From the NCBI GenBank assembly GCA_027858735.1, contig JAQICC010000025.1, forward strand, positions 1-41,059: a stretch of 41,059 nt of DNA, written 5' to 3'. Positions 1 through 41,059 of this stretch are shown piece after piece. Made by a program: the position numbers and the translations under genes. Each line of letters starts with the position of its first letter. The stretch's first letter is position 1. A model generated the notes under the pieces. The model was not told the DNA's origin. It made no database searches and worked only from the letters and a program-made list of their open reading frames with translations. This DNA is from Salinivirgaceae bacterium (GTDB lineage: Bacteria > Bacteroidota > Bacteroidia > Bacteroidales > SZUA-534).

Positions 1-34
1 TAATATAAATATCCAATTAATAGTTTATTGGTGC

Positions 35-457
35 CTAAATACAGCTTAACAGAATTTCTTGTTTCAATAAAGACTCTGGCATACCCATAATTGTTTTTTT
101 TATCCCATCTATAACTTCATCAAAAAATGTCAAAATATTTAACATCTTTTGTTCCTACTTGAATAATACATCAAAATCATGAATGATATAATCTTCACCT
201 TTTAATTCAAGTTCAATTAAAGCCTTATTAGCCTTCATCTTAACGCTCTCTAAATGAGAATCTGCATTTTGATATCCTTTAAAATTCTTTTTGAAGTGTT
301 CTTTATTGGTATCCCACTCATTTTCAAAACATGCGTAATTTGTACCCAAACTATAATATTTCGTCTGTCGGCTTATGTTTATCCGAATAAATAACATACT
401 TTTGTCGTTCGAATATTTTTTTGAGGGGCGGGTCTTAATTTTTACTGAATGATTCAT
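35..457 (-). pseudogene. Broken tyrosine recombinase (integrase), N-terminal part
   Basis: The reading frame from 457 down to 158 encodes about 100 residues resembling the N-terminal arm-binding region of Bacteroidetes phage/transposon integrases: a basic start, a beta-rich stretch with SLGTNY, then a lysine-rich helix. A TAG at 155-157 interrupts it. The same frame reopens beyond the stop and reads TFFDEVIDGIKK, which looks like the start of the SAM-like core-binding domain, and then meets a second TAG at 35-37. No catalytic domain with the R..HxxR..Y residues lies in the window. I read this as a decayed integrase gene. A short functional arm-domain protein is possible but less likely. Its position beside TTTGCAA repeats and a tRNA 3' half supports a remnant of an integrative element. 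Confidence 0.65.
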
Positions 458-490
458 TAAATTTTATTGAGGTCTTACATAGATCATACA

Positions 491-540
491 ATATTTGCAA
501 ATGTTTGCAAATATGATTAACCATCAACAAATATTTGCAA
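491..540. repeat. Phased ATATTTGCAA repeats between integrase and tRNA half
   Basis: Three direct copies of AT(A/G)TTTGCAA start at 491, 501 and 531, so all are spaced by multiples of ten bases, about one helical turn. Because TTTGCAAA is self-complementary, 491-514 is also a near-perfect palindrome. The repeats lie just upstream of the integrase start and about 60 bases from the tRNA fragment. Arm-type integrase sites or an operator for the integrase promoter are both reasonable readings. The role is inferred from position; only the repeats are observed. Confidence 0.55.
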
Positions 541-602
541 GTGGAATGTGTTGTATTATAGCAATATATGATTTTTTTATTGAATAAAAAAAGACATTTG
601 TA

Positions 603-650
603 CCTGCTTTGAGAGCGGGGGTCGCAGCTTCAAATTCTGCTACCCCTACA
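603..650 (+). tRNA. Partial, degenerate 3' half of tRNA-Pro (probable att site)
   Basis: The segment folds as an anticodon arm (CCTGC / TTTGAGA / GCGGG), a four-base variable loop, a T arm (GCAGC / TTCAAAT / TCTGC) and a 3' acceptor strand TACCCCT followed by A. It closely matches the 3' half of bacterial tRNA-Pro(UGG). The anticodon position now reads TGA instead of TGG, and the closing T-stem pair is a C-T mismatch. No D arm or 5' acceptor strand precedes it, so it cannot be a working tRNA. A tRNA 3' half beside an integrase remnant is the usual footprint of site-specific integration. The isoacceptor assignment is by recall and is less certain than the tRNA-half call. Confidence 0.6.
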
Positions 651-662
651 TTAGAAAATCAA

Positions 663-696
663 GCCTTTAGATCATACTTCTAAAGGCCTTTTTTTT
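663..696 (+). terminator. Intrinsic terminator after the tRNA fragment
   Basis: GCCTTTAG at 663-670 pairs with CTAAAGGC at 680-687 and is followed by eight T residues. It sits 13 bases after the tRNA-half end, where the terminator of the original tRNA gene would be expected. Confidence 0.75.
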
Positions 697-807
697 AATT
701 TCGACGCACAATTTGGTACACAAAACGCTAATTAAACAATAAGCGATTCTTCATTCGCTTATCTAAAAGGGATTATAAAAAGTGTTAAAATATAATTAAA
801 TCGTTTT

Positions 808-1179
808 ATGACAGGACAAGAAATTGACAGCATTCAAGATGCTATCCAGAATGCAGGCCTTAACGGTACCAAATATCCTAAAAAAGTTGAGATTAAAATT
901 CCCAGAGCTAAATTTCCAGGTATTTACCTAAGTATTCCAACCGACGGTAAATCTTTTAAGTTACAGGTTTACTTTCAACAAATTGGGATAGCTTTTATAG
1001 AAAAGTTAAATATTAGAGGATATGTTTTGACTGGAGATGATATGAATAAATTTTTCAGCTTAACAGAGGTAAAAGGTATTCCAACAGAAGAAAAAATTGC
1101 AGAATACTTGAGTCAAGCGATGGAAAGTGTTGTGAATGTTGGTATCGTTAGAGAAAAAGTTCCTGAATTGGTTGCTTAA
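808..1179 (+). CDS. Unrecognised 123-residue protein, paralogue A
   Basis: I do not recognise this family. The protein is soluble-looking, with no signal peptide or membrane helix. It has a lysine/proline-rich first half (KYPKKVEIKIPRAKFPG), a strongly conserved core (SIPTD.KSFKLQVY), and a C-terminal helix-like stretch after the motif EVKGIPTEE. About 58% of positions are identical to the next gene downstream by my manual alignment, so the two are tandem duplicates. It starts at an ATG with MTGQEI, matching MTEQEI in its paralogue, which supports the start. It has its own terminator at 1203-1235 and lies next to the integration footprint. No function is proposed. Confidence 0.8.
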   Translation: MTGQEIDSIQDAIQNAGLNGTKYPKKVEIKIPRAKFPGIYLSIPTDGKSFKLQVYFQQIGIAFIEKLNIRGYVLTGDDMNKFFSLTEVKGIPTEEKIAEYLSQAMESVVNVGIVREKVPELVA

Positions 1180-1202
1180 AAAATACAGCTAAAATATTTT
1201 AG

Positions 1203-1235
1203 AAGCCTTTGAAAGTAATTTCAAGGGCTTTTTTA
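1203..1235 (+). terminator. Intrinsic terminator after paralogue A
   Basis: AAGCCTTTGAAA at 1203-1214 pairs with TTTCAAGGGCTT at 1219-1230, with one G-T pair, and runs into T residues to 1234. It separates the two paralogues into independent transcripts. Confidence 0.75.
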
Positions 1236-1448
1236 TATGCCTAATTATTTAATAAAGTTAGAGATTGTTGGTGCTATGCTTGCTTTCCATAAAAAAATCA
1301 GAAAATTCAATTCTTTTAGTTCATGTTTAATACGCTTCTTATACAACATTTTGCGAAAATAATTGTAACACTATATGTTACTGTACGTAGTATATTAGGT
1401 GCTTCCTCAATGGTTGTGAAATACGATTAATAAATTAAAATTTAAACA

Positions 1449-1814
1449 ATGACAGAACAAGAAATTGTAAGCATGGGAAATGCTATTGAAAATGCTGGAC
1501 TAGCGTTTACAAAATTTCCAAAAAAACTTGAAATTAAATTTCCAAAAGCTAAGTATCCCGGTATGTATTTAAGCATACCAACCGATGTGAAATCATTTAA
1601 ATTACAAGTTTATTGTCACCAAGCAAGTTTTGGATTTATGGACAAGCTAAACTTACGTGGCTATAAATTAGAAACCGGAGGATTACATCAATCATTTGCA
1701 ATTAAAGAAGTAAAAGGCATACCTACAGAGGAAGAGGTTGCTGAATATTTAATCCAAGGATTAGAAACAGCAATAACCATAGGAATTGTGCGAGCACCAG
1801 AGCTTGCTAACTAA
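1449..1814 (+). CDS. Unrecognised 121-residue protein, paralogue B
   Basis: This is the tandem paralogue of the gene at 808-1179, with the same length and no gaps except one residue near the C-terminus. Shared blocks include NAGL, FPKK/YPKK, SIPTD, KSFKLQVY, KLN.RGY, EVKGIPTEE and a GIVR near the end. The most variable part is the segment after RGY, where A has LTGDDMNK and B has LETGGLHQ; this could be the part that differs in function. No signal peptide, membrane helix or known motif is visible. It has a separate 268-base upstream region containing the short inverted repeat GTAAC-N7-GTTAC (about 1366-1382), which could be an operator. Confidence 0.8.
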   Translation: MTEQEIVSMGNAIENAGLAFTKFPKKLEIKFPKAKYPGMYLSIPTDVKSFKLQVYCHQASFGFMDKLNLRGYKLETGGLHQSFAIKEVKGIPTEEEVAEYLIQGLETAITIGIVRAPELAN

Positions 1815-2026
1815 TTACCAAAAAATATACACAAGAACCCTAAGTTATTTCTTCAGAGTCTTTTCTATTTATACAGCATTCTAGCTAAAGCATGAAATAA
1901 CTAGCTACCAATTTGTCATTTTTAAAATTACTAGCCTCAGCTCGAAATAAATTAACGATAACAGCAAGGCAGAATTGCGCAAAATTTTGATTGCTAAAAC
2001 TAAGGCTGTGGAACTTGTATAAATTT

Positions 2027-2638
2027 TTAAATTTTGACAATCTGTGGATTTTTCATTATCCTATTTGACAAATCATCAAATTTACTATGCCAGCTATTGG
2101 CAATAACAATCATTTGTGCTTTATCAATGCTATCAGCAATTCTATGTACAATAGTGTGATTCTGACTCTTGAAAATTGTTTCAGCATCATCAACTACCAA
2201 CATTTTAATTTTAACTAAGGGTATCCCAGTATTATTTACCAGCTCATTTAATCTCTTAGGCGTTGTAATAAGTACGTCAATCCCTTCATAAATCATGTCT
2301 TTCTGGTAGTTTAAATTCCCTTCATCGTATACCACTAAAGCTCTCAAAGAGGTATATTTTGCTAAAAGCTCAAACTGTTCATCCATAGCAAATGCTTTCT
2401 CTTTATTTGCTACTATTATAAGAGCACGTGGTGCTTTTTCAAATTCTTGCTTTAATTGTTGAATTACTCCAATATTAATTGCGGTTGATTTACCAATTCC
2501 TTCATCGCCTACTACAAACAAGTCAGCTCCCGATTTAATTTTTGGTACGGCCAAAGATTGAATTACCCTCGGCTCTTCATCAAACCCCTCATCAACAATA
2601 CCTGAAACCAATTCTGGTAATAGTTTTTTTAGCTTCAT
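2027..2638 (-). CDS. Stand-alone DEAD-box-like N-terminal RecA domain
   Basis: The 203 residues follow the DEAD-box helicase N-terminal domain in order: a Q-motif-like PRVIQSLAVP (residues 23-32), a Walker A variant GDEGIGKST (44-52), motif Ia near ALIIVANKE (72-80), TPKR (126-129) in place of TPGR, motif II as VDDAE (149-153) in place of DEAD, and an ANS near 180 in place of SAT. The second RecA domain, with motifs IV-VI and the arginine finger, is absent. The gene ends in a normal stop and the frame does not continue. ATP binding is plausible, but helicase activity is unlikely without the second lobe. It may be a regulatory or decoy relative of a full helicase. It is divergent from HU. Confidence 0.75.
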   Translation of the reverse strand: MKLKKLLPELVSGIVDEGFDEEPRVIQSLAVPKIKSGADLFVVGDEGIGKSTAINIGVIQQLKQEFEKAPRALIIVANKEKAFAMDEQFELLAKYTSLRALVVYDEGNLNYQKDMIYEGIDVLITTPKRLNELVNNTGIPLVKIKMLVVDDAETIFKSQNHTIVHRIADSIDKAQMIVIANSWHSKFDDLSNRIMKNPQIVKI

Positions 2639-2740
2639 TCGTAATAAATTTAAGTTTAAGCTCGCAATTTACAAAATACAAATCGACACTCAACAATAAG
2701 TCGTTTTATTACTTCATTTTTCAAAAAAACAAGTTATTAA

Positions 2741-2761
2741 CAGTTTTTTAATAAAAAACTG
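2741..2761. promoter_or_regulatory. Perfect inverted repeat upstream of HU
   Basis: CAGTTTTTT (2741-2749) and AAAAAACTG (2753-2761) form a perfect nine-base inverted repeat with a three-base loop. It lies in the divergent region between the helicase-like gene and the HU gene. It may be an operator or simply an AT-rich hairpin; its role is not shown. Confidence 0.3.
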
Positions 2762-2854
2762 AAACAAATTTCCCTCCAGAGTTTGCATATCCCATACAAA
2801 TGCCTTTATTTTACTAGTTAGACAATTAAAGTTTAAAATTTAATTTATACAATT

Positions 2855-3127
2855 ATGAACAAACAAGAATTAGTAACTGCAATGGCAGCAAAAGCAGGAA
2901 TTACAAAGGCTGACGCAGAAAAAGCTTTAAATGCATTGGTTGAAACTACTAAAGAAACTCTTGCTAAAAAAGAGAGTATTCAATTAATTGGATTTGGTAC
3001 TTTCTCAATTAGTGAACGTACTGCTCGTACTGGCCGCAATCCACAAACAGGTAAAGAAATTCAAATTGCAGCTAAGAACGTAGCTAAATTTAAAGCTGGA
3101 AAAGCTTTAGATGAAGTAGTTAACTAG
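2855..3127 (+). CDS. hup: HU-family DNA-binding protein
   Basis: At 90 residues this is full length for HU. It starts MNKQELV, has the N-terminal helical dimer region with the alternating alanine pattern, the conserved GFGTF turn at about residues 46-50, and the DNA-binding arm with RTGRNPQTGKEI and the proline that intercalates into bent DNA. HU is a nucleoid protein that binds and bends DNA without strong sequence specificity, as a dimer. It is monocistronic, with a strong terminator immediately downstream. HU is also used as a cofactor by many tyrosine recombinases, but proximity to the integrase remnant may be chance. Confidence 0.95.
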   Translation: MNKQELVTAMAAKAGITKADAEKALNALVETTKETLAKKESIQLIGFGTFSISERTARTGRNPQTGKEIQIAAKNVAKFKAGKALDEVVN

Positions 3128-3150
3128 ATTATTATTTTAACTATAAACTA

Positions 3151-3180
3151 AAACCGACCCTGTGAAGAGTCGGTTTTTTT
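3151..3180 (+). terminator. Terminator of the HU gene
   Basis: AAACCGAC (3151-3158) pairs perfectly with GTCGGTTT (3169-3176), followed by a T run to 3180. Confidence 0.85.
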
Positions 3181-3210
3181 ATTTGTAAAATTTACGTACA
3201 ACTATATAAC

Positions 3211-3424
3211 ACCTAACTTGAGCGTTTCGAACAAAGTGAAGAGGCGCTTTACTTAGGTATAACCCTCCCGACCTCCGGTACGGGACAGGCTGACCTAGGA
3301 ATTGTTGGTTTTCACATTTTGAGTAGCCTGCCCCCGATTATTTCGGGGAAACGAAAAGTATGAAAACCTTACAAGACCTCAGTCGATTGAGCAGATTTGC
3401 GATAGCGAATCGCTCAATTTGGGT
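3211..3424. repeat. GC-rich imperfect inverted repeat (MITE-like or structured)
   Basis: The ends ACCTAACTTGAGCG (3211-3224) and CGCTCAATTTGGGT (3411-3424) are near-complementary. Inside, GGTTTTCA (3307-3314) pairs with TGAAAACC (3361-3368), and CCCCGA...TCGGGG (about 3331-3347) and GCGAT...ATCGC (about 3399-3413) form local hairpins. The arms are not equal in length, because the left arm carries an extra GC-rich stretch near 3267-3290. Base composition is clearly higher in GC than the surroundings, as expected for a mobile or structured repeat. No ORF is present. Confidence 0.6.
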
Positions 3425-3606
3425 AATACTCATTTTAATAACAATAAGGTCAAAATATTATCTTATATCAATCTGATACACTACACCTTACAATTAACTA
3501 TGAAAAATTGTTGAAAATTTGCTCTCACTATATAGGAAATATCGTATTGTAAAGTATAAATTTGTTGCATATTTTAACATTACACTAACACTTAAACATT
3601 ACAGTT

Positions 3607-3975
3607 GTGGAAAATATAGAATTACTAAAGCAAATAAATAGAATTCAGCAGTCTCTTATTAAAAATGGTATTGTTGTTGATAAATTAATTGAAGAAATTA
3701 AGACCCTAAGAGCATTTTTTATTGAAGAAAAAATGCCTCGTATGGTGAAAATTCTACGCCTTACATACGAACATCTTGAAAACTACAAAACATTTAACAT
3801 TTCAATGCCTGAAGATGAAGGAAGCGATTCAGAATCCACATTAAGCATTGACGATCAGCGAGTTGAAAGTTTAGCATATTTGATTGCACTTTTTGAGAAA
3901 CCAACTCAAAAGTTAAATGCTGAAGATTTAGATTATTATCTAGATGCGTTTAAATCTTATTCTGAAAATCACTAA
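3607..3975 (+). CDS. Unrecognised 122-residue acidic/helical protein
   Basis: The start is GTG at 3607 (context TTGTGGAA), with no usable ATG nearby. The product is predominantly helical: an N-terminal amphipathic or coiled-coil-like segment (residues 3-45), a central MPRMVKILRLTYEHLENY helix, an acidic serine-rich linker near 66-78, and a C-terminal helix. No signal peptide, membrane helix or catalytic motif is visible and I do not recognise the family. It is followed 83 bases later by the AlbA_2 gene, which also uses a GTG start in the same local context, so the two may be co-expressed. Confidence 0.7.
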   Translation: MENIELLKQINRIQQSLIKNGIVVDKLIEEIKTLRAFFIEEKMPRMVKILRLTYEHLENYKTFNISMPEDEGSDSESTLSIDDQRVESLAYLIALFEKPTQKLNAEDLDYYLDAFKSYSENH

Positions 3976-4058
3976 AAAGTATTTTGTACTACTTTTTTTA
4001 GCACAAAAAAACTTTTTAAAAATTTTCATTGTTCATAATAAATTAACAAACTAAAATT

Positions 4059-4706
4059 GTGGACAATTACATAAAAAGATTGATTACCGAGGGCGAGCAC
4101 CAAACCTTAGATTTTAAGTTTGAAATTAGCGATACTAAAAAAATAGCGCGCTCCTTAGTCGCATTTGCAAATACAGATGGGGGCAGACTATTGGTTGGTG
4201 TTAAAGATAATGGAAATATTACGGGTATAAAATCAGATGAAGAGGCGTATATGATAGAAACAGCAGCCCTACTTTATTGTAAGCCAGAAGTACATTTTAT
4301 TACAAACAACCACAATACAGAAGGCAAAAATGTATTAGAAGTAGTTGTTGAACCTAGTAATAGCAAACCACATAGAGCCCCCGGCAAAAATGATAAATGG
4401 ACTGCATATATTCGGGTAAAAGATGAAAATCAAATTGCCAATAGAGTAATTATTAAAGTTTGGGAGCGAGAAACTCAACAAGGAGGTATTTTTTTAAAAT
4501 ATACTGAATCAGAAAAGCGCTTACTAAGCTATATTGAACAAAATGGTGAGATCACCTTTTCAAAAGCCTGCAAGGTTGCAAAAGCATCTCATTCTAAAAT
4601 TGAAAACATGCTGGCCAATTTTATTTCATTGGGCATTATTGAAGCACAGTTTGATAAAAACCGAATAATTTATCAGATAAAATCAGCGGGAAATTTTACC
4701 TACTAA
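4059..4706 (+). CDS. AlbA_2 (Schlafen AAA_4-like) domain protein with C-terminal winged helix
   Basis: Residues 10-130 carry the hallmarks of the AlbA_2 putative DNA/ATP-binding domain: E13...LDFK (17-20), then AFANTDGGRLLVGVKDNG beginning at residue 35 and a following G. A basic segment HRAPGKND lies near 109. Residues 150-210 look like a winged helix (SEKRLLSYIEQNGEITFSK...). Proteins of this type are often transcriptional regulators, and some Schlafen-like members act in phage defence; neither role is shown here. The start is GTG. It is the last gene of the left accessory-looking block. Confidence 0.8.
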   Translation: MDNYIKRLITEGEHQTLDFKFEISDTKKIARSLVAFANTDGGRLLVGVKDNGNITGIKSDEEAYMIETAALLYCKPEVHFITNNHNTEGKNVLEVVVEPSNSKPHRAPGKNDKWTAYIRVKDENQIANRVIIKVWERETQQGGIFLKYTESEKRLLSYIEQNGEITFSKACKVAKASHSKIENMLANFISLGIIEAQFDKNRIIYQIKSAGNFTY

Positions 4707-5067
4707 ACTTTGCTATAGGGTATCCAGACACCTGATTGATTATTTCGCAAGTCAGTATCAAGTATCAAGACAATAAGAATCAAGAATTATTATTCATTCT
4801 TTTCTTAATTCTCTAAAATGGTTATTTTTAGATGTGAAAGCCTATAGGCTAAAATCAAAAATTGCTTACAGTCAAACAATTAAGATACACCCCAAATCAC
4901 ACTATTGCTTTTCAGGCATAAAACAATAAAAGAATAAGTTTAAACTTATAATGAATAAATTCAGCTTTGCGCCGCAAATTAAAATGTTTATTATATTTTC
5001 GTGAAATCATCATTTGGGCTTTTAAAAACTTATTTGATTATTATTAGCAAAAAAAATAGCTAAGTAC
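4707..5067. other. Intergenic gap, nothing recognised
   Basis: The 361 AT-rich bases hold no ORF with support, no clear terminator hairpin and no full promoter match. A short stretch with repeated CAAGTATC/TCAAGA words near 4756-4775 looks like simple low-complexity sequence. Confidence 0.5.
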
Positions 5068-7005
5068 ATGAAATTATCAGTTATAATCGTCAACTACAAC
5101 GTAAAGCATTTTCTAGAGCAATGTCTGCACTCGGTATTAAAAGCCAACCAACAGCTGAATGCCGAGATATTTGTTGTCGATAATAATTCTGTTGATGGTT
5201 CATGTGCAATGGTTCAGGAAAAGTTTCCTAATGTTATATTAATTGAAAATAAAATCAACGTTGGTTTTTCAAAAGCTAACAATCAAGCCATGCGCATTGC
5301 AAAAGGTGAGTATTTCCTACTTTTAAATCCCGACACGGTTGTTGAAGAAGATACTTTTGATAGTGTAGTTCAATTTATGGACGATACTCCTGAAGCAGGA
5401 GGCCTTGGAGTGAAAATGATTGATGGCAAGGGAACTTTTTTACCAGAAAGTAAACGAGGCCTTCCAACACCCATGGTTGCATTCTACAAAATTTTTGGTT
5501 TATCATCCCTTTTCCCAAAATCAAAAACGTTCTCAAAGTACCATCTTGGGTACTTAAGCAACGATGAAATTCACGAGATTGAAATATTAGCCGGAGCATT
5601 TATGCTCATGCGAAAAACAACGCTCAATAAGGTTGGCTTGCTTGATGAAGATTATTTTATGTACGGAGAGGATATTGACCTATCGTACAGAATTACTAAG
5701 GGTGGATACAAAAACTATTACTATCCAGAAACTACAATAATTCACTATAAAGGGGAGAGTACAAAAAAAGGAAGCATTAATTATGTGCGGGTTTTTTACA
5801 ATGCCATGATAATTTTTGCTCGAAAACACTTTTCTGCCGGAAATGCAAATCTTTTTTCATTGTTTATTAATCTGGCCATATACTTTCGTGCTTTTTTAGC
5901 TCTGATAAACCGATTCGTGAAACAAAGCACAATTCCCATTATTGATGCTGCCATTCTTTATTCCGGTTTCTTAACCTTGTCACCAAAATGGCAAACCTAT
6001 AAATTCAACGATCTGGAACATTTTCCTAAGGAATATTTTTTATACGCAATACCCACCTATCTAGTTATATGGCTATTAAGTATATTTTTTAGCGGCGGCT
6101 ACGAACGCCCTGCAAAACTTGGAAAAATAATTCGAGGACTGCTTGTCGGTACAGGAATAATTTTAATAATGTATGCCTTGTTGCCCGAAACATACCGCTT
6201 TTCGCGAGCAATGCTTTTAATGGGTACTGCATGGGGAATTATGGTAATATCAGTACTTCGAACAATATTGCATTTTCTTGGATTCTCTAGCTATAGGTTT
6301 AATTTGGGCCGAAAAACAAGAATGGCAATTGTTGGCGATAGCGATGAACCCCAAAGAGTGCTCGAAATATTAAAACAATCGGCACCTAATTTCGATTTTA
6401 TTGGCTTAATACATTTGCATGAAACTAAAAAACATAATGAGTATTTAGGAACACTTGACCAACTTGAGGAAATTGTTGAAATAAATAAAATTGATGAGCT
6501 CGTATTTTGTGCCACAGATATTCCTGCTCAGCGCATTATTCGTGAAATGCTTCGCTTAGAAGGTTCAGGAGTTGCCTATAAAATTGCTCCACCTGAAAGC
6601 ATGTCTATAATTGGGAGCAATTCTATTGAAACAGCTGGCGATTTATACACCATTGACCTTAATAACATAACCAAACAGCATAACCTCAGAAAAAAACGCC
6701 TTTTTGATATCACTATCTCGCTCTTGCTAATACCCTTCCTTCCAATTCTAGCAATTGCCTTACCCAACAGATTGGGCATTATAAAAAATGTATTCTCCGT
6801 TTTATTTGGAATTAAAACCTGGGTTGGCTTCTATTTCAGAACCGACGTAAATACACTAAACCTACCGCGTATAAAAAAAGGTATTTTAAGCTGGGCTCTT
6901 ATAAAGATAAAAGAAGGGGATACCGCTGAAAAAATTGAAAAACTTAATTTGATTTATGCTAAAGATTACCGTTTAAGAAACGACTTAATGGTACTTTTTA
7001 ATTGA
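5068..7005 (+). CDS. GT2 glycosyltransferase fused to a truncated sugar-phosphotransferase-like membrane module
   Basis: Residues 1-240 are a family 2 glycosyltransferase of the rhamnosyltransferase-like type: SVIIVNYN at the start, VDNNSVDGS (37-45), NPDT (87-90) and GEDIDLSYR near 200. The next part has about five membrane helices (roughly 265-405). Then comes a CoA_binding_3/NAD-like fold starting MAIVGDSDEPQR at about 417. Near 541, KKRLFDITISLLL is the opening of a WcaJ-type polyprenyl glycosylphosphotransferase, but the rest of that catalytic domain is missing and the protein ends about 100 residues later. The C-terminal half is therefore probably not a working phosphotransferase. A likely role is membrane-associated cell-surface polysaccharide synthesis. 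No other polysaccharide gene is adjacent. Confidence 0.85.
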   Translation: MKLSVIIVNYNVKHFLEQCLHSVLKANQQLNAEIFVVDNNSVDGSCAMVQEKFPNVILIENKINVGFSKANNQAMRIAKGEYFLLLNPDTVVEEDTFDSVVQFMDDTPEAGGLGVKMIDGKGTFLPESKRGLPTPMVAFYKIFGLSSLFPKSKTFSKYHLGYLSNDEIHEIEILAGAFMLMRKTTLNKVGLLDEDYFMYGEDIDLSYRITKGGYKNYYYPETTIIHYKGESTKKGSINYVRVFYNAMIIFARKHFSAGNANLFSLFINLAIYFRAFLALINRFVKQSTIPIIDAAILYSGFLTLSPKWQTYKFNDLEHFPKEYFLYAIPTYLVIWLLSIFFSGGYERPAKLGKIIRGLLVGTGIILIMYALLPETYRFSRAMLLMGTAWGIMVISVLRTILHFLGFSSYRFNLGRKTRMAIVGDSDEPQRVLEILKQSAPNFDFIGLIHLHETKKHNEYLGTLDQLEEIVEINKIDELVFCATDIPAQRIIREMLRLEGSGVAYKIAPPESMSIIGSNSIETAGDLYTIDLNNITKQHNLRKKRLFDITISLLLIPFLPILAIALPNRLGIIKNVFSVLFGIKTWVGFYFRTDVNTLNLPRIKKGILSWALIKIKEGDTAEKIEKLNLIYAKDYRLRNDLMVLFN

Positions 7006-7099
7006 TTCAAATTTATTGGCAAAACATAAGGTTAAATCCTTTGTTATAACAGCGAAAAAACAATTAAGCTATGCGCTTACTTGTGATTAATGATGAATA

Positions 7100-8377
7100 A
7101 TGAAAGAAACAAAAATTATATTGCCTGCCATGGGCGAGGGTATTTTTGAAGCAACAATTACCCAATGGTTGGTAAATGTAGGAGATACTTTTGAAGAAGA
7201 CGATTCGCTGGTTGAAATTGCTACCGATAAAGTGGACTCCGAAGTTCCGGCTCCCATAAATGGCATTATTAGCAAAATACTAGTACAGAATGGCGAAATT
7301 GCCAAAATAGGACAAGTTATTGCGATTATTGAAGCATCAGAAAATTCAAACAAAAACACAGAAAGTAAAGAAGAAAAAAATCAGCAAAAACCTGAGCTAA
7401 CAACACCATTAAAATTATTGCAAGAACCACCCATTCCAAATGAAATTCAACACCCATCAGTACCTTTTAGGCTAGAAAACGGAATTTTCCTTTCACCCTT
7501 AGTCCGCAGCATTGCACATAAAGAAAATGTTGATATTAATGCGTTAAATAGCATTTCAGGAAGCGGCCTAAACGGACGAATAATAAAAGATGATATTGTT
7601 AATTATCTGAATTCAAAGGGATTGACTAGTGCCGACCATGCCATTTCAGAAAGCACAACTTCTGATACTTTCGAAATTATTGAAATGAACCGAATGCGAA
7701 AACTTATAGCCGAAAACATGGTTCGTTCAAAGCAAACAGCTCCACATGTTACAACTTTTCATGAAGTAGATGTTACCTCAATTGTAAAATGGCGCGAAAA
7801 GAATAAGAACATTTACATGGAAAAACATAACGAAAAAATTACTTTCACTCCTATATTTATACAGGCACTTGCACAGGCCATCGAAAAATACCCACTAATT
7901 AATGTATCGGTTGATGGGACTTCAATACTAAAGAAAAACAATATTAATATTGGTATGGCAACAGCTTTGCCCGACGGAAATTTAATTGTTCCGATTATTC
8001 GCAATGCAAATAAGCTTACTACGCATCAGCTGGCAACTAATGTAAATGATTTAGCTTACCGGGCACGAAATAAAAAACTTCTCCCCAATGAAATTCAAGG
8101 TGGCACATTTACTATTACTAATGTTGGTTCGTTTGGTAATTTATCAGGCACACCCATTATTAATCAACCCGAAGCTGCAATACTTGCTGTTGGAACCATA
8201 AAAAAACGTCCGGCAGTTATCGAAACTCCCGATGGTGATTTAATTGGTATACGACACCAAATGGTTTTGGCCTTATCATATGATCATAGGGTAATTGATG
8301 GATCGTTAGGTGGAATGTTTATAAAGCAAGTTGCTGACAACCTTGAGGCTTTTAATGGAGGTAAATGGTTACAATAA
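7100..8377 (+). CDS. Dihydrolipoyl acyltransferase (E2) of a 2-oxoacid dehydrogenase complex
   Basis: The three E2 modules are in the usual order. The lipoyl domain covers about 1-78, with the lipoylated lysine in TDKVD at K44. After a Glu/Lys/Pro linker comes the peripheral subunit-binding domain (about 130-171, with SPLVRSIA and GRIIKDDI). The catalytic acyltransferase domain covers about 195-425, ending with DHRVIDG where H396 and D400 are the catalytic pair. A single lipoyl domain and this sequence type fit branched-chain or pyruvate dehydrogenase E2; the substrate cannot be decided here. E1 and E3 are not in the window, so the complex is encoded at separate loci. The start chosen gives MKETKIILPAMGEG, the normal E2 N-terminus. 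Confidence 0.93.
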   Translation: MKETKIILPAMGEGIFEATITQWLVNVGDTFEEDDSLVEIATDKVDSEVPAPINGIISKILVQNGEIAKIGQVIAIIEASENSNKNTESKEEKNQQKPELTTPLKLLQEPPIPNEIQHPSVPFRLENGIFLSPLVRSIAHKENVDINALNSISGSGLNGRIIKDDIVNYLNSKGLTSADHAISESTTSDTFEIIEMNRMRKLIAENMVRSKQTAPHVTTFHEVDVTSIVKWREKNKNIYMEKHNEKITFTPIFIQALAQAIEKYPLINVSVDGTSILKKNNINIGMATALPDGNLIVPIIRNANKLTTHQLATNVNDLAYRARNKKLLPNEIQGGTFTITNVGSFGNLSGTPIINQPEAAILAVGTIKKRPAVIETPDGDLIGIRHQMVLALSYDHRVIDGSLGGMFIKQVADNLEAFNGGKWLQ

Positions 8378-8493
8378 TCTTTAATCGATAAACAAATCAT
8401 AGCTAAAGCACTAATTCTATTGCTACTTGTTCTCAATTTTACTAAATTGCTGCCTTTAAATTTCAACTTAAAGTTAACTCACATATTATTTGT

Positions 8494-10539
8494 ATGATTA
8501 AGCGTAGCCTTTTAACGTTATTTACACTTTTAGTAATTGCAAGTGGTATTACCTTTTCACAAGGCAATTATGAAAATTTTAAACTAGCCGAAGATTTACT
8601 TGAGGATGGCAATTTCCACAAAGCCTTAGCTATTTATCAGAAACTTTTAAATGAAGATCCTAATAATGCAAATCTGAATTTCAAAGTTGGTTTCTGTTTT
8701 TTGAATACAGCAACTGAGAAAGTAAAATCAATCCCTTATCTTGAATTTGCCTCAAAACAAATATCAAAGGAATATAAAATTGGAGACCATAAAGAAAAAT
8801 TGGCCCCTATTGAAACCCTTTTTTATCTTGGAAAAGCATATCATGTAAATTATAGATTTGGCGATGCAGAAAACACTTGCATCGATCTAAAAGCTTTACT
8901 AGGCCCCGAACAGCCTGAATTTGTTGCCGAGATAGATCATCTATTAACGGCATGCCAAGTGGCCAGAAAGATAATTAAAAACCCGGTAGAAATGTTTGTC
9001 ACAAATCTAGGCAAAACAATTAACTCGGTTAGTGCAGAACATAGCCCGGTAATTTCGGGCGACGAAAGTATTCTTATTTACACCTCTAAAAGAAAAGAAA
9101 ATACGGGTGGCCGTGTAATGGATGATGGACAATATTTCGAAGATATTTACATCAGTAGTTTTGATGGAAAAAAATATACCCAAGCCCAAAAAATTAGCAA
9201 AAACATTAATACTGAAAGTCATGAAGCTTCCATCGGACTTTCGTTCGATGGATCGAAATTGTTTATTTATAAAGATGATGGTAATGATGGTAACATATAC
9301 ATAAGCAACCGTAAAGGAAGCGAATGGGATGTACCAGTAAAAATGCCTGAACCAATAAATAGCAAATACCGTGAAACCCATGCATCCATGTCTTTTGATC
9401 AGAATGAAATATTTTTCACTTCAGACAGAAAAGGGGGATATGGAGGATTAGATATTTACCGCGTTCGCAAATTGCCAAATGGCAAATGGAGTAAAGCACA
9501 AAACTTAGGATTCAGAATTAATACTCAGTACGATGAAGAAGGACCTTATTTACATCCTGATGGAACATCACTATTCTTTTCTTCTCAAGGCCACAATAAT
9601 ATGGGTGGTTTCGATATTTTCATAAGCTTTGTTGATGAAAATGGCAAATGGTCAGTGCCTGAAAACATTGGTTACCCTATAAACACTCCCGATGATGATG
9701 TGTATTACATTCCTTCAGTAGATGGCCGCCGTGCCTATTACGCATCATATGCCAATAATAGCATTGGCGATTACGATATTTTTAAAATAGATTTGTCGGA
9801 AACACATATTAGAAACCAAACGGTTATTGCTGGTATAGCAAAAAGTGCCACTGGTATGTTATTAAAAAATGCAATTATTACTATTTATGATGACGATGAT
9901 GAAATTGCCGGAATTTACACCCCTGATCCTGACTCAAAAAAATTCGTGTTCATCCTTCCTCGTGGAAAATCTTTTACGGCACTTTTCGAATCATCAAATT
10001 CCGGTGATTTTGAATACGGAATTACGGTACCAAACTACGCATACGATCAATCGAAACGTGTAGTCGTATTTAACGATATTATTACACCTCTACCTGGACA
10101 AGAAACCCCTGCCCGAGCTGTAGCTGAAAAAATAGAGCCCGAACTAGATTTGAATAGCTTTGTAGATTCGCTTAAACTTGATGCCAAAACACTGGAGGCC
10201 AAATCAGTCGGAACATCACTAGAAGAATCGACAGAGTTATCATCAGCCTACCTATTGGTAGCCAGTGAACTATACGAAAATGATGAATACATGGAAACCT
10301 CAGCGGTTGAAAACCGCGATTCAATTAAAAATGAATTAAGCGAAGAATTAATTGAAGAATCAGATGATTTACTCTCTGAGCGAACTGCTGATATTAAATC
10401 GGAAAATACAACCATTGGCAGCTCAAAAATTCAAGGTAAAAATAACGGCAAAGGCACATCATATGTTTTAGGATTACTATTTGGTTTGGCACTTGTTGGC
10501 TCAACTATTTATATGATTTTAAGACGAAGACGTAGCTAA
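8494..10539 (+). CDS. TPR/PD40 beta-propeller envelope protein with C-terminal membrane helix
   Basis: A signal peptide (residues 1-22, ending TFSQG) is followed by TPR-like helices (about 27-155), a PD40/WD40-like propeller (about 167-430, with the blade signatures SGDES, FTSDRKGGYGGLDIY and SSQGHNNMGGFDIF), a carboxypeptidase-regulatory-like beta domain (about 440-525), an acidic serine/glutamate-rich linker, and a C-terminal helix (about 656-676) ending in RRRRS. The order matches the first part of PorE-type proteins, but the OmpA peptidoglycan-binding domain is replaced by a membrane anchor. It is a tandem paralogue of the next gene. PorE takes part in type IX secretion/gliding envelope complexes; a similar scaffold role is inferred only. 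Confidence 0.85.
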   Translation: MIKRSLLTLFTLLVIASGITFSQGNYENFKLAEDLLEDGNFHKALAIYQKLLNEDPNNANLNFKVGFCFLNTATEKVKSIPYLEFASKQISKEYKIGDHKEKLAPIETLFYLGKAYHVNYRFGDAENTCIDLKALLGPEQPEFVAEIDHLLTACQVARKIIKNPVEMFVTNLGKTINSVSAEHSPVISGDESILIYTSKRKENTGGRVMDDGQYFEDIYISSFDGKKYTQAQKISKNINTESHEASIGLSFDGSKLFIYKDDGNDGNIYISNRKGSEWDVPVKMPEPINSKYRETHASMSFDQNEIFFTSDRKGGYGGLDIYRVRKLPNGKWSKAQNLGFRINTQYDEEGPYLHPDGTSLFFSSQGHNNMGGFDIFISFVDENGKWSVPENIGYPINTPDDDVYYIPSVDGRRAYYASYANNSIGDYDIFKIDLSETHIRNQTVIAGIAKSATGMLLKNAIITIYDDDDEIAGIYTPDPDSKKFVFILPRGKSFTALFESSNSGDFEYGITVPNYAYDQSKRVVVFNDIITPLPGQETPARAVAEKIEPELDLNSFVDSLKLDAKTLEAKSVGTSLEESTELSSAYLLVASELYENDEYMETSAVENRDSIKNELSEELIEESDDLLSERTADIKSENTTIGSSKIQGKNNGKGTSYVLGLLFGLALVGSTIYMILRRRRS

Positions 10540-10603
10540 TTGCAAAATTTTATATTATTTTTAATAAAACAATATCACATTTGCAATGCTTAAACTCTAT
10601 CAT

Positions 10604-13261
10604 ATGAAAAAAATACTCATAACACTTCTGGCTATTCTATTTACCACCTTGACTTACTCTCAAGATAAAAAAGAGGTAAAAGCATTGTTTAAAGATGCGG
10701 AAATGCATCTTCTTTATGAAGAATACGACCTGGCACTACCCATATATTTAGAACTTATCAATAAAGGCTGGGACAATGCCAACATTCAATCTAGTATTGG
10801 GATGTGTTACATGTATGTACAACAAGTTAAGCTAGCTATACCATATTTTAAAAAAGCCATTCTCAATACTTCTCCGAATTTTAAAGAGGGTAACTACAAA
10901 GAAGACAGAGCTCCTGAAGAAGCCTGGTTTTTTATTGCCAAAGCCTATAGAATTGATGGCCAGCTTGATAAAGCTATTGAAGCCTATACAAAATACAAAT
11001 CATTAATACCTGTGTCTGACACTTACATGCATCCGTTTCTCGACCAACAATTAAAGTCCTGCGAAACAGCTAAAAATCTTATTAACAGCCCTGTTAACTA
11101 CCTTAGTACTTTAATAGAATTTAACGAGGAAGGCGACAACTTCTTTCCTGCTGTTTCAGGCGATGAAAAATCAATGGTATTTACAGCGTATCAAGAAGTA
11201 AGAGATCCCGATTATGGAACCTTAATGTTCGATAATATAAAATATGCTAAAAATGAAGCCGGCGTATGGGGCAAAGCTAAAGACCTAACCAGTGAAATTG
11301 CGTCCGATGGATACATCTCAACTGCTTTTCTTTCATACAGTGGCGACTTTATGATTTTACGCCGAAACGATTACGGCAACGATAATTTATATTACTCAGA
11401 GTTGGAAGGCAGAAAATGGTCGGAAGCTAAGCGGTTTGCTAAAAAAATATGTGGTAAAGACAATGAAACTCATGGTAGTATTACCAAAGATGCATCAACT
11501 CTGTACTTCGTTTCAGATAGAGCCGGTGGTTATGGCCAGAAAGATATTTGGTATTCTAGTAAAAGTAGTAAAGGAAAATGGGAATCTCCTAAAAATTTAG
11601 GTGATATAATAAATACTCCTTTTATTGAAGAAGCTGTGTTTATAGGTGAAGACGGGAAAACCATATACTTTGCCTCAGAAGGACACAATAGCATGGGAGG
11701 ATTCGATATTTTTAAATCGACACAAGATGCCGGAGGACAATGGTCTGAACCTCAGAATATTGGCTACCCTATAAACACTACTGCTGACGATAGATTTTAC
11801 ATGCCTATTGGTGACGGTAGCGTAGCTTACTATGCCAGAAATCCGGAATCGGGGGGCGAAAAAAGAATTTACCGCATTGAATTCCCCGAAACGGAACGTG
11901 TTGTTGAGGTTGTTGCCGATAACATTCCTGTTCAAGACAATGGTATCGACACTAATTCAGACACTCCAATTAGCGAAACAACAACAGAAACAACAACAGA
12001 AGAACCAGCAGTTACTCCTACTAAACCTGAAGTTAAAAAAATTATTGTGCCATCTGAGTATGAATTAAATGGGTCATTAAAACTCCAGGACAATAAAGAA
12101 CTTGATCCTTCATTTTATATTCATGTAGCAAAGCCTGATGGAGAAGTGATTGCCGCTCTAAGTCCAAATGTTGCTACTGGTGAATTCCGAACAAAAATAA
12201 AATTTGGATCGTATGTTGTTAAAGCCTTTGGTGATGGTTATGAAACTGCTGAAAAATATATTTACATAAGCGAAGATCAACAAAATACTGAGGTATTAAC
12301 TTTTCTTGAAATGATACCAAAAGAGGTAAGTTCAGGAGAATACTACACCATAAAAAGTGTATTGTTCGACTACAATAGCGCAGAACTTAACCGTGATGCT
12401 CAAATTGAAATTGAACGACTTGCTACACTAATGGGTAAAAATCCTTCTCTTTATATTGAAGTTATAGGTAATGCCGACGCCCTAGGAACTGAAGAATACA
12501 ATCAACAACTTTCCATAAGAAGAGCACGTTCTGTAGTTGACTACATAAAAAATAAAGACATTGACCAAAATCGATTTGTAGCAAAAGGTTTAGGCAAATC
12601 AAATTTTGTAGCCATAAATCATAATCCTGACGGTAGTGATAATCCTGAAGGAAGAAAGCTGAACCGCAGGGTAGATATGAAGGTAATTAAATCAACCAAT
12701 GAAAAAATTACTACAGAAAATATTTACGTCCCCGATGAATTAAGATACAAAGAGTTTCTTACCTACACCATTTTCTTAATGGAAACCGAGGAGCCATTAA
12801 AACCATCCTATTTTAATCAATCGGGAGAAGATATTGCCAACGTATGGATGTTTAGAACTGAAGTTGGCTACATGTACACTGTAGGTAAATTCAGCCATCA
12901 ATCGGAAGCTTTAACACTGATGAATGTGGTGGTTGATGCAGGGTTTCCAGATGCCAGAGTTATTAATAACATTAAGTATAATGAATTGGTAACAAAAAGC
13001 AGCAATTTCTTTAAATCTAAAATGGTTGATACAGACAAAAAGGTGTATACCATACAACTTTATGCTCTTAAAAAGCCTATTGAAACTACACAAATTAAAG
13101 GGTTAACTGAAATTGAAGTTGTTCAAATTGGCGATGGCTACTACCGTTACATTTGGGGAGAATTTATTGGAAAAACCTCAGCCCATCAGGCTTTAGCCGA
13201 TGTGATGCAAAAAGGGTATTACGACGCTTTTGTTGTTGAAATGGAAAAATACCATAATTAA
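10604..13261 (+). CDS. PorE-like TPR/PD40/OmpA protein with SPOR-like tail
   Basis: The start at 10604 gives a clean signal peptide (MKKILITLLAILFTT...YSQ); an upstream in-frame ATG at 10586 adds six residues and is less likely. Domains in order: TPR (about 20-150), PD40 propeller (about 170-425, with FVSDRAGGYGQKDIW and EGHNSMGGFDIF), a Thr/Glu/Pro linker, a beta-sandwich regulatory domain, an OmpA C-terminal domain (about 579-695; FDYNSAEL, GNADALGTEEYN, LSIRRAR, NRRVDM) expected to bind peptidoglycan, and a C-terminal region of about 160 residues that looks like two SPOR-type units (YTVGKFSHQSEAL... and YTIQLYALKK...). It is probably a periplasmic or outer-membrane scaffold. It lies 64 bases after its paralogue and one base before the GNAT gene. 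Confidence 0.87.
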   Translation: MKKILITLLAILFTTLTYSQDKKEVKALFKDAEMHLLYEEYDLALPIYLELINKGWDNANIQSSIGMCYMYVQQVKLAIPYFKKAILNTSPNFKEGNYKEDRAPEEAWFFIAKAYRIDGQLDKAIEAYTKYKSLIPVSDTYMHPFLDQQLKSCETAKNLINSPVNYLSTLIEFNEEGDNFFPAVSGDEKSMVFTAYQEVRDPDYGTLMFDNIKYAKNEAGVWGKAKDLTSEIASDGYISTAFLSYSGDFMILRRNDYGNDNLYYSELEGRKWSEAKRFAKKICGKDNETHGSITKDASTLYFVSDRAGGYGQKDIWYSSKSSKGKWESPKNLGDIINTPFIEEAVFIGEDGKTIYFASEGHNSMGGFDIFKSTQDAGGQWSEPQNIGYPINTTADDRFYMPIGDGSVAYYARNPESGGEKRIYRIEFPETERVVEVVADNIPVQDNGIDTNSDTPISETTTETTTEEPAVTPTKPEVKKIIVPSEYELNGSLKLQDNKELDPSFYIHVAKPDGEVIAALSPNVATGEFRTKIKFGSYVVKAFGDGYETAEKYIYISEDQQNTEVLTFLEMIPKEVSSGEYYTIKSVLFDYNSAELNRDAQIEIERLATLMGKNPSLYIEVIGNADALGTEEYNQQLSIRRARSVVDYIKNKDIDQNRFVAKGLGKSNFVAINHNPDGSDNPEGRKLNRRVDMKVIKSTNEKITTENIYVPDELRYKEFLTYTIFLMETEEPLKPSYFNQSGEDIANVWMFRTEVGYMYTVGKFSHQSEALTLMNVVVDAGFPDARVINNIKYNELVTKSSNFFKSKMVDTDKKVYTIQLYALKKPIETTQIKGLTEIEVVQIGDGYYRYIWGEFIGKTSAHQALADVMQKGYYDAFVVEMEKYHN

Positions 13262-13262
13262 A

Positions 13263-13793
13263 ATGTCAAATTTATTAAAGAGCGAAGGAATTGAATTAAG
13301 GGCTTTGGAACCTGAAGACCTTGAATTTCTGTATTCATGCGAAAACAATTCCGAAATTTGGAATGTAAGTAACACACTTGCCCCTTTTTCAAAATACATT
13401 TTAAGGCAATATATTAAGAATTCGCATCACGATATTTATACCAACAAACAGCTTAGGTTAATAATTTCAAACGAAACTGAACCAAATAAGGCTATTGGTG
13501 CCATTGACCTATTTGATTTTGACCCCTACCACATGAGAGCTGGCGTAGGAATATTAATTCACGGTCAAAATAATCAAAGTAAAGGTTTGGCAAGCTCAGC
13601 ATTAAAAACGCTTATTAACTATTGTTTTAATCACCTGCATTTTAATCAACTATATTGCAATATAGGAGCTGCAAATACAAAAAGCATTCATCTATTTGAA
13701 AAATGCGGATTCATAAAATGTGGTGAAAAAAAACAATGGTTAAGAACTACCGATGGCTTTGAATCGGAACTCATGTTTCAACTTTTAAATTAA
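13263..13793 (+). CDS. GNAT-family N-acetyltransferase
   Basis: At 176 residues this is a RimJ/SpeG-like GNAT: an N-terminal IELRALEPEDLEFLY, an acetyl-CoA-binding loop GQNNQSKGLASSAL (Q/RxxGxG/A-type), NTKSIHLFEKCGFI, and a final ELMFQLL. The ATG at 13263 begins one base after the previous stop, so the two are probably translationally linked. An earlier in-frame ATG would lie inside the upstream gene and adds a non-homologous extension. The acceptor (spermidine, a protein N-terminus or another amine) cannot be told. The stop codon touches the start of a 162-base palindrome. Confidence 0.88.
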   Translation: MSNLLKSEGIELRALEPEDLEFLYSCENNSEIWNVSNTLAPFSKYILRQYIKNSHHDIYTNKQLRLIISNETEPNKAIGAIDLFDFDPYHMRAGVGILIHGQNNQSKGLASSALKTLINYCFNHLHFNQLYCNIGAANTKSIHLFEKCGFIKCGEKKQWLRTTDGFESELMFQLLN

Positions 13794-13954
13794 GAAGCTG
13801 TTTAAATTTTATTCATCAGTTTTATTATGAGTCTTTTTTGCCATATTATCATTATTTTCTCGACACGTAGCTATGCTATGTGTCTCAAAAATGCTTCAAT
13901 CTGACAAAAAATACATCCATAATAATTTCTAAAAACAAAACTTAAACAGCTTCT
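13793..13954. repeat. 162-base imperfect palindrome (MITE-like)
   Basis: The terminal 13 bases AGAAGCTGTTTAA (13793-13805) are exactly complementary to TTAAACAGCTTCT (13942-13954). The arms continue to pair imperfectly along their whole length to a central hairpin GACACGTAGC (13862-13871) / GCTATGTGTC (13875-13884). No ORF is inside. It occupies the gap between the GNAT and HsdR_N genes, which converge on it, so it could also act as a bidirectional terminator or a structured RNA. Confidence 0.75.
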
Positions 13955-13960
13955 AACATT

Positions 13961-14419
13961 TTAACCGCTTACCATTTCTGAAAACAAAGGTATCTCTTTA
14001 AGAAAGATGTAGGTATTGTGAGCATAATTCATTTTGCAACAATAATGGTTTAATCCATTGGTAACTATCAAATAATCGACTTGCAACTTCAAATTATAGG
14101 CAGCAATTTGATCAAACGTTTTTTGCGTAATTTTAACCTTCGGAGCTTTGCATTCGACAATTAAACGTGCTTTTCCATTTGAATCAAAACCCACAATATC
14201 GCATCGCCTCGATAAATTATTTAAGGTTAAACCCATTTCTACAGACAACAAGCCCTCCGAATAATTTTTATCATTTTTAAGAAATAACAAAAAGTTTTGC
14301 CTAACCCATTCCTCGGGTGTCAGCTTAACTGTTTTCTTCCGAAAGGAATCAAAAATGGTTCCTTCTTGAATATTTATTCTAAGTTGAGAAATGTAATCAG
14401 GAAGATTTAATTGCTGCAT
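13961..14419 (-). CDS. Solo HsdR_N (PD-(D/E)xK nuclease-like) protein
   Basis: The start at 14419 gives MQQLNLPDYISQLR; 13 upstream in-frame residues are not typical. The roughly 152 residues contain WVRQNFL..L, RRCDIVGF (the nuclease aspartate) and LIVECKAP (the ExK part), then a QIAAYN helix. This is the N-terminal nuclease domain seen in type I restriction HsdR subunits, but no motor domain, HsdM or HsdS is present. Solo copies next to holA are, from memory, a recurrent arrangement in Bacteroidota, so this is more likely a housekeeping nuclease or DNA-binding protein of unknown role than a restriction enzyme. Confidence 0.82.
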   Translation of the reverse strand: MQQLNLPDYISQLRINIQEGTIFDSFRKKTVKLTPEEWVRQNFLLFLKNDKNYSEGLLSVEMGLTLNNLSRRCDIVGFDSNGKARLIVECKAPKVKITQKTFDQIAAYNLKLQVDYLIVTNGLNHYCCKMNYAHNTYIFLKEIPLFSEMVSG

Positions 14420-14495
14420 TCTTATTTTTTTTTCATAAAAGTAACTGATACAGTTCAAATCCCTAAATTAAGTTTTCAACAATTGAATTGGTTAA

Positions 14496-14526
14496 TTGCA
14501 CAGGTTTTTATATTAAGGTATATTTG
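14496..14526 (+). promoter_or_regulatory. Bacteroidota-type promoter for holA
   Basis: TTG at 14496-14498 is separated by 20 bases from TATATTTG at 14519-14526, matching the phylum's -33/-7 pattern (TTG, N19-21, TAnnTTTG). The holA ATG is at 14556, leaving a leader of roughly 20 bases. Confidence 0.7.
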
Positions 14527-14555
14527 AAATTCTGCAATTTTATTAATCTAAGATA

Positions 14556-15584
14556 ATGTTAACATTTGAGCAAATAATTTCTGATTTAGAAAAGAAAATT
14601 TACAAACCCATATACTATTTAATGGGTGAAGAATCGTACTTTATCGATCAGATAACCAACTACATAGACAAACACACTTTGCCAGAGGAAGAAAAATCAT
14701 TTAATCAAACCATTTTATATGGCAAAGACACTAATATGGGCAATCTACTAAATACAGCCCGTAGATTTCCTATGATGTCGAATTACAATGTAATTATTTT
14801 AAGAGAAGCTCAAAACTTAAGAGGTATTGAAGGACTTTCGGCCGGTGAAATAGACCCCCTATTATTGTATGCCGATAACCCGCCTCCATCTACTATATTG
14901 GTAATTAATTTGAGAGGCAAAACCCTTGATAAGAGAAAGAAACTATATAAAACCATTGATAAAAACGGGATAATATTTGACTCGAAACGCATATATGAAA
15001 ATAAGGTTGGCGATTGGATTACGAAACAGCTAAAGATTGCAGGATATGGTATTGATATAAAAGCTGCTGAATTAATGGCTAACCATTTGGGAAATGATCT
15101 TTCAAAAGTATCGCAAGAAATTGAAAAACTTATGATTGTACTGCCTAAAGGGAGTACCGTTTCGTTAAAAGAAATTGAAGAAAACATTGGAATTAACAAA
15201 GATTTTAACATTTTCGAACTCCAAACAGCTCTTGGCAAAAAAGATATTTACAGATCGAATTTAATTATAACCCATTTAGGACAAAACCCGAAAACAAAAA
15301 GCATTATTCCGCTTATTTCCTTTTTATATTCGTTTTTCACAAAGTTGTTAATGCTCCATAGTGCCGAAGACAAATCGAATCAGGGATTGGCATCGTTAAT
15401 TGGTGTAAACCCTTATTTTATGCGCAACTATACAGAAGCCGCTCGCAATTACAGCAAAGTAAAATGCATACACATTATTGGCTTCTTACGAGAGTACGAC
15501 ACTAAATCAAAAGGAATTGACTCACCATCGGTTGATGACCTTGAACTAATGCGCGAATTGGTGTATAAAATCTTACATATATAA
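14556..15584 (+). CDS. holA: DNA polymerase III delta subunit
   Basis: The 342 residues match HolA. The N-terminal PIYYLMGEESYFIDQI replaces the usual LYLL.G.E.yl, ADNPPPSTILVI is the mid-domain signature, and the C-terminal domain has ELQTALGKKD. HolA is the clamp-loader subunit that opens the beta sliding clamp during replication. It is the first gene of a two-gene unit: the helicase-nuclease gene starts four bases after its stop. A clear -33/-7 promoter lies upstream. Confidence 0.93.
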   Translation: MLTFEQIISDLEKKIYKPIYYLMGEESYFIDQITNYIDKHTLPEEEKSFNQTILYGKDTNMGNLLNTARRFPMMSNYNVIILREAQNLRGIEGLSAGEIDPLLLYADNPPPSTILVINLRGKTLDKRKKLYKTIDKNGIIFDSKRIYENKVGDWITKQLKIAGYGIDIKAAELMANHLGNDLSKVSQEIEKLMIVLPKGSTVSLKEIEENIGINKDFNIFELQTALGKKDIYRSNLIITHLGQNPKTKSIIPLISFLYSFFTKLLMLHSAEDKSNQGLASLIGVNPYFMRNYTEAARNYSKVKCIHIIGFLREYDTKSKGIDSPSVDDLELMRELVYKILHI

Positions 15585-15588
15585 GAAA

Positions 15589-18500
15589 ATGGATCACCTG
15601 ACCATATATAAAGCTTCAGCAGGGTCTGGTAAAACATTTCGCCTAACCGGCGAGTATTTAAAACTTATTTTTAATCCCGAACAAAAGTTCCATTCAATAT
15701 TAGCAGTTACTTTTACAAACAAGGCTACTGCCGAAATGCGCGAACGTATATTAAAAGAACTGCATTGCCTTTCTATTGGCAATCGGTCCGATCATGGCAA
15801 TGACCTTAAAAATATATACAAACTTAGCGATAAGGAACTAAAGTATACCGCTAAAAATTTACTAAACCAAATACTGCATAATTATAGCAGATTTAATGTT
15901 AGCACCATTGACAGTTTTTTTCAAAAAATACTAAAAGCCTTTGCATATGAAACTGGATTAAGCACCGGATTTAATATTGAATTAAACATAAAATCGATTC
16001 TTGAAATTAGCATTGAGCAGTTTTTCGACAATATAAATGATAAAAAAGAACTAAAAGATTGGCTATCGAATTATGCCATTCAAAAAATTGTGGACGGAAA
16101 GAGTTGGGATATCGAGAAGGATATTTTTGGTTTTAGCAACGATGCTTTTAATGAGGTTTTTTTTAGCTTTTCAGAATTACAACTTGAAGAATTTAGCCAC
16201 ATTGAAAACTTTAAATCTTACAAAAAAAAGCTTTCCTTCACTATCAGCTCTTTTATAAATCAAATGCGACTATTCGGATCCGAAGCCAACGCGCAAATAA
16301 ATCAACATAATCTTGAAATTAGCGACTTCACTAATGGAAATACTGGTATTGCAGGTTTTTTAACAAAACTTGAAAAAATAAACCAGTTTTCTATTAAAGA
16401 ACCTGGTGTTCGGGTACTAAAAGCTTCTAATTCAACCGATGGAATTGAAGGTTGGTGCACTAAAACTTCGGCAAAAAAGCAAGAAATTCAAGCGTGTGTG
16501 AATGGCGGTTTAGCTAACACACTAAAGAAGACTCTGGAATATTTTAATGCTAATTTTGAATCATTTTCTACTGCCAAAGCAATTTACAAAGGCATTGATG
16601 TATTTGCTGTTATTGTTGAAGTATTCAATCAAATGAACAGTTATTGCCGCGAAAAAAACATCTTCTTACTACCTATGGCATCGCCTTTACTATCGAAAAT
16701 GATTGGACATGATGATGCTCCATTTATATATGAAAAAACAGGCGAATATTTGAAGTATTTTATGATCGATGAATTTCAAGACACTTCAAATATTCAGTGG
16801 AATAATTTTTCACCTCTTTTTTTAAATGCGATTTCTCAAGGCAATGAAAGTTTGGTAGTAGGCGATGTTAAACAATCAATTTACCGATGGCGTAATGGCG
16901 ATTGGACTTTACTAAATCATAAACTTGCCAATCAGTTTGAAGCATTTGGAGTTAAAGAAATAAACCTTGAGTACAATTGGCGAAGTACACCCGAAATTAT
17001 TGGTTTTAATAACTGGATTTTTCACCATATTTCTGACTTGGCAAATAATTACCTTATTAACAAAAAAGCACCCGATGAAATTACAAACAGCTATTTTGAA
17101 CTAATTTCGAATATATACAAATCAGCAGCTCAAGAAGTACCTGATAAAAATGCCCATAAAAAAGGATTTGTGTCCTTCCAATTTCTTGAAGAAAGCAAAG
17201 ATACCAATGAAAATAACCAATGGTATCTTGATAAAATGCTCGATGCAATTACCCAACTTATTGACAAAGGAACAGAACCCAAAGACATTGCCATTTTAGT
17301 TCGTCGCAAGAAAGAAGGCTCAATGGTCGCCAAGCATTTAATGGAGTATATTAAAAAACATCCCAACAAAAAAGATCCGTTCTGTTTTGTTTCAAACGAC
17401 TCAGTTTTACTAGGTTCTTCAACCATAATTTTATTAACTATTGCACTGCTTGAGTTTTTAGCAAATGCTGAAAACAAAGAGTGCCGAGCATCAATATTAT
17501 ATTTCTATTTTCTTTTAACACAATCGGCTACCGATGCTGCTAAAAAACTGGCCGAAATTGACATCAATAACCTAGAGGCCTTTCTTGAATGTTTACCCAC
17601 AGAATTTGTTGAAAAAAGGCATCTCTTAAATGAATTGCCTCTTCAGGCTATAATAAATAAATTGTTAAACATCTTTATTTACTCCGAAAATATTGAAAAC
17701 ATATCACTTCAGTTACCCTTTATTCACACTTTTCAAGACATTGTTTTAAACCATACTCAAAACAATGGATCTGATATTTCAGGATTTCTAATCTGGTGGA
17801 AAGATTTTGGAGTTGATACCCCAATTAATTTATCAGAGGATCAAAATGCCATTAGAATTATAACCATTCACAAATCAAAGGGTTTAGAATATAAATCGGT
17901 TATAATTCCTTTTGCAAATTGGGGTCTTGATCAACTTTCTAAATACATTTGGTGCAAAACACCCGATGATTTTAATCAATTTTCAATAGTGCCTATACGC
18001 TATTCATCAGGATTAGCCAATACAACTTTTAGCCATGCCTACTGGAGCGAAAAGACCATGGCTTTAATGGATAATTTAAATTTGCTATACGTAGCTTTCA
18101 CCAGAGCTATTAAGTCGTTACATATAATGGCTCCGAAGCCACAAAAAGAAGGCGATTTTAGAAAAATATCGGATATACTATATGCAATGTTAAACAATTC
18201 GGATAAACTGCCAGGTAAATGGGATTCCGAACAGTTTACATTCATTCATGGAGAACTTTCACAAGAACCAAATGAAGTATCTAAAAAAATAGAAAACAAG
18301 CTACTACCAATTCAAACTTATGGTGGTAGAAACATAAAAATAAACCTTTCGGCAGATAAATACTTCAAAAACGCTGAAGGAGAAGTTACTAAAAAAATAA
18401 ATAAAGGAAGTATTTACCATACAATAATGGAACAAATTATTACGGGTAATGATATAAATAAAGCCATTGAAAATGCTTCTCATGAAGGATTGCTAAATAA

Positions 18501-18819
18501 ATATGAACTTGATGAATTTAGAACCGTTTTACAAGAAACAATAGAAGAAAATAAAACCCGAAATTGGTTCAATAATAGTTATAAAGTATTAAACGAAACC
18601 TCTATTATTTTAAATAACGGTAGTACAAAACGCCCCGACAGGGTAATGATTGGTAAGGATAATATTATAATTATTGACTACAAATTCACCCAGCAACAAA
18701 ACAAAAATCATTTAACACAGGTTAAAGAATATATGAACCAAATAAAGCAAATTGAAAATGCTCCCGTAGCAGGCTACGTTTGGTACGTTCTTGACAAAGT
18801 AATCGTTGAGGTTAAATAG
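15589..18819 (+). CDS. AddA/RecB-like UvrD helicase with C-terminal nuclease
   Basis: The 1076 residues have the full superfamily 1A motif set: Walker A ASAGSGKT (9-16), motif II IDEFQDTS near 393, VGDVKQSIYRWR, NWRST, motif V HKSKGLEY near 760 and motif VI LLYVAFTRA near 832. The C-terminal part has GSIYHTIME near 940 and the PD-(D/E)xK elements RPDRV and IIDYK near 1016-1032. This is the architecture of AddA/RecB double-strand-break end-processing enzymes. The partner AddB-like nuclease is not in the window. It is co-transcribed with holA. Confidence 0.92.
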   Translation: MDHLTIYKASAGSGKTFRLTGEYLKLIFNPEQKFHSILAVTFTNKATAEMRERILKELHCLSIGNRSDHGNDLKNIYKLSDKELKYTAKNLLNQILHNYSRFNVSTIDSFFQKILKAFAYETGLSTGFNIELNIKSILEISIEQFFDNINDKKELKDWLSNYAIQKIVDGKSWDIEKDIFGFSNDAFNEVFFSFSELQLEEFSHIENFKSYKKKLSFTISSFINQMRLFGSEANAQINQHNLEISDFTNGNTGIAGFLTKLEKINQFSIKEPGVRVLKASNSTDGIEGWCTKTSAKKQEIQACVNGGLANTLKKTLEYFNANFESFSTAKAIYKGIDVFAVIVEVFNQMNSYCREKNIFLLPMASPLLSKMIGHDDAPFIYEKTGEYLKYFMIDEFQDTSNIQWNNFSPLFLNAISQGNESLVVGDVKQSIYRWRNGDWTLLNHKLANQFEAFGVKEINLEYNWRSTPEIIGFNNWIFHHISDLANNYLINKKAPDEITNSYFELISNIYKSAAQEVPDKNAHKKGFVSFQFLEESKDTNENNQWYLDKMLDAITQLIDKGTEPKDIAILVRRKKEGSMVAKHLMEYIKKHPNKKDPFCFVSNDSVLLGSSTIILLTIALLEFLANAENKECRASILYFYFLLTQSATDAAKKLAEIDINNLEAFLECLPTEFVEKRHLLNELPLQAIINKLLNIFIYSENIENISLQLPFIHTFQDIVLNHTQNNGSDISGFLIWWKDFGVDTPINLSEDQNAIRIITIHKSKGLEYKSVIIPFANWGLDQLSKYIWCKTPDDFNQFSIVPIRYSSGLANTTFSHAYWSEKTMALMDNLNLLYVAFTRAIKSLHIMAPKPQKEGDFRKISDILYAMLNNSDKLPGKWDSEQFTFIHGELSQEPNEVSKKIENKLLPIQTYGGRNIKINLSADKYFKNAEGEVTKKINKGSIYHTIMEQIITGNDINKAIENASHEGLLNKYELDEFRTVLQETIEENKTRNWFNNSYKVLNETSIILNNGSTKRPDRVMIGKDNIIIIDYKFTQQQNKNHLTQVKEYMNQIKQIENAPVAGYVWYVLDKVIVEVK

Positions 18820-18930
18820 TTGTAATTAGCCGAAACAATACAATAGAATGCCTTCCTATTATTTTCATTTTTTTTTCCTATATTTAGATTTATTAAAAGG
18901 AATATTTCAAATTCATCTAACACCAGTAGC

Positions 18931-21900
18931 ATGCAAATAAAAAACAAACTTCAGGCAAAAAGCTTAATTTCAATTTTAAGCACTCTTTTTATTGTATTTA
19001 TTATTATTGGAATTTTTATTGGACGTTCAAAAAAAGAATTTGCAGTTGAGAAGGCTAAACAATACACACAACTATTATCAAATAATGGAGCCGATCGCGT
19101 AAAATCGCTTTTCAACAAACATGTAACCTTTGTAAGTGCCAGCTCAAGTGCATTTTCAAACGTTTTAAAAACTGACAACAGCCAAATTATTGAAATTATT
19201 GAAGGCCAATTTGGCACTCTACTTAAATCAGATCATTATATCGATGCCGGTTGGGTTCTACTTTCAAGCAATGTGTTGGGTGATATTTCAGGTGGCGCTT
19301 GGACTTTATTTGAAATGAAAAATGAAGAAAACTCTTTACTACTCGAACAACTAAATACTGGCGATGCAGATCAATTATATTCTCAAATTGGAGAAGCAGA
19401 TGCCGCATCAGTATCGAAATTAACCAATAGAGCAAATAAAAGATTTGTTGAAATCTATGCTCCCCTTTTTAATGGATCAACAAAAGTTGGTCTTATAGGT
19501 ATTAGACTAAGTATGGATGCTTTAGCTGAAATAGTAAATGGTATAGAGATAATTGAAGGCGGATCAATTGCTATTTTGACGAATTCCGGAATTTATGCCT
19601 CTCATTCCAATTCAATTTATTTAGGCAATCAATATGCCGAAACTTTTATAAAAGAAAATAATGAATTTAAAGTTGAAGAAAATGTTGCTAAAGGCATTCC
19701 TTTTGAAGTTGACATTGAAAAAAATAAGCAATCCTATCATACCTTTTTTACTCCAGTTAAAATTTGCAAAACAAGCCCTGCATGGAGTATTGAGGTTGTA
19801 GCACCTATGAACAAACTGCTTGCTGCTTCAAAAAGGAATATGCTTCTAGCTGTACTGATTTCGTTTTTAGGTTTATTGGTAATAGGCTTTGTAGCTTATA
19901 AAATTACCCAAAGAATTATTAAGCCAGTAAAACAAGTAACTCAAATCCTCAACTTCCTTTCAACCGGAAATTTAAAAGATATTAAATTAATTGCAATTAA
20001 TTCATCTGATGAACTACAAGAAATGGGTGATAAAATTAACAATGTTGTATCTGGTTTGAAAAAAACAGAAGATTTTGCTTTAGAAATTGAAGAAGGAAAT
20101 TTAAACAATGATTATGATGCATTAAGTGACGATGATCAACTTGGGAAAGCTCTAATTAAGATGCGCGATAGTTTAAAACACAACAAAGAAGAAGATGAAA
20201 AACGCAAAAAAGAAGATGAACAAGCTGCTTGGTCAACCAATGGGATAGCTAAATTCGGAGAAATTCTAAGGCAAGATAATGACAATATGAAAAATCTAGG
20301 TTACAACATTATATCTAATCTAGTTAAATACTTAAAAGTAAATCAAGGAGCTTTGTTTGTACTAAGCGACGACGAAGATAAGGATACCTGTTTTGAACTA
20401 ATTACTACAATAGCTTTTGATCGCGATAAGCATTTAACAAAAGAGATTAGAATTGGTGAAGGTTTAGTTGGAAGATGCGCTTTTGAAAGAAAAACAGTTT
20501 TTCTAACTGATGTTCCAAAAAATTATCACAACATTACATCGGGTATGGGCGATGCCCAACCAGGCTGCATATTAATAGTTCCTTGCATTTTAAACGATGC
20601 GGTTTTTGGTATTATTGAACTGGCTTCATTTACAGAACTAAAACCTTTCGAAATTGAATTTGTTGAAAAATTAGGTGAAAGTATTGGATCGACATTGTCA
20701 AGTGCACGAATAAATCTAAAGACAGCAAGCTTACTGGCTGCAAGTCAAAACCAAAGTGAAGAACTGGCAGCTCAAGAAGAAGAATTGAGGCAGAATTTGG
20801 AGGAAATGGAGGCTACTCAGGAAGATTTAAAACGCCAAATGCAAACCAATATTGAAATGCGTGAAGAGATGAGTAAGCAAAATGCCTTATTAGATGCGCT
20901 TCTCGACTCATTGCCTGACTACATTTATTTTAAAGATAAGGATAGTAAATTTTTGCGCTTGAGCAAATCAATGATTCACCTATTTGGTACTACTTCGGTT
21001 ACAGATATCATAGGCAAATCGGACTTTGATTTCCATACAGAAGTAAATGCCAAGCAATACTTTGAAGATGAACAAAAAATTATGCTTACTCAAGAAGGGT
21101 TTACTGACAAAACACAAAAAGAAATTAAGGCTGATGGAACCCCAATTTGGAATAGCGTTAGCAAACTACCTCTATTAACCGCCGATGGGGAGTGCTTTGG
21201 CACCTTTGGAATTTCTAAAAATATAACTGACATTAAATACCTTGAATTAGAGGCTAAAAAACAAACCACCTTACTTGATGCGCTACTGAATTCGTTACCC
21301 GATTATATCTACTTTAAAGATGAAGAGAGTAGATTCTTACGTATTAGCAAATCAATGATTCACTTATTTGGTGCAGAATCAGTAGAAGAAATAATCGGTA
21401 AATCGGATTTTGATTTCCACTCGAAAGAAAACGCTCAAAAATATTACGCCGATGAGAAGCATATTATGGAGTCGGGTAGTGGTATTACTAACCAACTGCA
21501 AAAAGAGCATATGACAGACGGAACAGTTATATGGAATAGTGTAACCAAACTCCCATTATTGACAGACGAAGGCACATGCATGGGTACTTTTGGAATATCT
21601 AAGGATGTAACACAACTTAAAAATCTTGAAATAGAATCAACGAAACAAAGGTCTGAACTAACTGGAGTAATTGATGCCATAAAAAAAGCAACCTTAACCA
21701 TTGAATATGATAAAAAGGGAGTCGTTATTGATGCCAACCAAGGGATTCTTGATTTGCTAAAAGTAACAAAGAAGAACTACATAGGCACTTTAAATAAAGA
21801 CGAAATAGCAGACATGTCAAGTGCCGAGCACAAAACATTCTGGGATAGATTACTTAATGGAGAATCGCAGGCAATTAAAAACACCATTAAAGTAGGTAAT

Positions 21901-21993
21901 AAAAAGCATACTCTGTATGAAGCCTACTCACCGGTTTTTGATGAAAACAATAAACTTCTGAAAATACTTCGATTAGCATTTGATATAAGCTAG
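18931..21993 (+). CDS. Membrane dCache-HAMP-GAF-PAS-PAS-PAS receptor with no output domain
   Basis: Membrane helices lie at about 10-31 and 304-325 and enclose a periplasmic double-Cache-like sensor. Next come a HAMP-like segment (to about 380), a GAF domain (about 435-590; GEGLVGRCAFERKTVFL, PCILNDAVFGIIELAS) and a coiled coil rich in Glu/Gln (about 605-645). Two adjacent PAS domains of exactly 128 residues period (649-776 and 777-904) share the blocks SLPDYIYFKD, SKSMIHLFG, IGKSDFDFH and GTFGISK. A third, different PAS closes the protein. I see no histidine-kinase, GGDEF/EAL, chemoreceptor or other effector domain before the stop. It may signal through a partner protein. The serial PAS duplication appears recent. 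Confidence 0.88.
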   Translation: MQIKNKLQAKSLISILSTLFIVFIIIGIFIGRSKKEFAVEKAKQYTQLLSNNGADRVKSLFNKHVTFVSASSSAFSNVLKTDNSQIIEIIEGQFGTLLKSDHYIDAGWVLLSSNVLGDISGGAWTLFEMKNEENSLLLEQLNTGDADQLYSQIGEADAASVSKLTNRANKRFVEIYAPLFNGSTKVGLIGIRLSMDALAEIVNGIEIIEGGSIAILTNSGIYASHSNSIYLGNQYAETFIKENNEFKVEENVAKGIPFEVDIEKNKQSYHTFFTPVKICKTSPAWSIEVVAPMNKLLAASKRNMLLAVLISFLGLLVIGFVAYKITQRIIKPVKQVTQILNFLSTGNLKDIKLIAINSSDELQEMGDKINNVVSGLKKTEDFALEIEEGNLNNDYDALSDDDQLGKALIKMRDSLKHNKEEDEKRKKEDEQAAWSTNGIAKFGEILRQDNDNMKNLGYNIISNLVKYLKVNQGALFVLSDDEDKDTCFELITTIAFDRDKHLTKEIRIGEGLVGRCAFERKTVFLTDVPKNYHNITSGMGDAQPGCILIVPCILNDAVFGIIELASFTELKPFEIEFVEKLGESIGSTLSSARINLKTASLLAASQNQSEELAAQEEELRQNLEEMEATQEDLKRQMQTNIEMREEMSKQNALLDALLDSLPDYIYFKDKDSKFLRLSKSMIHLFGTTSVTDIIGKSDFDFHTEVNAKQYFEDEQKIMLTQEGFTDKTQKEIKADGTPIWNSVSKLPLLTADGECFGTFGISKNITDIKYLELEAKKQTTLLDALLNSLPDYIYFKDEESRFLRISKSMIHLFGAESVEEIIGKSDFDFHSKENAQKYYADEKHIMESGSGITNQLQKEHMTDGTVIWNSVTKLPLLTDEGTCMGTFGISKDVTQLKNLEIESTKQRSELTGVIDAIKKATLTIEYDKKGVVIDANQGILDLLKVTKKNYIGTLNKDEIADMSSAEHKTFWDRLLNGESQAIKNTIKVGNKKHTLYEAYSPVFDENNKLLKILRLAFDIS

Positions 21994-22006
21994 TTTGCGA
22001 AATATT

Positions 22007-22714
22007 ATGGTTGATCAAATTATAGCCAAAGCATTATCCTCTTCAGAGCCTGACCGGATTAATCTTTTTAAACAGTATTTTAAATGTATTCCGGGCGGAT
22101 ATGGTGAGGGTGATACATTTGCTGGAATTAAGAATCCGTTTTTAAAGAACATTGCTAAGGCCAATATTACCATTTCGAGTGCTGAACTCACCACCTTGCT
22201 CAAACATAAAGTTCATGAAATAAGACTTTTAGCTTTATATATTTTTCAATTTAAATTTAACAATAAAAAAACCTCAATTAACGAAAAGGCCAAGCTGGTT
22301 GACATATATTTAAAACATACAAAATATATAAATAATTGGGATTTAGTTGATGTATCGGCTTATCATGTATTAGGGCAATATTTCTTTGAAAAAGAATCTG
22401 ACGTATTATTAAAATTAGCTAATAGTTCATATTTATGGGATAATAGAATAGCTATAATTGCAACCTTTTATCATATAAGAAAGAATAGCTTTAATTTGAC
22501 ACTGCAAATAGCAGAGGTATTATTAACACACCAACATGATATAATTCATAAAGCTGTTGGTTGGATGCTGCGTGAAATAGGTAACCGTAACCAACAAGTG
22601 GAACTCGATTTTTTAAAAATCCATTACAAAAACATGCCTAGAACAATGTTAAGGTACGCTATTGAGAAATTTGATAAAACGTTACGTCAAGAAATTTTAA
22701 AAGGAACTTTTTAA
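22007..22714 (+). CDS. AlkD-family DNA alkylation repair glycosylase
   Basis: The start at ATG 22007 is preferred over an in-frame TTG four codons upstream. The 235 residues form the HEAT-like helical repeat fold. Active-site residues fall where known for AlkD: W111 and D115 in NNWDLVD, R147 in WDNRIAI, and W186 in KAVGWMLRE. AlkD enzymes excise positively charged alkylated bases such as 7-methylguanine and 3-methyladenine without flipping the base. The ATG follows the receptor gene's stop by 13 bases, so the two may be read together, although no functional link is obvious. Confidence 0.9.
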   Translation: MVDQIIAKALSSSEPDRINLFKQYFKCIPGGYGEGDTFAGIKNPFLKNIAKANITISSAELTTLLKHKVHEIRLLALYIFQFKFNNKKTSINEKAKLVDIYLKHTKYINNWDLVDVSAYHVLGQYFFEKESDVLLKLANSSYLWDNRIAIIATFYHIRKNSFNLTLQIAEVLLTHQHDIIHKAVGWMLREIGNRNQQVELDFLKIHYKNMPRTMLRYAIEKFDKTLRQEILKGTF

Positions 22715-22724
22715 ATATGCACAC

Positions 22725-22830
22725 CTCCCCGAAGTATCGATGCAAGCTATGCGAGGGATGCAATTATTTTTAGTAGAGCTCTATCAAAAGAATATGATTA
22801 AAAGCCTGCCCGAGGTAGACAGGTGAACAT
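22725..22830. repeat. Short GC-rich repeat debris
   Basis: The gap between the AlkD and hydrolase genes contains two GC-rich islands that stand out from AT-rich surroundings: ACCTCCCCGAAG near 22730, and GCCTGCCCGAGGTAGACAGG near 22803, which is itself a weak inverted repeat (CCTG...CAGG). TGCA words flank a hairpin-like stretch at 22750-22771. They resemble pieces of the GC-rich repeat at 3211-3424, but only loosely. Confidence 0.35.
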
Positions 22831-22856
22831 TAAACCATTTATAAATACATGATAAA

Positions 22857-24014
22857 ATGAAAAAAACTACGATTATTACAAGTGCTATTTTAGCCATACT
22901 GGCAATTGTATATTTTTCTCTTCCTAAATATGCTCAACGAGCTCTAATATACCAAAAAGTTGGCATTGAAGACTATTCATTGTTTCACAACAGAGAAGTA
23001 TCAACTGGCGATAAGCAAGAATGGCAAACCAACCCTATCTCATCTGAATTAGAGCTTAATAACGAAACACTACAAAAATTCAACGAGTTACAAACCATTG
23101 CATATTTAATACTTAAAGATGATAAAATAATATTTGAACAGTATTGGGATGGTTTTGATGCAAATTCTTTAACAAATTCATTTTCAATGTCGAAAAGTAT
23201 TATCGGCTTACTTATTGGAGCTGCCATTGATGATGGATATATCTCAAATGTTAACCAACCAGTATCAGACTTTATTACTGAATTTAATACTGTACCCAAT
23301 AAAAATCTAAAAATAAAAGATGTATTAACCATGAGTTCTGGTTTAAACTGGGATGAAAGCTATGGTTCATTATTCTCAACTACAACAGAAGCCTACTATG
23401 GCACTGATATTAAAAAGCTTATTTATTCGCTCGAGGTAGTTGAAGAACCCGGGAAAGTCTTTAAATACTTAAGTGGTAATACTCAACTTTTAGCACTTGT
23501 AGTTGAACGTGCAACTGGTAAAAAAGTAGGAGACTATGCCGCTGAAAAATTCTGGAAGCCTATGGGTGCAGTCAATACAGCTCTTTGGTGCCTCGATAAT
23601 GAGGATGGTACCGAAAAAGCATATTGTTGTTTCAACTCAAACGCCCGCGATTTTGCTCGGTGGGGTTACTTGGCTCTTAATTCAGGGGTTTGGAAAAATG
23701 ACACACTTATATCACCTCAATATGTTAATGAATCGCTGGCTCCTGCATCTCATTTAACCAATACAGATGGCAAACCTGTTAATTATTATGGCTACCAATG
23801 GTGGATTCAACAGCTTGATGGAAATAATGTTCCATACATGCGTGGGATTTTAGGACAATATGTTTTTGTTATTCCAAATGAAAATGCTGTAGTAGTGCGC
23901 TTAGGACATAAGCGAAGTACAGAATATACTAATTACCACCCTAACGATACCTATTTATATTTAGAAACGGCTAAAACCTTGCTTAATAATTTTAATTCAT
24001 TGGCTAACAAGTAA
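22857..24014 (+). CDS. Class C beta-lactamase-fold serine hydrolase (NylB-like)
   Basis: One N-terminal membrane helix or signal anchor (about 6-22) precedes a penicillin-binding/beta-lactamase-fold domain. The nucleophile motif SxxK is SMSK with S110 and K113. The second motif is Y204-L-S in FKYLSGNTQLL, as in 6-aminohexanoate-dimer hydrolase-type enzymes. LTMSSGLNWDE and YGYQWWIQ are further family blocks. It is probably a periplasmic esterase/amidase/peptidase; the substrate is unknown and antibiotic hydrolysis is not implied. It converges on the DUF3078 gene, sharing a perfect bidirectional terminator. Confidence 0.88.
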   Translation: MKKTTIITSAILAILAIVYFSLPKYAQRALIYQKVGIEDYSLFHNREVSTGDKQEWQTNPISSELELNNETLQKFNELQTIAYLILKDDKIIFEQYWDGFDANSLTNSFSMSKSIIGLLIGAAIDDGYISNVNQPVSDFITEFNTVPNKNLKIKDVLTMSSGLNWDESYGSLFSTTTEAYYGTDIKKLIYSLEVVEEPGKVFKYLSGNTQLLALVVERATGKKVGDYAAEKFWKPMGAVNTALWCLDNEDGTEKAYCCFNSNARDFARWGYLALNSGVWKNDTLISPQYVNESLAPASHLTNTDGKPVNYYGYQWWIQQLDGNNVPYMRGILGQYVFVIPNENAVVVRLGHKRSTEYTNYHPNDTYLYLETAKTLLNNFNSLANK

Positions 24015-24034
24015 TTATTTCTCTTTATTTAAAT

Positions 24035-24070
24035 AAAATATCCAATGCTTAAAAGCATTGGATATTTTTT
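24035..24070. terminator. Perfect 16-bp bidirectional terminator
   Basis: AAAATATCCAATGCTT (24035-24050) is exactly complementary to AAGCATTGGATATTTT (24053-24068), with a two-base loop gap. A-rich and T-rich flanks on the two sides allow it to terminate both convergent genes. Confidence 0.88.
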
Positions 24071-24101
24071 AATTTAATTCTACTTTGGAATATCTAACCC
24101 T

Positions 24102-25805
24102 CTAGAATTTTACTGCAAAACCAATGGCTAACATCTCTCTAAACTGCATCCCCCTGCCATCATACGGCACCTCCAATCCATTTTCATCCAGATCATATTT
24201 AGGAACCATCGTATCATCGTCATAAATAATATTCGTTGATATTTTGGCCTTAATATAATCATTAACGGGAAGAACTATACTAAGCTCCCAATTCACATCT
24301 ATATTTTTAATGTTCTCCACATAATTTGAGAAGAGTTCAAGCGAATTTTTTATTTCAATATTATTCCAAACTTTGGCATTATGTGATGCTTTTATTCTTG
24401 CACCAATTTCATGACGAGCATTTGCTGTTGTATCCACACTATATCTAATTTTAATTTTAGCATCATCCTCAAGAACATAGGTGCTTTTTAAGGTTAATGG
24501 TGCCACAAATATCGTCACTTTTTCATTTGGTTTATAATCTAAACCAAAGGAAAAGGTAATGTATCCTGGACTCATAAAATCCGAAATCTTTTCCTCAGTT
24601 TTAACATTCCCTTTCCACTGATAGGTTGGTGCAAATTGCGATTTAAAATCCCCCTCCAGAGTTAAATAGTTTTGCCCAAAGATTTTATACCCGTATTTAC
24701 TTGCTAACTCTATTTTATCTTCATTCGAGCGAAAATGAATCGAGGTATCGGCGTACCGCCCCTGACGAATTCTACCATATTTAAATTTTCCTTTAGAATC
24801 CCAGCTATTTTTACCTTTCTTATAATTTGAAAAAAGTTCAACCCCAATTAACACTGACATCGACGGATCTCCCCCCTGCGCCCATTGGTGCATTCCAACC
24901 TGAGAAATATCAATGGTTGTATTTCCACCTAAGCTCCATATAGGATCTTTTATTTCAATTACTATTGGCTTAATGGTAAGTTTTCTCTCCGTTTCAATTT
25001 TAGTTAACCCCCTAATAGCTTGCTTTGCTTTTTCGTCCTTTTCATATTCCATTTCTGGCGCATCATCAATAAATATTTTAAAAGATCGTTTTTCAACATT
25101 CCGAATTACTGCCGGAATTTGTGTTCCCCAATAATCAGTTAAACCAAATCTTATTAATTTAGGGTTATGCTCATAAAGTTTTATAGGCAATGAATCACCA
25201 TCAATATTTACCAAATAAATAAGCATGGTATCATTTCTTATTTTTTTTATCCATTTTAAATATTCATGGTTTCTAAACCTATTAATAGTCATATCAATTG
25301 CATTCAATAACGAATCGTCATACGGACTAAGTTCCTCCAAAATACTATCAATATTGACGGTATCCTGATACATAACAGCATCAAACACATCATAAAACAT
25401 AGTATCTAACGAGCTTATCTCTCCAGTATCAGCAAGTTGTTGCAAGCGTTGTTTTTTCCAATAATCTTCGAGAATAGTATGCCGTATAATATTTAGACTA
25501 TCAACCTTGTTACGAAATGCATAAAGCGATAAAAGTTCCAATTCAGGTTTATTGCTTCGAATTAATCTCCTTGTACTATTTAAATAGTCTCTTGTGGAAT
25601 CGGCAATAAACAACTGATTTAAATAGCAGTAGGCATCAAAAAAAGATGAATCCGTTCGTCCTTCAAGACCATTGTGCGTAAAATAATTTTGTATTATCAG
25701 CTGGTTATCGATGCTGTCACTTGTTTGGGACAATTCTGTGTTGTTTTGAGCAAACACCCCACCAACGTTTAAGAAAAAAAGTACTCCCAATATATACCTC
25801 ACCAT
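24102..25805 (-). CDS. DUF3078 outer-membrane protein
   Basis: A signal peptide (about 1-19, ending VFAQ) is followed by a long helical N-terminal region (about 30-200) and a C-terminal DUF3078 beta-rich domain (about 290-567). That domain has the diagnostic ISQVGMHQWAQGGDPS and the alternating aromatic strands expected of a barrel; the protein ends in F, as typical for outer-membrane proteins. Substrate and role are unknown. Typical DUF3078 proteins are shorter; here the extra helical N-terminal part of roughly 250 residues is notable. A decayed paralogue lies just upstream on the same strand. Confidence 0.85.
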   Translation of the reverse strand: MVRYILGVLFFLNVGGVFAQNNTELSQTSDSIDNQLIIQNYFTHNGLEGRTDSSFFDAYCYLNQLFIADSTRDYLNSTRRLIRSNKPELELLSLYAFRNKVDSLNIIRHTILEDYWKKQRLQQLADTGEISSLDTMFYDVFDAVMYQDTVNIDSILEELSPYDDSLLNAIDMTINRFRNHEYLKWIKKIRNDTMLIYLVNIDGDSLPIKLYEHNPKLIRFGLTDYWGTQIPAVIRNVEKRSFKIFIDDAPEMEYEKDEKAKQAIRGLTKIETERKLTIKPIVIEIKDPIWSLGGNTTIDISQVGMHQWAQGGDPSMSVLIGVELFSNYKKGKNSWDSKGKFKYGRIRQGRYADTSIHFRSNEDKIELASKYGYKIFGQNYLTLEGDFKSQFAPTYQWKGNVKTEEKISDFMSPGYITFSFGLDYKPNEKVTIFVAPLTLKSTYVLEDDAKIKIRYSVDTTANARHEIGARIKASHNAKVWNNIEIKNSLELFSNYVENIKNIDVNWELSIVLPVNDYIKAKISTNIIYDDDTMVPKYDLDENGLEVPYDGRGMQFREMLAIGFAVKF

Positions 25806-25901
25806 AAAAGATAATCGATTATAAATAATTTTTACAAAATAACTAAAAGCAATTCATTATCCCAAAGGCATATTGGTAATATTAATCAATAAAATAGCTT
25901 T

Positions 25902-26138
25902 CTAAAACAATATAAGAAATCCAACGCTTAACATCTCTTTGAATTGAATGGCTTTTGTTACTCCGACTTCCGGATCATCAATATTATTTGGAATATCGAT
26001 ATCGTGATCATAAATCAATGTAGTGGTAAATACCGTTTTTAAGTATTTATTTATACTCATTTCAACTTTCATATCCCATTTCACATCAATATTTTGAGGA
26101 TTGTCAAAATAATTTAAGAATAATTCAATTGTATTTTT
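25902..26138 (-). pseudogene. C-terminal remnant of a second DUF3078 protein
   Basis: Reading the minus strand from 26138, KNTIELFLNYFDNPQNIDVKW parallels KNSLELFSNYVENIKNIDVNW of the intact neighbour, and the end (QFKEMLSVGFLILF) parallels QFREMLAIGFAVKF. A TAA at 26139-26141 precedes it in frame, and no 5' portion is found upstream. It is therefore the last 78 or so codons of a deleted tandem paralogue. The sequence has diverged clearly from the intact copy, so the duplication was not recent. Confidence 0.8.
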
Positions 26139-26395
26139 TTAAATAACTATTTCTATGTTGAACAATACCTTAATTAACAAAACTAGAAAATCTTTATTCC
26201 TTAATTTAGCAAAAATGCTTTTATGAAAACTCAATTTCACAACTTAATACTACCCCTTATTATTTATTTAAACCTGAAGAACAGGGATAAATATCTATTT
26301 TAGGCAATAAATTATTCTACTTACACACATTATACAATAAATTTAATTTATTGTTCAATTCAATAATTTCTTTTAAGTCTTAAAAAATTTATATT

Positions 26396-27787
26396 ATGGA
26401 ATTACCATTTTCAGAATCATATAAAATTAAAATGGTGGAAACTATCCGCCGAAGCACACGAGAAGAAAGAGAAAAATGGATAAAAGAGGCCTATTTTAAC
26501 CTATTTAATTTAAGGAGCGAATACGTGTTTATTGATCTTTTAACCGATTCAGGCACTGGAGCCATGAGCGATAAGCAGTGGTCAGAAATGATGTTAGGCG
26601 ATGAATCATACGCAGGTGCAAGCTCCTATTTAAAAATGCGCCAAACAATAAAAGATATTTTAGGATTCCCCTATTTTCTACCCACTCATCAAGGTCGAGC
26701 AGCAGAAAATGTATTGTTTAGTGTGTTGGTTAAAGAAGGTGATATTGTACCGGGCAATTCGCATTTCGATACCACCAAAGGACATATTGAATTTCGTAAG
26801 GCAAAAGCTATTGATTGCACAATTAATGAAGCTTTTGATACTACATTAATTCATCCTTTTAAAGGAAACGTTGATTTAAACAAATTAGAGAAGGTATTGG
26901 AAAACAATTCAAATGAAAGGGTTCCATTTATAGTGCTAACCCTAACAAATAACACGGCTGGCGGCCAACCAGTTTCGATGAAGAATATTAGAGAGGTTTC
27001 ACAACTAGCAAAAAAACATGCTGTTTCATTACTCTTTGATTCGGCCCGATTCGCTGAAAATGCTTACTTCATAAAAATCCGAGAAGAAGGGTACTCCCAC
27101 AAAACCATCAAAGAAATTGTAATCGAAATGTTTCAATATGCCGACTATGCCACAATGAGTAGTAAAAAAGATGCTATTGTTAACATGGGAGGTTTTATTG
27201 CGTTTCGCGATCGCGAGATTTACCGCCAAGCAAGTACTTTTAATATAATGTTTGAAGGCTTTGTTACCTATGGTGGAATGAGTGGGCGAGATATGAACGC
27301 TTTGTCTCAAGGATTAGACGAAGGTACAGAATTTGATTATCTGGAAACCAGAGTTAAACAAGTAGAATATTTAGGCAATGAGCTAATTAAATATGGTATT
27401 CCCATTCAGCAACCTATAGGTGGACATGCCGTATTTGTAAATGCAAAGCAACTTTTACCTCATGTACCAAGAGAAGAGTTTATTGCCCAAACTTTAGGAG
27501 TTGAGTTATACTTAGAAGCAGGAATTAGAGGAGTAGAAATTGGCACTTTATTAGCCGATAGAGATCCTGTAACCAGAAATAACCGATACCCGGAACTTGA
27601 ATTATTGAGACTCGCATTACCAAGACGAACATATACCAATAACCATATGGATGTGGTTGCAGCAGCATTAAAAAATGTATACGACAGAAGAGATTCTATA
27701 CAATCAGGTTACAAAATAAAATGGGAAGCTCCGATCATGAGACATTTTACGGTAGAGCTCGAAAAAAGTAAAATCAAGCTATTTTAA
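26396..27787 (+). CDS. tnaA: Tryptophanase (L-tryptophan indole-lyase)
   Basis: The 463 residues are full length for the tryptophanase/tyrosine phenol-lyase family of PLP enzymes. The PLP lysine lies in SSKKDAIVNMGG (K257/K258), with FDSARFAENAYFIK upstream. Two positions separate the two activities. The residue that is Thr124 in tyrosine phenol-lyase is Asp125 here (SHFDTTKGH), as in tryptophanase. The phenol-binding Arg381 of tyrosine phenol-lyase is replaced by Ile in IRGVEIGTLL, again as in tryptophanase. The enzyme would degrade tryptophan to indole, pyruvate and ammonia. No TnaC-like leader or permease is adjacent. Confidence 0.9.
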   Translation: MELPFSESYKIKMVETIRRSTREEREKWIKEAYFNLFNLRSEYVFIDLLTDSGTGAMSDKQWSEMMLGDESYAGASSYLKMRQTIKDILGFPYFLPTHQGRAAENVLFSVLVKEGDIVPGNSHFDTTKGHIEFRKAKAIDCTINEAFDTTLIHPFKGNVDLNKLEKVLENNSNERVPFIVLTLTNNTAGGQPVSMKNIREVSQLAKKHAVSLLFDSARFAENAYFIKIREEGYSHKTIKEIVIEMFQYADYATMSSKKDAIVNMGGFIAFRDREIYRQASTFNIMFEGFVTYGGMSGRDMNALSQGLDEGTEFDYLETRVKQVEYLGNELIKYGIPIQQPIGGHAVFVNAKQLLPHVPREEFIAQTLGVELYLEAGIRGVEIGTLLADRDPVTRNNRYPELELLRLALPRRTYTNNHMDVVAAALKNVYDRRDSIQSGYKIKWEAPIMRHFTVELEKSKIKLF

Positions 27788-27788
27788 C

Positions 27789-27815
27789 AACCCCGGCAAC
27801 TACTCGGGGTTTTAT
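27789..27815 (+). terminator. Terminator of tnaA
   Basis: AACCCCG (27789-27795) pairs with CGGGGTT (27805-27811) and is followed by a short T tract. Confidence 0.8.
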
Positions 27816-27903
27816 TTGTACTTAAAATCAAAAAAAAAGGCAAGAATATTTTTTCTACTGAATTGATTTTTTAAATTTACTACCTGAATAGCAGATCCGA
27901 TAA

Positions 27904-28422
27904 ATGAGCACATTCGAACAAAATAAAAAAGAAAAATCAATTTTGGATTGTTTCACCTACGATCTCAAGTCATTTTTCTATGACAATTACGAAGAAATTG
28001 CCAGTGAGGAGACTCCTGCCACTGTAATGATTGTGTATCAGAAAGAGCTTCCTTGGTCAGAATTAGAAATTTTTAATGCGGTTCAATTTCGAATATTTTT
28101 CGATAAAGAAAACCTGACTGGAAGCAATCCAATAAATGTGAAATTTATATCAACAGAGAAAATTGGAACCGACAAAGAACTTCAATCTATTGTTGATAAG
28201 GTTATTTCAATTTATGGTGCTGACGACTACCGCAAAGGCACTTGGGATAGCGAAGATGAAAAAACCTTTGCTTCAGAACATTACCGCAGGGTTTGGACCA
28301 TTGAACAAGGTGAAAGTTTTATTAGTATTGAATATAATACAACTGATGGAATTACTTTAAATATATTGTTTTTTAATAATATGCTTAAAGAAGCTAATGA
28401 ACAGATTAAAATACAAAAATAA
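27904..28422 (+). CDS. Unrecognised 172-residue soluble protein
   Basis: I do not recognise this protein. It is acidic, with no signal peptide or membrane helix, and has alternating beta-strand-like stretches (ATVMIVYQKELPW, AVQFRIFFDKE, SFISIEYNTTDGITLNILFF) that suggest an alpha/beta or beta-rich fold. A helix around 119-129 and KGTWDSEDEKTF near 113-124 are the most distinctive parts. It lies 31 bases before the thioesterase gene, so the two may form a small operon. Confidence 0.75.
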   Translation: MSTFEQNKKEKSILDCFTYDLKSFFYDNYEEIASEETPATVMIVYQKELPWSELEIFNAVQFRIFFDKENLTGSNPINVKFISTEKIGTDKELQSIVDKVISIYGADDYRKGTWDSEDEKTFASEHYRRVWTIEQGESFISIEYNTTDGITLNILFFNNMLKEANEQIKIQK

Positions 28423-28453
28423 CCAAACCCCTTACTACTCTCAATTATTAACT

Positions 28454-28855
28454 ATGGATTTTGATATCAAAATCGGAACTCAGAGTCATCAAACAAAAAT
28501 TATTGAAAAAAAAGACACTGCTATTATGCACGAATCTGGTTTAGCCAAAGTTTTTGCAACTCCGGCCATGATCGCTTTAATGGAAAAAACTGCTTTTACA
28601 AGTATTGAAGCATTTCTACCAGATAGTCATTCGTCGGTGGGAATAGAAGTTAAGGCTCAGCATTTAAGGGCATCTTTGCCTGGATCAATAATAACATGTG
28701 AATCGACAGTAATTAGAGTTGAGGGTAAAAAAGTAACATTTGAATTATCGGCATTTGATGAAAACGGTATTATAGGAAAAGCTGAACACACGCGTTTTAT
28801 AATTGATACAAAAGAATTTATGGCTAGACTGAATCAGAAAAACGAGTTAGTTTAG
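28454..28855 (+). CDS. Fluoroacetyl-CoA-thioesterase (FlK)-like hotdog thioesterase
   Basis: The start at ATG 28454 is chosen because the longer upstream frame overlaps the previous gene and adds unrelated residues. The 134 residues follow the FlK fold: FATPAMIALME, VGIEVKAQHLRA, KVTFELSAFDENGIIG and HTRFIID. T36, E44 and H70 occur with exactly the spacing of the FlK catalytic triad (Thr42, Glu50, His76). Most relatives are acyl-CoA thioesterases of unknown substrate; fluoroacetate detoxification is not implied. Its 3' end overlaps the convergent zinc-ribbon gene by nine bases. Confidence 0.87.
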   Translation: MDFDIKIGTQSHQTKIIEKKDTAIMHESGLAKVFATPAMIALMEKTAFTSIEAFLPDSHSSVGIEVKAQHLRASLPGSIITCESTVIRVEGKKVTFELSAFDENGIIGKAEHTRFIIDTKEFMARLNQKNELV

Positions 28856-29044
28856 CAATGATTTATGCAAGTAATGAACCTTTTTCTTTAAAGCTCTCGG
28901 GAAGGACGACTGAAATCTGTTGTGAATCTTCATCTCTTTCTCACACTCTAAACATCGTATATTCCTATATAATTCATCAGGACATAGCTCGAGCTTAAAG
29001 GAAAAACCACAACGAGGACACACATATTTATCAACTGATTTCAT
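28847..29044 (-). CDS. Small zinc-ribbon protein
   Basis: The 65 residues have two cysteine pairs, CPRC (9-12) and CLEC (31-34), the usual spacing for a zinc ribbon, and a basic tail (FPRALKKKVHYLHK). It is three bases from the redoxin gene and in the same direction, so the two are almost certainly one transcript. Its role is unknown; a nucleic-acid or protein-binding zinc ribbon is the general expectation. Confidence 0.78.
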   Translation of the reverse strand: MKSVDKYVCPRCGFSFKLELCPDELYRNIRCLECEKEMKIHNRFQSSFPRALKKKVHYLHKSLLN

Positions 29045-29047
29045 AAA

Positions 29048-29605
29048 CTAGACCTTCCACTTTATACTGCATCCAGCACTTGGTATTTGATTACCATCAA
29101 CCTTCTTATTATCAATTAGCGAATTAAGTGCTTTTCTAATATCATTACCACTTACCTTGATATTATTACCTGGCCTTGAATTATCAAGCTGCCCACGGTA
29201 AACACATTTTAACTCTTTATTAAATATACTAAAATCTGGCGTACAAACCGCATAATATTTTTTAGCAATTTGTTGCGATTCATCATATAGATATGGAAAT
29301 GGATACTTTTGCTCCTTCGACACCTCTATCATACGATCAGGCCTATCATCAGGATATCTATTAGCATCGTTCGAATTTATGGCAATAAATGAAATACCCA
29401 TTGAAATATATTGATTCGCTAATTGAACCAAACCCTCATTAATGTGCTTTACATAAGGACAATGATTGCAAATAAACATAACTACTGTTGCTACATCGCC
29501 TTTTAGTTCATGTAGATTGCGAATTGATCCTGTCAAAGGTTCCAACAATTGAAACCCAGGTGCACTATACCCTAATTTTATTTCATCAGTAAATGCTAAT
29601 GCCAT
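29048..29605 (-). CDS. Thioredoxin-fold redoxin (AhpC/TSA-type)
   Basis: The 185 residues have a thioredoxin/peroxiredoxin fold, with GYSAPGFQLLEPLTG at the start and ATVVMFICNHCPYVKHI carrying a CxxC (CNHC). A third cysteine lies in VCTPDFSIF. This type is annotated as a thioredoxin-family redoxin of unknown substrate. It is in one transcript with the zinc-ribbon gene. Confidence 0.87.
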   Translation of the reverse strand: MALAFTDEIKLGYSAPGFQLLEPLTGSIRNLHELKGDVATVVMFICNHCPYVKHINEGLVQLANQYISMGISFIAINSNDANRYPDDRPDRMIEVSKEQKYPFPYLYDESQQIAKKYYAVCTPDFSIFNKELKCVYRGQLDNSRPGNNIKVSGNDIRKALNSLIDNKKVDGNQIPSAGCSIKWKV

Positions 29606-29638
29606 AATTCTATTTATTAATGTACTTTAGTAACAAAA

Positions 29639-32056
29639 TTATTTTTCCTTTTGTTTTAAATTATTTTCAAGCCAGGTATCCATCTCCCAAAGCATGTGAT
29701 AAATAGACTCCTTAGCTTTATATTCATGACTTTCATTAGGAAGCATAACAAGCCTTACCTTACCTCCATTACCTTTTAATGCTGCAAACATACGCTCACT
29801 TTGAATAGGAAAAGTACCTGAATTATTATCAGCTTCGCCGTGAATTAGCAAAAGTGGTTCATTAATTTTATGAGCGTTTGAAAATGGCGACATATCAATG
29901 TAGGCATTCTGAGCTTCCCAAAAAGTGCGCTGTTCGGTCTGAAAACCAAAAGGAGTTAATGTTCTGTTATATGCACCACTTCGAGCTATTCCCGCAGCAA
30001 ACAAATCGGTATGAGCCAATAAATTAGCCGTCATAAAAGCACCATAACCATGTCCGCCAATGGCTATTTTATTAATATCGGCAATACCCATACTATCTAT
30101 ACATTGCACAGCGGCAGTTGCATTTGCAACCAACTGCTCAATAAATGTATCATTAGCTTCTTGGGTTACCTCCCCAATAATTGGCATTGCCGGATTATCT
30201 AATACTGCATATCCCCGCATAACCCAAAAAATTGGGCTTCCCCATCCAATTCGTACAAATTTATTGGGAGAATCTTTAACTTGACTAGCTGTTGCAGCAC
30301 TTTTATATTCGTTTGGATATGCCCACATTAACACAGGTAACATTCCATCGCCGACTGAATACCCAGGTGGAGTATACAAATTACCCGTTAATAAAACGCC
30401 ATCGTTTCTTTTATATTTAACGAATTCCTTACGCATTTCTGCTAATTGAGGATATGGATTCTCATAATTTGTAATCTGAGATACAACACCATTTTTCAAG
30501 TTCCTTGAAAAATAGTTTGGCGGATCAGTCTTTGATTCACGACGTGTTAAAATCAATTCTTTATTGGCATTAATAAATGAAAATGGATACTCATAATAAG
30601 GATTATTTGATTGCCATAAACGTTCTTTGTCACCTGTGCTAATTTCGTATTTATCAATAAAAGGTTTATAACCCTCAGATGTTGCTCCTTTACCTTTTAA
30701 ATATAATTTACTACCCTTTTCTGCGAATTTAAGCACTGTTTTACCCGATTCATTTTCTTCGGTAATAAAATCGCCCGGATGATTATACTCGTCTTGCCAA
30801 TTGTATTCAAAAAGTTTGATTTTACGGGCATCATCAATATCAGGATTAAAGGATGAAACAGTTTCAGTGCGCGTATCCCACCACCACTCGTAGCAAACAG
30901 CAAAATCGCCTTTACCCCACTTTACACCTCCATACCTATTTTTAAAAGTTACACTTTCAATCCCTTTATTATCAAACGGAAAATCAAACAAAAACAATCG
31001 ATCGCGTATCACAACCTCTCGTTTAGGATTTCCCCTATCGAGAGCTTTTACCCAATACAAAGTAGAAGGTTTATCAGAGCGCCAGTTAATGTCTCTTGGG
31101 CCTTTACGAACTGCACCAAATCCTTTGGGTATGTTTTCTGCAAGGGGTATATCGAAAACCTCACGAAATAAATTTCCATCATTATCCCATATTTCAACTT
31201 TAAAAGGGAAACCTGAATAAGCCACAGTAAGTGAAAATGGTTTTTGAATCATTTTTACCAACAGGAATCTATAATCGGGTGAAACAGAAATATGCCTAAA
31301 AATTGCAGGAGTACCAATTGGATATTGCTCTCCAGCTAAATTAATTTTCACCATCTGAGAAGTAGCGTAATATTCAAATAGCTTTTTATCAAAATCGTTT
31401 TTTAGCAAATCCTGATAGGTTCGCACAGCAGATTCAGCACCCATACTTTCTTGCACCACAGGACCCTTTGAAACGGTGCTTTTCTCAGGCTTCGGTTCAA
31501 AATCCTCAGCAACTGCGGTAAAAACCATCCATTCTCCATTATCAATCCAAACCAAAGGCTCTAAAGGCATAATAACATTAACAATCGGCTCCGTTAATTT
31601 ACTTGCTTTTTTCTTTTTAATATCGAGTACCCATATTTCAACTCCAGTTAAAGAGCTGTTTGTAAATGCTACATACTTTCCATTTGGCGACCACGAAAAA
31701 TTATTTAGTTTTGGATTTTCAGGCAAGTCCTTTACTAAATAATCTTTGCCTGAATTTACATTGGTTAGCACCAAGGTATCAATAGATTGTATTCTGCTTT
31801 TATCATGAGTTTGCGAATTAAATTCTAATCCAGCTAATCTTAATTCATTTTGAGCTAAATCGGCAATGGAAGAAAAACCTGAGTTAACTTTTTGAAGTAG
31901 CCATTCTCCTGTCGGATCAAACATTATTCCCGGAGTTGATTTCGCCTCCAATAGTTCTACAATCTCTTCTGGTGGAGTTTTATAGCCAAGCTGATTTTGT
32001 GCTGTTAAGCTAAAAACGAATAAGATATTAATGATAAATAAACTCAAATTCTTCAT
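29639..32056 (-). CDS. Prolyl-oligopeptidase-family S9 protein with nucleophile Ser replaced by Gly
   Basis: The protein has a signal peptide (about 1-19, ending LTAQ), a beta-propeller-like region (about 50-530) and an alpha/beta-hydrolase domain (about 560-805). It is closest to the glutamyl-endopeptidase-like S9 branch, with IARSGAYNRTLTPFGFQ and HGEADNNSGT. In that family the nucleophile elbow reads GGHSYGA. Here it reads GGHGYGA, Gly670 encoded by GGT at 30047-30049. The acid D743 and base H777 are kept, at 73 and 34 residues' spacing. AGT to GGT is one base. The enzyme is therefore probably inactive, or has another role such as a binding protein. A sequencing error is not excluded. Confidence 0.85.
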   Translation of the reverse strand: MKNLSLFIINILFVFSLTAQNQLGYKTPPEEIVELLEAKSTPGIMFDPTGEWLLQKVNSGFSSIADLAQNELRLAGLEFNSQTHDKSRIQSIDTLVLTNVNSGKDYLVKDLPENPKLNNFSWSPNGKYVAFTNSSLTGVEIWVLDIKKKKASKLTEPIVNVIMPLEPLVWIDNGEWMVFTAVAEDFEPKPEKSTVSKGPVVQESMGAESAVRTYQDLLKNDFDKKLFEYYATSQMVKINLAGEQYPIGTPAIFRHISVSPDYRFLLVKMIQKPFSLTVAYSGFPFKVEIWDNDGNLFREVFDIPLAENIPKGFGAVRKGPRDINWRSDKPSTLYWVKALDRGNPKREVVIRDRLFLFDFPFDNKGIESVTFKNRYGGVKWGKGDFAVCYEWWWDTRTETVSSFNPDIDDARKIKLFEYNWQDEYNHPGDFITEENESGKTVLKFAEKGSKLYLKGKGATSEGYKPFIDKYEISTGDKERLWQSNNPYYEYPFSFINANKELILTRRESKTDPPNYFSRNLKNGVVSQITNYENPYPQLAEMRKEFVKYKRNDGVLLTGNLYTPPGYSVGDGMLPVLMWAYPNEYKSAATASQVKDSPNKFVRIGWGSPIFWVMRGYAVLDNPAMPIIGEVTQEANDTFIEQLVANATAAVQCIDSMGIADINKIAIGGHGYGAFMTANLLAHTDLFAAGIARSGAYNRTLTPFGFQTEQRTFWEAQNAYIDMSPFSNAHKINEPLLLIHGEADNNSGTFPIQSERMFAALKGNGGKVRLVMLPNESHEYKAKESIYHMLWEMDTWLENNLKQKEK

Positions 32057-32098
32057 ATTCTACTTGATATGTTACTGAATAATATACCACTGCATATG

Positions 32099-32232
32099 AC
32101 TTATACCAATTACTAAACAAAATGCGCTTTTAGTGCACCTAACTTTTAAAAACTCTTTAATTATATAACAGCATTAACCATCGAAAAATAAAATCGTTTA
32201 TTTATTCCTCATTAATATACAATTGGTATTAA
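32099..32232. repeat. Inverted TATACCAATT repeat pair
   Basis: CTTATACCAATT near 32099 and AATTGGTATTAAG near 32221 are near-exact inverted copies about 110 bases apart, in the gap between the S9 and reductase genes. The interior does not pair convincingly. The ends resemble those of short non-autonomous elements, but one copy is not enough to say. Confidence 0.35.
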
Positions 32233-32276
32233 GCTGAGCTCGATAATAAATACACTTCAATTTATTACAAACTCTG

Positions 32277-32936
32277 CTAAATTGCAAGTTCAAATATTTC
32301 CTCGCCTGTATATACCGTTTTTACCGCATTAAGCAAAGCAGCATTTATCATTGCTTTAGCAACAATTTTGGCATGAATAGGTCTGTATTTTCTAACAAAA
32401 GGTAGGTATTTCAATACACTTAACACTATGGAGCCAACTCTTTCAGCAACCCTTTTTTCTTGTCTATCGCCAGCTAAAAAAGAGGGTTTTAAAATTGAAA
32501 TATTACTGAAACTAAGTATTTTAACGGCTTCATCAAGTTCACCCTTAATTCTGTTGTAGAACATACCTGACTTTGCATTTGCGCCAATAGCAGAAACCAA
32601 CACAAATGATTTCATTCTATTATTTGAAGCTGCTTGTGCTATTTGTAATTGATAAGTATAATCAATTTTATATTGTTCTTCTTGGCTTCCCGCCTTTTTG
32701 ATGGTAGTCCCAAAAGTGGAAAACAATACATCTCCTTTTATTAAATGGTTCCATTCTTCAGGTTTATCAAAGTTAATAACCAACTCCTTTATTTTCTTAT
32801 GATTCAATCCTGTTTGCCTTCTAGCAAGCAAAATTAATTCAGAAAATCCTTCATGCTCCACCAATTCCTTAACCAGCTCAGAACCAACCAATCCTGTTCC
32901 TCCCAAAATTACAGCCTTCATTTTTTCATTTCCCAT
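32277..32936 (-). CDS. Atypical SDR NAD(P)-binding reductase (HTATIP2-like)
   Basis: The start at 32936 (MGNEKMKAVILGGTG) is chosen; 32921 (MKAVILGG) is equally possible, and the longer frame to 32969 adds a hydrophobic extension that is not conserved. The roughly 220 residues have the glycine-rich GGTGLVGSE nucleotide-binding motif, a YNRIK (YxxxK) catalytic pair, and ILKPSFLAGDRQEKR. This is the HTATIP2/TIP30-like group of NAD(P)-binding proteins. The substrate is unknown. Confidence 0.83.
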   Translation of the reverse strand: MGNEKMKAVILGGTGLVGSELVKELVEHEGFSELILLARRQTGLNHKKIKELVINFDKPEEWNHLIKGDVLFSTFGTTIKKAGSQEEQYKIDYTYQLQIAQAASNNRMKSFVLVSAIGANAKSGMFYNRIKGELDEAVKILSFSNISILKPSFLAGDRQEKRVAERVGSIVLSVLKYLPFVRKYRPIHAKIVAKAMINAALLNAVKTVYTGEEIFELAI

Positions 32937-33023
32937 TATTGTTTTTTTAATCAACAATTTAACAAACATTTCCGAAGTTTTACTGTTTTCTTTTTAATTG
33001 ATGAACTTAAATATTTTTCAACC

Positions 33024-33170
33024 ATGAAAAAACTTCGAGCATCATTTGCTGGTGTTGAAGTAAATGGCGAAACTGAATATAGTATTATTGATGGAACGGG
33101 AATCTTTAAAAACGAAGCCATAGTTAGATTATCTGAAAATGTACTTACATACCCAAAACCAAATTTATAG
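33024..33170 (+). CDS. Small 48-residue ORF of unknown function
   Basis: An ATG at 33024 opens a frame of MKKLRASFAGVEVNG... with a regular residue composition and no signal peptide. It is divergent from the reductase gene and is followed 80 bases later by the DUF302 gene in the same direction. I do not recognise the family. A real small protein seems more likely than not, but length alone gives weak support. Confidence 0.5.
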   Translation: MKKLRASFAGVEVNGETEYSIIDGTGIFKNEAIVRLSENVLTYPKPNL

Positions 33171-33249
33171 TTTAAACAACAAGCATGAAAAATAGTATGG
33201 TATTCATAAAAATTAATAATTCTAATTCATATAAATAATTGTATAAATA

Positions 33250-33636
33250 ATGAAATATTACATAGAGAAAGAACTCAATTCAACCTTTGATAAGGCCATT
33301 GAGAGAATAAAAAGTTCATTACCTGAGTACGGTTTTGGTGTTGTTACTGAATTTAATCTAGATGAAAAATTAAAAGATAAACTTGGTGTTGATTTCAGAA
33401 AGTATAAAGTAATTGGAGCTTGTAACCCGAAGTCTGCTTATGAAGCATTGCAACTTGAACCCATGATTGGCACTATGCTACCATGTAATATAATTGTACA
33501 AGAAATAGAGCCTACTAAAATCCAAGTAGCAGCTATTGATCCGGTAGCTTCAATGCAAGCTATTGAAAACCCCATGCTTACAGAGGCTGCTGAATCTATT
33601 AAACAAATGCTTAAAAAGCTTATAGACAGCTTGTAA
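33250..33636 (+). CDS. DUF302 domain protein
   Basis: The 128 residues carry the DUF302 pattern: a KAIERIKSSLPEYGFGVVTEFN start, KVIGACNPKSAYEAL, and GTMLPCNIIVQE with the conserved cysteine after LP. It is a small soluble alpha/beta protein of unknown function. It converges on the anti-sigma-barrel gene across a shared terminator. Confidence 0.9.
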   Translation: MKYYIEKELNSTFDKAIERIKSSLPEYGFGVVTEFNLDEKLKDKLGVDFRKYKVIGACNPKSAYEALQLEPMIGTMLPCNIIVQEIEPTKIQVAAIDPVASMQAIENPMLTEAAESIKQMLKKLIDSL

Positions 33637-33639
33637 AAA

Positions 33640-33672
33640 AAGCCGCCCTTCAACTAAGAAGAGGCGACTTTA
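33640..33672. terminator. Bidirectional terminator
   Basis: AGCCGCCCTTC (33641-33651) and GAAGAGGCGACT (33658-33669) form a stem with a short loop and one bulge. A-rich and T-rich flanks allow use from both convergent genes. Confidence 0.7.
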
Positions 33673-33695
33673 CTAGGTTACCGAGCCTAAAAATT

Positions 33696-35216
33696 TTAAA
33701 AATCGTATCGTAATCCAGTATAAACACCAAATGAATATGGGTATACCGATCCTGAATTATTTATTGAGCTTAAAGAATATCTGACAGTTGGTTGCATATT
33801 AAATTTCAACCTTGAGACTATTGGGTATTCTATTCCAAGGCCAAAAACTCCACTATAGTTCATGTTTTTTAAATCTTCTGCCTCTGCATCCAATTCATAC
33901 CTGCTACCATCATCTTGTACATATGTATTGTTAGCATAAAGTATATTGGCACTTAATCCGCCGCTAACATTAACCGATAGCTTTCTATCTACAATGGTAT
34001 AGTCAACAACAACCGGAATTTCATAAAACTCATAAGTTTGAACAAAATTAGTTTTTAATACAGGTTCATCAACCGCTCTATTTTCTTCATATACAAACGA
34101 TTGATCACCTAGTATTTCATCTACCATATCCTCTTGCTCTGAATATTTACCAATCAATTGATTTTGATTACCATTCACTGCAATATTTCCAACTGAAGTA
34201 TTTATTGAATACGTACTACTTTCTGTTTCATACGCCGGTTGATTATAGATGGCTACATTTTCAGACACTTGTCCTGTTTCAGCATAATAAATTCCCGTTT
34301 GCACTTTCCAACGTTTTGACATGCTATACTTAACATTAACACCTGCAGAATAACTCATTAAAGGTTTTTCGTTTGTGTAATTTTGTTGGTAATTGCTATT
34401 AATATCTGCAATATAAGCCAACTCTTGCGATGAATTTACAACATCACGATAACTCACTAAAGGTGCTGCTGAAACCCCAACTGACCATGTTGAATAATCT
34501 TTCTTTTCATGAGAATCCAAAATATAATCTACCACATTTACTAATTGACTTGAATCATATGCTAGTTGTTTTTTATTAGCAATATTGGGTAAATTAAACT
34601 TCTTCATTACCATAGGATTTAAAGAAACCAATTCACTTTCATTATTCAATTCATTTTCCGAATCTTCAACTTTATTTTCAACCAATTCTGTATTTAATTG
34701 TTCCGGTTCCGATTCATCGGTACTAGCAAATATAGGTGGTAATAAACTACCCGACGATTTCACCTTTTTAATATTTGAATTTTGTTTTGGTTCAGAACTT
34801 TTACTTGGGGTCGTTTCTATTGACTTATCATTACTACTTTCAGTTGGCAATATACTTTCTATAGAAGTATCTATTTTATTTTCATTTTCAATTAATGAAG
34901 GTTCTGTGCTAATTTCTTTAGCTTGTTTATTTGTAGGTTGATTATCATCATCAGTGCTATCAGCAATAGCTTCAATAGCCATTTTATTAGATGCCACCAA
35001 CTCTTGCGTCTGCATATTAGTGTACATATAGCCAGCACCAAATGCTAATAGTAATGCAATTGAAGCTGCAATGGAATACGCAATATTTTTATTTCTTCTG
35101 AATCTTCTCTGATTTAAATTCTGCTCAATATTATCCCACACAAAACTAGGCGGATTTTCAGAATAATCTTTCAACCCCTCCTTTAAAATCTTGTCTATAT
35201 CTTGTTGTATTGTCAT
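33696..35216 (-). CDS. Anti-sigma-like, membrane-anchored protein with C-terminal outer-membrane barrel domain
   Basis: The first 40 residues are cytoplasmic-looking and acidic (WDNIEQNL), followed by one membrane helix (about 44-64), a Ser/Glu/Asn-rich spacer (about 70-230), and a C-terminal PorT/OMP_b-brl-like domain (about 235-506) of aromatic-alternating strands ending in RYDF, a typical outer-membrane targeting end. There is no signal peptide cleavage motif. The gene sits five bases after the ECF sigma gene, so it is the likely cognate regulator. A single polypeptide with an inner-membrane anchor and a barrel domain is unusual; the barrel could be periplasmic or inserted in the outer membrane. 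Confidence 0.75.
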   Translation of the reverse strand: MTIQQDIDKILKEGLKDYSENPPSFVWDNIEQNLNQRRFRRNKNIAYSIAASIALLLAFGAGYMYTNMQTQELVASNKMAIEAIADSTDDDNQPTNKQAKEISTEPSLIENENKIDTSIESILPTESSNDKSIETTPSKSSEPKQNSNIKKVKSSGSLLPPIFASTDESEPEQLNTELVENKVEDSENELNNESELVSLNPMVMKKFNLPNIANKKQLAYDSSQLVNVVDYILDSHEKKDYSTWSVGVSAAPLVSYRDVVNSSQELAYIADINSNYQQNYTNEKPLMSYSAGVNVKYSMSKRWKVQTGIYYAETGQVSENVAIYNQPAYETESSTYSINTSVGNIAVNGNQNQLIGKYSEQEDMVDEILGDQSFVYEENRAVDEPVLKTNFVQTYEFYEIPVVVDYTIVDRKLSVNVSGGLSANILYANNTYVQDDGSRYELDAEAEDLKNMNYSGVFGLGIEYPIVSRLKFNMQPTVRYSLSSINNSGSVYPYSFGVYTGLRYDF

Positions 35217-35220
35217 AATA

Positions 35221-35787
35221 TTACTTAACTACCAATTTAAATTCTGATTCCTTCTCCTTATAAAGTTCCTCAACTTTATCTTGAAGAATAACCCTAGCCC
35301 TTGAAAGATTTGATTTGGATGTTCCAACTGAAATCTTTAGCATATCACCAATTTCTTGATGCGAATACCCTTCAATGGCATAAAGGTTAAAAACCGTTTT
35401 GTATTGAGGTGAAAGTTCCTGAACAAGGCCTAACAGCTCTTTACTTGAAATTTCACTCATAATATCATCGTACGCTAATTTATGGTCGTATTCTTGAATA
35501 TCTGAAACCGAATACAACATATTCTGCTTTCTGTATCGTTCAAGAGCACAGTTTACCATAATTCTACGTACCCAACCTTCAAAAGAACCTTTAAAAATAT
35601 ACTGGTCAATTTTTGTAAAAACTTTAATAAAACCGTCTTGCAAAATATCTTCAGCCTCAGTATAATCTTTCGAATACTGCAAGCATACACCAAACATTTT
35701 TCCCGAAAAATGTTCGTATAATTCTTTTTGCGCCTCAGGTCTGTTTTTTTTACAGTCCTTTATTATTTTATCTAGTTCCTTCAACAA
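35221..35787 (-). CDS. ECF RNA polymerase sigma factor
   Basis: The 188 residues contain sigma region 2 (AEDILQDGFIKVF, GSFEGWVRRIMVNC) and region 4 (LSPQYKTVFNLYAIEGYSHQEIGDML...GTSKSNLSRARVIL). It is a group-4 (ECF) sigma factor without region 3. It would redirect RNA polymerase to an unknown regulon in response to an envelope signal, kept inactive by the adjacent membrane protein. No clear autoregulatory promoter could be read upstream. Confidence 0.93.
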   Translation of the reverse strand: MLKELDKIIKDCKKNRPEAQKELYEHFSGKMFGVCLQYSKDYTEAEDILQDGFIKVFTKIDQYIFKGSFEGWVRRIMVNCALERYRKQNMLYSVSDIQEYDHKLAYDDIMSEISSKELLGLVQELSPQYKTVFNLYAIEGYSHQEIGDMLKISVGTSKSNLSRARVILQDKVEELYKEKESEFKLVVK

Positions 35788-35880
35788 AATCGGATTTTAT
35801 ATATCTGGGTTTAACTTTAATATCTCCGATACCGACAACAAGACGGCATCAATTTTTAAAAGGTTGCGTATTAAGTAATA

Positions 35881-37332
35881 CTATTTTCTTTTTTTGATAA
35901 CTAATAATCCAATAAAAGTTATCATTCCATTGTAAATCAACAATTCAAATCCCATTTTATATCCCCCAAATAGGGTCTCGCTATATTTGTTAAGTAGTAT
36001 ACAAATTAATGGAGATAATATGGCAATAAGCCAAACCAATCTATCATTAATTGCATACTTAGTAAACAATCCAAATGCATATAACCCTAACAAAGGCCCA
36101 TAAGTATATCCGGCAAATTTAAAAAGCGAGCTAATTACACTATCATTATTTAAGGCTCCAAACACAATAATAACAAGGCCTAACACTATTGAAATACCTA
36201 GGTGTACCAGCTTACGAATATTTTCCTTTTTATTTTGAGTGTAATTGCGCTTTTGTACATCAAGTATGTCAATTGAGAACGATGTTGTAAGCGATGTTAA
36301 TGCAGAATCAGCACTTGAATATGCCGCAGCCATCAATCCTAACATAAAAAAAACGGTTATTATTTTGGTAAGATGCCCTTGGGTTGCAATAATGGGGAAC
36401 AAATCGTCGGCCTTTGCAGGTATGGGAATACCTTTTTGAGCGGCAAATATATAAAGCAAAACACCTAAGGCCATAAACAAAATATTAGCCGGAACAAAAG
36501 CAGCACCGTACCAATACATATTTTTTTGTGCATCTTTTAAATTCGAACAACTTAAATTCTTTTGCATCATATCCTGATCAAGCCCTGTCATAACTATGGT
36601 AATAAAAGCACCACTTAAAAATTGTTTTACAAAAAAAGTTCGCTCATTCGGATTATCGAAAAACCAAATACGTGAATACTCACTTTCTTGAATTACATTC
36701 ACCATACCCGAAAAACTAAGATTCATGGCATCGGAAATATAATAGATACTAAAACCAACAGCCATTAGCATAAAAAAGGTTTGTAAAGTATCGGTCCAAA
36801 CTATGGTTTTTATACCTCCCTTAAAGGTGTAAAGCCAAATAAGTAAAATGGTTACTGCTACAGTTACAGCAAAGGGAATATTATAAGCTTTGAAAATAGT
36901 TATTTGCAGAACATTGGCCACTAAATATAATCGGAATGAGGCTCCTATAATACGGCTAAAAAGAAAGAACGAAGCTCCGGTTTTATAGGAGACTTTTCCA
37001 AAACGCTGTTCAAGATAGGAGTATATACTTGTTAAATTAAGTCTATAATAAACAGGCAAAAGCACTTGGGCAACAACAAAATAGCCGACTAAATAGCCTA
37101 AAACCATCTGCAAATACGAAAATTGACTTGATGCCACCCATCCCGGAACCGAAATAAAAGTTACTCCGGATAGACTTGCTCCAACCATTCCAAATGCAAC
37201 TATATACCATGGCGATTTCTTATTACCAAGAAAAAAAGCATCATTTTTGGCCTTTCTCCCTGTAAAGTATGACACCGTTAATAGCAGCAAAAAATAGGCA
37301 ACAAGAATTATTATAATTTCAACAGATGTCAT
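35881..37332 (-). CDS. Sodium:solute symporter (SSS family)
   Basis: The start at 37332 (MTSVEIIIILVAYFLLLL) is chosen; 38 upstream in-frame residues look like an extra non-conserved segment. The roughly 483 residues have about 13 membrane helices, with the SSS hallmarks GRKAKNDAFFLGNKKSPW, GASLSGVTFISVPG, and SIDILDVQKR. The substrate cannot be assigned. The gene is not obviously linked to its neighbours. Confidence 0.9.
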   Translation of the reverse strand: MTSVEIIIILVAYFLLLLTVSYFTGRKAKNDAFFLGNKKSPWYIVAFGMVGASLSGVTFISVPGWVASSQFSYLQMVLGYLVGYFVVAQVLLPVYYRLNLTSIYSYLEQRFGKVSYKTGASFFLFSRIIGASFRLYLVANVLQITIFKAYNIPFAVTVAVTILLIWLYTFKGGIKTIVWTDTLQTFFMLMAVGFSIYYISDAMNLSFSGMVNVIQESEYSRIWFFDNPNERTFFVKQFLSGAFITIVMTGLDQDMMQKNLSCSNLKDAQKNMYWYGAAFVPANILFMALGVLLYIFAAQKGIPIPAKADDLFPIIATQGHLTKIITVFFMLGLMAAAYSSADSALTSLTTSFSIDILDVQKRNYTQNKKENIRKLVHLGISIVLGLVIIVFGALNNDSVISSLFKFAGYTYGPLLGLYAFGLFTKYAINDRLVWLIAILSPLICILLNKYSETLFGGYKMGFELLIYNGMITFIGLLVIKKRK

Positions 37333-37517
37333 TGAGCATAGAATTTTACACAAAACTAGCGCAATTGGTATCAAAAAAAAATGGATCATTAAAAAGAAGT
37401 CACTAATTTTGACCCACTTAATATGCATATTGACAGAATTACACAAAAACGCATCAACATTTAAATTTCTTACACGTTCATTGAATTGCGTTAATGAATT
37501 TATTGAATAGATATTTT

Positions 37518-38135
37518 ATGGATTTACATCAGCTACCTTCACGATTATTAGAAAATGCCGTAAATGAATTTTCAAAGCTTCCGGGTATTGGAAAAAAAAC
37601 TGCTTTGCGTTTGGTACTGCACATCCTTCATCAACCCAAAGAAGACACATTGGCTTTTTCACATGCCATTGAAAAGATGAAGAATGATATAAAAATATGT
37701 AAAAAGTGTCATAATATTTCAGAAGAAGAACTTTGCTCTATTTGCTCGAATCCAAACCGCGACGAATCATTAATATGCGTAGTTGAATCTATTAAGGAAA
37801 TTATTGCCATTGAAAGCACATCGCAATACAAAGGACTATACCATGTTTTAGGTGGACGAATTTCGCCTATGGATGGCATTGGGCCAAAGGAATTAAATAT
37901 GGAAACTTTGGAAAATCGCATTAAAAACGAAGAAATTTCGGAGGTAATTCTAGCTCTGAGTACTAATATGGAGGGCGATACAACAAACTTTTACATTTAC
38001 AGAAGATTAGCAGATGGTAAGGTGCCTATTACAACTCTAGCTCGAGGAATTTCAGTTGGTGATGAACTGGAATATACCGATGAAATTACCTTGGGTAAAT
38101 CACTAATAAATCGTATTCCCTATCATGGGAAATAG
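37518..38135 (+). CDS. recR: Recombination mediator protein RecR
   Basis: The start at 37518 ([15 protein letters not shown]) is preferred, because eight upstream in-frame residues are atypical. The 205 residues have a helix-hairpin-helix ([16 protein letters not shown]), a C4 zinc finger (CKKC...CSIC), and the Toprim domain (CVVES...[16 protein letters not shown]). RecR helps RecO/RecF load RecA on gapped DNA. Confidence 0.95.
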
Positions 38136-38314
38136 GCATACAGTTGCTAATTCACTCATTTTTTTTATTATTTAGGCATCGAATTTAACTTTAGCAATAA
38201 CTCAGTACTTATTCACGATGAACTCAAGATTGGCATAACTAGCCAAGGGTCATACCTAAATACTGCCAAATTGTATTGTCAATACTATTCTAAAATTATT
38301 TATGTATAATAAAA

Positions 38315-39613
38315 ATGAATAAGAAGATTCTAAATCTGGCCATACCCAATATTATAAGCAACGTTACCATTCCGCTTTTAGGGATAGTTGATTTAGCTAT
38401 TGTTGGACATTTAGAATCGAATATTTACATTGGAGCCATTGCTATAGGTACCATGATTTTTAATTTAATTTATTGGACATTTGCCTTTTTACGCATGGGC
38501 ACAAGTGGCATAACTGCACAAGCTCTCGGTGCAAGGAATTTCACAGAAGTTATGGGCACGCTTATTCGTGGATTAGTGGTTGCAGTAGCATCGGCATTAT
38601 TGATTTTAGCTTTGCAAATACCCATTGAGAAATTAGCATTTTTTTTAATTGATGGAAGTAGCGAAATAGAACAGCATGCAAGAACTTATTTTTATATAAG
38701 AATTTGGGCAGCGCCGGCAACAATTTCATTATACGCTTTTACAGGTTGGTTTATTGGTATGCAAAACACTAAAACACCAATGATAATTGCTCTATTTATA
38801 AATTTATTAAATATTGGGCTGAATTATCTTTTTGTTTATACATTCGGTTTAAAATCGGATGGCGTCGCCTGGGGAACATTAATTGCACAATACACAGGGC
38901 TAGTTACTGCTATTGTCTTCTTAATAATATATTACCGCAAATATTTCAAATACATAAAACGATCCGCTATTTTGGAAACATCGGTTCTTTTAAAATTTTT
39001 TAAAGTAAATAGCGACATTCTTATAAGGATGATAAGTATTTTAGCTGTATTCACATTTTTTACTTCAAAGTCGGCCTCAACTAACAACAATATTCTGGCA
39101 GCCAATACTATTTTGCTACAGTTCTTATTTATTTTCTCATTTTTAACCGATGGCTTTGCCTATGCAGCTGAGGCACTTACCGGCAAGTTTTATGGAGCTA
39201 AACAACCTAAAAAATTAAAAAAGGTTATAAAACTGAGCTTTTTTTGGGGTATAATTACCGCGCTTATTTTTACCTTCCTCTACTTATTTTTCAACGAACA
39301 GCTTTTAAAGCTACTCACCAACCAACAAGATATTATTGACGTAGCAAAAAAATACACTATTTGGATAGTACTTATTCCGGTGGTATCAGTAGCCTCGTTT
39401 ATTTGGGATGGAATTTTTATTGGACTTACCGCTACAAAACAAATGCGGAACAGCATGATGATTTCAGTTTTTGGGGTATTTTTTCCTCTTTGGTGGTTTT
39501 TAAACCCCATTTATGAAAATCATGGTCTTTGGTTTGCATTCATACTTTTTTTATTTTCTCGCGGTTTTATTCAAACAATTATGTTTATTAGACTTCGTAA
39601 AAGTATTGAATAA
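38315..39613 (+). CDS. MATE-family efflux transporter
   Basis: The 432 residues have about 12 membrane helices with the MATE start pattern IPNIISNVTIPLLGIVDLAIVGHL and RMGTSGITAQALGARN. It is a cation-coupled multidrug/organic-compound exporter, closest by layout to the DinF-like branch. The substrate is unknown. It is separated from recR by 179 bases without a strong promoter match. Confidence 0.92.
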   Translation: MNKKILNLAIPNIISNVTIPLLGIVDLAIVGHLESNIYIGAIAIGTMIFNLIYWTFAFLRMGTSGITAQALGARNFTEVMGTLIRGLVVAVASALLILALQIPIEKLAFFLIDGSSEIEQHARTYFYIRIWAAPATISLYAFTGWFIGMQNTKTPMIIALFINLLNIGLNYLFVYTFGLKSDGVAWGTLIAQYTGLVTAIVFLIIYYRKYFKYIKRSAILETSVLLKFFKVNSDILIRMISILAVFTFFTSKSASTNNNILAANTILLQFLFIFSFLTDGFAYAAEALTGKFYGAKQPKKLKKVIKLSFFWGIITALIFTFLYLFFNEQLLKLLTNQQDIIDVAKKYTIWIVLIPVVSVASFIWDGIFIGLTATKQMRNSMMISVFGVFFPLWWFLNPIYENHGLWFAFILFLFSRGFIQTIMFIRLRKSIE

Positions 39614-39775
39614 GCTCTCAAATCAAGATCTAATGATTTGATTTTATATTGTTTATAACTTTGTTAAAAAAAAATTAACTTTTAACACTTAAGGTATGTT
39701 TTTGTTTTAAAATAAGTATTATATTTGGGTTGCACTCTTCACTTCATTTTGTTACTTTTTCATGGGTTAATTATC

Positions 39776-39823
39776 AAGTGCGAAATTCATGGGCTGCCTC
39801 TCCGGCAGCCCACACTTGTTTTT
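39776..39823 (+). terminator. Hairpin terminator
   Basis: GGGCTGCC (39791-39798) pairs perfectly with GGCAGCCC (39804-39811) around a five-base loop, flanked by AAGTG/CACTT as a possible outer stem and followed by a GTTTTT run. Confidence 0.65.
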
Positions 39824-39874
39824 ACTCCACTACACAAACCCAATTACCTCACTTTCAATAATTTAAAACTTTAG

Positions 39875-39905
39875 TTGCAAACATCTTTTTAGAATGATAC
39901 ATTTG
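39875..39905 (+). promoter_or_regulatory. Bacteroidota-type promoter
   Basis: TTG (39875-39877), 20-base spacer, then TACATTTG (39898-39905) match the phylum's TTG/N19-21/TAnnTTTG pattern. The ATG is at 39919, so the leader would be very short. Confidence 0.72.
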
Positions 39906-39918
39906 CAAAAAAATATTT

Positions 39919-40689
39919 ATGCAATTTGAATTTACCCAAATATATTTAGCTGGCATTCGCATCGATGAGCCAATGACCGTATTTACCGACCTTATAGTTT
40001 CAGCAATATGCTTTTACGCCTTTTTTAAGCTCAGTAAATTCCCCATTAAAAATAATGTGCACCTCTATTTAAAATATTACTTTTTATCAATGGGAATAGC
40101 CACTTTTATAGGTGGAGTAATAGGGCACGCATTTCTATATGCGTTTAAATCGCAGTGGGAACTTTCACAAGGCTGGATTGAATTTGTAAAGCAAGTACTC
40201 CCTGAAAATAAATTGAATGCAGCTGCAAATCCATGGAAACTCCCAGGATGGCTTACTAGTATGTTTGCTGTAATGTTGGTTGAGCGTGCTTCAATTGAAT
40301 ATGCCCGTAAAATAATTAAACCAGCAATTGGTACTTTCTTTGCGTGGTTCAATGTTTTTGAATTGCTATTTTTTATACTCATAACCTTCTCAACACTAAA
40401 CTTTTTCTTTGTTGAAGTACATACTTTTTATGGATTTATGATAATTGTATTAAGCTTTAACCTTATAATTTTCTTTAAAACAAAAAGCAAAGGCAGTGTT
40501 CGATTCCTTTGGGCAGTTGGCTTTGCGGCAATTGCGGCCTTATTCTTCATGAATCAGTGGACGCTTCATAAATGGTTCAATTACTTTGATATTAGCCACA
40601 TGTTTATGGCCGCTTCAGCCTATATGTTCTATAGAGGTTCAAAATATATTATTGACCATCCGCTTGATTCTTTGGAAGGATTTAAATAA
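39919..40689 (+). CDS. Polytopic membrane protein, possibly CREST-like
   Basis: The 256 residues have about seven membrane helices and no signal peptide. The pattern of a GHAFLY helix, a basic middle loop and a C-terminal DISHMFMAASAYMFYRG resembles the CREST superfamily of membrane hydrolases/receptors, which use a Ser/His/Asp set. I cannot confirm the residues, and an unnamed conserved Bacteroidota membrane family is equally possible. It has its own promoter. Confidence 0.65.
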   Translation: MQFEFTQIYLAGIRIDEPMTVFTDLIVSAICFYAFFKLSKFPIKNNVHLYLKYYFLSMGIATFIGGVIGHAFLYAFKSQWELSQGWIEFVKQVLPENKLNAAANPWKLPGWLTSMFAVMLVERASIEYARKIIKPAIGTFFAWFNVFELLFFILITFSTLNFFFVEVHTFYGFMIIVLSFNLIIFFKTKSKGSVRFLWAVGFAAIAALFFMNQWTLHKWFNYFDISHMFMAASAYMFYRGSKYIIDHPLDSLEGFK

Positions 40690-40784
40690 TCAATTTTATT
40701 TTGAATAGTTCTAAACTGAATAATTCATGCGTATAGTTTGATGTAGCTGTAAAACGTAGGAAACCGTAGACATATTTATATTTC

Positions 40785-40804
40785 ATCCCGAAAGCCTTCG
40801 GGAT
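40785..40804. repeat. Perfect 8-bp hairpin
   Basis: ATCCCGAA (40785-40792) and TTCGGGAT (40797-40804) pair perfectly across an AGCC loop. It is GC-rich compared with its surroundings and has no T run, so it is a REP-like element rather than a terminator. Confidence 0.5.
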
Positions 40805-40928
40805 CGCAACAGACCTTGACCACACGCATGCGAAAAATCAGAGAAAACTCTTATACGAAAAAAAGCACAAAACTAGTTGCCCTTGGGGTAACAATCCAGA
40901 AATATTCTATAAATAGGCACAACTAATT

Positions 40929-41059
40929 AGAGCCTGTCCATAAACTAAGGGCTTGAAATATAAAGCTCAAATACAAGGCTTGAGAAACCAGGAAAACCAA
41001 GGAGTCTACTTTTGTAGATGACTGTTTTCATGGTGAACATAACGAAGTAGTTGACTTTA
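40929..41059. repeat. Truncated imperfect palindrome at window edge
   Basis: The centre is AGTCTAC / TTTT / GTAGATGACT at about 41003-41023. Outward, AACCAGGAAAAC pairs with GTTTTCATGGT, and TAAAGCTCAAATAC pairs loosely with the mirror side ending GTAGTTGACTTTA at 41059. The left end starts AGAGCCTGTCCATAAA at 40929. By symmetry the right end should lie about 35 bases beyond the window. An insertion-sequence end is an alternative reading. Confidence 0.55.

Follow-up and report, generated by a model that had tools for sequence, protein, structure and literature searches.

A Dma-like pair of ECF sigma factor and putative anti-sigma factor in Salinivirgaceae, and the varied outer ends of related sigma-linked proteins

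In the FecI-FecR-FecA system, an inner-membrane anti-sigma factor relays the action of an outer-membrane barrel to an ECF sigma factor. A route from the state of the outer membrane to transcription that runs through one polypeptide is rare in Gram-negative cells, and the layout of the Dma proteins seems to be such a route. Dma1 and Dma2 are described as an N-terminal anti-sigma part, one helix, a long disordered tether and a C-terminal beta-barrel, with an ECF sigma gene adjacent (PMC13088901). M0N98_03760 of Phocaeicola vulgatus is given a similar layout, and its disruption activates the protective regulon of its sigma factor, according to PMC9308784; the name ecfO-reo is used in PMC13114119. 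Class I anti-sigma domains lie near 6% of the ECF genes in Bacteroidetes versus 32% overall (PMC7406223), so that other kinds of anti-sigma factor are expected in this group.

Here we analyse a sigma/partner pair on a 41,059-nt contig of a Salinivirgaceae bacterium (JAQICC010000025.1; the whole stretch is called the window). The pair is Dma-like by layout, and the young 'dual membrane-spanning anti-sigma' family of Bacteroidota to which it is likened has already been published. The original prediction held that the partner could span the envelope and report the state of the outer membrane to the sigma factor; the layout supports this idea by analogy, as it is the one already put forward for the Dma and Reo proteins.

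The sigma gene and its partner protein

The sigma gene lies at 35221..35787 (-) and codes for 188 aa. Its product matches Sigma70_r2 (50.7 bits) and Sigma70_r4_2 (54.8 bits) of Pfam above the cut-offs, and in NCBIfam the superfamily model TIGR02937 (89.4 bits) is alone above its cut-off among the best 25 rows. The start codon as listed is a TTG at 35787, and the earliest in-frame ATG is codon 31. The nearest named relatives of the protein come from Marinilabiliales, Bacteroidetes and Salinivirgaceae records and one Rikenella microfusus; Salinivirgaceae is the commonest name among them, and its 20 genomes are referred to as the family. An orthologous sigma factor (E <= 1e-50) is present in 18 of these 20 genomes, and this conservation together with the Pfam matches rules out a chance ORF.

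After a gap of 4 nt, an ATG at 35216 opens the gene of the partner, a putative anti-sigma factor of the Dma type with 506 aa (33696..35216, -; ORF, Pfam and AlphaFold2). The sigma gene and its neighbour thus stand where the original prediction had placed them. Whole or shortened, the partner is found in the same 18 family genomes as the sigma factor. The genome of the window holds 28 sigma-region-2 matches, and a full-length hit of the partner profile comes after only one of them, the window sigma; six other hits of this profile are partial (E 6e-5 to 0.006). In the same genome, a 469-aa protein with a helix near residue 80 is encoded near an ECF sigma match (contig C282, L123:1303-2712, -); its C-terminus, by eye, resembles what we take to be a TonB C-terminal domain. 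Convergent with the partner gene is a gene for a DUF302 protein (PF03625, 78 bits; 33250-33636, +).

Among 80 named sigma relatives, the next gene is at least 400 aa long and complete within the contig in 62; these long genes were picked on length, and the presence of a barrel was confirmed individually for part of them at most. The remaining 18 comprise 11 short or truncated genes, two with a T9SS domain at the end, three that run off the contig and two others, one with a broken barrel frame and one (L100) of full length but mis-picked. At L057, the barrel of a Dma-type partner downstream of the sigma gene is split over two frames, either by a sequencing error or as a pseudogene.

The partner begins with a conserved module, residues 1-44 (35085..35216, -), delimited by alignment and profile and putatively cytosolic and sigma-binding. 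Its pattern is IDKILK..L.....PP..VW..I, with W27 invariant in 19 aligned sequences, and the module profile also matches the N-termini of other partner classes. Pfam gives no credible family for the module, known anti-sigma domains are absent at E <= 10, and a FecR domain is likewise absent from the Pfam matches of the partner at that limit. The sole hydrophobic segment of the protein, residues 45-63 (35028..35084, -), is preceded by RRFRRNK and falls within a modelled helix (24-66), so that a short cytoplasmic part followed by one membrane helix, as originally proposed, is recovered by hydropathy. This helix follows the conserved 44-residue module and is therefore unlikely to be a signal peptide rather than an anchor, a judgement made from position and charge only.

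The low-complexity, putatively periplasmic tether spans residues 64-242 (34491..35027, -). Measured between the last residue of the hydrophobic core and the barrel, it counts 179-180 residues, against the 170 first proposed, and the spacer predicted to be disordered has ~175. The AlphaFold2 model, built from a 19-sequence alignment, has a mean pLDDT of 64.1 over the whole chain; it contains helices at 4-16 and 24-66, a stretch with pLDDT <50 at 67-238, and eight long strands within 243-505, which are mostly above 90 with lower loops.

Residues 243-506 (33699..34490, -) end in Y-D-F and match OMP_b-brl_2 (PF13568, 35.0 bits; cut-off 27). A sequence search with the partner gives no solved structure at E <= 1. 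Compared by structure with VIA-align, residues 238-506 have a Legionella Dot/Icm porin as top match (Z 18.6), followed by OmpA (18.2), NspA (18.0), OprF (16.9) and OmpW (about 16.5-16.7); in Foldseek, the top rank goes to the outer-membrane protease Pla and the third to OmpA. The C-terminal domain is thus predicted to be an eight-stranded OmpA/NspA-like barrel with an aromatic F at its end, in line with the barrel-like domain originally proposed, and prediction and structure matches alike speak against a soluble beta sandwich.

Promoter-like site and putative targets

A site of ECF type, CGCAACC-N16-CGTC, was identified at 35842..35868 (-) by pattern search and shuffles, 54 nt ahead of the sigma TTG. 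Of 17 family loci, 13 have the pattern AAC-N14..19-CGT[CA] ahead of the sigma gene, and the window is one of these; all 13 matches read ACGCAACC-N16-CGTC, and the other four loci retain CGCAACC. Shuffled sequences give a mean of 1.9 and a maximum of 8, and none of 1000 rounds reaches 13. Outside the family the signal is weak, with the pattern in 12 of 63 further named loci against a shuffled mean of 5.4 and maximum of 11. A sigma-70-type promoter was not found ahead of the operon. At L031, a locus of the barrel-less genus described below, a symporter gene occupies 17-904, the sigma gene runs from 901 and the site lies within the end of the symporter gene, so that in this genus coding constraint may help to keep the site. 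Autoregulation of the sigma gene through the promoter-like site is probable on this evidence from sequence.

Within the genome of the window, CGCAACC-N16-CGTC occurs once, as does the reversed control pattern. A looser pattern matches 24 times in six genomes and its reversed control 13 times; the 24 matches comprise the six sigma promoters, seven sites within long frames and 11 intergenic ones. Three gene pairs recur between genomes among the intergenic matches: a lipoprotein (L332/L333, 64% identity), an exported protein of ~880 aa (L347/L353, 65% identity) and a PKD lipoprotein (L341/L346, by eye). The ~880-aa protein, which is exported and lacks an over-threshold Pfam family, is represented in the genome of the window (contig C81) by L356:1501-4128 and elsewhere by 17 orthologues.

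For this protein, the upstream site matches 8-10 of 10 bases in all 18 orthologues examined, with shuffle p values of 0.035-0.06 for three and 0.01 or less for the rest. The GCAACC-N16-C[AG]TC-like site lies 38-79 nt upstream of the gene, and 197 nt from the estimated start in L359. The first lipoprotein carries an upstream site in 7/7 orthologues (p 0.035 for L380 and 0.005 or less otherwise). Four of these 25 target orthologues are the pattern search's own finds, and the partial or paralogous L366, L373 and L374 were excluded. One family genome (G006), which has no orthologous sigma factor at E <= 1e-50, retains the site ahead of one putative target; other ECF sigma factors therefore probably read it, and the putative target genes may answer to several of them.

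Barrel loss, the tether block and a proposed mechanism

The barrel is absent from the partner in 12 of the 18 family genomes with an orthologous sigma factor. Full-length partners are present in six (the window, G002, G004, G005, G007 and G009), the partner of G001 has 198 aa, and 11 genomes of one genus have partner ORFs of 105-128 aa that match the N-terminal part only. The complete sequences of these 11 short proteins show a tail of 42-51 residues behind the module and the helix. In the tree of sigma factors, the 17 family rows (the window and 16 named loci) form a single starred clade, six with and 11 without barrel.

The short, barrel-less anti-sigma orthologues are encoded at L045-L053, L099 and L030-L037, in a genus that is largely ruminant-associated; ten named loci group with this genus, and seven of their ten titles name a stomach compartment of sheep, buffalo or yak. 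In the four short-form loci inspected by eye, the sigma order is kept and a symporter gene lies upstream. Relocation of the barrel to another gene was considered and rejected: whole-protein searches of the barrel-less genomes return N-terminal matches only at E <= 1e-3, and tblastn of six barrels against 11 shortened named loci gives a best E of 0.3, although a diverged barrel elsewhere in a genome could escape these searches.

An alignment of the tethers reveals a conserved block, KKVKSSGSLLPPIF, at residues 150-163 (34728..34769, -). In the six full-length tethers it reads KKxxSxGxLLPPxF, with an identity of 0.69 over the 14-column window versus an overall mean of 0.16, a value reached in none of 5000 column permutations. 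The 198-aa form retains the block as LLSPSF. In the short proteins, alignment places APx[FY]ADSAx[YF] on the tether block, and the C-terminus follows 3-12 residues later; by profile score, two of the 11 short tails lie above every one of the 2200 shuffles and another two rank among the top few, while for the other seven the match is not significant alone and the link runs through their likeness to the first four. A conserved block in other letters is present in two of four other lineages (0/2000 permutations each), weak in a third (72/2000) and absent in the fourth (1169/2000). Our reading of these alignments is that the tether would hold a short functional site that outlasted the barrel.

We consider it likely that the two proteins form a Dma-type sigma/anti-sigma pair, with a single chain running from the inner to the outer membrane. 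Module 1-44 would hold the ECF sigma factor at the inner membrane, the one helix would cross this membrane, the disordered tether of ~175 residues would cross the periplasm and the barrel would sit in the outer membrane. A disturbance of the outer membrane, whether it leaves the barrel unassembled or perturbs an assembled one, would change the tether's state. Most likely, the tether would then be open to proteolysis near the inner membrane, and the sigma factor would be released. The free sigma factor would then transcribe its own operon from the CGCAACC-N16-CGTC promoter, along with a small set of exported proteins. Since the contour length of a disordered chain is ~0.36 nm per residue, 175 residues amount to ~60 nm, far above the width of the periplasm, and the tether need not be taut.

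A different reading of the same layout takes the barrel as a client that reports BAM capacity, in which the C-terminal aromatic residue of an uninserted barrel would trigger a periplasmic protease; in E. coli, outer-membrane protein peptides trigger DegS. Both the C-terminal Y-D-F and the barrel fold suit such a role. In P. vulgatus, moreover, many genes induced by a toxin that induces a regulon of this kind are also induced by a BamA inhibitor (PMC9308784). The barrel-less orthologues, on the other hand, keep the pair although they have nothing to assemble, and we regard this reading as doubtful.

Cleavage after synthesis, by which the barrel would become a normal outer-membrane protein and the N-terminal part a separate anti-sigma factor with no resting chain across the envelope, appears improbable to us. 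The 12 family genomes that lack the barrel and keep the N-terminal part indicate that the first half can live alone, and a tether predicted to be disordered would be cut easily; however, 63 proteins with tethers of low identity, the window protein among them, all keep a tether length of 119-186 residues (median 151), which would be needless for separate products, and 38 of the 100 loci surveyed have a barrel partner. That the partner is no anti-sigma factor and lies beside the sigma gene through operon organisation only is very improbable: Pfam shows no known anti-sigma domain in it, but the two genes keep their order and stay close together in the family and in the majority of loci outside it, and characterised proteins of the same layout are anti-sigma factors (PMC13088901 and PMC9308784).

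Returning to the preferred reading, a sigma/anti-sigma pair with one envelope-spanning chain, we argue from the barrel-less orthologues that holding the sigma factor needs the module and helix only. This suggests inhibition without need of a barrel, with the tether block, and not the barrel alone, as the control point. The family provides natural experiments on the Dma signal, as it contains pairs with and without barrel, the 14-residue block and the promoter-like site.

Outer ends beyond the family and comparison with known systems

For a survey, we took the best-ranked sigma relatives of a class and a phylum search, 100 in all with one from each genome; the search profile (A4) had 26 rows, two of which come from loci with T9SS partners. 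A lower match was used for two genomes, and two genomes with the best match at a contig end were passed over. By local profiles, the next gene codes for a Dma-like barrel in 38 loci, for a T9SS C-terminal domain in 21 and for something else in 41, some of which may be wrong gene picks. Pfam scans of 20 of these 41 give a PorP/SprF barrel in four (PF11751, 61-83 bits versus 22.3) and an OMP_b-brl domain above the cut-off in two (L185 and L211). The four PorP-fused partners (L198, L199, L208 and L212), encoded in 3-kb loci, have a hydrophobic helix at about residue 140-200 and the PF11751 barrel at the C-terminus.

The T9SS-tagged partners of the survey are those of L151, L155, L156, L157, L168, L170, L172, L181, L183, L188, L196, L197, L202, L203, L214, L216, L220, L221, L223, L226 and L227. 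PF13585 is above its cut-off of 27 in 19 of the 21 (L220 reaches 24.5 and L227 26.7), and a PKD domain is above its cut-off in 14. Among the 80 named loci, a T9SS type B domain replaces the barrel in the partners of L110 (4540-5532) and L114 (4545-5585), which score 52.0 and 55.9 bits with PF13585 and 35.5 and 43.2 with TIGR04131 (cut-off 35); the scan with TIGR04131 covered these two alone among the T9SS-tagged partners. Most T9SS-tagged partners have a single helix, with a hydrophobic segment that starts at 37-86, past the module and away from the N-terminus where a Sec signal peptide would lie; L170 has none over the threshold. The C-terminal domain is well predicted in the model of the L151 partner. 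Foldseek gives it no match below E 0.001; in first and fourth place stand two 75-residue chains from T9SS translocon complexes (8glk_D, E 0.003, and 8gl8_D, E 0.016), presumably the bound substrate, and in second place an unrelated protease.

We also profiled the N-terminal module on the 62 named long partners only. This profile matches (E <= 1e-3) 15 of the 21 T9SS-tagged partners, 28 of the 38 barrel partners, 24 of the 37 remaining ones and none of the four PorP fusions, the best of which reaches 0.007; none of 100 shuffled N-terminal stretches matches. The profile and survey sets overlap by at least one protein, as L147 and L082 share the same sigma factor and the same partner length. The module seemingly occurs in tandem in some proteins, with four profile matches in L229 and two in several of L149, L230, L231, L233, L198, L199 and L208; by eye, there are four or five copies in the PorP fusions and two in L119 of the window's own genome. 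From such sequences, it seems as if one protein could hold several sigma factors.

On the best tree of 181 sigma factors, the four outer-end labels need 16 changes versus a shuffled mean of 51. The T9SS label needs eight, of which starred branches force two only. The tree was made with a quick method, 76 of its 177 inner branches are weak and 23 rows are unlabelled; 'barrel' was assigned to named loci by length and 'none' to survey rows by hand. By these comparisons, sigma-linked, predicted inner-membrane proteins bear three different putative outer-membrane connections, and for two of the three the profile finds the same module. As far as sequence tells, the outer end of the sigma partners is exchangeable, or lost.

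In 10 of 22 loci with a T9SS partner (20 of the 21 survey loci with L110 and L114), a second T9SS-tagged gene lies no further than 4 kb from the sigma gene, compared with 0/35 arbitrarily chosen 8-kb stretches of the same genomes (Fisher p 1.5e-5) and 0/78 other named loci; three of the ten neighbours look like a single inherited neighbour and are therefore not independent. PMC9143113 describes an association of type B domains with PorP-like barrels; a local profile found no PorP/SprF gene beside the T9SS-tagged partners in the 22 loci. In a search based on L114 for further T9SS partners, the seven loci inspected have the look of ordinary T9SS cargo and no adjacent sigma gene.

It is quite possible, though we propose it tentatively, that the Dma proteins belong as one branch to a larger, modular class of anti-sigma factors that span the envelope, in which an inner-membrane, sigma-holding module and a tether would be combined with an OmpA-like barrel, a PorP/SprF barrel or a T9SS signal, or would have lost the outer end and kept a short tether motif as input. 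The T9SS-tagged form would then be a tethered T9SS client, whose engagement or pulling would report secretion load. T9SS-tagged sigma partners are thus possible candidates for secretion-sensing anti-sigma factors and, if they work as drawn, they would be direct secretion sensors. Among the titles and abstract openings listed in text searches, none describes an anti-sigma factor that carries either a T9SS C-terminal domain or a PorP barrel, and sigma terms are absent from the text of PMC12611786. In Flavobacterium psychrophilum, T9SS genes and one ECF/anti-sigma pair share a promoter motif, as reported in PMC9723704.

Among the known systems, the PorA-PorXY-SigP pathway of Porphyromonas gingivalis also lets a protein with a T9SS C-terminal domain influence an ECF sigma factor; PMC7712824 proposes a two-component system as the route, with no anti-sigma fusion, whereas the T9SS-tagged partners of our survey are themselves sigma-linked. 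In FecI-FecR-FecA the transducer and FecR are separate proteins, whereas the window partner is one chain with no FecR match in Pfam. EcfO-Reo of B. fragilis and P. vulgatus (M0N98_03760-61) resembles the window pair in having an ECF sigma factor followed by a large anti-sigma factor whose predicted course through the periplasm ends in an outer-membrane barrel (PMC9308784); its reported targets include nigD genes, with lengthening of O-antigen chains, while the putative targets in the family are other exported proteins.

The window partner shares its four-part layout with Dma2; in Dma3 the sigma domain is fused (PMC13088901), and in the window the sigma factor is separate. The window pair further differs from Dma1-3 in its Bacteroidota family, in the symporter gene upstream, in the family-specific tether block and in its barrel-less orthologues. 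What is new beyond the published layout is the natural loss of the barrel, the tether block, the promoter-like site, the exchangeable outer ends and, above all, the T9SS-tagged form.
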